Of a DNA stretch of 46,374 nucleotides, positions 1 through 46,374 are shown in pieces. The notes beneath the pieces are model-generated. The model did not search any database. It saw only the letters and a list, made by a program, of their open reading frames with translations, and was not told the origin of the DNA. The DNA comes from an uncultured Selenomonadales bacterium (GTDB lineage Bacteria; Bacillota; Negativicutes; Acidaminococcales; Acidaminococcaceae): the NCBI GenBank assembly GCA_900316935.1, contig ONEW01000016.1, positions 1-46,374 of the forward strand. Reading direction: 5' to 3'. The first letter of the stretch is position 1, and every line of letters starts with the position of its first letter. A program made the position numbers and the translations under genes.

Positions 1-30
1 CTCTGAAGAGTATCTTTTGTCTCTACCCAT

Positions 31-91
31 AAAAATAACTCCCTTCATAGAATTCAGTGATTATTTATTTCACTGTTTCCTATAAAGGGAG
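31..91 (-). terminator. Nested hairpin terminator after the DUF815 gene
   Basis: On the minus strand an outer stem (80-91 with 39-50, 12 bp with one G-T pair) encloses an inner 6-bp stem (CAGTGA/TCACTG, 55-60 and 70-75). It is followed by a T-rich run towards position 31. It lies about 30 bases beyond the stop codon of the minus-strand ATPase gene, so it is the likely end of that transcript. Nothing else is seen in positions 1-120. Confidence 0.6.
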
Positions 92-120
92 CATATCACA
101 CCCGGAGGCGGCGCAGGGCC

Positions 121-1425
121 TCACGGTTTGTGGTGCAGCTCCTTCCCCTGGCCCAGGTACCACGTGACGAACTGCCGGGCGATGCGGCCGTTGCGGCCGG
201 AATGCTCCATTTCCCAGCGGATGCCTTCGAGGCGCAGCTCTTCCGGATCGAGGGTGACGCCGGCTTTCTTCAGTTCGTTCGCAATGATGGCCAGGTACTC
301 TTCCTGGGTCGGCGCGGAGTAATGCAGGATCAGGCCGAACCGGTCCGCCAGTGAGATGGATTCATTGGCGCTGTCGTCGCGGTAGACTTCGTCCAGTCCG
401 TCGCTGCGGTCCTGCCAGGTCTCCTTGAGCAGGTGGCGCCGGTTCGACGTGGCGTAGAGCAGCACGTTGTCCGGCTGGGGCGTGACACTGCCGTCGATGG
501 CCGATTTCAGGTATTTATAGTCCTTTTCCCCCGCGTCGAAAGACAGGTCGTCGAGGAAGAGGATGAACTTTTTGCTCCGCACTTCGGCCAATCCCTCAAG
601 CAGGGCCGGCAGCCAGCGGAGCTGGTCCCGGTCGACCTGGATGAGGCGCAGGCCTTCCCTGTGGAAGCGGCCCGCCAGCGCCTTGACCGCCGTCGATTTG
701 CCCGTGCCCCGGGCGCCGGTCAGCAGGACATTGTTCGCCGCGCGGCCGTCCAGGAAATCTTCCGTGTTGGCCAGCAGTTTCGCCTTTTGGGCCTTGTAGC
801 CGATGAGGTCTTCCCAGGGGAAGGCCGGGAACGGGTCAATGCCGGTCAGGCGGCCCTGGTCGTCAATGCGGAAGGCTGTGAAGCGCGCGAAGAGGCCGCG
901 GCCGTAGTGGACGTAGTGGTCCAGCAAGGCGCGGGCGGCTTCGTCCGGTGTTTCGCAGGCCGCCAGGGCCTCGTCCAGGCGCAGCGTGGCCTCGCACGTG
1001 TCCGGCCGGGCCGGCCGGTAGTCGTCGAAGAGGTCCGTACCCAGCAGTGCCGACGGCGGCTCCGTCAGATAGGGCCACAGCAGGATCATGTCGGCCCGCA
1101 GGACCTGTTCCATGGAAGCGCCGATGACGCCCGTCCGTTCCACCGCCGCGGCAATGGCGGAATCCCCCTCGGCCAGCAGGTTGACCAGGTACGAGCGGAC
1201 TACGTTGCCCCCCAGGCCCAGGGTTTCCGCCTGGTCCGTCAGCAGCGCCGCAGCGGCCGCCGCCGTATTCACGTCGGGGTGTCCGGCCTCTTCTTCCGGC
1301 GGGGCCGTGAAGCCCGTCACCGCCGGGCGCGCCCCCAGCCTCTGCAACCCCAGGAGGGCCTTCACTACGGGGTCCTTCAATATCTTGCGGCAGCCCATGA
1401 GGCCGCTTAAATCCGTATAGGTCAT
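121..1425 (-). CDS. DUF815-family P-loop ATPase
   Basis: A 434-residue protein of the DUF815 ATP-binding family, AAA-like cytoplasmic proteins of unknown role. A Walker A motif (GARGTGKST) sits in the middle, followed by a Walker B-like run (FILFLDDLSF) and a C-terminal AAA lid region, as expected. The N-terminal ~190 residues are helical and poorly conserved, which is normal for the family. The ATG at 1425 is chosen because a GAGAGGA ribosome site lies just upstream. The reading frame stays open to 2007, but that part overlaps the divergent TetR gene antisense and is discarded. Monocistronic, with its own promoter and terminator. The family call is firm; the function is unknown. Confidence 0.85.
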   Translation of the reverse strand: MTYTDLSGLMGCRKILKDPVVKALLGLQRLGARPAVTGFTAPPEEEAGHPDVNTAAAAAALLTDQAETLGLGGNVVRSYLVNLLAEGDSAIAAAVERTGVIGASMEQVLRADMILLWPYLTEPPSALLGTDLFDDYRPARPDTCEATLRLDEALAACETPDEAARALLDHYVHYGRGLFARFTAFRIDDQGRLTGIDPFPAFPWEDLIGYKAQKAKLLANTEDFLDGRAANNVLLTGARGTGKSTAVKALAGRFHREGLRLIQVDRDQLRWLPALLEGLAEVRSKKFILFLDDLSFDAGEKDYKYLKSAIDGSVTPQPDNVLLYATSNRRHLLKETWQDRSDGLDEVYRDDSANESISLADRFGLILHYSAPTQEEYLAIIANELKKAGVTLDPEELRLEGIRWEMEHSGRNGRIARQFVTWYLGQGKELHHKP

Positions 1426-1455
1426 GCTGTCATCCTCTCTTTCCTGTATGTCCCG

Positions 1456-1484
1456 ATTATACCATACCCGAAATTCCCTGTCTT
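1456..1484 (-). promoter_or_regulatory. Promoter of the DUF815 gene
   Basis: Reading the minus strand, AAGACA (1484-1479) and a perfect TATAAT (1461-1456) are 17 bp apart. They lie 30 bases before the ATG. Confidence 0.6.
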
Positions 1485-1527
1485 GCGGAACAGGACATCT
1501 GTGCCGGGAAATGAATTGAATAAAAGT

Positions 1528-1559
1528 CATTGACTTAAATTCAATGAATGTGATACAAT
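1528..1559 (+). promoter_or_regulatory. TetR-gene promoter with palindromic operator
   Basis: TTGACT (1530-1535) and TACAAT (1554-1559) are separated by 18 bp. An inverted repeat, CATTGA-N7-TCAATG (1528-1546), covers the -35 and most of the spacer. That is a typical place for an autoregulating TetR protein to bind. Assigning it to the next gene is inference from position. Confidence 0.65.
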
Positions 1560-1587
1560 CCAATGGCAGACGAAAGGGGTGCATACC

Positions 1588-2205
1588 ATGACGAACCGGC
1601 AGCTGGCGGCGCAGCAGACGCGGAAGAAACTCGTTGCAGCGGCGCGCCGACTCATCGGGGAAAAAGGACTGACCAATACCTCTGTCGCGGAAATCGCGAA
1701 AGAGGCAGGCGTCGCGAACGGCACGTTCTACACCTATTTCAGGACCAAGGAAGAGATCGTCTTCGAACTCGGCTGGGAATCGTTCCGGAACCTGCTGGAC
1801 GAAACGCTGCAGCAGGCCGGCGGCTTTCCGGAACGCCTTGTGTATTTCATGGTGCATTTCGCCGGGCAGATCGAGGCTTCGGGCCTGAAGCTGTGCCAGG
1901 AATGGGTGCGCAACAACGCGGATCCGGCCCTCGTGGAACCGCAGAACCGGGGCAAGCTGCAGCTGGACCTGGCGTCCCTGGGAAAACTGGTGGAAGACGG
2001 CATCCACCGCGGCGAGCTGAAACAGGACACGCCGGCCGATATGCTGGCCCGTACCCTGGCCGATGTCCTCTACGGACAGATGCTTTGCTGGGCTATGGCC
2101 GGCGGGGCCTACAGCTACAAGGCGCGGACGGAGGAGTTCTGCCGCTTCTGCCTGCCGGCCCTGATCAACCCGTATCTCGTGAAAAAGAAGGAACGGAACA
2201 ATTAA
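1588..2205 (+). CDS. TetR/AcrR-family transcriptional regulator
   Basis: A 205-residue regulator. The N-terminal ~60 residues form a TetR DNA-binding domain, with the recognition-helix signature NGTFYTYFRTKEE. The rest is the variable ligand-binding and dimerisation domain. The start is the ATG at 1588, with AAAGGGG about 8 bases upstream; an in-frame GTG at 1579 overlaps that ribosome site and is less likely. An aldo-keto reductase gene follows 39 bases later on the same strand, so the regulator probably controls itself and that enzyme in response to a reactive carbonyl or xenobiotic. The ligand cannot be read from sequence. Confidence 0.88.
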   Translation: MTNRQLAAQQTRKKLVAAARRLIGEKGLTNTSVAEIAKEAGVANGTFYTYFRTKEEIVFELGWESFRNLLDETLQQAGGFPERLVYFMVHFAGQIEASGLKLCQEWVRNNADPALVEPQNRGKLQLDLASLGKLVEDGIHRGELKQDTPADMLARTLADVLYGQMLCWAMAGGAYSYKARTEEFCRFCLPALINPYLVKKKERNN

Positions 2206-2244
2206 GAGGGACAGATGATGTCCGGGAAAGGAAGGAAAACCACG

Positions 2245-3090
2245 ATGGAATACAGAACGTTGTACAACGGCGTCAAGATGCCCATGCTGGGCTTCGGCGT
2301 CTACCAGGTTTCAGAAGAGGACACGGAACAGGCGGTCCTCACGGCGCTCCAGGCCGGCTACCGCCTGATTGACACGGCCCGGGCCTACCGCAACGAGGCC
2401 GCTGTCGGCCGGGCCATCAAGGCAAGCGGCATCCCCCGCGGAGAAATCTTTCTGACCACCAAGCTGTGGGTCAGCGACTTTTCGTACGAAGGCGCCCTCG
2501 CCGCGACGGAAAAGTCCCTCAGGCGGCTCGGGACGGACTACATCGACCTGATGCTGCTCCACCAGCCCGTCGGCGACTACTGCAGCGCCTGGCGCGCCCT
2601 GGAAAAGTTCTACGCCGATAAGGCGCTGCGGGCCATCGGCATGGCCAACTGCTACCCCCATGTGCTTTGCGATCTGTGCGAAACCTTCCAGGTCAGACCC
2701 ATGGTCAACCAGGTCGAACTGCATCCCTTCTTCCAGCAGCCCGGGAACCTCGAAGTCATGCAGGAATACGGCGTCGTGCCCGAAGCCTGGGGCCCCTTTG
2801 CGGAAGGGAAGCACGACATCTTCCGCCACCCCGTGCTGACCGGCATCGGCGCCAAATACGGCAAAACGGCCGCCCAGACCGCCCTGCGCTGGAACATCCA
2901 GCGCGGCGTCGTCGTCATCCCCAAATCGGTCCATGAAGAACGCATCCGCCAGAACTTCGACGTGTTCGATTTCGAACTGGACAAGCAGGACATGGAACGG
3001 ATCCAGGCCCTGGACCTCGGCCGCAGCGACATCGTCAACCACTTTGACCCGGCCTTCGTGAAGCTGCTGCATTCGTTCCGTGTGGATTGA
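2245..3090 (+). CDS. Aldo/keto reductase
   Basis: A 281-residue NAD(P)H-dependent aldo/keto reductase, closest in style to the 2,5-diketogluconate reductase/YvgN group. The catalytic tetrad is visible: Asp43 and Tyr48 (DTARAYRNE), Lys73 (TTKLW) and His106 (LLHQP). The C-terminal cofactor region IPKS..EERIRQN is present. The ATG at 2245 has AAGGAAGG nine bases upstream; an earlier ATG at 2215 has no such site. It forms a two-gene unit with the TetR regulator and ends before a strong terminator. The substrate is unknown; carbonyl detoxification is inferred. Confidence 0.88.
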   Translation: MEYRTLYNGVKMPMLGFGVYQVSEEDTEQAVLTALQAGYRLIDTARAYRNEAAVGRAIKASGIPRGEIFLTTKLWVSDFSYEGALAATEKSLRRLGTDYIDLMLLHQPVGDYCSAWRALEKFYADKALRAIGMANCYPHVLCDLCETFQVRPMVNQVELHPFFQQPGNLEVMQEYGVVPEAWGPFAEGKHDIFRHPVLTGIGAKYGKTAAQTALRWNIQRGVVVIPKSVHEERIRQNFDVFDFELDKQDMERIQALDLGRSDIVNHFDPAFVKLLHSFRVD

Positions 3091-3166
3091 CCGCATAGCG
3101 ATTGTCCCGGAAATCATTTTTGTGTGGCAATCTATACGCTGAAACATAAAGACAGGCGTAAAAAGC

Positions 3167-3197
3167 AAATCCGCCCTTTGACGAAGGGCGGATTTTT
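3167..3197 (+). terminator. Intrinsic terminator after the aldo/keto reductase
   Basis: A perfect 12-bp stem (3167-3178 with 3184-3195) with loop TGACG, running into TTTTT. Confidence 0.9.
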
Positions 3198-3252
3198 GTA
3201 TGAGGCGGGAAATCCTGCCGTCCCTGCTGTTTTGGTCATTATATTGTAGACA

Positions 3253-3281
3253 TTTACGAAACACACAGGTTGTGTTACAAT
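3253..3281 (+). promoter_or_regulatory. Promoter of the replication/translation operon
   Basis: TTTACG (3253-3258) and TACAAT (3276-3281) are 17 bp apart, about 40 bases before the decarboxylase start. They fall in an AT-rich pocket between GC-rich genes. Confidence 0.55.
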
Positions 3282-3322
3282 GATAAAATAGACTGGATAA
3301 GTGTTTATTTGCGGAGGTTACG

Positions 3323-4822
3323 GTGAAAAAGGAACCGGAAAAGGAACTGCACCAGCCCCTGGTGGAAGCCATGGAACGGTACTTGCAGGAGGGCGTGTAT
3401 CCGCTGCATACGCCGGGCCACAAAGGGGGCCGCGGCATGGCGGAACCGCTGCGGTCGCTGCTGGGGGACGCCGCCCTGAAGATGGATGTGTCCCTCATGG
3501 CCGAGCTGGACGATATCCACGCCCCGTCGGGCTGTATCGCGGCGGCGCAGCAGGCAGCGGCGGAACTGTACGGCAGTGACGCCGCCTTCCTGGCGGTCAA
3601 CGGGACGACGGGGGCGATCCACGCCATGCTGATGACGGCGCTGCGTCCCGGGGACAAGGTCCTCGTACCCCGCAATTCCCACCGCAGCGTGGCGGGCGGC
3701 CTGATCCTGGTGGACGCCGTGCCGGTCTATGCGGCACCGCCGTATCTGCCGGAATGGGGCCTGCAGGGGCAGCTGACGCCGGACCAGGCGGCGCAGGCGT
3801 TCGGGCGGCACCCCGATTTGAAGGCCGTCGTCCTGACGAGCCCCAACTACTTCGGGATGGCTGCCGATGTGCGCGCCATCGCGGACATCGCCCACGCCCA
3901 CGGAGCCGTGCTGCTGGTGGACGAGGCCCACGGCCCGCATCTGGGCTTCCACGGGGGGCTGCCTCCGTCGGCCCTGCAGTGCGGCGCCGACATGGCGGCC
4001 CAGAGCACCCATAAGCTCCTGGGGGCCATGACGCAGTGTTCCCTGCTGCACGTGCGGGGGGAGCGCATCGATCTGCGCCATGCCGCCGATGTCATGAGCC
4101 TGTTGACGACGACGAGTCCCAACTACCTGCTCATGGGCTCGCTGGATGCGGCGCGGGCGCAGCTGGCCGCCGATGGCCGCGGGATGATGTCCCGGGCCCT
4201 GGCTGCGGCAGACCGGCTGCGGGAGAGCCTGACCGGCCTTGCGGGGCTGCGGGTCCTTTGGGAAGCGGATGTGGCCGGCCGGGCCGGGGTGACGGCCCTG
4301 GACCGGACGAAGGTGACGCTGCATCTGGACCGGACGGATGTGACGGGGATCGAGCTGGGCGGACGGCTGCGCGAGGCCGGACTGGCGGTGGAACTCGTCG
4401 ATCCGCGCCATGTCCTCTTTTTGGTGACCTATGCCGACGCGGGCGCGGAATGGCCTGCCGTGTGCGGACGCATCCGCGGCGTGCTGGAGGCGCTGCCCGC
4501 CTGGCAGGGGGCCGCGGCTGCCGTTCCGGCAGCCGCTGCGCCGGCCCTGCCGCTGACCGAAGCGGTCCTGCCGCTGCGCCAGGTCTTTTACGGCACAACG
4601 GAACCGGTGCCGCTGGACCGTGCGGCAGGGCGTATCTGCGGGGAAACGGTCAGTTTTTATCCGCCGGGGATTCCCGTGGTCTTGCCGGGGGAACGGTTTA
4701 CGGAACCAATCATCGCATGGTGCAAAGCGCGCAAAGCGGCAGGCCTGCCTGTGAGCGGCCCCGCCGACACGACGCTCGCCACGGTGCGCGTCCTGCGGGA
4801 ACCGCGGGACGGCGCGCGTTAA
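3323..4822 (+). CDS. Orn/Lys/Arg decarboxylase-family PLP enzyme (YaaO-like)
   Basis: A 499-residue fold-type I PLP enzyme of the Orn/Lys/Arg decarboxylase major-domain family, like B. subtilis YaaO/SpeA. N-terminal HTPGHKGG and the PLP-lysine motif STHKLLGAMTQ (Lys231) are present. A smaller C-terminal domain carries the late motif FYPPGIPVVLPGE. The start is GTG at 3323, preceded by GGAGG at 3313-3317. The gene heads the operon and is followed 10 bases later by tmk, as yaaO-tmk is in Bacillus. The amino acid used (arginine, lysine or ornithine) cannot be decided from sequence. The first ~130 bases downstream of the start are unusually purine-rich. Confidence 0.88.
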   Translation: MKKEPEKELHQPLVEAMERYLQEGVYPLHTPGHKGGRGMAEPLRSLLGDAALKMDVSLMAELDDIHAPSGCIAAAQQAAAELYGSDAAFLAVNGTTGAIHAMLMTALRPGDKVLVPRNSHRSVAGGLILVDAVPVYAAPPYLPEWGLQGQLTPDQAAQAFGRHPDLKAVVLTSPNYFGMAADVRAIADIAHAHGAVLLVDEAHGPHLGFHGGLPPSALQCGADMAAQSTHKLLGAMTQCSLLHVRGERIDLRHAADVMSLLTTTSPNYLLMGSLDAARAQLAADGRGMMSRALAAADRLRESLTGLAGLRVLWEADVAGRAGVTALDRTKVTLHLDRTDVTGIELGGRLREAGLAVELVDPRHVLFLVTYADAGAEWPAVCGRIRGVLEALPAWQGAAAAVPAAAAPALPLTEAVLPLRQVFYGTTEPVPLDRAAGRICGETVSFYPPGIPVVLPGERFTEPIIAWCKARKAAGLPVSGPADTTLATVRVLREPRDGAR

Positions 4823-4832
4823 GGAGTTATAC

Positions 4833-5462
4833 ATGCAACAAGGCTATTTCATTACATTGGAAGGCGTGGACGGCGGCGGCAAAACGACGCAGCTCCGGCG
4901 TCTGGCCGATGCGTTCGCGGATTGCGGCGTACCCGCGGTCTGCACGCGGGAGCCCGGCGGCACGGCGGCGGCGGAGCGCATCCGCGGCGTCGTCCTGGAT
5001 AAGGACTTCACCATGAATGCCCGGACGGAGCTGCTGCTTTACCTGGCGGCCCGGGCCGAGCATGTGGACCATGTGGTGCGGCCGGCCCTGGCGGCGGGCA
5101 AGGTGGTCCTGTGCGACCGCTTTTCCGATTCGACCATGGTCTACCAGGGATTCGTCCGGGGGATTCCGCCGGACCAGGTGGCCGCCCTCTGCGAATTCGC
5201 GGCACAGGGGCTGCGGCCGGATTTGACGATCCTCCTCGACGCGGATCCGCAGGACCTGCTGGCACGGCGCACGCAGCGCCGGGTGGAAGACCGGTTGGAA
5301 CGGGAAGGCCTGGCGTTCCAGAAGCAGGTGCGGGAGGGCTTCCTGGCCCTGGCACGGCGCGAGCCGCAGCGCATCTGCGTGGTGGACGCCCTGCAGACGG
5401 CGGACGCCGTCCAGGCGGAGATTTTGACGGCAGTGGAAAAACGGGGCATCCTGCCCCGCTGA
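4833..5462 (+). CDS. tmk: Thymidylate kinase
   Basis: Phosphorylates dTMP to dTDP for DNA synthesis; 209 residues, normal length. The P-loop GVDGGGKTT is at residues 11-19, the DRF motif is in LCDRFSDST, and the lid-region arginines are in RRVEDRLEREG. The ATG follows AAGGAG. It sits between the decarboxylase and holB in the conserved Firmicutes order. Confidence 0.96.
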   Translation: MQQGYFITLEGVDGGGKTTQLRRLADAFADCGVPAVCTREPGGTAAAERIRGVVLDKDFTMNARTELLLYLAARAEHVDHVVRPALAAGKVVLCDRFSDSTMVYQGFVRGIPPDQVAALCEFAAQGLRPDLTILLDADPQDLLARRTQRRVEDRLEREGLAFQKQVREGFLALARREPQRICVVDALQTADAVQAEILTAVEKRGILPR

Positions 5463-5486
5463 AGATAGAGGAAAAGGGACGAAGCC

Positions 5487-6566
5487 ATGTTTGAGACGAT
5501 TGTGGGGCACGAGCAGAACAAGGAATTCCTCCGGCGCCTTTTGGCACGGGACAACCGGCCCCACTCCCTCCTGTTCCACGGACCGGAGGGCATGGGCAAG
5601 CGCCTGCTGGCGCTGGAATTCGCCAAAGCGCTGTTGTGCCTGGCCCCGGACAAGGCGGACAGGCCCTGCGGAATATGCGGGTCGTGCCGGCTGCTCCATA
5701 CGGTCGGGGCGGGCGCGCCGCCAGAGGTCCGCCGCGGGGACACGGAGGGGCCGGGCCATCCGGACCTGATCTACGTGGAACACGACCACAACCCGGACAA
5801 GAAACGGCGCCTCATCACCATCGGGCAGATCCACGACCTCATCGGGCAGGCGCAGCTGTCGCCGTCCGTGGGCACGTGCCGCGTGTGCCTCCTCGACGAG
5901 TCGGACCTGATGACGACGGAGGCGGCGAATGCCTTCCTGAAACTGCTCGAGGAACCGCCGCAGCATCTGTACTTCATCCTGATTGCCGCCAAGACCGGCA
6001 ATATGCTGCCGACCATCCTGTCCCGCGTCATCTCGCTGCGGTTCGCCGCCCTGTCCCGGGCCGAGGTGCAGCAGATCCTGATGCGCAAGACGGGCCTGGG
6101 GGCGGACGAGGCCGCGGTGGTGGCGGACCTGGCGGATGGCTCGCTGGGCCGCGCGCTGGCGTACCACGAAGCGGACATCCTGTCCTTGCGCGACCGGGCG
6201 CAGGAGTTCATCGCCTGCTTCCCGACGCAGACGCCCCTGAACCTGATCATGGAGCGGGATTATTTCAGCGACCTGATTCCGGACGGTTCGCCGGCCAGCT
6301 TCGAAACGCTGCGGATCTTCCTCGATTTGATGAAGACCCTCTTCCGGGACATGCTCTTCCTGCAACTGGGGCTGACGGGGCGCGTCCTGAACGCGGACCG
6401 GGTGCCGGCGCTGCAGGAGCAGGCGCAAAAATGGCGCCGGGATGCGCTGACACACGCCGTGGAAGCGGTGGAACGGGCTTCGCTGGCGGCCCTCCGGCAC
6501 GCCAACCGCAAGGCCGTCCTCGACGACCTGACCTTCACCATCAACGCCTTCGCGCAGCACGCGTGA
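5487..6566 (+). CDS. holB: DNA polymerase III delta-prime subunit
   Basis: Clamp-loader subunit that helps load the beta clamp on DNA. It has 359 residues, slightly longer than usual. The AAA+ domain begins at the N-terminus with GPEGMGK. A zinc-finger cysteine set (CGICGSC) follows, then a ~25-residue Gly/Pro-rich stretch before the helix that reads LIYVEHDH. The sensor-type motif FLKLLEEPP is intact. It lies 24 bases after tmk and 25 before ricT, in the usual cluster. Confidence 0.93.
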   Translation: MFETIVGHEQNKEFLRRLLARDNRPHSLLFHGPEGMGKRLLALEFAKALLCLAPDKADRPCGICGSCRLLHTVGAGAPPEVRRGDTEGPGHPDLIYVEHDHNPDKKRRLITIGQIHDLIGQAQLSPSVGTCRVCLLDESDLMTTEAANAFLKLLEEPPQHLYFILIAAKTGNMLPTILSRVISLRFAALSRAEVQQILMRKTGLGADEAAVVADLADGSLGRALAYHEADILSLRDRAQEFIACFPTQTPLNLIMERDYFSDLIPDGSPASFETLRIFLDLMKTLFRDMLFLQLGLTGRVLNADRVPALQEQAQKWRRDALTHAVEAVERASLAALRHANRKAVLDDLTFTINAFAQHA

Positions 6567-6591
6567 AGGAGAGTGCAAAAAGGAGTTCATT

Positions 6592-7443
6592 ATGACGACC
6601 ATCGTAGGGGTCCGCTTCAAACGGACCTGTAAAATATACTATTTCGACCCTGCGGACACGGGCGCCGTCAAAGGCGACGACGTCATCGTGGAAACCACGT
6701 GGGGCATGGAATTCGGCACCGTGACGGTAGGCCCGAAGGAAGTGGATGACAAGCACGTCACCCAGCCGTTGAAGCCGATCATCCGCAAGGTGACCGATGC
6801 GGACCGTAAGAAGCTGAAGGAAAACAGCGTCCGCGAAAAAGAGGCCTTCAACATCTGCCAGCGCTGCATCAGGCGCCACGGTCTGGAAATGAGCCTGGTG
6901 GACGTGGAATTCACGTTCGATGTGTCCCGCATCATCTTCTATTTTACGGCGGACGGCCGCATCGACTTCCGCGAACTGGTCAAGGACCTGGCCTCGGTCT
7001 TCCGGACCCGCATCGAGCTGCGCCAGATCGGCGTGCGCGACGAGGCCCGCATGGTCGGCGGCATCGGCTGCTGCGGCCGGCCCCTGTGCTGCGCCTCCTG
7101 GATGGGCGACTTCGAACCGGTCTCCATCCGCATGGCCAAGAGCCAGAACCTGTCCCTGAACCCGACCAAGATTTCCGGCTGCTGCGGCCGCCTCATGTGC
7201 TGCCTCAAATTCGAAGATTACCTGTATGAAAAGCCGAAGGGAAAGAACAAGAAGCCCCGCCGGGAGAAGGCGGAAATGCCGCAGGTCGGCACCATGGTTG
7301 CCACGAGCATGGGCAACGGCAAGGTGACGACGGTCAACAAGGCCAAGCACACGGCCACGGTCCAGTTGACGCCGGACAACGTCGTCACGCTGGAGTGGGA
7401 CGAGATCATGGAAGCCGACAAAGCGGTGCAAAGCAGCGATTGA
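6592..7443 (+). CDS. ricT: PSP1-domain protein, RicT (YaaT) homologue
   Basis: 283 residues, matching the length of B. subtilis YaaT/RicT, a component of the RicAFT complex that stimulates RNase Y-dependent mRNA maturation. The PSP1 domain occupies roughly residues 60-150. After it come the conserved cysteine clusters GCCGRPLCCASW and GCCGRLMCCLKFE, which bind iron-sulfur clusters in the Bacillus complex. The C-terminal tail is basic. Position directly after holB is the standard one. The partner genes ricA and ricF are not in this window. Confidence 0.92.
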   Translation: MTTIVGVRFKRTCKIYYFDPADTGAVKGDDVIVETTWGMEFGTVTVGPKEVDDKHVTQPLKPIIRKVTDADRKKLKENSVREKEAFNICQRCIRRHGLEMSLVDVEFTFDVSRIIFYFTADGRIDFRELVKDLASVFRTRIELRQIGVRDEARMVGGIGCCGRPLCCASWMGDFEPVSIRMAKSQNLSLNPTKISGCCGRLMCCLKFEDYLYEKPKGKNKKPRREKAEMPQVGTMVATSMGNGKVTTVNKAKHTATVQLTPDNVVTLEWDEIMEADKAVQSSD

Positions 7444-7499
7444 GGGGACGATGTCCCGGCCTTTGCGGCTGCAAAGGACAGGACATCCCGGGAAACCAT

Positions 7500-8222
7500 A
7501 TGATACGCGAAGATTATCTGCCGTCATGCGGGTACAGGATCTACCAGGACCCGGCGGAATTCACGTTTACGACGGATTCCGTGTTCCTGGCGCACTTCCC
7601 CCACATCGTGACGAAGGCCCGCGCCCTGGAACTGGGGTGCGGTACCGGGGCTGTCAGCCTCTTCCTGGCCGCCCGGGGCGCCGCGAGCGTGACAGGGGTG
7701 GACATCAACCCGCGCATGACGGAACTGTTGAACAAGAGCGCCGCCGCGAACGGCCTGACGGGCCGGGTGCAGGCGGAAACGCTCGATATACGCGCCATCC
7801 GGGACTGGTGTCCCACGGAAAGTTTCGACCTGGTGGCGGCGAACCCGCCGTACCGCCACAGCGGCAGCGGGCAGGAACGCAAGATCGGCACCATCGCGTG
7901 CCACGAGAAGACCGCCGTCCTGGAGGACTTTTTCCGGGCCGCGGCCTACGCGCTGCACAGCCGGGGCCGTTTCGCCCTGGTGCAGCTGCCGGACCGGTTT
8001 ATGGAGAGCATGGAACTGGCCGTACGGTACAAGCTGCAGCCCAAGCGGCTGCAATGGGTACATGCGTCGGTGGACAAGCCGGCGTGGGTGTTCCTCCTGG
8101 AAATGGTGAAGAACGGCAGCTACGGCCTCGCTGTCCTGCCGCCCCTCGTCCTGTACGGCGCGAACGGCGGCCTGACGGAACAGGCGCGCCGCGCCATGGG
8201 AGAAGTGCCGGAGGAGGCGTGA
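7500..8222 (+). CDS. trmN6: tRNA1(Val) A37 N6-methyltransferase-like
   Basis: A 240-residue class I SAM-dependent methyltransferase of the YabB/TrmN6 family, which methylates adenine 37 of tRNA-Val in E. coli. Motif I is ELGCGTGAVSLFLA; the N6-adenine catalytic motif NPPY follows at about residue 115. The ATG at 7500 is the first sensible start: the upstream in-frame stretch is the ricT 3' end read out of frame. The ribosome site is weak, so translation may be coupled to ricT, whose stop is 57 bases upstream. Exact substrate in this organism is inferred from family and synteny. Confidence 0.88.
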   Translation: MIREDYLPSCGYRIYQDPAEFTFTTDSVFLAHFPHIVTKARALELGCGTGAVSLFLAARGAASVTGVDINPRMTELLNKSAAANGLTGRVQAETLDIRAIRDWCPTESFDLVAANPPYRHSGSGQERKIGTIACHEKTAVLEDFFRAAAYALHSRGRFALVQLPDRFMESMELAVRYKLQPKRLQWVHASVDKPAWVFLLEMVKNGSYGLAVLPPLVLYGANGGLTEQARRAMGEVPEEA

Positions 8223-8224
8223 CG

Positions 8225-9088
8225 ATGGCGGAAGAGCAGAAGACGGTCCGGGAGCCGGGCCGGGGAACCCTGTATTTGACGGCGACCCCCATCGGCAACC
8301 TGGACGATATGACACCCCGCGCCCTGGCGGTACTGCGGGAGGCGGACCTCATCGCCGCCGAAGACACGCGCCGCACGCTGCAGCTGCTGAACCACTTCGG
8401 CATCCGGGGCAGCCTGGTCCGTTATGATGAGAACACCAAGGAACGGGAAGGCCCGATCCTGCTGGAAAAACTGCTGGCGGGGCAGGACATCGCCCTCGTG
8501 ACGGACGCCGGCTTTCCGGGCATTTCGGACCCGGGCGAAGCCATGGCGCGCCTGGCCCTTGACGCCGGCATCCGCGTCGTGCCCGTGCCGGGCGCCAACG
8601 CGTGCCTTACGGCCCTCGTCGCATCGGGCCTGCCGTCGACCCCCTTCTTTTTCGGCGGCTTTTTGCCGAAGACAAAAAAGAACCGGGCGGCCCAGCTCGA
8701 AGCCTGGAAATACATTCCGGCCACCGTCGTCCTCTACGAAGCGCCGCACCGCATCCGCGACGTGCTGCAGGAAATCCTGGCGGCCTGGGGCGACCGGCCC
8801 CTGGTATTCGGCCGGGAGCTGACCAAGGTGCACGAGGAATTCTGGCGCGGCACCGTGTCCGGCGCCATCGCCTACCTGGCGGCTACCCCGCCGCGGGGGG
8901 AATTCGTCCTCGTCATCGGGCAGGGGGACGCCGTCCCGCCGGACCCGGCGGAACCGGCGGAGGAGCCGCTCGACACCGTGCGCCGCCTCCTCGCCGAAGG
9001 CGTTCCGAAGAAGGAAGCCCTGGCCCGCGTGGCCAAAGAACGCAAAGTTCCCAAACGGGAACTGTACAACGCGCTCTTAAAAGATTAA
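8225..9088 (+). CDS. rsmI: 16S rRNA C1402 2'-O-methyltransferase
   Basis: 287 residues, TP_methylase (tetrapyrrole methylase-like) fold. The N-terminal TATPIGNLDDMTPRAL, then AAEDTRRT, and the SAM-binding loop VTDAGFPGISDPG are family hallmarks. It 2'-O-methylates C1402 in the decoding centre together with RsmH. The C-terminal ~50 residues form the usual small helical domain. ATG 8225 has GGAGG seven bases upstream; a GTG at 8219 overlapping the trmN6 stop is an alternative. It is followed by metG after 52 bases with no regulatory leader. Confidence 0.95.
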   Translation: MAEEQKTVREPGRGTLYLTATPIGNLDDMTPRALAVLREADLIAAEDTRRTLQLLNHFGIRGSLVRYDENTKEREGPILLEKLLAGQDIALVTDAGFPGISDPGEAMARLALDAGIRVVPVPGANACLTALVASGLPSTPFFFGGFLPKTKKNRAAQLEAWKYIPATVVLYEAPHRIRDVLQEILAAWGDRPLVFGRELTKVHEEFWRGTVSGAIAYLAATPPRGEFVLVIGQGDAVPPDPAEPAEEPLDTVRRLLAEGVPKKEALARVAKERKVPKRELYNALLKD

Positions 9089-9140
9089 AATAGAGGGAAA
9101 CCCATCCATTTCATTTTCCATACAAAGGGGTCTGAACATT

Positions 9141-11435
9141 ATGTCCAAATTCTATATTACGACACCGATTTACTATCCCAGCGCGAAACTGCACATAGGC
9201 CATGCCTACTGCACGACCGTGGCGGATTCCCTGGCCCGTTACCACCGCGCCAAGGGTGACGATGTCTTCTTCCTGACCGGCAGCGACGAACACGGCCAGA
9301 AGATCCAGCGCCAGGCCGAGGCCGAAGGCGTTACGCCGCAGCAGTACGTGGACCGCATCGTGGCCACCTTCCAGGCATTGTGGAAACGCCTGCACATCAG
9401 CAACGACGACTTCATCCGCACCACCCAGGAACGCCATGTGAAAGTGGTCCAGCAGGTGATGCAGCAGATTTACGACCAGGGCGACATCTATAAAAAGAAT
9501 TACGAAGGCTGGTACTGCGTACCCTGCGAAAGCTTCTGGACGGAACACCAGCTCGTCGATGGCAAGTGCCCCGACTGCGGCCGCCCGGTGGAAAAGATGC
9601 AGGAGGAAAGCTACTTCTTCAACATGAGCAAGTACGCCGACCGGATGCTGCAGTACATCGACGAGCACCCGGACTTCATCCAGCCCGTGTCCCGCCGCAA
9701 CGAGATGATCAACTTCATCAAGCAGGGCCTGGAAGACCTGTGCGTCACCCGCACGTCCTTCGACTGGGGCATCAAGGTCCCCTTCGACCCGAAACACGTG
9801 GTCTACGTATGGTTCGACGCCCTGCTGAACTACATGACCGCCGTCGGCTACAAGTCCGATGACGCGATGTTCCGCAAATACTGGCCTGCCGACTTGCACC
9901 TCGTCGGCAAGGAGATCGTCCGCTTCCACTCCATCATCTGGCCCATCATGCTGATGGCCATGGGCGAAGCAATCCCGAAAAAGGTCTACGGGCACGGCTG
10001 GCTCGTCGTCGACGGCACCAAGATGAGCAAATCCATCGGCAACGTCGTCGATCCCAACGGCCTCATCGATGAATTTGGCGCCGATGCGATCCGTTACTTC
10101 CTGCTCCGGGAAATCAACCTGGGCAGTGACGGCAACTTCTCCCGCGACGCCCTCATCAACCGGATCAACGCCGACCTGGCCAACGACCTGGGCAACCTGC
10201 TCTACCGCACGGTGTCCATGGTGGAGAAGTACCACGGCGGCGTCCTGGAAAACCGCCCTGCCGCGGCAGAACCTGTGGACGAGGCCCTGCGCAAGCTGGC
10301 GGAAGACACGCTGGCTTCCTATCAGGACCACATGGACAAGATGGAGATCAACGATGCCGTCAAGGCTGTCTGGAGCCTGGTGGCGGCCGCCAACAAATAC
10401 ATTGACGACACGGCCCCCTGGAAACTCGCCAAAGAGCCGGAACAGGCCGGCCGCCTGCACCTGGTCCTCTACAACCTGGCCGAAACGCTGCGCTTCGTCG
10501 CCGTCATGACCGCCCCCTTCATTCCGGCCACGACGCCGAAGATCATGGAGCAGCTGGGCCTGCCCGTCAAAGACCTCTACTATTATTCCGAACTGACCTG
10601 GGGCGGGATTCCCGACGGCACCAAAGTCGCCAAGGGCGAACCCCTGTATCCGCGTATCGACGTGCTGCCCGACGGCCGCACGCTCATCGGCGCCACCAAG
10701 AAATCCGCCGGTATGGTCTACAACCCCGAAACAGGCAGACGCGAGCCTTATGGGGCCGGACAGCCTGCCAGGGAGGCCCAGGGCGCCAAGGGGAAGAAGT
10801 CCCAGACCCCGGAGGAAGCAAAAGCAGCCGCCGCGCTGGCCAAAGTGGCCGCCGCCAAAGAACTGGCCGCCCAGAAGGCAGGCTCTGCCGCCGACGCCGC
10901 CAGTGATGCCGCCGCTGCCGCCGGAGACGCGGCCAAAGCCGTAGGCGGTGCCGTACTGGCCGTCGCGGCCGTCGCCAAAGCCCGCGTCAGCCAGGCCGCC
11001 GAAGACGCCCGCCGCAAAGCGCTGGAAGTCAAAGCCGCCACCATCGACAAAGCCCGGGGCAATGCAGCCGGCAGCGAAACGCCGGAGACCGCCGCACCCG
11101 AACGCCCGGCGCCGGAAGTCACCCTGGACGACTTCCAGAAGCTGGATCTGCGCGTCGCCAGGATCCTGACGGCGGAACCGGTTCCGAAGAGCCGTAAACT
11201 GATGAAACTCACCGTCGACATCGGCGGCGAAGAACGGGATATCGTGTCCGGCATCGCCCAGCACTATACGCCGGAGCAGCTGGTCGGCCGCAACGTCATC
11301 GTCATCAAGAACCTGAAACCGGCCCGCCTGTTCGGCATCATGTCCTACGGGATGCTGCTCGCCGCCAGCGACGGCGAAGGCAACCTGGTCCTGGCGGATG
11401 CACCGGACATTGCCAGCGGCAGCAAGGTGAAATGA
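9141..11435 (+). CDS. metG: Methionyl-tRNA synthetase with long Ala-rich linker
   Basis: 764 residues, about 100 longer than most bacterial MetRS with a C-terminal tRNA-binding domain. The HIGH motif (KLHIGHAY) and KMSKS loop are intact. One pair of knuckle cysteines (CVPC, CPDC) marks the zinc domain. The catalytic core and anticodon-binding helices end near residue 524. Residues about 525-659 are an Ala/Lys/Glu-rich low-complexity linker. The EMAP-II/Trbp111-like tRNA-binding domain resumes at VTLDDFQKLDLRVARI and runs to the end. The ATG follows AAAGGGG. The linker is the unusual part; the rest is a normal class I enzyme. Confidence 0.96.
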   Translation: MSKFYITTPIYYPSAKLHIGHAYCTTVADSLARYHRAKGDDVFFLTGSDEHGQKIQRQAEAEGVTPQQYVDRIVATFQALWKRLHISNDDFIRTTQERHVKVVQQVMQQIYDQGDIYKKNYEGWYCVPCESFWTEHQLVDGKCPDCGRPVEKMQEESYFFNMSKYADRMLQYIDEHPDFIQPVSRRNEMINFIKQGLEDLCVTRTSFDWGIKVPFDPKHVVYVWFDALLNYMTAVGYKSDDAMFRKYWPADLHLVGKEIVRFHSIIWPIMLMAMGEAIPKKVYGHGWLVVDGTKMSKSIGNVVDPNGLIDEFGADAIRYFLLREINLGSDGNFSRDALINRINADLANDLGNLLYRTVSMVEKYHGGVLENRPAAAEPVDEALRKLAEDTLASYQDHMDKMEINDAVKAVWSLVAAANKYIDDTAPWKLAKEPEQAGRLHLVLYNLAETLRFVAVMTAPFIPATTPKIMEQLGLPVKDLYYYSELTWGGIPDGTKVAKGEPLYPRIDVLPDGRTLIGATKKSAGMVYNPETGRREPYGAGQPAREAQGAKGKKSQTPEEAKAAAALAKVAAAKELAAQKAGSAADAASDAAAAAGDAAKAVGGAVLAVAAVAKARVSQAAEDARRKALEVKAATIDKARGNAAGSETPETAAPERPAPEVTLDDFQKLDLRVARILTAEPVPKSRKLMKLTVDIGGEERDIVSGIAQHYTPEQLVGRNVIVIKNLKPARLFGIMSYGMLLAASDGEGNLVLADAPDIASGSKVK

Positions 11436-11442
11436 GTAAAAT

Positions 11443-11484
11443 GGAAACGAGCTATTGTACGCCTGCGTGCAACAGCTCGTTTCC
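11443..11484 (+). terminator. Stem-loop after metG
   Basis: A perfect 11-bp stem (11443-11453 with 11474-11484) with further internal pairing (TTG/CAA, CGC/GCG) starts 7 bases after the metG stop. The downstream run TTATAAT is only moderately T-rich, so it may be a weak terminator or an mRNA-end stabiliser. Confidence 0.6.
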
Positions 11485-11534
11485 TTATAATGATCGGGGT
11501 AAAACAGATTGACGGTATGTAAGGAGGTGTCCGT

Positions 11535-12428
11535 ATGGCAACAAAGACTGCCTGGTTCCGCATCGGACTGCTGGCGCTGCTCCTGACCGGCTGCGTCAGG
11601 CTGCCGGCTTCTGCCGCCGACACGGCCGTGAAGGCTGTCGCGGCAGAAGCAAAGGAAGAAACAGCTGCCGCTCCGGAGAGGCTGCAGGATCCCTTTGCGT
11701 CCCTCGACGGGAAGATGGTCCGCAAGTACTGCCTGGTGAAAGGCAGCACGTACGATAAGGTGACGGCCTGCCTGGCCTCCCTGGATCCGGCCGGAACGGA
11801 TCTGGACGCCCGAAAGCGGCCCTACTATTTCCGTGTCTCCAAAAAATTGACGGACAACTATTTCCGGCACATCCGCGCCTATGACAAGGAGACGCACGGA
11901 CAGATCGGCGACTATTACGTGGCCCGGGACGGACGGTCCATCTGGCGCCTGGACGGAGACAAGGCGGGCCTGCTGGCCGGCACGGCGAAAAAGGTCATGG
12001 ACAGGACGGTCATCCTCGTCTATCCCTACATGGAACTCGGCGAAACGGCAACCGTACGCTTACGTACGCCTGGCAACGTCCCCTACAAGGTGACGGCGAA
12101 GAGCCTCGACGAAAACGTGGTCCGCGTGGACGGAACGGACCGCATCGTGCCGGTAAAGCTGGGCAAAACGGTCCTTTTCGTGGAAGCGGAAATCGGCGAT
12201 GTCAAGGACACGGGGTCCGTCAACCTGCGTGTCGTGACAAAGGAGGAACTGCGGCAGATCGCTTATGCAAGTTACATGCGGCGCCTCTATGTACAGCGCA
12301 TGATGGAGGAATCCCTCTACTGGGATGACTGGGGCCCCCGGGGCTGGGGCTACGGCCCGTGTTACTACGGGCACCGGCCGCCTCCGCCGCCCCGTGGACA
12401 CCGGCCGCCACCGCCGCCGAAACGCTGA
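11535..12428 (+). CDS. Predicted lipoprotein of unknown function
   Basis: 297 residues, not recognised. It begins with a lipoprotein signal (LLALLLTGC, modified Cys20), so it should be anchored outside the cytoplasmic membrane. A linker rich in Ala and Glu runs to about residue 50. The middle is a mixed alpha/beta region; residues ~165-235 (ELGETATVRLRTPGNVPYK) read like an immunoglobulin-like beta domain. The end is aromatic, Gly-rich and then poly-proline (HRPPPPPRGHRPPPPP), which may span or touch the wall. Start ATG has GGAGG upstream. It stands alone between metG and a convergent nitroreductase. Confidence 0.75.
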   Translation: MATKTAWFRIGLLALLLTGCVRLPASAADTAVKAVAAEAKEETAAAPERLQDPFASLDGKMVRKYCLVKGSTYDKVTACLASLDPAGTDLDARKRPYYFRVSKKLTDNYFRHIRAYDKETHGQIGDYYVARDGRSIWRLDGDKAGLLAGTAKKVMDRTVILVYPYMELGETATVRLRTPGNVPYKVTAKSLDENVVRVDGTDRIVPVKLGKTVLFVEAEIGDVKDTGSVNLRVVTKEELRQIAYASYMRRLYVQRMMEESLYWDDWGPRGWGYGPCYYGHRPPPPPRGHRPPPPPKR

Positions 12429-12442
12429 AGCAAGTTCCCTGC

Positions 12443-12478
12443 AAAAAAAATTCGTGCCCTTGCGCACGAATTTTTTTT
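12443..12478 (+). terminator. Bidirectional intrinsic terminator
   Basis: AAAAAAAATTCGTGC pairs with GCACGAATTTTTTTT around a 6-base loop. A-run and T-run on either side let it work in both directions, fitting its place between a plus-strand lipoprotein gene and the minus-strand nitroreductase. Confidence 0.92.
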
Positions 12479-12544
12479 GGCAGCCTATTTAACTGGATGC
12501 AACGGAACTGGATATAACCGTATTTATCGCAAAATGGATGATTT

Positions 12545-12584
12545 TGATACGTATCATCCTGATACGTGTTTTTTCGACACGTAT
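12545..12584. promoter_or_regulatory. Palindrome cluster TGATACGTATCA plus ATACGTGT/ACACGTAT
   Basis: A perfect 12-bp palindrome at 12545-12556 is followed by an 8-bp inverted repeat, ATACGTGT (12562-12569) and ACACGTAT (12577-12584). It lies in the gap beyond the 3' ends of the lipoprotein and nitroreductase genes. It could be a protein-binding site or a second small stem-loop; the same ATACGTAT core recurs at 14202, 14229 and 18099. Confidence 0.4.
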
Positions 12585-12619
12585 TAAAAATGGGGAATTG
12601 CCGCCGGCTTATGGCAGCC

Positions 12620-13252
12620 TTATCGTAAGAACGTCACACAATCCGCAAACCCTTTCCTTGCCCGCGCCTTCGGCGCTTCGCCGGCATATCCGACGCACAG
12701 GGCGGCTACGAGCATGCCGTGTCCGCCGTCGTGGGCGGCCGTCCATTCCGCCAGCTCGGGATAGGCGAAAAAGATGTCGCCGAGCCACAAGGTGCCCAGC
12801 CCGCGTTCCTGGGCCTCGAGGATCATGTTCTCCATGGCGGCGCCGATGGACTGGATGTTGCAGAGTTCGGCAATGCGGTCGTCTGTGTCGAGGCCTGCCT
12901 TGAAGTCTGCCGCGACAGCCAGCTCATTGGTGGCGAGGATGAGGACCGGCGCCTGGCGCACAATCCGGGCCGAGGTAAAGGCGCCGTTGATCAGGGCCAG
13001 GCTCTTCGGCAGAAACGGCTGGTGGGCTTTCACTTCGAGATTGAGCCCTTTTTCCATGGTATCGGCGAAATCGGTCTTGGCGTCTCCCTGCAATACGGTG
13101 AAATGCCAGGGCTGGCGGTTTTTCGAAGATGGAGCGAGCATGCCGGCCCGTAAAATTTCGTGCAGGTCCGTGTGGCTGACCGCGTCGGTCCTGAATTTGC
13201 GGATGCTGCGGCGGGCTGTGATGACAGGCGTGATGGAGCCATTATCTTCCAT
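12620..13252 (-). CDS. Nitroreductase-family FMN oxidoreductase
   Basis: 210 residues of the nitroreductase fold, FMN-dependent NAD(P)H oxidoreductases that act as dimers. The N-terminal RRSIRKF motif and APSSKNRQPWHF bind FMN phosphate. The late GLGTLWLGD stretch and the C-terminal VGYAGEAPKARARK are typical. The ATG at 13252 has AAGGAAG upstream. Only 17 bases separate it from the tatD stop, so the two are probably co-transcribed. Physiological substrate unknown. Confidence 0.88.
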   Translation of the reverse strand: MEDNGSITPVITARRSIRKFRTDAVSHTDLHEILRAGMLAPSSKNRQPWHFTVLQGDAKTDFADTMEKGLNLEVKAHQPFLPKSLALINGAFTSARIVRQAPVLILATNELAVAADFKAGLDTDDRIAELCNIQSIGAAMENMILEAQERGLGTLWLGDIFFAYPELAEWTAAHDGGHGMLVAALCVGYAGEAPKARARKGFADCVTFLR

Positions 13253-13269
13253 TGACAGACACTTCCTTT

Positions 13270-14073
13270 TTATTTTTTCTGCGATTGTCTGATCCGGGTA
13301 AAGAGCGTGAGGGCGTTCTTCGTGCTTTGCTCGGCGATATGTTCCCACGTGGTGCCGCGTACGAGGGCGGCGTTTTTGGCGATGAATTCCGTGTACGACG
13401 GGTCGTTGCGCCGGCCGCGGTACGGTTCCGGCGTCAGGTAGGGACAGTCCGTTTCGAGCAGGTACAGGTCTTCCGGGCAGGCGGCCAGGATTTCCCGTAC
13501 CTTTTTGTTGCGTTTGTACGTCGAGGAACCGCCGAATCCGGTGTAGATGCCGCGTTTCCACAGTTCCCGGGCCATTTCAAGGGAACCGGAGAAGCAGTGG
13601 AACACCATGCGCAGCCCCTTCGGCATTTCCTTCTGGACGAATTCCAGGCAGTCGCCGTGGGCTTCCCGGTCGTGGATGACGGCAGGCAGGTCCAGGGAGG
13701 CCGCCAGCTCGCACTGCTGGTGCAGGCGCAGGAGCTGTACATCCCGGGGCAGGTTTTCCTTCCAGTAATAATCAAGGCCGATTTCGCCGATGGCGACGAC
13801 CTTTTCGTGTTCCCGGGCCAGCCGTTCGATGTCGGCCAGGTAGCGTTCGTCCCGGATGCCGGCCAGATCCTCGGGATGCCAGCCGACGGCGGCGTAGATG
13901 AAGTCATACTGTTCCGCCAGCCGGACGGACGCCACCGAGGTCCCGTACGTCGTGCCCTGGGTGATGACGGCTTCCATATCGCGGGACAGGCGGCCGATGA
14001 CCTCGGCCCGGTCCGCGTCAAAACGCCCGTCGTCCAGATGGGCGTGTGTATCGATGATTCCTAAACGGGACAT
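13270..14073 (-). CDS. tatD: TatD-family metal-dependent deoxyribonuclease
   Basis: 267 residues, normal length. The metal site begins with DTHAHLDD. The glutamate in AIGEIGLDYYW, the histidines in VIHDREAH and VFHCFSG, and the late aspartate in LETDCPYL complete the set. TatD proteins are 3'-5' exonucleases or D-aminoacyl-type hydrolases in the amidohydrolase superfamily. ATG 14073 has AAGGAAGGG upstream; the frame continues upstream to 14130 without a ribosome site. In Bacillus this gene (yabD) sits between metG and yabE in one direction; here it is inverted. Confidence 0.93.
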   Translation of the reverse strand: MSRLGIIDTHAHLDDGRFDADRAEVIGRLSRDMEAVITQGTTYGTSVASVRLAEQYDFIYAAVGWHPEDLAGIRDERYLADIERLAREHEKVVAIGEIGLDYYWKENLPRDVQLLRLHQQCELAASLDLPAVIHDREAHGDCLEFVQKEMPKGLRMVFHCFSGSLEMARELWKRGIYTGFGGSSTYKRNKKVREILAACPEDLYLLETDCPYLTPEPYRGRRNDPSYTEFIAKNAALVRGTTWEHIAEQSTKNALTLFTRIRQSQKK

Positions 14074-14201
14074 GTCGCAACCCTTCCTTATGAAAAATAC
14101 ACTTTTATGGTACTCCATTGGCGGAAGCAAGTCAACTTTTCCCGCCTCCTGCGGCGGAACGATGGAGTGGTCCGGCAGGCCGAAAGGGCAGGGAAGGAAT
14201 A

Positions 14202-14236
14202 ATACGTATTTTGTGAAAAATATATGTCATACGTAT
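14202..14236. promoter_or_regulatory. Two ATACGTAT palindromes in the tatD/3D-protein divergent region
   Basis: ATACGTAT occurs at 14202-14209 and 14229-14236, 27 bases centre to centre, in the AT-rich part of the 233-base divergent gap. A possible minus-strand -10 (TATTAT, 14204-14199) overlaps the first copy. These look like operator sites but the protein is unknown. Confidence 0.4.
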
Positions 14237-14253
14237 TAATTCGCCCGTTTCAT

Positions 14254-14282
14254 TTGCGGGGAGCCCTGTTTTATGGTAAAAT
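14254..14282 (+). promoter_or_regulatory. Promoter of the 3D-protein/rnmV/rsmA operon
   Basis: TTGCGG (14254-14259) and TAAAAT (14277-14282), 17-bp spacer, 23 bases before the start codon. Confidence 0.55.
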
Positions 14283-14305
14283 CAATGGTTGTTGGAGGTT
14301 TTACC

Positions 14306-15154
14306 ATGATTTTACACGATGGAAGACACGGGGCGGGCCTGTTCCTGCTGCAGCACTGGCTGCCGCTGCTGGCCCTGTTCCTGTGCACCGTATATGGTTC
14401 CGCCGCCGAGGCCGTTGCAGACGCTTCCGCACAGGCTGCGGCCGCGCAGCCGTCGAACATCCGGGTCGTACGGATGGGGATGGAGCGTGTCTACAGCACG
14501 TCGGAGAAGACCGTGGACAAGGCGCTGGCCAGGCTGAACATCAACCTGGCGGGACGCCAGGTATATCCGCAGCTGGGCACGAAGGTGGAAAACGGGATGA
14601 TCATCCACGTACTGGGCCGTCATTCCCATTTGTCGACGGAACAGGTGGAAGTCCCTTACAAACAGAAATTCATCGATGATCCGAAGCTGAAGTACGGCGA
14701 GACGAAGGTCGAGACGCCGGGCGTTGCCGGAAAAGACGAGGTCACTTATGAAAATGTGACGCGCACGGGGTTCGAGCAGAAGATCGAATTGGAGCGCAAG
14801 CACCTGAAGGAGCCCGTGGACGAAGTCGTGCGGCGGGGGATCGCCCAGGCTGTCTGGACGCCCCAGGGCTACGTGCATTACCGGTACAAGATGATTGTGG
14901 AGGCTTCGGCGTACACATGGGGTGCCGGCGCGTCGGGCAATACCTCGCTGGGGCTGACGCCCCGGGTAGGCATTGTCGCCGTGGATCCCCGCTACATCCC
15001 CTATTATACGAAAATGTACATTCCCGGATACGGGTTCGCCATGGCCGGGGACACGGGCGGCGCCATCGGCGGCTACCGCATCGACCTGTTCATGAACAGC
15101 CTGTGGCAGTGCTATGAATGGGGCCGCCGCGAGGTGGAAATCTATATCCTGTAA
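14306..15154 (+). CDS. Secreted G5/3D-domain cell-wall protein (YabE-like)
   Basis: 282 residues. A hydrophobic N-terminus (residues ~14-32) serves as signal peptide or anchor. Next comes a DUF348-like segment (VYSTSEKTVDKALARLNI), a G5-like beta region (residues ~105-175, with VPYKQKF and EDEVTYENV-type strands), and a C-terminal 3D domain. The 3D aspartate motif reads AGDTGGAIGGYRID. This order matches B. subtilis YabE and the RpfB group, which act on peptidoglycan. Lytic transglycosylase activity is inferred from the 3D domain. ATG 14306 has GGAGG seven bases upstream. The gene precedes rnmV and rsmA exactly as yabE does. Confidence 0.88.
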   Translation: MILHDGRHGAGLFLLQHWLPLLALFLCTVYGSAAEAVADASAQAAAAQPSNIRVVRMGMERVYSTSEKTVDKALARLNINLAGRQVYPQLGTKVENGMIIHVLGRHSHLSTEQVEVPYKQKFIDDPKLKYGETKVETPGVAGKDEVTYENVTRTGFEQKIELERKHLKEPVDEVVRRGIAQAVWTPQGYVHYRYKMIVEASAYTWGAGASGNTSLGLTPRVGIVAVDPRYIPYYTKMYIPGYGFAMAGDTGGAIGGYRIDLFMNSLWQCYEWGRREVEIYIL

Positions 15155-15168
15155 AAGGAGAGGGACCA

Positions 15169-15723
15169 TTGCTGAAAGAAGTCCTGATTGTCGAAGGGAA
15201 AATGGACACGGTGGCAGTGCGCCGCGCCCTGGACTGCGAAACCATCGAGACTGGCGGTTTCGCCCTGCGCCCCGGTACGCTGCGGCAGATAGAGGCGGCG
15301 TACCATAAACGGGGCATCATCATCCTGACCGATCCCGACGGGTCGGGGGAGCGGATCCGCAAGTTCCTGACGAAGAAGTTTCCCAATGCGGGGCAGGCTT
15401 TCGTGCCGAAAAAGGACGCTTCCGTGCCGGATGATGTCGGTATCGAGCAGGCCAAGCCGGAAGCCATCCGGGAGGCCCTGCGCAAGGTGCGGCACGAATC
15501 GTTCACGCCGGCGGAGACCTTTACGGCGGCGGACCTGCGGGACAACGGCCTGGCCGGCAGTCCTGACGCGTCGGCCCGCCGCGCCCTCCTGGGAGCGGAA
15601 CTGGGCATCGGGTACGGCACGGGCAAAACGTTCCTGCGGCGCCTCAACACGTACGGCGTGACGCGGGAGGAATTCACGGCCGCCCTGCGCAAGCTGGACG
15701 GCGCGGCACCGGCCGGGGAATAA
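15169..15723 (+). CDS. rnmV: Ribonuclease M5 (5S rRNA maturation)
   Basis: 184 residues. The Toprim domain starts immediately (LIVEGKMDTVAVRRAL) and includes the acidic motif LTDPDGSGERIR. A short C-terminal RNA-binding domain follows. RNase M5 cuts precursor 5S rRNA to its mature ends. The start appears to be TTG at 15169, preceded by AAAGGAG at 15154-15160; there is no ATG that keeps the family N-terminus. Overlaps the 3D-gene end only by its ribosome site, so translation is likely coupled. It is followed by rsmA after 9 bases. Confidence 0.92.
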   Translation: MLKEVLIVEGKMDTVAVRRALDCETIETGGFALRPGTLRQIEAAYHKRGIIILTDPDGSGERIRKFLTKKFPNAGQAFVPKKDASVPDDVGIEQAKPEAIREALRKVRHESFTPAETFTAADLRDNGLAGSPDASARRALLGAELGIGYGTGKTFLRRLNTYGVTREEFTAALRKLDGAAPAGE

Positions 15724-15732
15724 GGAGCATAC

Positions 15733-16602
15733 ATGGAAGATACGGAACTGGATGTGCAGCCGGTCATTGCCCGGCGCGAGGTGACGAACCGGATCCTGAA
15801 GGCGTTCCATTTGCGGGCGGACAAGAATCTGGGGCAGAACTTCCTCGTGGAGGAGTCCGTGGTCAGCCGCATCGCGGCGGCGGCGGAACTGACGCCGCAG
15901 GACAAGGTGCTGGAAATCGGCCCCGGCATCGGAACCCTGACCCAGGCTCTGGCGCGGACAGGGGCGCAGGTGACGTGCGTCGAGCTGGACAAGCGCCTGC
16001 TGCCGGTACTGGCCGAGACCGTCGGCTCCTATGAAAATGTACGGATCGTGCAGGGGGATATCCTGAAGACGGACATCCCTGCCCTGATGGGCGGGGGCCC
16101 CTTCAAAGTGGCGGCCAACCTGCCGTACTATATCACCACGCCGATCATCATGAGCCTGCTGGAGCGCAGGCTGCCCCTGGAACGGCTCGTCGTGATGGTC
16201 CAGAAGGAAGTGGCGGAACGGATGACGGCGCTTCCCGGCGGGCGGGACTACGGCGCCATTTCCGTGGCCATGCAGTATTACACGGAACCCAGGACCGCCT
16301 TCCTCGTGAAGGCCGGCTCGTTCCTGCCTCCGCCCAAGGTGGACAGCGCTGTGCTGGTCTGCCGGCGGCGGCCGGATCCGCCGGTCGCCGTGCCCGACGA
16401 AAAGACCTTTTTCCGCATCGTGGCGGCGGCCTTCTCCGTGCGCCGCAAAATGCTGACGAATTCCCTGAGGCACATGGGCGGCCTCAGCGGGGACGAGGTC
16501 CGGGCCTGGCTGGCGGCAGCCGGCATCGACGGGACGCGGCGTGCCGAAACGCTTTCCCTGGAGGAATTTGCAGCCCTGGCACGGGCGTATGCGGTCCGGT
16601 AA
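15733..16602 (+). CDS. rsmA: 16S rRNA A1518/A1519 dimethyltransferase
   Basis: 289 residues, KsgA/RsmA family. It dimethylates two adenines near the 3' end of 16S rRNA. LGQNFLVEE, SAM motif I EIGPGIGTLT and the catalytic NLPYYITTPI are all intact. The C-terminal helical domain carries AAFSVRRKMLTNSL. The start ATG follows AAGGAG. Last gene of the operon with the 3D protein and rnmV. Confidence 0.97.
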   Translation: MEDTELDVQPVIARREVTNRILKAFHLRADKNLGQNFLVEESVVSRIAAAAELTPQDKVLEIGPGIGTLTQALARTGAQVTCVELDKRLLPVLAETVGSYENVRIVQGDILKTDIPALMGGGPFKVAANLPYYITTPIIMSLLERRLPLERLVVMVQKEVAERMTALPGGRDYGAISVAMQYYTEPRTAFLVKAGSFLPPPKVDSAVLVCRRRPDPPVAVPDEKTFFRIVAAAFSVRRKMLTNSLRHMGGLSGDEVRAWLAAAGIDGTRRAETLSLEEFAALARAYAVR

Positions 16603-16668
16603 CGGACACGGGGATTCCGTACTACATCTGGTAAAAAAACTGGTTACAAACGAATGGAGTGTTGATTC

Positions 16669-17151
16669 ATGAATAAGAAGGATTCCCTGGGGTACGCGAT
16701 TTGCACGACGGCGCGCAAAATCCACCGCTGCCTGACGGCGCGGTTTGAAAAGTACGATATTACGCCGGAGCAGTGGATTGTGCTGCGCGCGGTGTTTGAA
16801 AACGAAGGAATCTCGCAGAAGACGCTGGCCGGGCTGGTCGGCAAGGATCCGAACAATGTGAAGGTGCTGGTGGACAAGCTGGTCCGGAAGGCCCTGCTGG
16901 TGCGCCAGACCAATCCCGAGGACAAGCGTGCCTTCTCCCTGTTCGTGATGCCCAACGGCCGCGTGCTGAACTACAAGATCCAGATGGAGAACGACCATAT
17001 GCTGGATTATCTGGCCGAGGGCCTGTCGGGCCGCGAACTGAACCGCTTCCTGCAGACGCTGGACAAGATCAACGGGACGGTGGACGCCGACGAGGCACGG
17101 CTGGCCGCCGAAGCCGCCGCGGCGACGAAGACCGCCGGAAAGGCAGAATAA
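16669..17151 (+). CDS. MarR-family transcriptional regulator
   Basis: 160 residues with a winged-helix MarR domain across residues ~30-130. The DNA-reading helix lies around KTLAGLVGKDPNNVKVLVDKL and the wing is NPEDKRAFSL. The last ~15 residues are an Ala/Lys tail. The start ATG lies 12 bases after AATGGAG, a moderate ribosome site. It is monocistronic, with a terminator straight after it, and has no obvious target gene next to it. Ligand and targets unknown. Confidence 0.87.
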   Translation: MNKKDSLGYAICTTARKIHRCLTARFEKYDITPEQWIVLRAVFENEGISQKTLAGLVGKDPNNVKVLVDKLVRKALLVRQTNPEDKRAFSLFVMPNGRVLNYKIQMENDHMLDYLAEGLSGRELNRFLQTLDKINGTVDADEARLAAEAAAATKTAGKAE

Positions 17152-17162
17152 GGACACGAAAA

Positions 17163-17201
17163 AACAGGTACCGCACCGGCTGGTGGGTACCTGTTCTTTT
17201 T
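17163..17201 (+). terminator. Intrinsic terminator after marR
   Basis: AACAGGTACC (17163-17172) pairs with GGTACCTGTT (17186-17195), followed by CTTTTTAT. On the minus strand it is preceded by an A-rich run, so it may also stop the convergent HD-gene operon. Confidence 0.88.
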
Positions 17202-17222
17202 ATGCTGTTCTGCCTGTCTCCG

Positions 17223-17720
17223 TCAGCCGGCCAGGGCGAACTGCGTGTTCAGCAGGGCGATGCCGCTAGGCGTGCGGAAGACTTTGTCCCGGAAGGTGCG
17301 GATGGCCTGTTCCGTCAGCCCGTCTTCGTAGGCGTTGACGAGGAAGTCCGCTTCGAGCAGGATCTGCCAGTCCTGGCCTTCCACGTGATCGTACGTATGA
17401 TGATGGGCGATGAGGAAGCAGACGCGGTCGATGTACTCCGGCGGGAATTTGCCCGTTTCTTCGAGAAGCCGGCGCGCCGGGGCGGGGCCTTCCTGTTCCT
17501 GCAGCTTGCCGTTCTGGCGGCCGTATTTTTCCATGGCGGGATGGATGCCGATGTCGTGCAGGATGGCCGCCGTTTCCAAAATCTCCTGTTCGCGGGCGGG
17601 CAGCCGCTCCATGGCGCCGATCAGGGACGCGAAGGCGCAGACCTTCAGGAAATGCTGGATGCGGCGGGCGTCGCCTTTGTCAAAGGCAATCATTTTCTGT
17701 AAGACAAGGTTCTGGTACAT
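17223..17720 (-). CDS. HD-domain phosphohydrolase, small
   Basis: 165 residues with a metal-dependent HD phosphohydrolase domain: ILHDIGIHPAMEKYG supplies the HD pair and LIAHHHTYD the later histidines. Such proteins hydrolyse nucleotide phosphomonoesters or signalling nucleotides. Substrate unknown. ATG 17720 has GGAGG six bases upstream, and that site overlaps the stop region of the upstream secreted-protein gene. Last gene of the long minus-strand operon that begins with the Rrf2 regulator. Confidence 0.85.
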   Translation of the reverse strand: MYQNLVLQKMIAFDKGDARRIQHFLKVCAFASLIGAMERLPAREQEILETAAILHDIGIHPAMEKYGRQNGKLQEQEGPAPARRLLEETGKFPPEYIDRVCFLIAHHHTYDHVEGQDWQILLEADFLVNAYEDGLTEQAIRTFRDKVFRTPSGIALLNTQFALAG

Positions 17721-17729
17721 AGGGCCTCC

Positions 17730-18935
17730 TTATTCCGTCTTAGCGGGCTGTCCCTTCGTTTGCCGGTCTTTGCGCCACGAACTGCTCCACAGGGAGCCGT
17801 CGTCCCGGGCGGTCTGCTGCGGTGCACGGCGCACGGTAGCGATGGTGTGCAGGTTCTCCACGGCGTACAGCGCCTTGGGGAGGTACGTGTACAGGCCTTC
17901 TTCGGGGAAGAGCTGGAAGAGGCGGTAGGTCCTGCGGCCTGCCTTCATGCTGCTGTCCACGGCGAAGCATTCCGTGCCGGAAACATAGTAGCGGAAGTAG
18001 GTGATGGACGTGTCGTATCCTTCCCGGCTTTTGCGCGTTTCCGTGAAGAGGGGTTTCACGTTGGGGATTTCCGGGAAGGTGTCGCTGTTTTTATAATGAT
18101 ACGTATCATCGGGGTCATCGACGGTGGCCGCCAGAAACGCGGCGCTGGAGGCGCTGCGCAGCATCATGGGGCCGGACTGGGGCAGACCCTGCAGGGGATC
18201 CGTCTGGAAGGCCCGCACGACGGGCACGTTGTATCCCCCTTCGCTGTTGCTGATATAGTCGAAGTCGCCGGCACTGAAGGCCTGGAAGGGCGACGGGGCG
18301 GGCACGTTGACCCAGCCGGTGAGCGTTTTGTAGGATACGGTCTTGGCTGGAGCCTTGGCCGCGCCCTGGGCCTTTTCCACGGTGGCTTTATCCTGCCCTT
18401 CGGCCGCGGCCGCGGCGGCCTGCCGGGCCAGGGCCGCCTTTTCCGCTTCCCAGGCCTTCAGCTTCTGTGCGTATTCCGGGCGCATGCCGTAAGTTCCGTC
18501 GGCGTTCACCGTATACGTGCCCGTCACGGGTTTGGCGACGGCCTCCGGAAAGAAGCAGACCGGAATCTTGACATCGAGGCTGCCCGGTGTGTAGCCGGTG
18601 TCGGCCTGGCCGCCGGATACCGTGCGGTACTCCGGCAGCTTCTGCTGGTACTGCTTGTTCAGCTGGGCCTGGATTTCCGCTTCCGTGTACCCGATGGGGC
18701 CCTGCGGTGCGGCAGCGGCCTGGGCCGCCGGGGCTACGGGTCCCGGCATCGGGGCCGTCTGACCGGACGCCGTGTCCGGCGCGGCCTGTTTCACTTCCGT
18801 CGTGGCTGCCGGGACGCTGCCGGCGGCCGTTCCGGCGGCAGCATCTGCCGCCGCGGCGGGCAGGGCCGGGCTGGAAACGGCCAGCATAAAGGCGAGGACG
18901 GCCGAAACGGCCGGTCGTTTGTTTTTCCACTTCAT
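17730..18935 (-). CDS. Secreted Ala-rich protein of unknown function
   Basis: 401 residues, not recognised. A signal peptide (residues 1-30, cut near PAAAADA) is followed by a disordered Ala/Pro/Thr-rich stretch to about residue 85. A second low-complexity Ala/Glu/Lys helix lies at residues ~160-200. The rest (residues ~205-370) appears folded, with aromatic-rich strands such as TYFRYYVSGTECFAVDSS. Three cysteines only. It starts 6 bases after the mnmA stop and is followed by an HD protein, so it shares their transcript; why a secreted protein travels with a tRNA-modification gene is unclear. A second frame (starting MKHHEVEK) over the same DNA was rejected. Confidence 0.72.
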   Translation of the reverse strand: MKWKNKRPAVSAVLAFMLAVSSPALPAAAADAAAGTAAGSVPAATTEVKQAAPDTASGQTAPMPGPVAPAAQAAAAPQGPIGYTEAEIQAQLNKQYQQKLPEYRTVSGGQADTGYTPGSLDVKIPVCFFPEAVAKPVTGTYTVNADGTYGMRPEYAQKLKAWEAEKAALARQAAAAAAEGQDKATVEKAQGAAKAPAKTVSYKTLTGWVNVPAPSPFQAFSAGDFDYISNSEGGYNVPVVRAFQTDPLQGLPQSGPMMLRSASSAAFLAATVDDPDDTYHYKNSDTFPEIPNVKPLFTETRKSREGYDTSITYFRYYVSGTECFAVDSSMKAGRRTYRLFQLFPEEGLYTYLPKALYAVENLHTIATVRRAPQQTARDDGSLWSSSWRKDRQTKGQPAKTE

Positions 18936-18941
18936 GATGCT

Positions 18942-20036
18942 TCATTCCTCACGTTCAATGACATCGATCGTACCGCCGCCCACGACGTTCTTCCCCTCAT
19001 AGAAGACGACCGCCTGGCCCGGTGTCAGGGCACGCTGCGGTTCGTCGAAGGTGACGCGGATTCTGCCGTTCCCCAGACTGGTGATGACGGCGCCCACGTC
19101 CCGGGCATGATAGCGCGGTTTGGCCGTGACATGCAGGGGTTCGGGGAGGGACGGCACGGAAATCAGGTTGCAGTCCGCAGCAATCAGGGAACGGGCAAAG
19201 AGGGCTTCCCGGGGCCCCACATAGACGATGTTCCGTTCCAGGTCCTTGCGGATGACGAACAAGGGACAGGCGTACGCGATGCCCAGGCCTTTGCGCTGGC
19301 CGATGGTATAGTGGAGCTGCCCCTTGTGGGTGCCCAGTACTTCGCCTGTTTCCACATGGACGAACGGACCGGGGCGGGGGTCTTGGCCGGTGAGGGTCCG
19401 GATGACCCGGGCGTAGTCCCCGTCAGGCACAAAACAGATGTCCTGGCTGTCCGGTTTGCGGGCCGTCCGCAGGCCTGCTTCCCCGGCCCGCGCGCGGATT
19501 TCCTCTTTGTGCAGGTGCCCCAGGGGGAACAGGGTGCGGCCCAGCTGTTCCTGCGAAAGGGTGTAGAGCATATAGCTCTGGTCCTTTTTTTCATCGTCCC
19601 CGCGCTGCAGCAGCCACCGGCCCGATGCCTCGTCGAAGGCGACATTGGCGTAATGCCCCGTGGCGATATAGTCGCAGCCCAGCAGCTCCGCCTTGGGGTA
19701 GAGGCGGCCGAGCTTGACGTCGCGGTTGCAGTCGACGCAGGGGTTCGGCGTACGGCCGCGGTTGTACTCGTCGATGAAATGGTCGATGACGCAGTGGCGG
19801 AAGGCATCGCAGAAATTGAACACATAGAAGGGGATGCCCAGGCGGTGTGCCACCAGGCGGGCGTCTTCCGTGTCGGACAGGCTGCAGCAGCGGCTGTCTT
19901 CTTCCAGGCCGATGTCCTCGTTGCGGAACATGCGGAGCGTCACGCCCGTCACATCGTATCCGGCTTCCTGCAGGAGCAGGGCCGCCGTACTGCTGTCGAC
20001 GCCGCCGCTCATGGCCATTAGAACTTTCTTCTTCAT
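18942..20036 (-). CDS. mnmA: tRNA-specific 2-thiouridylase
   Basis: 364 residues. Forms 2-thiouridine at wobble U34 of tRNA-Lys, -Glu and -Gln, using sulfur relayed from a cysteine desulfurase. The PP-loop AMSGGVDSS is at residues 8-16. The two catalytic cysteines are in TPNPCVDCN and SQDICFVPDGDY. The C-terminal beta-barrel is complete. The start ATG at 20036 lies eight bases after a GGATAC-type weak site. In the same operon as cysK and the Rrf2 regulator, and near the divergent desulfurase gene, its likely sulfur donor. Confidence 0.96.
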   Translation of the reverse strand: MKKKVLMAMSGGVDSSTAALLLQEAGYDVTGVTLRMFRNEDIGLEEDSRCCSLSDTEDARLVAHRLGIPFYVFNFCDAFRHCVIDHFIDEYNRGRTPNPCVDCNRDVKLGRLYPKAELLGCDYIATGHYANVAFDEASGRWLLQRGDDEKKDQSYMLYTLSQEQLGRTLFPLGHLHKEEIRARAGEAGLRTARKPDSQDICFVPDGDYARVIRTLTGQDPRPGPFVHVETGEVLGTHKGQLHYTIGQRKGLGIAYACPLFVIRKDLERNIVYVGPREALFARSLIAADCNLISVPSLPEPLHVTAKPRYHARDVGAVITSLGNGRIRVTFDEPQRALTPGQAVVFYEGKNVVGGGTIDVIEREE

Positions 20037-20067
20037 AGATGTATCCTTTACGGGGTACCGCAATCCT

Positions 20068-20649
20068 TTATTTTTCGAAGGCGGCACACTGTTCGTTGAT
20101 GGCTGCCTCGTCGGGCTTCATGGCCTCCAGGGTGCGGGTCATGAGGTCGTCCAGGGACCAGCCCAGCAGCTCCGCGCCCTGTTTGATGATGTCGCGGGAG
20201 CAGCCGGCGGCAAAGTGTTTGTCTTTGAACTTCTTTTTCAAGGACTTGAGTTCCATGTCCTGGATGTTCTTGGACGGACGCACCAGGGCGCAGGCCCCGA
20301 TGAGGCCCGTCAGTTCGTCGCAGGCGAACAGGACCTTTTCCATTTCGTGCTCCGGCCTGATGTCGACGCAGATGCCGTAGCCATGGCAGGCGACGGCGTG
20401 GATCAGGCGTTCGTCCAGGCCGCGTTCCTTCATGATTTCCTGGCATTTGACGCAATGCTGTTCCGGATATTTTTCAAAATCCAGGTCGTGCAGCAGGCCT
20501 GCGATGCCCCAGAAGTCCTTTTCCCCGCCATAGCCGAGTTCGTCGGCAAAGCGCCTCATGACGGCTTCCACCGTCAGGGCGTGGCGCAGGTGGAACGGGT
20601 CCTGGTTGAATTCCGTCAGTAGTTTCCAAGCTTCTTCGCGTGTGATCAT
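20068..20649 (-). CDS. HD-domain hydrolase
   Basis: 193 residues of the HDIG-related metal-dependent hydrolase family. LLHDLDFEKYPEQH carries the HD pair; further histidines lie in HAVACHGYG and ACDELTGLIGA holds the late aspartate. This is the form often annotated as a predicted hydrolase next to metabolic genes. It lies between mnmA (31 bases) and cysK (49 bases) on one strand, so it is co-transcribed. Substrate unknown. Confidence 0.82.
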   Translation of the reverse strand: MITREEAWKLLTEFNQDPFHLRHALTVEAVMRRFADELGYGGEKDFWGIAGLLHDLDFEKYPEQHCVKCQEIMKERGLDERLIHAVACHGYGICVDIRPEHEMEKVLFACDELTGLIGACALVRPSKNIQDMELKSLKKKFKDKHFAAGCSRDIIKQGAELLGWSLDDLMTRTLEAMKPDEAAINEQCAAFEK

Positions 20650-20698
20650 GGTGTGATTCCTGCCTCTCTGTATGGTGTGCGGCGGTATGCCGTCTTTT

Positions 20699-21631
20699 TT
20701 ATTTTACGAAACCCGGCGTGGACAGGTAGCGTTCCCCCGTATCGGGGAGCAGTGCCACAATGACCTTGCCGGCGTTCTCTTTGCGTTTGGACAGTTCGAC
20801 GGCGGCATGGAGGGCCGCGCCGGAGGAGATGCCCGTGAGCAGGCCTTCGCATTTGGCCAGGGCCTGGGTCGTGGCAAAGGCGTCGTCGGACTTGACCGCC
20901 ACGATTTCGTCGACTACCTCGCGGTGGAAGTTGCCCGGCACGAAATTGGCGCCGATGCCCTGGATTTTATGCGGGCCGGCATGCCCCTGGGAGAGCATGG
21001 GCGAGTCGAAGGGTTCCACGGCGACAATCTGCACGGCGGGGTTCTGTTTTTTCAGATAAGCGCCGACACCGGACACGGTACCGCCGGATCCCACGCCGGC
21101 GACGAAGATGTCCACCTTGCCGTCCGTGTCGCGCCAGATTTCGGGGCCCGTCGTCGCTTCGTGCACGTTCGGGTTTGACGGGTTGTCGAACTGGCTCGGA
21201 ATCCAGGAACCGGGAATGGATTTCTGCAGTTCCGCCGCCTTGTCGAGGGCGCCCTTCATGCCCAGGGAACCGGGGGTCAGGACGAGTTCCGCCCCGTAGG
21301 CCCTGGCCAGGTTGCGCCGTTCCAGGGACATGGTTTCCGGCATGGTCAGGATCAGCTTGAACCCCCAGGCTGCCGCCACGGCGGCGAGGCCGATGCCCGT
21401 GTTGCCGCTGGTCGGTTCGATGAGCGTGGCGCCCGGTTTGATGATGCCCGCGTCCAGGGCATCCTTCACCATGGCTTTGGCGATGCGGTCCTTGGCGCTG
21501 CCGGCCGGGTTGAAATATTCCAGCTTGGTCAGGATCCGGGCTCCGCCGGCATATAGTTTATTGAAGTTTTTCGTTTCCAACAGCGGCGTGTTGCCGATCA
21601 GGTCCATAATGCTTGCTGCAATGTGTGCCAT
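20699..21631 (-). CDS. cysK: Cysteine synthase A (O-acetylserine sulfhydrylase)
   Basis: 310 residues, fold-type II PLP enzyme that makes cysteine from O-acetylserine and sulfide. The PLP lysine is Lys47 in NPAGSAKDRI. The phosphate-binding TSGNTGIGLA and the MPETMSLERR loop are standard for CysK. ATG 21631 is chosen over 21637 because AAAGGGAG is about eight bases from it but touches the earlier ATG. It follows the Rrf2 regulator by 28 bases, so it is probably under that regulator's control. Confidence 0.95.
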   Translation of the reverse strand: MAHIAASIMDLIGNTPLLETKNFNKLYAGGARILTKLEYFNPAGSAKDRIAKAMVKDALDAGIIKPGATLIEPTSGNTGIGLAAVAAAWGFKLILTMPETMSLERRNLARAYGAELVLTPGSLGMKGALDKAAELQKSIPGSWIPSQFDNPSNPNVHEATTGPEIWRDTDGKVDIFVAGVGSGGTVSGVGAYLKKQNPAVQIVAVEPFDSPMLSQGHAGPHKIQGIGANFVPGNFHREVVDEIVAVKSDDAFATTQALAKCEGLLTGISSGAALHAAVELSKRKENAGKVIVALLPDTGERYLSTPGFVK

Positions 21632-21659
21632 ATCCATTCTCCCTTTCTTGTGCGGCAGG

Positions 21660-22094
21660 TCAGATGACGTAGTTGCCGCCGCCCTTTTCGTTGTACTTTT
21701 TCACCAGGTCGGCCAGCGTGATGTTGTCGACCACATTATTGATGGCTTCCTCAATCCTGGCCCAGACTTCCACGGTGACGCAGGCCTTGGCCATGCTGCA
21801 GGGACTGTTCCGGTCCAGGCAGGCGACCGGCGCCAGGCTGCCTTCGGTCGTCCGCAGGATGTCGCCTACGGTGTACTCTTCCGGCGGCCGGGACAGATGG
21901 TAGCCGCCCTGGGCGCCGCGGGCGCTGGTCACGTAACCGGCGCGGCTGAGCTGGGTTATGATCTGTTCCAGATACTTATCGGAAATGTTCTGCCGTTGCG
22001 AAATGGCTTTCAGCGGCGTAAAGCCGCAGTCGTAATGAAGCGCCAGGTCGAGCATGAGACGCGTGGCGTAACGGCCTTTTGTCGAAATCCTCAT
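21660..22094 (-). CDS. Rrf2-family regulator, IscR/CymR-like, with Fe-S-type cysteines
   Basis: 144 residues. The winged-helix Rrf2 domain is clear: MRISTKGRYATRLMLDLA, then NISDKYLEQIITQLSRAGYV and the wing GAQGGYHLSRP. Three cysteines, Cys92, Cys99 and Cys105, sit where IscR binds its [2Fe-2S] cluster (Cys92/98/104 in E. coli), with one spacing longer by a residue and no histidine three residues after the last. CymR proteins usually lack this set, so a cluster-sensing role is plausible. It is the first gene of an operon with cysK and mnmA and is divergent from the desulfurase gene. Confidence 0.9.
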   Translation of the reverse strand: MRISTKGRYATRLMLDLALHYDCGFTPLKAISQRQNISDKYLEQIITQLSRAGYVTSARGAQGGYHLSRPPEEYTVGDILRTTEGSLAPVACLDRNSPCSMAKACVTVEVWARIEEAINNVVDNITLADLVKKYNEKGGGNYVI

Positions 22095-22157
22095 GGCGGG
22101 GACCTCCTTTTTGAATTGCTACGGAAACCGGCTTGGGAAGCGGGTTTAAGCTTGGTT

Positions 22158-22187
22158 TTGACAACGCCCCTGCCGATATACTATTAT
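22158..22187 (+). promoter_or_regulatory. Promoter of the cysteine desulfurase gene
   Basis: TTGACA (22158-22163) and TATTAT (22182-22187), 18-bp spacer, in the 153-base divergent gap with the Rrf2 regulator. The AT-rich stretch 22176-22205 just downstream is the most likely place for that regulator to bind, but no clear palindrome is seen. Confidence 0.6.
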
Positions 22188-22247
22188 ATTACTATGAATA
22201 CAGTGAATTAGCAAGATTTTTATGGTGCATTTCAAGGAGACCCTGAT

Positions 22248-23402
22248 ATGGAAGTGTATCTGGATAATGCGGCTACGACCGCCGTGCTGCCGGAAATCGC
22301 CGCGGCCATGGCGGATATCATGATCCGGCGCTGCGGCAACCCGTCGGGCATCTATAAACGGAGCCGCGAGGCGGCGGGCATCGTGCTGGAGGCGCGGACG
22401 CAGGTGGCGGACCTGCTGGGGGCTTCCCCCCGGGAGATCTGTTTCACGGGCGGCGGCAGCGAAGGGGACAACATGCTCCTGCGCGGGGCCGCCCACTGTT
22501 ACCGGCACAAGGGCCGGCACATCATCACGACGCAGATCGAGCACCATGCCGTGCTCAACACCTGCAAGGCCCTGGAAAAGGAAGGGTTCGATGTCACGTA
22601 TCTGCCGGTGCCTGCGGACGGCCGGCTGGATCCGGCTGCGGTGGAGCAGGCCGTGCGCAAGGACACGATCCTGATTTCCGTCATGTACGCGAACAACGAG
22701 ACCGGCGTCCTGCAGCCCATCCGGGCTGTGGGGGACATGGCCCGCGCCAGGGGGATCCTGTTCCATACGGACGCAGTCCAGGCTGCGGGCCATGTCCCCA
22801 TCGACGTGGAGGCGGACCACATCGACCTGCTGACCCTGACGGCCCATAAATTCCACGGGCCGAAAGGCTGCGGCGCCGTCTATATCCGCCGCGGCACCGC
22901 CATGGAACCCCTCGTGTACGGCGGCCCCCAGGAACGGGGCTGGCGCGCCGGAACGGAAAACGTGCCCGGCATTTACGGTCTGGGTATGGCGGCGGCGCAC
23001 GCCCGGCAGGGAATGGACACGGTGGCCGGACGGGTGCGGAGTCTGCGGGACCGGCTGATCCAGCGTGTCCTGACGGAAATCCCGGACACGGAACTGAACG
23101 GCAGCCGGACGGAGCGCCTGCCCAACAACGCCAACTTCCTCATCCGGGGCGTCAGCGGCGAAGAGATGGTGCTCCTTCTGGATTTTGCGGATATCGCGGC
23201 GTCGAGCGGCAGTGCCTGTGCCAGCGGCAGCCTCGACCCGTCCCACGTGCTGCTGGCCATGGGCCGTTCGCGGGAAGAGGCGGCCGGCTGCCTGCGCCTC
23301 ACCTTGTCGGAATTCACGACGGGGGCGGAAATCGACTACACCGTGGACAAGCTGAAGGAAGTTGTGGAACGGCTGCGCGCGGCCCAACGGGACGTGCGTT
23401 GA
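22248..23402 (+). CDS. Cysteine desulfurase (NifS/IscS family)
   Basis: 384 residues, PLP enzyme that takes sulfur from cysteine as a protein persulfide. LDNAATTAV opens the protein. QIEHHAVL, the PLP lysine in TAHKFHGPKG (about residue 200) and the active cysteine in SSGSACASG (about residue 324) are present. The short active-loop form is the IscS/NifS class rather than SufS. No scaffold gene (iscU/nifU) follows, so it may mainly feed the tRNA thiolase MnmA encoded nearby, as dedicated desulfurases do in Bacillus (YrvO-MnmA). That pairing is inference. Confidence 0.94.
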   Translation: MEVYLDNAATTAVLPEIAAAMADIMIRRCGNPSGIYKRSREAAGIVLEARTQVADLLGASPREICFTGGGSEGDNMLLRGAAHCYRHKGRHIITTQIEHHAVLNTCKALEKEGFDVTYLPVPADGRLDPAAVEQAVRKDTILISVMYANNETGVLQPIRAVGDMARARGILFHTDAVQAAGHVPIDVEADHIDLLTLTAHKFHGPKGCGAVYIRRGTAMEPLVYGGPQERGWRAGTENVPGIYGLGMAAAHARQGMDTVAGRVRSLRDRLIQRVLTEIPDTELNGSRTERLPNNANFLIRGVSGEEMVLLLDFADIAASSGSACASGSLDPSHVLLAMGRSREEAAGCLRLTLSEFTTGAEIDYTVDKLKEVVERLRAAQRDVR

Positions 23403-23427
23403 TAGCGTGGTCCTGATGTGGTACAAT
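23399..23427 (+). promoter_or_regulatory. Promoter overlapping the desulfurase stop codon
   Basis: TTGATA (23399-23404) and TACAAT (23422-23427), 17-bp spacer. The -35 includes the TGA stop of the desulfurase gene; the next gene starts 34 bases after the -10. Confidence 0.6.
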
Positions 23428-23460
23428 GGTACAAGCATTTGATTTCAGGAGGGTGGCACC

Positions 23461-23898
23461 ATGGTGGATGCAAAAGCACTGGAGCGCGAATTCAAGCGGT
23501 ATATGGGTATGTACAAGGCGGATCCGGAACTGGGCAGGCTGATGATGAAGCTGTCGTACCAGGAACTGTTCAACGACCAGTTCCTGCAGCAAAACAGCAA
23601 ATTCAAGAACCTGGACGACATGTTGTTCCGCGGCGGCTTCGGCCTCACGAACGCCATGGAGATCGAACAGGTCAGCCAGGATAAGTGGAACGAATACATT
23701 GCCGCCAACACGGACTGCAAAACATGGCACCAGTTCGGCAAACTGGCCATGGTCGACTGGATGAAGACGGTCATCAGGCTGGTGGGGCAGGTAAAGAAGA
23801 AGGAAGCCGCCGAAGCGGAGGAAAAGGCCAGGGAGGCCGGGAAGGAAGCCGGGGCGGAACAGCCGCACGGGACGGCGGACGGTTCCGGGCAAAAATAA
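23461..23898 (+). CDS. Conserved-looking hypothetical protein
   Basis: 145 residues, not recognised. No signal peptide or membrane segment, so cytoplasmic. Residues 1-115 look folded and mostly helical, with several aromatic and methionine-rich helices (WMKTVIRLVGQV near 112). Residues ~117-145 are a charged, disordered Glu/Ala/Lys tail ending in Gly/Ser. Good coding signs: GGAGGG six bases before the ATG, its own promoter, and codon use like its neighbours. No function can be proposed. Confidence 0.7.
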   Translation: MVDAKALEREFKRYMGMYKADPELGRLMMKLSYQELFNDQFLQQNSKFKNLDDMLFRGGFGLTNAMEIEQVSQDKWNEYIAANTDCKTWHQFGKLAMVDWMKTVIRLVGQVKKKEAAEAEEKAREAGKEAGAEQPHGTADGSGQK

Positions 23899-23968
23899 CG
23901 GACCCGGAGGCGGCAACAATCCGGAAAGGCGCGGCTGCCGTGAATTGGCAAACAGAAAACGGAATAAG

Positions 23969-24042
23969 CGAACATCCTTTCTAAATTTCCCTTGACAAAC
24001 GAACATATGCAAGCTACAATACAGATAGCGAACAGATGTTTC
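23969..24042 (+). promoter_or_regulatory. Strong promoter with LexA-like (SOS) sites
   Basis: TTGACA (23992-23997) and TACAAT (24015-24020) with a 17-bp spacer. CGAACAGATGTTTC at 24029-24042 matches the Gram-positive LexA box CGAAC-N4-GTTYG except for the last base. A second CGAAC site (24000-24013) lies between -35 and -10, and a third half-site CGAAC is at 23969-23973. A LexA-type repressor here would block transcription. Confidence 0.65.
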
Positions 24043-24058
24043 TGAAAGGAGAGGGAAA

Positions 24059-24373
24059 ATGAAAAAGAGTTTACTCGCTTTCCTGCTCGGCGCGGTCTTG
24101 AGCGCCGCATTTACATATATGAACGTTTCCGCGTCGCCTGTGGTGTATGAACAGCAGGCCGTGACGGTCCATGCGGGCGATACCCTGTGGACCATCGCCT
24201 CCCGGTGGAGCGGTACGGACGAGGATGTCCGCGAAGTCGTGGAACGCATCCGCACGGCCAACCGGATGGAAGGCACGGACATCCGTGCCGGCCAGCAGCT
24301 GGTCGTTCCCGTACGCCGCCCTGCGGCGGACAATAAAAAGACCGCACAGCCGGTCAATGTGGCTGTACGGTAA
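24059..24373 (+). CDS. LysM protein, YneA-like SOS division-inhibitor candidate
   Basis: 104 residues. One N-terminal membrane segment or signal (residues 4-25), then a single LysM peptidoglycan-binding domain (VTVHAGDTLWTIASRW to AGQQLVVPV, residues ~36-84) and a short basic tail. Size and order match YneA of B. subtilis and its relatives, which stop cell division during the SOS response. Unlike yneA it is not next to lexA. The call rests on the LexA-like promoter sites plus this architecture; without them it would only be a LysM protein. The start ATG follows AAAGGAGAGG. Confidence 0.72.
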   Translation: MKKSLLAFLLGAVLSAAFTYMNVSASPVVYEQQAVTVHAGDTLWTIASRWSGTDEDVREVVERIRTANRMEGTDIRAGQQLVVPVRRPAADNKKTAQPVNVAVR

Positions 24374-24404
24374 AGACAACCGTCCTCCCCGTGCCGTGTT
24401 TTCC

Positions 24405-24894
24405 CTAGCGGCCGGCGTTCGCCTTGAGATAGCGGATGGCCGCCTTGACGTCCTCAAGCGGCTCCGGAAATTTTGCCGTCGGCGCGACGCGATAGTTGAT
24501 GCTGCCGACGACATAGCCATGTTCGGCCAGATGCATGCGGAGCTGGATGCCGTTGTCCTTGTTGGCGTTGATGAAGCCGCCGCCGGTCACGAAAAGGATG
24601 GCCGGTTTCTTCACCTGCGTCTTCGGCTGCAGGATGTCCATCTGCAGCGGGACATTGGCATAGCCGCGGCTCGGCCCCTGCCCGTAAACGACGTTCGAGA
24701 TCAGGCCGATTTCCGTCTTGTCCGCCGTGACGTCGAGCACCTTGCTCGCCACATGGCCCGGCATGTCATTCGTCGCCGCGTCCACATGGACCGGCGGCTG
24801 CGCCGGTGCCGCCACGCTGCCCCGCGGGCAGCAGTCCGCCGGCCGCCATGGCCGTCATTGTCATGATGAAGAGCTTCTTGCAAGTCTTTTTCAT
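24405..24894 (-). pseudogene. Decayed secreted esterase (alpha/beta hydrolase)
   Basis: A good start (ATG 24894, GGAGG six bases before it) encodes a signal peptide, MKKTCKKLFIMTMTAMAAGG, but that frame stops after ~42 codons. The mature part continues in another frame from about 24815, down to 24405. A one-base gain in the GGGG at about 24823-24826 would explain the shift. The remaining frame has the oxyanion motif VTGGGF and INYRVAPTAKFPEPLEDV of acetyl-esterases, then stops at YLKANAGR, just before the catalytic Gly-x-Ser-x-Gly would appear. So it is both frameshifted and cut short. It lies 31 bases after gluQ. Confidence 0.72.
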
Positions 24895-24925
24895 AATCGT
24901 CCTCCTGATCTTACGGTCCCCGATC

Positions 24926-25945
24926 CTACGGGATAACCGTATTATAATACACCCCGCCGGAAGAGGCCGTTGGGTTCCTGGTCAGGTTCTCCCAGTAGTT
25001 CCCGGGTACGGTAATGTCGTGCCGGGGTATTTTTTTTGCGTCGAACAGGGGAATCAGGTCGGCGGCCTTCAGGGGCTCGTAATGGTCAATCTGCCCCAGC
25101 AGCCAGGCCAGGTATCCGACCAGGGGTTCCGGTTCCGGGCAGAGGGAGCGTAGAAAGCCCACGTCGGCCGCCTTTTCCCGTTTGGCCAGGCGCTCGCCGG
25201 CCGGCGAGACCAACAGCGGCAGGTGCAGGTAAGACGGAGCCGGAAAGCCGAAGAGGCGGAACAGGTAGAGCTGCGGCGCGGCGGAACTCAGCAAGTCCCA
25301 GCCGCGTACGACCTGTGTCACGCCCATGAGTCCGTCGTCGACGGTGACGGCCAGCTGATAGGCGAACACACCGTCGCTGCGCCGTACGATGATGTCTCCC
25401 CAGTCCGTGGCGAGCTGGTACTGCTGCGGGCCGTAGTGTTCGTCCGTGAAGGAGATGGTCTCATCCGGCAGAACCAGGCGGAAGGCCGGGGGACGGTGCC
25501 TGGCTTTGGCGGCCGCTTCGTCCGCCGTCAGGTGCCGGCAGGTACCCTTGTAGACGAAACGGCCGTCGCTGGCGTGGGGCGCGTCCGCCACATGGAGCTG
25601 GGCGCGGCTGCAGAAGCAGGGATACAGGTGGCCGGCGCGGCGGAGTTCCTCAAAGTAATAGGTATAGATATCGCTGCGCCCGCTCTGGTAGGGAACCGCT
25701 TCGTTGTCCCACGAAAGGCCGAGCCACTCCAGGTCCGCCAGGATCTTGTCCGCGAACGGGCGGGGACAGCGCAGGGGATCCAGGTCCTCCATGCGCAGCA
25801 GGAAATCGCCGCCCCGGCTTTTGGCACAAAGCCACGCGGCCAGCGCGGTATAGATGTTGCCCAGATGCATGCGCCCGCTGGGAGAAGGGGCGAAACGCCC
25901 GCAGGGCGGCTTATGCTGTTCCCGTTTCCAATTTGCCGCTTCCGT
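24926..25945 (-). CDS. gluQ: Glutamyl-Q tRNA(Asp) synthetase; possible ACG start
   Basis: Attaches glutamate to queuosine in tRNA-Asp. The full HIGH-type motif, RFAPSPSGRMHLGN, needs coding sequence upstream of the first ATG (25870). Between that ATG and the in-frame TAG there is no ATG, GTG, TTG, CTG or ATT codon. The best candidate is ACG at 25945, ten bases after AAGGAG; this gives 339 residues. The zinc site (CFCS..., later YKGTCRH) and the late KLSKQ-equivalent RLAKREKA are present. The ATG-only form (314 residues) would lack its ATP-binding motif. Either a rare start codon or a start mutation. Confidence 0.85.
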   Translation of the reverse strand, partial: TEAANWKREQHKPPCGRFAPSPSGRMHLGNIYTALAAWLCAKSRGGDFLLRMEDLDPLRCPRPFADKILADLEWLGLSWDNEAVPYQSGRSDIYTYYFEELRRAGHLYPCFCSRAQLHVADAPHASDGRFVYKGTCRHLTADEAAAKARHRPPAFRLVLPDETISFTDEHYGPQQYQLATDWGDIIVRRSDGVFAYQLAVTVDDGLMGVTQVVRGWDLLSSAAPQLYLFRLFGFPAPSYLHLPLLVSPAGERLAKREKAADVGFLRSLCPEPEPLVGYLAWLLGQIDHYEPLKAADLIPLFDAKKIPRHDITVPGNYWENLTRNPTASSGGVYYNTVIP

Positions 25946-25960
25946 TTCGTTACATCTCCT

Positions 25961-26005
25961 TTTCTACAATTTCTACAATAATTAGTTCATAAATTAGTTC
26001 ATAAA
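25961..26005. repeat. Two adjacent short tandem duplications in the gluQ leader
   Basis: TTTCTACAAT is repeated with a 10-base period (25961-25980), and AATTAGTTCATA with a 12-base period (25980-26005). Both lie between the minus-strand -10 and the gluQ ribosome site, so they are part of its 5' leader. Confidence 0.6.
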
Positions 26006-26017
26006 TTTTTCGTTATT

Positions 26018-26041
26018 ATTATAACACGGGGATAGTATAAT
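26018..26041. promoter_or_regulatory. Divergent -10 elements
   Basis: A perfect TATAAT on the minus strand (26023-26018) faces gluQ, and a perfect TATAAT on the plus strand (26036-26041) faces the membrane protein gene. Neither has a convincing -35, so activators or upstream A/T elements may be needed. Confidence 0.45.
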
Positions 26042-26054
26042 AAAAGAAAAAGAG

Positions 26055-26087
26055 ACCGGCGCGAAAGCCCCGGAAGGGGCGGCCGGT
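26055..26087 (-). terminator. Hairpin with minus-strand U-tract
   Basis: ACCGGC (26055-26060) pairs with GCCGGT (26082-26087), enclosing GCCCC-GGAA-GGGGC. On the minus strand it is followed by CTCTTTTTCTTTTATT, a terminator shape that would shield gluQ from antisense reads of the next gene. On the plus strand the same hairpin would fold in the leader and cover a possible GTG start at 26086. Confidence 0.5.
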
Positions 26088-26118
26088 GGAAAATACAGGT
26101 GAATGGGGTGTGGCGCAT

Positions 26119-27420
26119 ATGGGCGAGGAAGAAAAGAAGAACTTGAACGAAGAAACGGCTGCGGAAGCAACCGCGACCGCACCGGAGGCGGAAGCTTCCG
26201 AAACGAAGGAAACAAAGGAAACCGCCGAAGCTGCCGGAACGACGGAAGCAGCGGCGGAAAAACCGGAACCGCTGAAGGATATCGACACGGAATGGGAAGC
26301 GGAGAAGATCTGCCGCTGGGGCGCGGCCCGGGCGAGCGTCATCGTCGTGGCGCCCCTGTTGGGCAGCATGGCCCTCATTGCGAACGAGGTCTATATGATC
26401 ACCCGCCTGGCGGATCTGCGGGGCATCACCCTGTCCGAAGGTGCGGCGATGGGCCTGCTGGGTTCCCTGGGGGCTACGTTCGTCGGCCAGTCCGTGGCGA
26501 CGATCATCCCCATGCCGGCCCTGCAGATCCCCCTGGCCGTCTCCATCACCTACGGCGTCGGCAAGGCTGCCAATGCCTGGCTGAAGGCCGGCCGTCCGGA
26601 AGATGTCGCCGCGTTCCGCGAGGTGTATGAGAAAGCCCGCAAGGAAGGGGCCGACAATGCCGACACGTTCAGCAGGATGGACTGCCGCAACCGGCCGCTC
26701 GGCGACGAAACGAAAAAGTTCGACATCCGCGAGTTGAAGGAGCAGGTCAGGAACCTGAATTCCGAAGACATCTTCAATAACGTGAAGGCACGGGCGGACA
26801 AGGCCGAAAGCAGCATCTCCGCCCGGCTGCGCGACATCAACGAGCGCATCGTGAATCCGCTGAAGAGCAAGAGCGACCGCTGGCTGTCCGCCCAGAACTG
26901 GAAACAGTTGTCCCGGGGGGAACTGGTCATCCCCTATTCGGAAATCCGCTGGTACATGATCCAGGCCCTGGCCGGCAGCGACTTCGCCCTCCTCGACATC
27001 GGGTACCAGGCGCCGGACTACATGACGATGGTGCTGCAGCATAATTCCTACGGCACCTTGTCTTTGAAACTTTCGATTCTGGACTTCTTCGTGGACCAGA
27101 GCGAGGCGACGGCCCATATCAAGGTGGAAGGGTTCGACATCTTCAACAACGAGTTTGCGTCCCTCATCGTCAACACGATCGGGGACAAGCTGATCCTGGG
27201 CATCCTGGACCTGGCTTTTGACAAGGTGACCATCGAGAACAAGGATGTCGTCACGACTTACGAGGATGGCGTCATCGGCCTCGACTTTACGAAGACTCTG
27301 CAGGAAAGCAAGCTGGGCAAGACCCGTTTCCTGGAAAAGTCCGTCCTCGACGTGCTGCATTTCACGGACTTGAGCGTCGTGCCCGAAGGCCTGAAGCTGA
27401 AGGCGACGGTCAAACTGTAA
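26119..27420 (+). CDS. Membrane protein with DUF697-like hairpin, unknown function
   Basis: 433 residues from the ATG at 26119; a GTG at 26086 would add 11 residues. Residues 1-60 are a disordered Glu/Ala/Thr-rich tail. Residues ~75-150 contain two hydrophobic segments around a Gly-rich turn (SMALIANEVYMITRLADL, then GLLGSLGATFVGQSVATIIP and TYGVGKAANAWL), which resembles the DUF697 membrane hairpin of some GTPase-linked proteins, although no GTPase domain is present. Residues ~165-240 are a charged helical, probably coiled-coil region. Residues ~255-430 look like a beta-rich soluble domain (LSLKLSILDFFVDQSEATAHIKVEG). Single gene ending at a terminator. Confidence 0.7.
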   Translation: MGEEEKKNLNEETAAEATATAPEAEASETKETKETAEAAGTTEAAAEKPEPLKDIDTEWEAEKICRWGAARASVIVVAPLLGSMALIANEVYMITRLADLRGITLSEGAAMGLLGSLGATFVGQSVATIIPMPALQIPLAVSITYGVGKAANAWLKAGRPEDVAAFREVYEKARKEGADNADTFSRMDCRNRPLGDETKKFDIRELKEQVRNLNSEDIFNNVKARADKAESSISARLRDINERIVNPLKSKSDRWLSAQNWKQLSRGELVIPYSEIRWYMIQALAGSDFALLDIGYQAPDYMTMVLQHNSYGTLSLKLSILDFFVDQSEATAHIKVEGFDIFNNEFASLIVNTIGDKLILGILDLAFDKVTIENKDVVTTYEDGVIGLDFTKTLQESKLGKTRFLEKSVLDVLHFTDLSVVPEGLKLKATVKL

Positions 27421-27469
27421 GGGCGCTGGCGGACGGGACGTCTTTCCTTTCTTCCGGAACCGGAATCCA

Positions 27470-27505
27470 ACGGCGGACATTGCGACAGCGGTGTCTGCCG
27501 TTTTT
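27470..27505 (+). terminator. Intrinsic terminator
   Basis: ACGGCGGACA (27470-27479) pairs with TGTCTGCCGT (27492-27501; one G-T pair), running into TTTTT. Confidence 0.85.
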
Positions 27506-27557
27506 CCGTTCCGGAGGAGGCATGGCGCTGACGGAATGGTTATTTTGGCGGGCAATT

Positions 27558-27586
27558 TTGCCAAATTTCCTTATATGTAGTAAAAT
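27558..27586 (+). promoter_or_regulatory. Promoter of the yybS-gdpP-rplI-dnaB operon
   Basis: TTGCCA (27558-27563) and TAAAAT (27581-27586), 17-bp spacer, about 65 bases before the GTG start. Confidence 0.6.
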
Positions 27587-27651
27587 ATATAGGCCTAATG
27601 TCTGCCCGGAGTGTTTCTGACCCGGGCTTTGTTATTCAACCGGAGGAAATC

Positions 27652-28644
27652 GTGGCCTTAATCAATAGGAAAAGACGGGGCAGTACCACTGCCATGGTCG
27701 AGGGCGCCATTTTTGCAGCCATCGCCATCGTCTTCAATTTACTGTTTTATTATGTACCGTTCATCGGCATCTTCATCAACCTGGTCATGCCGCTGCCGGT
27801 CGTCATCTGCGGCATCCGCAACGGCCTGCGTTACAGCATCCTTTCGACGGTGGTCGCCACGGCGATCATCGCCATGGTCATCAATCCGATCCACGCCTTG
27901 TTCTTCCTCGCCGTCTTCGGCATCATGGGCGTCGTGCTCGGCGAATGCGTGCATCGGGATTTGCCGGCGAAGAAGCTTTTCTGGTATTCGACCCTCGGCG
28001 GGCTCATCAGCATCGGCCTGAACCTGGTGCTGGCCCTGTATGTGATGGGCATCAATCCGGTGGAAATGATGTTCAGCCAGCTCGATGCGGCCGTCCCCCA
28101 GATGACCCGGAGCGTGGGCGGCTTCCTGGGGGCGGACCAGGCCGCCACGTTCGGCCGGCAGATGGCGGAGAACATCCAGCTGATGAAGCTGATCCTGCCG
28201 GGCGCCATGATCCTCGTGGCCCCCTGCCTGGTGTTCCTGAACTACTGGCTGGCCCGCAAGGTCATGGCCCGGGCCGGCGTGCAGCTGCACGGCTTTCCGC
28301 CGGCAGAGCGCTGGGGACTGCCGTTCGGTACGGCCATCCTCTACATCGTCAGCCTGATCGGGCTGCAGTACTGCACCAGCTCGGGCATCCGCAACTGGCT
28401 GTACACTGCCAGCGCCAACGTATGGGCCATCTGCAGCATGCTGCTCGTCGTCCAGGGACTGGTCGGGGTGTACTGGTGGATGAAGAAGAACAACAAGCCC
28501 ATGGCCTGGTTCCGCATCATCTTCATCGTGGCCCTGTTCGTGCCCATCTGCTCGCTGGCTTTGACCTACGTCGGCGGGTACGACATCCTGTTTGACCCGC
28601 GGGGCGTGCGGAAACACAAAAATAGGAGTGAGCAACATGAATAA
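27652..28644 (+). CDS. YybS/DUF2232-family membrane protein
   Basis: 330 residues, about eight transmembrane segments, no soluble domain of note. Same family as B. subtilis YybS (DUF2232), function unknown, distantly like ECF-type transporter S components. The GTG at 27652 is used because GGAGG lies five bases upstream; an ATG at 27598 has none. It overlaps gdpP by eight bases, as yybS and yybT adjoin in Bacillus, so translation is coupled. Confidence 0.88.
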   Translation: MALINRKRRGSTTAMVEGAIFAAIAIVFNLLFYYVPFIGIFINLVMPLPVVICGIRNGLRYSILSTVVATAIIAMVINPIHALFFLAVFGIMGVVLGECVHRDLPAKKLFWYSTLGGLISIGLNLVLALYVMGINPVEMMFSQLDAAVPQMTRSVGGFLGADQAATFGRQMAENIQLMKLILPGAMILVAPCLVFLNYWLARKVMARAGVQLHGFPPAERWGLPFGTAILYIVSLIGLQYCTSSGIRNWLYTASANVWAICSMLLVVQGLVGVYWWMKKNNKPMAWFRIIFIVALFVPICSLALTYVGGYDILFDPRGVRKHKNRSEQHE

Positions 28645-30709
28645 AGGAATTTTTGCCGGCTGGAAGGACGTCACCATCTACGTGACGCTGATCTTCCTGC
28701 TGCTGGTCCTGCTGTGCGTGGAAACGCCGGTCCTCATCCCGCTGGCGATCGTCATCGCCATCGCCGTGTTCTGTTTCGCCCGCCGTACCATGCGCAACAA
28801 ACGGCTGACCATGTCCGGGTATCTGGACGACATCATCCGGAACATCGAACGGGCCAATCACTATGCCGTGCGCAACCTCGACGTGGGCATCGCCGTGTTC
28901 GCATCCGACGGGAAACTGCAGTGGAAAAACGCGCGGTTCGAGGAAATGGTGGGCCTGCGCCACGTGGATGGCAAACGGCCGGAAGAGGTCCTGCCCCTGC
29001 CAGACAATGCGTTCGAGACCATGTGCGTCAAGGACGATGAGAAGGTCATCGCCGTGAAGACGCGCTGGTACCGCATGCGCTATTTCAGCATGCAGACCAA
29101 GCCGGAGGAACGGGCGCGGGACAATGCCGTCCACAGCAGCCTCATGGTCTACCTGACGGACGTGACGGAGCTGGAGGAACTGAAACAGCAGTACCATGAC
29201 GACCGGCTCAACATCGCCTTTGTCCGCTTCGACAATTATGAGGACGTGGCCAAGGGCATGAGCGAGGCGGCCCGTGCCAACCTGACGGGCGAGGTCAGCG
29301 AACGCGTGTCCCAGTGGGCGGTTTCGCTCAACGGCTTCGTCTGGCGGTCGGGCAAAGAGAACTGCATGGTCGGGTTCACGAATGTGGGCCTGCAGAAGGC
29401 CGTGGAGGACAAGTTCTCCATTCTGGACCGCGTGCGGGAAATCAAATTGGAAAACAAGCTGGCACCGACTCTGTCCATCGGCATTTCCGGGGAAGGGGAG
29501 ACGCTGGCCGATATCAGCATGAACGCGTCCAAGGCGCTGGACCTGGCCCTGGGCCGCGGCGGCGACCAGGTCGTGCTGCAATCGGGCAAGGAACTGCAGT
29601 ATTTCGGAGGCACCAGCACGGTGAACGCCAAGAGCACCCGCGTGCGCGTCCGGATCGTGGCACATTCCATCCACGAACAGATGCTGGCGGCAGACCGCAT
29701 CTTCGTCATGGGCCACGAGAACGAGGACTTCGATGCCATCGGCAGTGCCGTAGGCGTCGCCAAGATGGCCCTGGACCTGAAGAAACCGGTCTGTATCGTG
29801 TCCAGCGGCAACAGTACGGCCTTTGACAAGGTCAGGGAATACATGTTCCACGAAAAGGCGAACCTGAAGTCCGAGGACCCGAACTATATCGACCTCATGG
29901 TGACCGAGGAAGAGGCCCTGAAGGAGATTACGCCGCGGAGTCTGCTCATGCTGGTGGACCATCACCGGGCTGTGTTGTGCGCCAGCCGGAAGGTGCTCGA
30001 CGCCATTCCCCGCAACCGCATCATCATCGACCATCACCGCCGCGCGGAAGATGTCATTGAAAACACGATCCTGCAATATATGGAACCGTCGTCGTCCTCG
30101 ACGAGCGAGCTGGTGACGGAGCTCGTCGGCTATTTCGACGAAAAACTGGAATTCGACAAGGAAGAGGCGACCCTGCTGTACTGCGGCATCGTGGTCGATA
30201 CGAAGAACTTCAACGTCCAGACGGGGGAGCGCACCTTCGAGGCAGCCGCCCTGCTGCGCCGCAGCGGCGCCGACCCGGTCCTGGTCCGGCAGCTCTTCAA
30301 GGATGACCTCGTGTCGTTCCGCGAGCGGTACCGCGTCATCGCCACGGCCGAAATGCCGATTCCGCATATGGCCATCGCCGTCAACAGCGTGACGGAACGG
30401 ACCAGTGAAAGCAACATCATCGCCGCCCAGGCGGCGGACAGCCTCATCAACATCACGGATATCTCCGTCGGTGTCGTCATCACCGATTACGGCGATGGCG
30501 AAGTGTCTGTCAGCGCCCGCAGCGACGGCAGCATCAATGTCCAGATCATCATGGAGGAACTGGGCGGCGGCGGACACCAGACGGTGGCCGGCGTGCAGCT
30601 CCACAATGTGGACGTCGATGCCGTGAAACAACAGATCATCGAGCTGACCAGACAGCAGATGGAAGAAGCAAAGGAGAAAGCGAAGGATGAAAGTAATCTT
30701 ACTGAGTGA
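28637..30709 (+). CDS. gdpP: Cyclic-di-AMP phosphodiesterase
   Basis: 690 residues, membrane-bound enzyme that hydrolyses c-di-AMP to pApA. Two N-terminal transmembrane helices (residues ~10-50), a PAS-like domain (~60-170), a degenerate GGDEF domain (~190-325, ending ALGRGGDQVVL) and the C-terminal DHH/DHHA1 unit. The DHH motif set is GHENEDFDAIGSA (about 358), VDHHRA (about 440) and the RNA-type GGGGHQTVAG at the end. The usual first motif is G-H-x-x-x-D-x-D; here Asn-Glu-Asp-Phe-Asp still supplies both aspartates. It overlaps yybS and, by 23 bases, rplI. Confidence 0.95.
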   Translation: MNKGIFAGWKDVTIYVTLIFLLLVLLCVETPVLIPLAIVIAIAVFCFARRTMRNKRLTMSGYLDDIIRNIERANHYAVRNLDVGIAVFASDGKLQWKNARFEEMVGLRHVDGKRPEEVLPLPDNAFETMCVKDDEKVIAVKTRWYRMRYFSMQTKPEERARDNAVHSSLMVYLTDVTELEELKQQYHDDRLNIAFVRFDNYEDVAKGMSEAARANLTGEVSERVSQWAVSLNGFVWRSGKENCMVGFTNVGLQKAVEDKFSILDRVREIKLENKLAPTLSIGISGEGETLADISMNASKALDLALGRGGDQVVLQSGKELQYFGGTSTVNAKSTRVRVRIVAHSIHEQMLAADRIFVMGHENEDFDAIGSAVGVAKMALDLKKPVCIVSSGNSTAFDKVREYMFHEKANLKSEDPNYIDLMVTEEEALKEITPRSLLMLVDHHRAVLCASRKVLDAIPRNRIIIDHHRRAEDVIENTILQYMEPSSSSTSELVTELVGYFDEKLEFDKEEATLLYCGIVVDTKNFNVQTGERTFEAAALLRRSGADPVLVRQLFKDDLVSFRERYRVIATAEMPIPHMAIAVNSVTERTSESNIIAAQAADSLINITDISVGVVITDYGDGEVSVSARSDGSINVQIIMEELGGGGHQTVAGVQLHNVDVDAVKQQIIELTRQQMEEAKEKAKDESNLTE

Positions 30710-31139
30710 CGTCAAAAAATTAGGAAAGAAAGGGGATATCGTGGAAACGGCCGAAGGCTACGGCCGCAACTACCTGATTCCCCATAAACTGGCCCAGGAA
30801 GCGACGGCCGTCAACCTGAACCAGGCCGTGCAGGACAGGAAGGTGGCGGCCCACCGCGCCGCGCAGCGTCACGACGAGGCCGTCGTACTGGCTGCCCAGC
30901 TCGAGAAGGTGACGGTGCACATGAGCCTCAAGGTCGGTGCCAACGGCAAGCTGTTCGGCGCCGTCACGTCCAAGGACGTAGCCGAAGCCCTCATCAGACA
31001 GACGGGCCTGGATATCGATCGCCGCAAGATCGAGCTGAAACACAAAGTGACCGCCCCGGGTGTGTATCCGGCCGTGGCCAGGCTGCACCCGGAAATTTCC
31101 GCGCAGTTCAATGTCGAAGTAACCATCGATCCGGCCTGA
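30687..31139 (+). CDS. rplI: 50S ribosomal protein L9
   Basis: 150 residues. N-terminal signature VKKLGKKGDIVETAEGYGRNYLIPHKLA is intact, followed by the long connecting helix and the C-terminal domain. It starts inside the gdpP 3' end, with AAAGGAGAAAGCGAAGG as ribosome site, so is translationally coupled. Confidence 0.97.
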   Translation: MKVILLSDVKKLGKKGDIVETAEGYGRNYLIPHKLAQEATAVNLNQAVQDRKVAAHRAAQRHDEAVVLAAQLEKVTVHMSLKVGANGKLFGAVTSKDVAEALIRQTGLDIDRRKIELKHKVTAPGVYPAVARLHPEISAQFNVEVTIDPA

Positions 31140-31180
31140 GGGGCCGGACCGGTTCTCCCATAGAAAGATAGGGATTCATC

Positions 31181-32560
31181 ATGAATCAGGATAAAAAGCC
31201 GGACCCTGCTGCCGACCGCGTGATTCCGCAGGACATCCAGGCGGAGCAGTCCGTCCTGGGCGCCATGCTGATCAGCCGGGATGCGGTCAGCGAAGTGGCG
31301 GAATTGCTGGTACCGCAGGATTTCTACCGCCAGTCGAACCGCATCATCTTCAATGCCATGATGACGCTGTACAACCGCAACGATGCCGTGGACCTGGTAA
31401 CGGTTACGAACGAGCTGCAGAAGGAACACAAACTGGCCGATGCGGACGGCGTCAGCTATCTGACCCTGCTGGCCAACATGGTGCCGACGGCGGCCAATGT
31501 CAAGTACCACGCCAAGATTGTGGAGGAAAAATCCATCCTCCGGCAGCTGGTGGACGGCGGTACGGAAATCGCCCAGATGGGGTATGAAGGATCCGACGAT
31601 GTCGGGACCATTCTGGACCAGGCGGAGAAACGCATCTTGCAGGTTTCCAACCGCAAGGGCGGCCGGGATTTCGAACCGATCAACCTCATCGTCGGGGACA
31701 CCATCAACCGCATTTCCAGCCTGGCTGAGAACACCAGCGGCATTACGGGCCTCCGGACATGGTTCGCCGATTTCGACCGCCTGACGGCGGGACTCCAGCC
31801 GTCGGACTTCATCATCCTGGCAGCGCGCCCTTCCATGGGCAAGACCGCCCTGGCCCTGAATATCGCGCAAAATGTGGCGATCCGCGGGAACGGCGACGGC
31901 GGACAGAAGAAGGTCGCCTTCTTCAGCCTGGAAATGAGCCGGGAACAGCTGGTACAGCGCATGCTCTGTTCCGAGGCCGAGGTGGATGCGCAGAAACTGC
32001 GGATCGGCCAGCTGAGCGCGGAAGAGTGGAACAAGCTGTGGCAGGCGGCGGACCGGCTGGGCAGTGCGAAAATCTTCATCGACGACACGCCGGGCCTGCG
32101 GATCATGGAGATGCGCAGTAAGGCGCGGCGCCTGAAGGCCCAGGAAGGACTGGACATGATCGTCGTCGACTACCTGCAGCTGATGCAGGGCAGCGCGACG
32201 AAGGCGAACCAGGACAACCGCCAGCAGGAAGTTTCCGAGATTTCCCGCGGCCTGAAGGCCCTGGCCCGGGAACTGGATGTGCCCGTCCTGGCCTTGTCCC
32301 AGTTAAGCCGCGGCGTCGAAAGCCGGCAGGTCAAGAAACCCATGCTTTCGGACCTGCGTGAATCGGGCTCCCTGGAACAGGACGCGGACATCGTCTGCTT
32401 CCTGTACCGCGACGACTATTACAAGGCCGAGGACGAGGAACCGACGCACATTACGGAACTGATTGTGGCCAAGCACCGCAACGGTCCTGTGGGACATATC
32501 AACCTGTTCTTCCGGGAACAGTTCACCAAGTTTGCCGACCTTGCCCGCCGCGAGTCCTAA
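31181..32560 (+). CDS. dnaB: Replicative DNA helicase
   Basis: 459 residues, hexameric helicase of the replication fork (DnaC in Bacillus naming). The N-terminal primase-interacting domain starts PQDIQAEQSVLGAML. The RecA-like domain carries Walker A ARPSMGKTALALN (about residue 220), Walker B IVVDYLQLM and the arginine-finger region SDLRESGSLEQDAD. The order gdpP-rplI-dnaB is the standard Firmicutes one. No intein is seen at the P-loop or other usual insertion sites. Confidence 0.97.
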   Translation: MNQDKKPDPAADRVIPQDIQAEQSVLGAMLISRDAVSEVAELLVPQDFYRQSNRIIFNAMMTLYNRNDAVDLVTVTNELQKEHKLADADGVSYLTLLANMVPTAANVKYHAKIVEEKSILRQLVDGGTEIAQMGYEGSDDVGTILDQAEKRILQVSNRKGGRDFEPINLIVGDTINRISSLAENTSGITGLRTWFADFDRLTAGLQPSDFIILAARPSMGKTALALNIAQNVAIRGNGDGGQKKVAFFSLEMSREQLVQRMLCSEAEVDAQKLRIGQLSAEEWNKLWQAADRLGSAKIFIDDTPGLRIMEMRSKARRLKAQEGLDMIVVDYLQLMQGSATKANQDNRQQEVSEISRGLKALARELDVPVLALSQLSRGVESRQVKKPMLSDLRESGSLEQDADIVCFLYRDDYYKAEDEEPTHITELIVAKHRNGPVGHINLFFREQFTKFADLARRES

Positions 32561-32688
32561 GGGGGAAGAAACTGAAAAAATCACTATACGGGAGCAGGGT
32601 TTATACATTATAATGTCAATGTGGAGAACCATGCGGAACCAACCAACGATGCAGAAGGAACGTTTGTTTCAGGAAAGGAGACCTGCAC

Positions 32689-33981
32689 ATGATTCCAAGA
32701 TATACACGCCCCGGGATGGGAAGGATCTGGGACGAACGCAATGAATGGCAGACCATGCTCGATGTGGAAATCGCGGCCTGCGAAGCCAATGCCGAACTGG
32801 GACGTATTCCGAAAGAGGCTGTCCGGGTCATCAAGGAGAAGGCAGACTTCGAGGTGGACCGCATCCACGAGATCGACCGGGAAATCAACCATGACATCAT
32901 CGCCTTCCTCACCTGCGTGGGGGAACATGTCGGCGATGAAGCCAAATACATCCATATGGGCCTGACTTCCACCGACGTGAAGGATACGGGCCTGAATGTG
33001 CAGATCAAGCAGGCCTCGGAAATCCTGATCGAGGACCTGGAAAAACTGGCACAGGTGCTCAAGCGCCGTGCCGTCGAATTCAAACATACGCCGACCATCG
33101 GCCGTACGCACGGTGTGCATGCGGAACCGACCACCTTCGGCCTGAAGCTGCTGCTCTGGTACAGCGAGACCCTGCGCAACATCGGGCGCATGAAACGGGC
33201 GGCGGACAATATGTGCGTCGGCAAACTGTCCGGCGCGGTCGGCACCTATGCCGACATCGACCCCTATGTCGAAGAATACGTGTGCAGGAAGATGGGCTTG
33301 AAGCGGGAAGACGTGGCGACCCAGGTTGTGCAGCGCGACCATCACGCCGAATACATCACGACCCTCGGCGTCATTGCCGGCACCCTGTCCCAGATGGCGC
33401 TGGAAATCCGGCACCTGCAGCGTACGGAAGTGCGCGAGGCCGAGGAATACTTCAGCCCGAAGCAGAAAGGGTCCTCCGCGATGCCCCATAAGCGCAATCC
33501 AGTCCGCAGCGAACGCATCTGCGGCATGGCGCGCGTCATCCAGGGGTATTCCCTGCCGGCCTTCGAGGACATTCCCCTGTGGCACGAACGCGACATTTCC
33601 CATTCGTCGGTGGAACGCGTCATTTTCCCGGACGCCACCATCGCCCTGGACTATATCCTGGACGAAACGACGAAACTGATCGACAAACTGCTGGTCTATC
33701 CGGACAAGATGCTGGCCGACCTGAACCTGACGGGCGGCCTGATCTACAGCCCCCGCGTCCTCCTGGCCCTCGTGGCCAAAGGGGCGTACCGCGACACGGC
33801 GTACCGCTGGGTACAGCGCAATGCCATGAAACGCTGGCTGCAGGGCGAGGATTTCTACGAAAACCTGTGCAAGGACGAAGATGTGCGCAAGTATCTGGAC
33901 CCGGACGAAATCAAGGCCTGCTTCGACTATAAGCCCATGCTGATCCACGTGGACGAGATCTTTGCCCGCTTCGGCCTGTAA
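32689..33981 (+). CDS. purB: Adenylosuccinate lyase
   Basis: 430 residues, fumarase/aspartase superfamily. Acts twice in purine synthesis, releasing fumarate from SAICAR and from adenylosuccinate. The signature SSAMPHKRNP is at about residue 263; GRTHGVHAEPTTFG provides the catalytic histidine region. The ATG has AAAGGAG nine bases upstream. A TATAAT at 32609-32614 suggests a promoter of its own in the 128-base gap after dnaB, although its -35 is poor. Together with purA it makes AMP from IMP. Confidence 0.97.
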   Translation: MIPRYTRPGMGRIWDERNEWQTMLDVEIAACEANAELGRIPKEAVRVIKEKADFEVDRIHEIDREINHDIIAFLTCVGEHVGDEAKYIHMGLTSTDVKDTGLNVQIKQASEILIEDLEKLAQVLKRRAVEFKHTPTIGRTHGVHAEPTTFGLKLLLWYSETLRNIGRMKRAADNMCVGKLSGAVGTYADIDPYVEEYVCRKMGLKREDVATQVVQRDHHAEYITTLGVIAGTLSQMALEIRHLQRTEVREAEEYFSPKQKGSSAMPHKRNPVRSERICGMARVIQGYSLPAFEDIPLWHERDISHSSVERVIFPDATIALDYILDETTKLIDKLLVYPDKMLADLNLTGGLIYSPRVLLALVAKGAYRDTAYRWVQRNAMKRWLQGEDFYENLCKDEDVRKYLDPDEIKACFDYKPMLIHVDEIFARFGL

Positions 33982-34050
33982 TGGGCGGAAGGGGAAGCTG
34001 ATACATCATCTGTTGGAAATTGAGTCTGAGGGAATCGAGGAGAGCTGAAC

Positions 34051-35340
34051 ATGTCATCTATCGTAGTGATCGGCGCCCAGTGGGGCGATGAAGGAAAAGG
34101 CAAAGTGGTGGATTATCTGGCCCAGAAGGCCGATGCGGTGGTCCGCTATTCCGGCGGCTCCAACGCGGGCCATACGGTTGTCGTCAACGACATTCCGTAC
34201 AAGCTGCGCCTGCTGCCGTCGGGCATCCTGTACCACGGCAAGATCTGCATCCTCGGCAACGGCGTCGTCATCAACCCCGGCGTCGTGCTGCAGGAAATCA
34301 AGGAAATGCATGACAAGGGCGTCGACATCAGCCGCATCGCCATCAGCGACCGCGCCCATGTCGTACTGCCGTACCACCAGCTCCTGGACGAGCTGCAGGA
34401 AGAAGCCCTGGGCAAGGCCAAAATCGGCACCACCAAGGGCGGCATCGGCCCGTGCTACATGGACAAGGTGTCCCGCGTAGGCATCCGCGTCTGCGACCTG
34501 ATGGACAAGGAGGTCTTTGCGGAAAAGCTGGCCATCAATGTGAAGGCCAAGAACGAGATCATCACGAAGATCTACGGCGGCAAGCCTTTTGATTACGACG
34601 CCATGCTCCAGGAATACCTGGGCTACGCGGATGAGCTGCGGCCGTACGTGACCGATACGGGCGTCATCCTGGACGAGCTGTGCGAAGAAGGCAGGAAGAT
34701 CCTCTTCGAAGGCGCCCAGGCCACGTTCCTCGATATCGACCACGGCACGTACCCCTATGTCACCAGCTCCAACCCGACGGCGGGCAACGCCTGCACGGGC
34801 AGCGGCATCGGGCCGCGCTTCATCAACCATGTCGTGGGCGTCGTGAAAGCCTATACGACCCGCGTCGGAGCCGGTCCGTTCGTCACGGAACTGCTCGATA
34901 CGGACGGCCCCGGCAACCAGCTGCGGGAAACGGGCCACGAATACGGCACCGTCACCGGCCGCCCGCGCCGCTGCGGCTGGCTGGATGCCTTCATGCTGAA
35001 GTATTCCGCCCGCCTGAACAGCCTGGATTCCCTGGCCGTTACGCGCCTGGATATCCTGGACCAGATGAAGAAGATCAAGATGTGCGTCGGCTACAAGATC
35101 GACGGCGTGGAAATCAAACAGATTCCGGCCAGCTTGAAGACCCTGTCCAAGGTGGAACCGGTTTACGAGGAATTCAACGGCTGGATGACGGACACGAGCA
35201 AGTGCCGTTCCTTCGACGAGCTGCCGGCAGGCGCCCAGAAGTACCTGAACCGCATCAGCGAAGTCGCCGGCGTGCCCCTGGGCATCGTCTCCGTCGGCCC
35301 GAACCGTGACCAGACCATCGTCATGAAGGAATTCTTCTGA
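34051..35340 (+). CDS. purA: Adenylosuccinate synthase
   Basis: 429 residues, GTP-dependent ligation of aspartate to IMP. GAQWGDEGKGKVVD, the P-loop-like catalytic start with Asp13, is at the N-terminus; GTTKGGIGPCY and the late GRPRRCGWLD are standard. The ATG has GAGGAGAG upstream. It follows purB by 69 bases with no clear terminator between, so the two are probably one unit. Confidence 0.97.
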   Translation: MSSIVVIGAQWGDEGKGKVVDYLAQKADAVVRYSGGSNAGHTVVVNDIPYKLRLLPSGILYHGKICILGNGVVINPGVVLQEIKEMHDKGVDISRIAISDRAHVVLPYHQLLDELQEEALGKAKIGTTKGGIGPCYMDKVSRVGIRVCDLMDKEVFAEKLAINVKAKNEIITKIYGGKPFDYDAMLQEYLGYADELRPYVTDTGVILDELCEEGRKILFEGAQATFLDIDHGTYPYVTSSNPTAGNACTGSGIGPRFINHVVGVVKAYTTRVGAGPFVTELLDTDGPGNQLRETGHEYGTVTGRPRRCGWLDAFMLKYSARLNSLDSLAVTRLDILDQMKKIKMCVGYKIDGVEIKQIPASLKTLSKVEPVYEEFNGWMTDTSKCRSFDELPAGAQKYLNRISEVAGVPLGIVSVGPNRDQTIVMKEFF

Positions 35341-35387
35341 TTCAATCTCCGGATTGCTGCGTTTTGAAGGGAAAAGGTACCTGCTTT

Positions 35388-35894
35388 ATGCTGAAGACCG
35401 TATTAGCCTTGAATTTCCGTCCCGACCGCCTGCAGGCCCTGCGCCGCCTGTGCATGATCCTGAAGGTCAACTGCCGCGAAGTGCCCCTGGAGTCCTTCAA
35501 CGACTCCATCGGGTTCCTGGCCGGCGCGAAGGACTGCCCCCGGGAGGCCGTCAACCCGGCGGAAAACGCCGAGGACAAGCTGACAGGCGCCCTGGAGGAG
35601 GCAGCCGCCAAGGCGGGGGAGGACCCGGAAAGTGTAAAAAAAGCCGCCCTGCAGCTGCTGCTGGATGCGGCACAAAAAGAAATGACCGTCCTCTGCGGGT
35701 TCGACATGCACCTGTTGAACCGCTTCCTGGCAGCCGTCAAGAAGAGCCCCCTGCAGGACATTGAGCTCAAAGCCATGCTGACGCCCACCAACAGCCGCTG
35801 GAGCGCCCGGCACCTGCTGCAGGAACTGGCGGCCGAACATGTCTATATGCACCAGAAGGAAAACGGTGCGGCCAAAGGGTTGCACAACAAGTAA
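35388..35894 (+). CDS. DUF3783-type small protein
   Basis: 168 residues, cytoplasmic, unknown function. The C-terminal part (TVLCGFDMHLLNRFLAAVKKS...LKAMLTPTNSRWSARHLLQEL) matches the short DUF3783 domain, which occurs in clostridial and negativicute proteins. Residues ~55-90 are a charged, probably flexible linker. The ATG at 35388 is favoured; a TTG at 35364 would add eight residues. It follows purA by 47 bases and is probably co-transcribed. Confidence 0.72.
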   Translation: MLKTVLALNFRPDRLQALRRLCMILKVNCREVPLESFNDSIGFLAGAKDCPREAVNPAENAEDKLTGALEEAAAKAGEDPESVKKAALQLLLDAAQKEMTVLCGFDMHLLNRFLAAVKKSPLQDIELKAMLTPTNSRWSARHLLQELAAEHVYMHQKENGAAKGLHNK

Positions 35895-35944
35895 AAAAAG
35901 ACAAAACGAAAGCCCGCGCCATCAATCTTTCATGTCGCGGGCTT
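35893..35944 (-). terminator. Terminator of the minus-strand RNA (also convergent with DUF3783)
   Basis: AAGCCCGCG/CGCGGGCTT (35910-35918 with 35936-35944), 17-base loop. On the minus strand it runs into TTTCGTTTTGTCTTTTTTT, a strong U-tract. On the plus strand the tail is CCTAATG, so it is mainly a minus-strand terminator, with possible use by the convergent gene. Confidence 0.8.
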
Positions 35945-36297
35945 CCTAATGACTTGCTTCTGACTTCTGCATTGGACTGTACCCCATTTCCTTAATATTC
36001 TTTCAAGAACATCACTTTCATGAGGATCAACCTTCTTTTCGTAGATCTACTACTCATTTCTTGCTTTGCAGTACCCTATTCAGTTTTGAGATGCTTCGGT
36101 TGACTTACTGCTTTCAACTACTTTTCCAAACTGCTTCAAGGGTTTCTGAAGAACTGCTTACGGTTGCTTACGTTTTCGGTGGAACCACTTCCTTTCCTGT
36201 TTCCCGAGAAATATCGTCCCTTCCTTCACCAGGTTTTTCCGGGTGATGGGCTTTCGCCCGGCCTCCGGAACTTTCTTTAGGCGATCTCTCTCTTTTC
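35895..36297 (-). ncRNA. Candidate structured non-coding RNA (~400 nt)
   Basis: No protein gene fits this 750-base gap. On the minus strand a strong promoter (next entry) and the terminator above bracket ~400 bases. Visible helices: TTCCGG/CCGGAA (about 36269-36264 with 36242-36237) enclosing GGGC-GAAA-GCCC; a 6-bp GCAGTA/TACTGC pair across 36114-36065; CTTCA/TGAAG around 36150; the palindrome GTAGATCTAC at 36041-36050. I do not recognise it as RNase P, tmRNA, 6S or SRP RNA: their conserved strings are absent. CAAAACTGAATAG resembles a motif of Firmicutes rRNA spacers, so an rRNA-spacer relic is an alternative. Short ORFs inside lack ribosome sites. Confidence 0.5.
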
Positions 36298-36303
36298 ACC
36301 TTT

Positions 36304-36332
36304 ATAGTACTATGGATTTACAAATAAATCAA
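36304..36332 (-). promoter_or_regulatory. Strong minus-strand promoter with A/T-rich upstream element
   Basis: TTGATT (36332-36327) and TACTAT (36309-36304), 17-bp spacer. The preceding ~40 bases (36333-36375) are almost entirely A/T, like an UP element of stable-RNA promoters. Predicted start near 36297. Confidence 0.65.
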
Positions 36333-36499
36333 GTGAAATCTATGTAAAATTTGTAACATGTAAATTTTTGTAAACAAATTGTACGGCAATAGAGGACAAT
36401 AAGAAAAACGATTTCGCGGAAAAAGTGTGGATTTCACGGCAGCGTTTTCGTGAGTATTCCGCTTTTTGCAGGAAACGGGAGGACGGTGGGCAACAAAAC

Positions 36500-36588
36500 G
36501 TTAACAGTCCACTGGAAATGGTTGACATAAATCCGCACGGGACGTATAATAGGGATTGCAGGTTAACTGTAAAATCACAATGGTTAAT
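36500..36588 (+). promoter_or_regulatory. bioY promoter with two BirA-like operators
   Basis: TTGACA (36522-36527) and TATAAT (36545-36550), 17-bp spacer: a near-consensus promoter. Two bipartite sites share one spacing: GTTAAC-N15-GTTGAC (36500-36526) overlaps the -35, and GTTAAC-N15-GTTAAT (36562-36588) lies just after the start site. This agrees with the known Firmicutes BirA site, two GTTAAC-type halves about 15 bp apart. Biotin-bound BirA would block both. A GC-rich palindrome (36598-36613) follows in the leader. Confidence 0.75.
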
Positions 36589-36641
36589 GAAGTTTCCGGC
36601 GGCCCGCGGGCCGCATATCCTTGGATTAGGAGATGTTTTTC

Positions 36642-37208
36642 ATGGAACAGACGTCGCGCGTGCCGAGAGTAGAAAGCACTCTGGCGAAAACCCGTACCCT
36701 GACGAAAATGGCCCTGTGTGTGGCCCTGCTGGCGATTTCCGCCTATATTTCCTTCCCGCTGCCGTTTACTCCAGCTATGGTGACGGCCCTGACGATCGTG
36801 GTCAATCTGACCGCCTTCATCCTGAAACCCCACGAAGCCTTTCTGGTGCTGCTGGCCTGGATGATCCTCGGCGCCGCGGGCGTGCCCGTCTTCGTCGGCG
36901 GCACGGCGGGCCTGGGCAAGCTGGTCGGCCCCACGGGCGGGTTCGTCGTATCCTTCCTGGTGGCAGGCTGGCTCATGAGCAAGCTGCGCGGCAACACGAA
37001 CTCCTTCAAACGGTTCGTGTTCCTCGGCATCGTTGTCGGCATGCCGGTCATCTACATCGGCGGCTGCATCTCCATGTACCTGGTGGCGCACATGGGCGTC
37101 TGGGCGACCCTGGTGGCGGCCGTGTTCCCCTTCCTCCTCGGCGATGTCGTGAAAGTGCTGATTGCCGCCTTCCTGGCTACGCGCATCAACAGGCTGGTCA
37201 AGGACTGA
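36642..37208 (+). CDS. bioY: Biotin transporter substrate-binding component
   Basis: 188 residues with five or six transmembrane helices, the S component of an ECF-type biotin transporter. PLPFTPAMVTALTIVVNLTA and the Gly-rich GGTAGLGKLVGPTGGF loop are BioY family features. The ATG at 36642 has TTAGGAG nine bases upstream; an ATG at 36633 overlaps that site. Energy-coupling genes are not here. The BirA-like operators support the call independently. Confidence 0.92.
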   Translation: MEQTSRVPRVESTLAKTRTLTKMALCVALLAISAYISFPLPFTPAMVTALTIVVNLTAFILKPHEAFLVLLAWMILGAAGVPVFVGGTAGLGKLVGPTGGFVVSFLVAGWLMSKLRGNTNSFKRFVFLGIVVGMPVIYIGGCISMYLVAHMGVWATLVAAVFPFLLGDVVKVLIAAFLATRINRLVKD

Positions 37209-37228
37209 CGGATTTCCGGAAAGGCAAC

Positions 37229-37264
37229 CCCGGTTCCTTTACAAAAGGGACCGGGATTTTTTAT
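37229..37264 (+). terminator. Terminator or attenuator after bioY
   Basis: CCCGGTTCCTTT pairs with AAAGGGACCGGG (one G-T pair), then TTTTTT. The thiolase starts 38 bases later, so read-through would give lower expression of the two downstream genes. Confidence 0.88.
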
Positions 37265-37301
37265 AATGGATATTGTGAAACGACTGGTGAGGGGGGACGA
37301 C

Positions 37302-38486
37302 ATGAAAAAAGTCTATCTGCTCGGCGGCCTGCGCAGCCACATCGGCGTCCGCAACGGCATCTTCAGGGATGTTCCCGCGGAAACGCTCGCAGCGGCGGTG
37401 CTGGCGGCCCTGAAGGAAAAATATCCTGCTGTGGAAGATGTGGGGGAATTCTTTGCCGGCAATGCCGTCGGAACGGGCGGCAACATCGCCCGCCTGGCGG
37501 GGCTGACGGCGGGCTTCGCCGACACGGTGCCGGCCCTGACCATCGACATGCAGTGCGCGTCGGCGGCAGCGGCCATCGAAGCGGGCATGCTGAAGATCGC
37601 CTGCGGCCTGGAGGACGTCGTCGTGGCCGGCGGCTTCGAATCGAGTTCCATGCAGCCGCTGAAACACTATGCGGAACACGATCCGCGCTACACGCCGGAA
37701 GGATTCAAGGTATCCCAGTTCTCGCCCCACACGACGAGCGCCAAAGCCATGCTCGAAGGGGCGGAACGGACGGCCCACGTCTATGGCGTGAGCCGGGAGG
37801 AACTGGACCGGGCGGCCGTCGCCAGCCACGCCAAGGCCAAAGCGGCCCGCGAAGCCGGGTACCTGAAGGATGTCATCGTCCCGCTCTTCGGCAGCACGAA
37901 GGACGAATGCATCCGCGACCGCATGGGCGAAAAGCTGGCGGCCCGCATGCCGGCGCTGTTCACGGCGGAAGAGACAGCGGCCCTGCTGCAGGCGGACAAG
38001 CCGGTGCAGCCTGTGCTGACGGCGGCCAGCGCGTGCCTCACGAACGACGGCGCGTCCTTCGTCGTCCTCGCGTCGGAAGACTACTGCCGGGCCCGTCGTA
38101 TCCGCCCTGCCCTGGAGATGCGCAGCGCCTGCGACGTGGGCGTGACGCCCCTCATGTGCCCCACGGGCACGCTGGCGGCAGGGGAACGGCTGCTGCGGCA
38201 GACCGGCCTGGCGGCGCGGGACATCGATTTCTTCGAATACAACGAGGCCTTTGCAGTCATCACCGTGCTGTTCCAGCGCCGCTATCCGGACCTGGCGGAC
38301 CGCTACTGTCCCTGGGGCGGCGCCCTGGCGTACGGCCATCCTTTCGGCACCTCGGGCGCGACGCTGCTCCTGCACCTGTGGCAGGAACTGAAGCAGCAGG
38401 GCGGGCGCCTGGGCCTGCTCAGCATCGCCGGCGCCGGCGGCACGGGGGCGGCCCTCCTGGTGGAGCGTACGCCGGAATGTGACTGA
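37302..38486 (+). CDS. Thiolase-family protein (YhfS-like), second catalytic Cys replaced
   Basis: 394 residues, full-length thiolase fold. The acyl-accepting Cys85 is in MQCASAAAA, the catalytic histidine is in AYGHPFGTSGA, and NEAFAV is normal. The usual C-terminal CIGGGxG motif is here IAGAGGTG, with Ala in the Cys position, so deprotonation of the second substrate by that cysteine is lost. ATG 37302 has GAGGGGGG six bases upstream. In B. subtilis, bioY (yhfU) is in one BirA-controlled operon with a thiolase (yhfS) and an acyl ligase (yhfT), as here. Role in biotin-related acyl chain metabolism is inferred. Confidence 0.85.
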   Translation: MKKVYLLGGLRSHIGVRNGIFRDVPAETLAAAVLAALKEKYPAVEDVGEFFAGNAVGTGGNIARLAGLTAGFADTVPALTIDMQCASAAAAIEAGMLKIACGLEDVVVAGGFESSSMQPLKHYAEHDPRYTPEGFKVSQFSPHTTSAKAMLEGAERTAHVYGVSREELDRAAVASHAKAKAAREAGYLKDVIVPLFGSTKDECIRDRMGEKLAARMPALFTAEETAALLQADKPVQPVLTAASACLTNDGASFVVLASEDYCRARRIRPALEMRSACDVGVTPLMCPTGTLAAGERLLRQTGLAARDIDFFEYNEAFAVITVLFQRRYPDLADRYCPWGGALAYGHPFGTSGATLLLHLWQELKQQGGRLGLLSIAGAGGTGAALLVERTPECD

Positions 38487-38520
38487 AACAGCCGGATGGA
38501 TGAATAAAGAAGGGTTGACA

Positions 38521-39891
38521 ATGGATTATTACGGTTTGCTGGCACAACATGCCGCGGCCCACGGGGATTCGACGTATATCGTGGCCCGCGGCCGGGCATA
38601 CACCTATGCGGAGGCGTTCCGCGAGACCTGCGGGTTCGTCCGCCCCGAATGGGCGGCGCGGTTCCCGAAAGGGTACAAGGCGACGGTCCTTATTGTGACG
38701 AGCGACCTGTACCACCAGCTCCTGGCCTTTACGGCCCTCATGAAGGCCGGCCAGGTGCCGGTCATCGGGCATTACGACCTGCCCGGGGCCGCCGAGGCGC
38801 AGATGGTGGAACAGAACCGGATCGCCTTCGTCCTGTCCGAAGAAGAGGGCACGTGGATTTTGCGGGACGGGTGTGCCGCCGCCTCGGAAGGGGGTCCGGC
38901 GCCTGCCCCGTACCAGGATGTGTGCATGGGGGTCCTGAGCTCCGGCTCGACCGATGTACCGAAGGTCATGTACCGCACGTACGAAAGCTGGGCGGGGTTC
39001 TTCCCTGTGCAGAACGGGCGGTTCCGGATTGACCGGGGGGCCGTGGTCCTCGTCGAGGGCAGCTTCGGCTTCACGGGCAACCTGAGTGTGTGGGCGTCGG
39101 TCCTCTACGCCGGCGCGTGCCTCGTCGTGAGCGACACCCTCAACTGCCGCCAGTGGCTCCGCCTCATCGACACGTACGGCGTCACGGTGCTCTACCTGGT
39201 GCCGACGAAGCTGAAACTGCTGACGCAGTACCTGGACGGACCCCATGGCACGATGGACATGATCCTCGCCGGGTCGCAGCTGTTGGGCGCAAAGACGGCG
39301 GAACGGCTGCGCGCCGGCTTTCCGGAGGCGGACATCCTCCTCTACTACGGGGCCAGCGAGCTGGACTACATCACGTGGCTCAGCTACGACGAGGTGCTCC
39401 GCTACCCCGACAGCGTGGGCAAACCCGTGCCGGGCGTGCGCGTGTGGAGCGAAAAGGGGCTCATCTATGTCGACACGCCGTACCATGTGGCCGGCCTCGC
39501 GCAGCCTTGTACGCTGAACGACGCGGGATATTTCAACGACGAGGGCTACCTGATTTTCGAAGGCCGTGTGACCAACATCATCAACAAGGGCGGCTTCAAA
39601 ATCAACTGTACCAAGGTCCAGAACGCCATCGAGGACCTGGACGGCGTCGTTGGGGCCGTCGTCCTGCCGTACGATGACCAGGGCCGCGGCCAGGAAGCGG
39701 CGGCCTTCCTCGTGGTGGAAAAGGATCCGGCCGTGCAGGCCCGCTTCACGAAGCAGTCCGTGCGCAAGGCGCTGCAGAAGACCCTGATGCGCCAGGAAAT
39801 CCCCAAAAAGATCCGCTTCATCGACGCCATTCCCCTGAACAGCCGCGGGAAAACGGACAAGGCGGCCCTGCTGCGCCAACTGGAAGTGTAA
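38521..39891 (+). CDS. AMP-forming acyl-CoA ligase (YhfT-like)
   Basis: 456 residues, adenylate-forming enzyme. The P-loop-like motif is SSGSTDVPK; YYGASELDYI is the A5 region, and the C-terminal core lysine lies in NSRGKTDKAALL. It is short by ~60 residues at the N-terminus relative to usual acyl-CoA ligases. ATG 38521 follows AGAAGGG; GTG 38479 or ATG 38500 would overlap or touch the thiolase end. In B. subtilis YhfT stands in the same BirA operon. An acid such as pimelate is a reasonable but unproven substrate. Confidence 0.87.
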   Translation: MDYYGLLAQHAAAHGDSTYIVARGRAYTYAEAFRETCGFVRPEWAARFPKGYKATVLIVTSDLYHQLLAFTALMKAGQVPVIGHYDLPGAAEAQMVEQNRIAFVLSEEEGTWILRDGCAAASEGGPAPAPYQDVCMGVLSSGSTDVPKVMYRTYESWAGFFPVQNGRFRIDRGAVVLVEGSFGFTGNLSVWASVLYAGACLVVSDTLNCRQWLRLIDTYGVTVLYLVPTKLKLLTQYLDGPHGTMDMILAGSQLLGAKTAERLRAGFPEADILLYYGASELDYITWLSYDEVLRYPDSVGKPVPGVRVWSEKGLIYVDTPYHVAGLAQPCTLNDAGYFNDEGYLIFEGRVTNIINKGGFKINCTKVQNAIEDLDGVVGAVVLPYDDQGRGQEAAAFLVVEKDPAVQARFTKQSVRKALQKTLMRQEIPKKIRFIDAIPLNSRGKTDKAALLRQLEV

Positions 39892-39897
39892 AAGGGC

Positions 39898-39926
39898 TTG
39901 ACAATCCAAACCCGTCAGGATAAAAT
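39898..39926 (+). promoter_or_regulatory. tRNA-Lys promoter
   Basis: A perfect TTGACA (39898-39903) and TAAAAT (39921-39926), 17-bp spacer. The -35 begins just after the ligase stop codon. Confidence 0.75.
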
Positions 39927-39980
39927 ATTGCTGTTGTGAAACTGACAGTCCGCCATCATGGGGGCCGTCAGGCACCGTGC

Positions 39981-40056
39981 GGTCCATTAGCTCAGTTGGC
40001 AGAGCACCTGACTTTTAATCAGGGTGTCCCCAGTTCGAGTCTGGGATGGATCACCA
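39981..40056 (+). tRNA. tRNA-Lys (anticodon UUU)
   Basis: 76 bases with encoded CCA. Acceptor GGTCCAT/ATGGATC (one G-T), D-arm with AGCTCAGTTGGCAGAGC, anticodon stem CCTGA/TCAGG with loop CTTTTAA (anticodon TTT), and T-arm CCCAG-TTCGAGT-CTGGG. Own promoter and terminator. Its wobble U34 is a classic target of MnmA, which is encoded in the window. Confidence 0.97.
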
Positions 40057-40065
40057 GCAAGTCCG

Positions 40066-40103
40066 GGCAGCAAGCCGGTTTTCGGCCTGCTGCCTTTTCG
40101 TTT
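40066..40103 (+). terminator. Terminator of tRNA-Lys
   Basis: GGCAGCA (40066-40072) pairs with TGCTGCC (40088-40094), with an inner GCCG/CGGC helix, followed by TTTTCGTTT. Confidence 0.85.
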
Positions 40104-40158
40104 GCCCGGCAAAGGGAAAAAGTCCGCAGTTCTGCCTGTCTTTTTTACCCCGGTGACG

Positions 40159-40164
40159 GTATAA
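40159..40164 (+). promoter_or_regulatory. -10 element of the LRAT-like gene
   Basis: A perfect TATAAT preceded by no clear -35 (CTGTCT near 40136 is weak). It makes in-frame ATGs at 40164 and 40176 unlikely starts, since they would fall before or at the transcript start. Confidence 0.4.
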
Positions 40165-40214
40165 TGGAGCTGTGGATGACAAAACCGGACGGAAAGGGGA
40201 GGCAGGCGCAGAGT

Positions 40215-40769
40215 ATGGACAAGGAAAGACGGAACGGCGCAGGAAGCGGGGCAGGCAACCCCGTAACGCGCGAAGTGGAGCGCAAGGTGGCCCAGTCCCT
40301 CAAAAAGGACTGCAAGCCCCTGGGCATTCTCTATGAAGCGCTGCTCAACGCCGAAGACAGCATCGACAACGTGGCCGCGGCGACGGACCCCGGCAAGGAC
40401 CACGGAGGCATGCGGGCGTCCGAAGCGCGCGACCGGCTGCACAAGGGCGACCATATCCTGGCCCACCACGGCATCTACGACGGCGACGGCCATGTGTACC
40501 AGTACGACTGCTTCCTGCCGGACCTGTTGCCGAAGGTGATGGTCGTGTCCCTGGAGTGCTTTGCCGCAGGCGACCCTGTCCAGGTCTTCGACGAAGGCAC
40601 CTTCTACAGCCCCGATGAAATCATCGGGAGGGCCCGGTCGCGCCTGGGCGAGACCCGGTACGGCCTGGTCTGCAACAACTGCGAAAATTTCGCCACCTGG
40701 TGCCGCCTGGGCGGTGCCGTGGAGGAAAAACCGGAAGAGGCGGATACGCTGATCCCCATCAATCCCTGA
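40215..40769 (+). CDS. LRAT-domain protein
   Basis: 184 residues. From residue 78 on, GDHILAHHGIYDGDGHVYQYD and NNCENFATWCRLG match the lecithin:retinol acyltransferase (LRAT) fold of the NlpC/P60 superfamily. Catalytic residues would be His85 and Cys156. Known eukaryotic and bacterial members transfer or remove acyl groups from phospholipids; the bacterial role is largely unknown. No signal peptide or membrane anchor, so cytoplasmic or cell-associated. The N-terminal 70 residues are charged and not recognised. ATG 40215 follows GGGGAGG by 12 bases. Single gene between tRNA-Lys and the ABC transporter. Confidence 0.8.
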   Translation: MDKERRNGAGSGAGNPVTREVERKVAQSLKKDCKPLGILYEALLNAEDSIDNVAAATDPGKDHGGMRASEARDRLHKGDHILAHHGIYDGDGHVYQYDCFLPDLLPKVMVVSLECFAAGDPVQVFDEGTFYSPDEIIGRARSRLGETRYGLVCNNCENFATWCRLGGAVEEKPEEADTLIPINP

Positions 40770-40784
40770 ATGGTGTCCTGCCAG

Positions 40785-40807
40785 GCCGGCCCGTCCGGGC
40801 CGGCTTT
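40785..40807 (+). terminator. GC-rich hairpin after the LRAT-like gene
   Basis: GCCGGCCCG (40785-40793) pairs with CGGGCCGGC (40796-40804) around a tight loop, tail TTTCGG. The short T-run makes it a moderate terminator. The 220 bases that follow are AT-rich and hold only a CGGCAG/CTGCCG hairpin (40904-40921) and the promoter listed next; no T-box or tryptophan leader is visible. Confidence 0.65.
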
Positions 40808-40945
40808 CGGCCGCAACCAGGAATCGAAAATTTAGATTATTGACATTTAGTTAATCAATATTTTTACGATTGTGTTTAATGCGTGACACTTTTCCCCGAA
40901 AATCGGCAGGCGGAACTGCCGTTTCATGAAATTTTCCGAAAAAAG

Positions 40946-40974
40946 TTTACAGGGACATCGTTTCCCGATAAAAT
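40946..40974 (+). promoter_or_regulatory. Promoter of the ABC transporter operon
   Basis: TTTACA (40946-40951) and TAAAAT (40969-40974), 17-bp spacer, about 55 bases before the start. Confidence 0.65.
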
Positions 40975-41028
40975 GGATTTAATATGAACCGGTCTGTGCG
41001 GCAGGCCGGCAGCGCTTAGGAAAGGGTA

Positions 41029-42048
41029 GTGAAGGACATGTTGTTTTCGGGGAAGAAGATGAAGGCGGTGGCCGCGGCGGCAATGCTGGCGTTGGCCGTG
41101 GGAATCGCAGGCTGCGGCGGCGGGGATCGGAAGGCCGCTTCCGGCACGTCCGGCAAAACGTATAAGGTAGGCATTGTGCAGCTCGTGGAGCATGCGGCTC
41201 TTGACGCGGCCAACAAGGGCTTTGTCGACGGCATGGCCGGCAAGGGCTTCAAGGAAGGCCGGAACGTGACCTATGATCGCCAGAACGCGCAGGCCGACCA
41301 GTCGAACCTGCAGAACATCGCCCAGCGGTTCGTCAACAACAAGGTGGACCTGATCTGTGCCATCGCGACGCCGGCGGCCCAGACCGTGGCGAACGCCACG
41401 AAGGACATCCCCATCGTGGGCACGGCCATTACGGACTACAAACAGGCCAAACTGATCCAGGACCCGGCCAGACCGGGTACCAACGTGACGGGCACGACGG
41501 ACATGAACCCCATCAAGGAGCAGGTGGCGCTGCTCCATAAGGTGTTCCCCAATGCCAGGAAGGTCGGCGTCATCTACAGTTCCAGCGAAGTGAACTCCCA
41601 GACGCAGGTCGAAATCATGAAGAAGGAAGCGGCGGCGCTGGGCCTGGAAGTGGCCGAAGCGACGGTTTCCAACGTCAATGACATCCAGCAGGCCGCGAGC
41701 AGCCTCGTGGGGAAGGTCGATGTCCTGTACATTCCGACGGACAATGTCATGGCTTCTGCCGTTCCGACGCTGTGCAAAGTGACGAACGAGGCCAGGCTGC
41801 CCGTCGTCTGCGGCGAACCGAACGAAGTCAAGGCCGGCGGCATGATCACCCTGGGCATCGATTATTACCAGCTGGGCGTCATGACCGGCGAAATGGCGGC
41901 GGATATCCTGAATGGCAAAGCCAAACCGCAGGATATGGCCATCCAGTCCCAGAAACAGTTCAAAGTCGTCATCAACCAGAAGAATGCCGACCTGCTCGGC
42001 GTCAAGATTCCGGACGACGTGAAGAAGGATGCGGAAATCCTGAAATAA
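41029..42048 (+). CDS. ABC transporter substrate-binding lipoprotein (TrpX-type)
   Basis: 339 residues. Lipobox GIAGCGGG with Cys29 from the GTG start; an ATG at 41038 is an alternative start. The mature protein is the ABC_sub_bind family (periplasmic-binding type I fold), with KVGIVQLVEHAALDAANKGF and NVTGTTDMNP typical. This family takes up tryptophan or tyrosine in streptococci and clostridia. The ribosome region AGGAAAGGG precedes the start. It heads the three-gene transporter operon. Confidence 0.9.
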   Translation: MKDMLFSGKKMKAVAAAAMLALAVGIAGCGGGDRKAASGTSGKTYKVGIVQLVEHAALDAANKGFVDGMAGKGFKEGRNVTYDRQNAQADQSNLQNIAQRFVNNKVDLICAIATPAAQTVANATKDIPIVGTAITDYKQAKLIQDPARPGTNVTGTTDMNPIKEQVALLHKVFPNARKVGVIYSSSEVNSQTQVEIMKKEAAALGLEVAEATVSNVNDIQQAASSLVGKVDVLYIPTDNVMASAVPTLCKVTNEARLPVVCGEPNEVKAGGMITLGIDYYQLGVMTGEMAADILNGKAKPQDMAIQSQKQFKVVINQKNADLLGVKIPDDVKKDAEILK

Positions 42049-42060
42049 CCCTGTCAAACG

Positions 42061-42099
42061 CGGAGAGGGAAGTTCCGCTGAACTTCCCTCTCCGTTTTT
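42061..42099 (+). terminator. Terminator between the binding protein and permease genes
   Basis: A perfect 15-bp stem (42061-42075 with 42080-42094), loop CGCT, then TTTTT. Partial read-through would make more binding protein than membrane parts, a common arrangement in ABC transporters. Confidence 0.93.
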
Positions 42100-42162
42100 C
42101 TGCTGTTCTGCGGCAGCCTTACGATGTTTTTGTAAAACCTTGCTGAAAGAAGGAACTCCGAT

Positions 42163-43047
42163 ATGCTCAATCTTGCAGTGTCCACGGTGGCACAGGGCTT
42201 GCTCTGGGCCATCCTGGCCCTGGGGGTCTATGTGACCTTCCGGGTGCTGGACCTGGCCGACCTGACCTGTGAAGGCAGCTTTCCCCTGGGAGCCGCTACG
42301 GCCGCCGCGTTCCTGGCCGGCGGGCACAGCATCGCCACGGCCGTCCTGGCCGCCGCCGTCGCCGGCATGCTGGCCGGCGCCGTGACAGGCCTGCTGACCA
42401 CCAAAATGAAGATACCCGCCCTGCTGGCAGGGATCCTGACCATGATCGCCCTTTATTCGGTCAATCTGCGCATCATGGGCAAAGCCAACCTGTCCCTCCT
42501 GGGCGTCCCCACGGTTTTCGTGAAAATACAGGGCCTGACCGGCCTGAACCACACGTACACGACGCTGGTCGCCGGCCTGGCCGCCGTCCTCGCCGTGGGC
42601 TTTCTGATGTACTGGTTCTTCGGCACGGAAATCGGCGCGGCCATCCGCGCGACGGGCTTCAACCAGCAGATGATCCGCGCCCAGGGCGTGAACACGGATA
42701 TGACCGTCATCTTGGGCCTGGTCATCAGTAACTGCCTCATCGCCCTGTCGGGCGCCATGATTGCCCAGAACAACGGCTTCGCCGACGTCGGCATGGGCGT
42801 CGGCACCATCGTCATCGGCCTGGCGTCGGTCATCATCGGCGAGGTCCTCTTCGGTACGCGGTCCTTCTCGAACTGCATGGTTTCCGTCGTCCTCGGCTCC
42901 GTGGCGTACCGTATCGTCATCGCCGTGGTGCTGCAGCTCGGCATGCCGCCCAACGACCTGAAGCTGTTCACCTCCATCCTCGTGGCGCTGGCCCTGGCCA
43001 TGCCCATGATCCAGGCGAAGTTCAAGGGAAGGAAGGTGAGCCGCTGA
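42163..43047 (+). CDS. ABC transporter permease (TrpY-type)
   Basis: 294 residues, about eight to nine transmembrane helices, the BPD_transp_2 family shared with branched-chain amino acid and TrpXYZ transporters. The Glu/Gly-rich cytoplasmic loop EIGAAIRATGFNQQMIRAQG should contact the ATPase. The ATG has AAAGGA upstream; the stop overlaps the ATPase start by one base (ATGA). Confidence 0.9.
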   Translation: MLNLAVSTVAQGLLWAILALGVYVTFRVLDLADLTCEGSFPLGAATAAAFLAGGHSIATAVLAAAVAGMLAGAVTGLLTTKMKIPALLAGILTMIALYSVNLRIMGKANLSLLGVPTVFVKIQGLTGLNHTYTTLVAGLAAVLAVGFLMYWFFGTEIGAAIRATGFNQQMIRAQGVNTDMTVILGLVISNCLIALSGAMIAQNNGFADVGMGVGTIVIGLASVIIGEVLFGTRSFSNCMVSVVLGSVAYRIVIAVVLQLGMPPNDLKLFTSILVALALAMPMIQAKFKGRKVSR

Positions 43048-43844
43048 TGTTGAAGATGGAACATGTCTATAAGACCTTCTTTCCCGGTACGATCAACGAG
43101 AAGAAGGCCCTCGTCGACCTGAATCTGGAACTGGAGGACGGGGACTTCGTCACCATGATCGGCGGCAACGGCGCCGGCAAATCGACGACCCTGAACGCCG
43201 TCGCAGGCGTCTGGCCCGTCGACAAGGGCCGGATCCTCATTGACGGCATCGACGTGACGCACCAGCCGGAACACAAGCGGGCCAGGTACATCGGCCGCGT
43301 GTTCCAGGACCCCATGCTCGGCACGGCCGGCGGCATGATGATTGAGGAAAACCTCGATATCGCGTCCCGCCGCGGGGAATTCCCGGGCCTGCGCTGGAGC
43401 ATGAGCGAGGAGAAGCACGAAAAGTTCTACCGCATGCTGAAGGAACTGGACCTGGGCCTGGAAGACCGCATGACCTCGAAGGTCGGCGTCCTGTCCGGCG
43501 GCCAGCGCCAGGCGTTGACGCTGCTCATGGCCACGCTCAGGAAGCCGAAACTGCTCCTTCTGGACGAACATACGGCGGCCCTGGATCCCAAAACGGCGGA
43601 AAAGGTGCTCGGCCTGACCAGGACCATTGTCGAACGCGATGCGCTGACGACCCTCATGATCACCCACAACATGCGGGACGCCCTGCGCTTCGGCAACCGC
43701 CTCATCATGATGCACGAAGGCCGGATCCTTATCGATGTGCGCGGCGGGGAAAAACAGAAGCTGACCATCCGCGACCTGCTGGCCATGTTTGAAAAGGCCA
43801 GCGGCGGCGAAGGCGACGTGAGCGATAAAATGCTCCTGGGCTGA
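43047..43844 (+). CDS. ABC transporter ATPase (TrpZ-type)
   Basis: 265 residues. Walker A GGNGAGKST, the signature LSGGQRQAL, Walker B LLLLDEHTAALD and the H-loop ITHNMRD are all intact. It starts inside the permease stop codon, so translation is coupled. It couples ATP hydrolysis to the uptake of the preceding binding protein's ligand, probably an aromatic amino acid. Confidence 0.93.
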   Translation: MLKMEHVYKTFFPGTINEKKALVDLNLELEDGDFVTMIGGNGAGKSTTLNAVAGVWPVDKGRILIDGIDVTHQPEHKRARYIGRVFQDPMLGTAGGMMIEENLDIASRRGEFPGLRWSMSEEKHEKFYRMLKELDLGLEDRMTSKVGVLSGGQRQALTLLMATLRKPKLLLLDEHTAALDPKTAEKVLGLTRTIVERDALTTLMITHNMRDALRFGNRLIMMHEGRILIDVRGGEKQKLTIRDLLAMFEKASGGEGDVSDKMLLG

Positions 43845-43942
43845 GGAGGCCGTGTTGGAGAACCGGACTGAAAAATACTCCAAAAGCATTTTTTAAAATG
43901 CAATATAGGTGTTGGACATTCCTGCGCAGCACGCGCTATACT

Positions 43943-43978
43943 GAAGGTACCTTGAAAAAGGTGCCTTCTTTGCGTTTA
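43943..43978 (+). terminator. Terminator after the ABC transporter operon
   Basis: GAAGGTACCTT (43943-43953) pairs with AAGGTGCCTTC (43958-43968; one G-T pair), then TTTGCGTTT. A TATACT at 43937-43942 with TGGACA (43913-43918) 18 bases before it may be a promoter for the cupin gene; if so, transcription starts within the hairpin. Confidence 0.65.
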
Positions 43979-44014
43979 TACGATATTTCCAGGTAACAAG
44001 GAAAGGAGCGAATC

Positions 44015-44557
44015 ATGAAAAACCACGGCTTAGGGATTTTAGCGGGCGCCTTATGGGCCGCCCTGATCCTGGTACCGCTGACGGCCGGCGCAGCCGGCAC
44101 GGAAGCAACGGCCCAGCCGGCCCAGCCGCCCACGGTGGCACAGGTGGAACAGTACCTGCAGGGCGTGAACGGCGCCGTATTTCCCGTCGGCAGCTACAAT
44201 GCAGCCTATGCGGACGATTTTACAGGGGATTCCTTCCTGGCGGTGCTGTCCCAGGATAAGGACATTCTCGCCGCCAACGTCACCTTTGTCAAAGGGGCCC
44301 ACACCTACTGGCACAAGCATCACGGATCCTGCCAGATCCTGCTCGGGGCATCCGGTTCCGGGTATTACCAGATCTGGGGTCAGGACCCGGTCCGGCTCCG
44401 TCCCGGCGAAAGCGTCACGATTCCCGAAAACGTGAAACACTGGCACGGCGCCGCCCCGGGCAGCATGTTCCAGCACGTGTCCGTCATGAAGGCCGGCGCG
44501 TCCACGGAATGGCTCGAACCGGTCGACCAGCAGGTGTTCGCCGCCCTGGAAAAATGA
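44015..44557 (+). CDS. Secreted cupin-domain protein
   Basis: 180 residues. A signal peptide (residues 1-27, cut near AGAAG) is followed by a cupin beta-barrel: HTYWHKHHGSCQILL supplies metal-binding histidines and VTIPENVKHWHGA the second cupin motif. The cupin is of the cyclic-enzyme type often found with carboxymuconolactone decarboxylases and flavodoxins. It precedes a flavodoxin gene by 38 bases. Substrate unknown; a role in oxidative or redox defence is speculation. The ATG has AAAGGAG upstream. Confidence 0.85.
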   Translation: MKNHGLGILAGALWAALILVPLTAGAAGTEATAQPAQPPTVAQVEQYLQGVNGAVFPVGSYNAAYADDFTGDSFLAVLSQDKDILAANVTFVKGAHTYWHKHHGSCQILLGASGSGYYQIWGQDPVRLRPGESVTIPENVKHWHGAAPGSMFQHVSVMKAGASTEWLEPVDQQVFAALEK

Positions 44558-44595
44558 CGGATACCGGCATAAAGATTTAGAAAGAAGGGAACATA

Positions 44596-45096
44596 TTGAA
44601 TCCAAAAGTACTGACCGTATACTATTCCTGGTCCAACGGCAATACACGGCACGTGGCAGAACAATTGCAGCAGGCTGTGGGCGGGGATCTGGAAGAGATT
44701 GAAACGGTGACGCCCTATACAGGCAGTTACGACGAGGTGGTCGCCCAGGCCCAGGCCGAAGTACGCCGGGGTTACGAGCCGCCCATCCGGGCCCTGGCCC
44801 ACAATCCGCAGGACTACGATGTCATTGCGGTTGGAACGCCGACGTGGTGGTATACCATGGCGCCGGCCGTGAAGACTTTCCTTAAGAGCCAGGATTTTTC
44901 CGGGAAAACCCTGGTCCCTTTCATGACCAATGCCGGCTGGCCCGGCACGGTCCTGAAAGATATGGCCCGTTCGGCCCGGGGCGCGCAGACCGTCTGCCCC
45001 AAGGAGATCCGCTTCGACTCTTCCGGCGGAGACCGCATGGTGACGCCGGCCAGGGAGCTCAAAGAATGGTTGGAAGAAGTCAGACAGAGTATTTAG
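44596..45096 (+). CDS. Flavodoxin-like protein
   Basis: 166 residues, Flavodoxin_4-type. The FMN phosphate loop is YYSWSNGNTRHVAE; TPTWWYTMAP and MTNAGWPG form the flavin rings' contacts. Small electron carrier or NAD(P)H-dependent reductase-like protein. The start is TTG at 44596, with AGAAGGG upstream; no ATG covers the N-terminal motif. Follows the secreted cupin on one transcript. Confidence 0.88.
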   Translation: MNPKVLTVYYSWSNGNTRHVAEQLQQAVGGDLEEIETVTPYTGSYDEVVAQAQAEVRRGYEPPIRALAHNPQDYDVIAVGTPTWWYTMAPAVKTFLKSQDFSGKTLVPFMTNAGWPGTVLKDMARSARGAQTVCPKEIRFDSSGGDRMVTPARELKEWLEEVRQSI

Positions 45097-45126
45097 TTAA
45101 GGGTCAGGTTGTCAGTTTACTATGGA

Positions 45127-45164
45127 CCTGTCAGGATAGGACCCCTATCCTGACAGGTTTTTTT
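45127..45164 (+). terminator. Strong intrinsic terminator after the flavodoxin
   Basis: A perfect 14-bp stem (45127-45140 with 45144-45157) with a 3-base loop, then seven T. Confidence 0.94.
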
Positions 45165-45536
45165 ATGTTTTGGTATACATGATGATGTTAAGGGAATCCC
45201 TCAATTTCGAAACAATTTCTGAAAAAATCAATAAATACAAATATTTTTATATTTATTACGATATACCAAAATCAGGTGATTAGCTTTTGTATGTTTCTCC
45301 ATATCAATAAAAATTCCCATATGATATAACATAACCAGGTTAAATAAGGCCTGCTGTGAAGGCAGGCTGCTCGGATGCATCTGATAGTAGGGAAATTGAA
45401 AACTAAAAAAGGATGTGGTGAACGGGAAATCATATCAGTCGTTATTGAAAGGAAAAAAGTTTACGCTAGGAATACTTTACGGCCGTATAATTACAGAAAA
45501 TTCTGATAAAAATTTCAGGTGAAAGGAAGAGGCTCA
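45165..45536. other. AT-rich intergenic region with a distant inverted repeat
   Basis: 372 bases without a gene. TTTTGGTATA (45168-45177) and TATACCAAAA (45262-45271) form a perfect 10-bp inverted repeat, 84 bases apart. A TATAAT at 45486-45491 lies before the truncated thiolase, with TTTACG 20 bases upstream (too far for a good promoter). CCTGC/GCAGG (near 45350-45366) makes a small hairpin. GC is much lower than in flanking genes. Confidence 0.5.
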
Positions 45537-46154
45537 ATGGAAGACGTTTATATCGTGTCAGCTGCCCGCACGGCTCTCGGAAAAATTGGCGGAACGTTGA
45601 AAAAAATTCAGCCGGAAGTATTGCTGACGACAGCTTTACAGGGAGCTCTTGATAAGAGCGGAGTGGACAAGGAATTACTGGATGAGGTGGTTTGCGGCCA
45701 GGCTAAGCAGACGACGGATGCGCCGAATATTGCACGGGTAGCCTCTTTGATGCTGCGTGTACCGGAATCGACTCCGGCTTATACGGTTCATCGGCAGTGT
45801 GCGTCCGGTATGCAGGCAATTTTAAGCGGTATGATGCAAATTATGTGCGGATACTCTGATGTCGTCCTTACGGGCGGTGTAGAAAGTATGAGTACAGCCC
45901 CCTTCTATATCCGGAATGCCCGGTTCGGCGTTGGAAATGGAAATGCGGTTTTTGTGGATCCCAACATTGAAAGTCAGCCTAAAAGCCAGCCGAATGATAT
46001 CTATGGTACGTTCAACATGATTCAGACTGCTGATAATGTTTCGCGGAAATACCATATTACCAGGGAAGAACAAGATGCCTTTGCTTTTGCAAGTCAGCAA
46101 AGAGTTTCTTTAACTTTAGTGATCGCTATTTGCTTTATGCCGCTGTCTTATTGA
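45537..46154 (+). pseudogene. Truncated acetyl-CoA acetyltransferase
   Basis: The first ~190 residues are an unmistakable thiolase: VYIVSAARTALGKIGG, the nucleophile Cys88 in HRQCASGMQAI, and REEQDAFAFASQQR. At about position 46100 the similarity ends, and 18 unrelated residues lead to a stop, giving 205 in place of the usual ~390. The catalytic histidine and second cysteine region are missing, so it should be inactive. The ATG has AAAGGAAGAGG upstream. Base composition is AT-richer than neighbours, and in another frame the DNA after the break reads as the end of a different protein. Confidence 0.82.
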
Positions 46155-46204
46155 AAAAAACCTTAAGAGACAATTTGGCTGAGTTGGGAAGTGATGAATC
46201 GTAG
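46103..46204 (+). pseudogene. 3' end of an unrelated, unidentified gene
   Basis: In the frame +1 to the thiolase, codons are open from about 46103 to the TAG at 46202-46204 (ending LLKKTLRDNLAELGSDES). It has the make-up of a real helical C-terminus rather than random sequence, and it starts just where thiolase similarity stops. This fits a deletion that joined the thiolase 5' half to another gene's 3' end. The parent gene is not recognised. Confidence 0.4.
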
Positions 46205-46263
46205 AAAGGTGACAATTTAAAAATTTCAGTTAATGATACTATTAAAAATGGAGGGAATGTATT

Positions 46264-46374
46264 TTGAAGATTCATGAGTATCAGGCAAAGGACATCATGA
46301 AATGGTACGGCATCGACGTCCCGAACGGACGCGCCGCATTCAGCCCTGAAGAAGCCGCGCGGATTGCCAAAGAC
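46264..46374 (+). CDS. Succinyl-CoA synthetase beta-like subunit, partial at window end
   Basis: Only the first 37 codons are in the window. MKIHEYQAKDIMKWYGIDVP matches the N-terminal start of ATP-grasp CoA ligase beta subunits (SucC family); the organism may use it for succinyl-CoA or a related acid. The start is TTG at 46264, with GGAGGG eight bases upstream. GC content returns to the high level of the rest of the window. Confidence 0.8.
   Translation, partial: MKIHEYQAKDIMKWYGIDVPNGRAAFSPEEAARIAKD

What the first reader, a model, noticed from the sequence alone, without database searches (positions are those of the whole stretch)
35895..36297. Stand-alone structured RNA candidate with its own stable-RNA-type promoter
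The largest gene-free gap holds a minus-strand TTGATT-N17-TACTAT promoter with an A/T-rich upstream element, ~400 bases with several nested helices (including a GAAA-capped GGGC/GCCC hairpin inside TTCCGG/CCGGAA), and a terminator with a long U-tract. GC drops compared with flanking genes. The conserved strings of RNase P, tmRNA, SRP and 6S RNA are not seen. It could be a new structured RNA or a relic of an rRNA spacer (CAAAACTGAATAG resembles one).
Basis: partly seen in the sequence, partly recalled or inferred. Interest (0 to 1): 0.72.

Follow-up and report, generated by a model that had tools for sequence, protein, structure and literature searches.

The report
Genus-wide small RNA with mini-ORF
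A Selenomonadales-type bacterium and eleven related species carry, in a gap between genes, a conserved element that is predicted to be made as a free-standing small RNA and that likely also encodes a peptide of only eight or nine amino acids; it matches no Rfam family and its targets are unknown.

Summary
On the minus strand, about 36303 to 35895, lie a promoter, a folded 5' domain and a terminator, with no Rfam match. Homologues occur in 12 of 14 genomes of the genus (long form 384-454 nt in 3, short form 218-223 nt in 9). In 286 other genomes of the class a model gives only five weak matches, which I take for chance. The model, trained on short forms alone, recovers the window's RNA at its predicted start. 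Between species both ends of the RNA are about 92% identical where the adjacent gene is 75%, and the 5' helices covary. The rRNA-spacer idea is not supported, 6S RNA sits elsewhere and CsrA was not found. Best reading: a new, regulated, stand-alone sRNA family, likely dual-function (RNA plus peptide). Transcription, translation and targets are untested; a search for shared targets found none.

The parts
36343..36358 (-). Dyad TGTTACAAATTTTACA (TGTnA-N6-TnACA), putative regulator site, 10 nt upstream of the -35 box
   Evidence: Same dyad at the same spacing in 12 of 12 homologues; the stricter pattern TGTNACANNNTTNACA occurs 4 times in the whole genome, its control 0 times
36304..36332 (-). Promoter TTGATT-N17-TACTAT
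   Evidence: Read; aligned promoter region in relatives; not listed by the scanner
35895..36303 (-). Predicted small RNA (start about 36299-36297), long form
   Evidence: Homologues in 12 of 14 genus genomes; model R1 matches 36299-36173
36206..36292 (-). 5' domain: helix P0 (GAGAGA-AUCG-CC with GGG-CGAU-UUUCUC) enclosing hairpin P1 (36270-36237)
   Evidence: Fold; 9 of 12 modelled pairs change on both sides across 12 distinct rows (alignment fitted to the model)
36173..36197 (-). Conserved core GGAAAGGAAGUGGUUCCACCGAAA (small hairpin GGAA-GUGG-UUCC, then NCCGAAA)
   Evidence: Alignments A2 and A4; fold
36052..36167 (-). Variable middle, contains the rRNA-spacer-like string
   Evidence: 65 of 85 identical with 28 gapped positions against G009
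35902..36051 (-). Conserved 3' block: a domain seen in the long form only, then small ORF and terminator
   Evidence: 132 of 143 identical to G009, 142 of 150 to G008
35946..35972 (-). Small ORF ATG CAG AAG TCA GAA GCA AGT CAT TAG (MQKSEASH); an in-frame ATG at 35987 would extend it to MGYSPMQKSEASH
   Evidence: In frame with start and stop in 12 of 12 homologues; permutation p 0.018 on 5 of the 6 distinct short-form ORFs
35895..35944 (-). Terminator hairpin and interrupted U-tract
   Evidence: Read; equivalent hairpin in the short forms has 3 pairs changed on both sides; not listed

Best explanation
The minus strand at about 36303-35895 carries an intergenic element conserved in 12 of 14 genomes of its genus that is predicted to be transcribed as a regulated, stand-alone small RNA and that likely works as a dual-function RNA, its 5' part acting as RNA and its 3' end encoding an 8-9-residue peptide. 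Shown: the conservation, the covarying 5' helices, a dyad at fixed spacing upstream of the promoter in 12 of 12, a small ORF in frame in 12 of 12 directly before the terminator, and, in the window, a downstream neighbour on the opposite strand, so no gene that it could lead into. Inferred: a regulator of unknown identity binds the dyad and controls transcription; ribosomes load on the AAAGGAG-type site of the short form, presented in a hairpin loop just before the start codon, and make the peptide; the 5' domain with the core GGAGUGGUUCCNCCGAAA acts in trans, most likely by pairing with ribosome-binding sites of mRNAs. This last step is the weakest: no shared target was found and the core is partly paired in predictions.
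For: Homologues in 12 of 14 genus genomes; a model built from short forms only finds the long forms at the right start (window 30.9 bits, E 5e-5 in 138 kb). RNA ends 92% identical to G009 against 75% for the neighbouring gene. Covariation: 9 of 12 pairs in the 5' domain, 5 of 38 in the short form. Promoter dyad in 12 of 12. Small ORF in 12 of 12 with ATG 8, TTG 3, GTG 1; G003 and G012 keep L-S-R although each of these three codons differs; permutation p 0.018. Short-form ribosome site predicted at least half open in 8 of 9. CsrA 0 of 14 and 6S RNA elsewhere in 13 of 14 remove two other readings. Dual-function RNAs under CRP or Anr control are known (passages in PMC8672173 and PMC8395346).
Against: No expression data. 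Without the terminator most forms fold no better than shuffles. The coding test is modest: p 0.19 for silent changes alone, and frame 1 (12 silent, 28 not) is close to frame 0 (11, 19); the TG of the start codon and the stop codon also sit in predicted helices, which could explain their conservation. In the long form, the window's own, the ribosome site is weak and predicted mostly paired (0.24). UUCCNCC of the core is predicted 5-47% unpaired. Of 30 of 80 matches to the core's complement inspected, no shared ribosome-site target was seen. In the slid control one shift also gives 4 pairs changed on both sides. The regulator is unknown: CRP/FNR-type proteins are found only in the 3 long-form genomes, Rex in none of 14.
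Confidence: 0.5

Rival explanations
1. A purely non-coding regulatory sRNA that acts by base pairing or by binding a protein; the small ORF is a by-product of conserved hairpins.
For: The start and stop codons lie in predicted helices; the coding test is modest; in the long form the ribosome site is weak.
Against: In frame in 12 of 12 with three different start codons, a 3-nt deletion in G007 that keeps the frame, and L-S-R kept by other codons in G012.
Confidence: 0.3
2. A short mRNA whose only product is the peptide; the 5' part is an untranslated leader that controls its translation.
For: Strong ribosome site in a hairpin loop in the short form, ORF directly before the terminator.
Against: The most conserved parts are the 5' domain and core, far from the ORF; a leader of some 150 to 330 nt for 8-9 codons would be unusual (recalled).
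Confidence: 0.13
3. A CsrB-type sponge that titrates the protein CsrA through AGGA motifs.
For: AGGA is over-represented in two of four RNAs tested (G003 p 0.016, G001 p 0.002; G009 p 0.058; window p 0.38).
Against: CsrA domain PF02599 in 0 of 14 genus genomes, while the control genomes ring.
Confidence: 0.02
4. A cis-acting leader or attenuator, or a relic of an rRNA spacer or of a known housekeeping RNA.
Against: In the window the next gene is on the opposite strand; what follows differs between species. No Rfam match; 6S RNA is elsewhere; the string is in the variable middle.
Confidence: 0.05

Closest known systems
VcdRP of Vibrio cholerae and AzuCR of E. coli (PMC8672173, passages read)
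   Same: Stand-alone small RNA with its own regulated promoter that also carries a small ORF; both are described there as controlled by CRP, whose site (recalled) has the TGTnA-N6-TnACA shape seen here.
   Different: No sequence relation was tested; VcdP has 29 residues, here 8-9. Their base pairing and translation were shown by experiment; here neither is. The short-form genomes show no CRP/FNR-type protein.
PhrS of Pseudomonas aeruginosa (PMC8395346, passages read)
   Same: sRNA that needs the anaerobic regulator Anr and encodes a conserved small peptide.
   Different: 37-residue peptide, known target uof/pqsR; no target is known here and no sequence relation was tested.
RoxS/RsaE-type sRNAs of Gram-positive bacteria (recalled)
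   Same: A C-rich core that could pair with ribosome sites of mRNAs.
   Different: No Rfam match to any family; the core here is partly paired; Rex, which is recalled as controlling RoxS, was not found.
6S RNA (RF00013)
   Same: Stand-alone stable-RNA-type gene.
   Different: The genome has its own 6S RNA on contig C20, and 13 of 14 genus genomes have one; no match here.

Membership tests
Dual-function sRNA (kind) | Stand-alone transcript with own promoter and terminator | tested here: inconclusive
   Both conserved in sequence; the consensus scanner listed neither in the window; no transcript data
Dual-function sRNA (kind) | Translated small ORF | tested here: inconclusive
   In frame in 12 of 12; permutation p 0.018, silent changes alone p 0.19
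Dual-function sRNA (kind) | Regulates other mRNAs by base pairing | tested here: inconclusive
   Core complement: 80 matches in 14 genomes against 31 for the control, 13 of the 80 being the RNA itself; 30 inspected, no shared ribosome-site target
CsrB-type sponge | CsrA present in the genome | tested here: not met
   0 of 14, control genomes ring
6S RNA | Match to RF00013 | tested here: not met
   No match here; 6S at G000:C20:18524-18706
Any other Rfam family (RNase P, tmRNA, SRP, rRNA, riboswitches) | Match at or above the family's gathering score | tested here: not met
   Only tRNA-Lys elsewhere in the window; two matches far below gathering score in the permissive search; none in eight short-form loci
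CRP/FNR- or Rex-controlled sRNA | The regulator family is present wherever the dyad is | tested here: not met
   PF00027 in 3 of 14 genomes, exactly the long-form three; Rex domain PF06971 in 0 of 14
Cis-acting leader or attenuator | A same-strand gene directly downstream, conserved between species | tested here: not met
   Opposite-strand gene in the window; no common follower in the flanks read

The most novel reading that the evidence does not exclude
A dual-function RNA whose product is a peptide of only 8-9 residues and whose stop codon sits on the terminator, so that translating ribosomes tune the RNA's own termination; one branch of the genus nearly doubled the RNA by gaining a conserved domain between core and ORF while keeping promoter, core and peptide.
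Probability: 0.2. Interest if true: 0.62.

Novelty: new member of a known kind. Interest (0 to 1): 0.42.

Why it matters
Paper searches for small RNAs of Negativicutes, Succiniclasticum, Acidaminococcaceae and the rumen listed no description of this RNA. If the tiny ORF is translated, it would push down the size of peptides known from regulatory RNAs (29 and 37 residues in the two examples I read about) and give a conserved case, in 12 genomes, for asking what such a peptide does and who reads the promoter dyad.

Tried and rejected
CsrA sponge, 6S RNA, Rfam families, rRNA spacer, and CRP/FNR or Rex as the single owner of the dyad were rejected as told above. In one search the one match, a c-di-AMP riboswitch in L005, lies away from the short match there.

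The exact core pattern matched in 8 of 300 genomes: G000, G008, G009, G002 (twice) and four genomes of another genus. The two extra places whose sequence I looked at (G002:C103, G050) are inside coding genes read the other way (NlpC-like by eye), so I take these for chance; G089, G098 and G105 were not looked at. The 31-base match G008:C11 I also take for chance. Five weak model matches outside the genus, E 7e-4 to 0.053, each have a stop-free stretch of 80 codons or more over their centre, so I take them for chance too.

A 44-codon frame across the window's 5' domain is not kept in G009, which has frame-shifting gaps (read by eye). An alternative helix between GGAUACUUC and GAGUGGUUCC holds in most short forms, but I could not write it for the long forms, so no switch is claimed. 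In the target look 9 of 30 matches had a start codon of a frame of 60 codons or more nearby; two that begin similar frames (G013, G004) turned out on reading to be inside homologous coding sequence, and one, before a helicase-like gene in G001, looks like a ribosome site.

The genus name Succiniclasticum is my guess from recall. Two viral-contig scans for the core found nothing. Searches read bioY in a wrong frame and found nothing; one search corrected this.

Full report
The window lies in a 1.95-Mb genome of 46 contigs. The gap in question sits between a DUF3783 gene (35388-35894), which follows purB and purA, and bioY (36642-37208). Both neighbours are on the plus strand; the candidate is on the minus strand, so it faces the DUF3783 gene and has bioY behind it.

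Observation. The promoter TTGATT-17-TACTAT, the hairpins and the terminator are as described, although the consensus scanner listed neither promoter nor terminator. The RNA folds with z -3.2 against shuffles. With the terminator cut off, z falls to -1.7 in the window, -3.0 and -0.5 in the other long forms, and to between -1.7 and +0.7 in the nine short forms. Stability alone would not make the case. Rfam gives nothing at gathering score except tRNA-Lys elsewhere, and two poor matches in a permissive search of the gap.

Relatives. A DNA search of 61 genomes found long relatives in G008 and G009 and a 58-base match in G002, besides two 31-base matches that I take for chance. The G002 match lies in the same place, between bioY-like and DUF3783-like frames, as does one in G003 seen while reading the gaps. 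Searching 61 genomes with the G003 copy then found 9 with a short form, all in the genus. Together 12 of 14 genomes of the genus have the RNA. In G010 the DUF3783 gene lies 1.5 kb from a contig end on the side where the RNA would be, so it may be missing from the assembly; for G013 I have no explanation. G005 has a second copy cut off by a contig end. Where DUF3783 and the RNA share a contig (9 of 12) they face each other, at 1.5-1.9 kb in G004, G006, G011 and G012 (coordinates).

A covariance model built from the 5' part of the nine short forms recovers the window, G008 and G009 at the expected start. In 300 genomes of the class it finds the 12 genus genomes and five weak others, which overlap stop-free stretches. 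In that search the three long forms score only E 5e-4 to 3e-3, near the best of the five others (7e-4); what sets the long forms apart is the shared locus, promoter dyad and ORF.

Constraint. Between the window and G009 the 5' block is 121/132 and the 3' block 132/143 identical, while the neighbouring gene is 380/504 and the middle of the RNA 65/85 with 28 gapped positions. Against G008 the contrast is absent: 129/136 and 142/150 against 470/504. In the 5' domain 9 of 12 modelled pairs change on both sides across 12 distinct rows, against a mean of 3.6 in shuffles (0 of 500 reach it) and 1-3 in slid controls; this alignment was fitted to the model, which leans the count in its favour. On the plain alignment of short forms 5 of 38 pairs do so, two in P1 and three in the terminator, against 2.1 in shuffles and 0-4 in slid controls. 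Helix P0 hardly varies within the short form.

Control region. A dyad TGTnA-N6-TnACA stands exactly 10 nt before the -35 box in 12 of 12. It has the shape of a CRP/FNR-type site (recalled), but the domain PF00027 was found only in the three long-form genomes and the Rex domain in none of 14. The regulator is unknown. In this genome a stricter form of the dyad occurs four times; the other three places gave no clear regulon.

Small ORF. Just before the terminator 12 of 12 have a start codon (ATG 8, TTG 3, GTG 1) and a stop in frame. The short forms read MQRLSRFNS, (TTG)QRLSRFNR in three, MYISDFNC, MQRLSDFEC in two and MQRLSDFES in two; the long forms MQKSEASH, MQKLEASH and (GTG)QKLEASH. Short forms carry an AAAGGAG-like site about 8 nt ahead, predicted at least half open in 8 of 9 (0.50-0.89; 0.42 in G001). 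In long forms the site is weak, and an in-frame ATG five codons upstream is an alternative start. A permutation test on 5 of the 6 distinct short ORFs (G007 left out because of its 3-nt deletion) gives p 0.018 for silent minus other differences and 0.19 for silent alone; frame 1 scores 12 silent to 28 other, frame 0 11 to 19, frame 2 0 to 40. Translation is likely but not proven.

Function. With no CsrA found and 6S RNA elsewhere, the best remaining model is a trans-acting RNA that also carries a peptide, as in VcdRP and AzuCR (PMC8672173, passages read) and PhrS (PMC8395346, passages read). The core UGGUUCCNCCGAAA, nearly invariant, can pair with GGNGGAAC-type ribosome sites. Eleven bases of its complement occur 80 times in the 14 genomes, 13 of these in the RNA gene itself, against 31 for the reversed control pattern. 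Of 30 of these 80 inspected, 9 have a start codon nearby; one, in G001, looks like a ribosome site, two similar ones are inside homologous coding sequence, and no shared target was seen. The core is also partly paired in predictions. I hold this step at low confidence.

Literature. Searches for small RNAs in Negativicutes, Succiniclasticum, Acidaminococcaceae and the rumen listed nothing on this RNA; I saw listings there, at most 8 to 15 rows each, not the papers. In PMC6429828 and PMC8632094 I read passages only; they name other Negativicutes motifs (SLH, gltD, ldh2, and in Veillonella ilvD and potE).

Verdict: a conserved candidate small-RNA gene without an Rfam family, restricted in these data to one genus, with a likely translated mini-ORF. 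It is a new member of a known kind with an unusually small coding part.

Noticed in passing
window 36500-36650: The bioY promoter is a perfect TTGACA-N17-TATAAT (36522-36550) flanked by GTTAAC-type repeats that look like BirA operators (recalled).
   Followed up: no
L052 and L056 (G005:C276 and G005:C75): Genome G005 holds two copies of the RNA, the second cut off by its contig end: a duplication or strain mixture.
   Followed up: partly
G000, G008, G009 against the other 11 genus genomes: CRP/FNR-type proteins (PF00027) were found in exactly the three genomes with the long form of the RNA.
   Followed up: no
L049 flank (G004), also G012 and G006: In these three genomes a frame beginning MRLFIAINLSDA (2',3'-cyclic phosphodiesterase-like by eye) lies about 100 nt after the RNA's terminator on the same strand; other species lack it there.
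   Followed up: no
window 39981-40056 (+): tRNA-Lys (TTT), the only Rfam match in the window.
   Followed up: no
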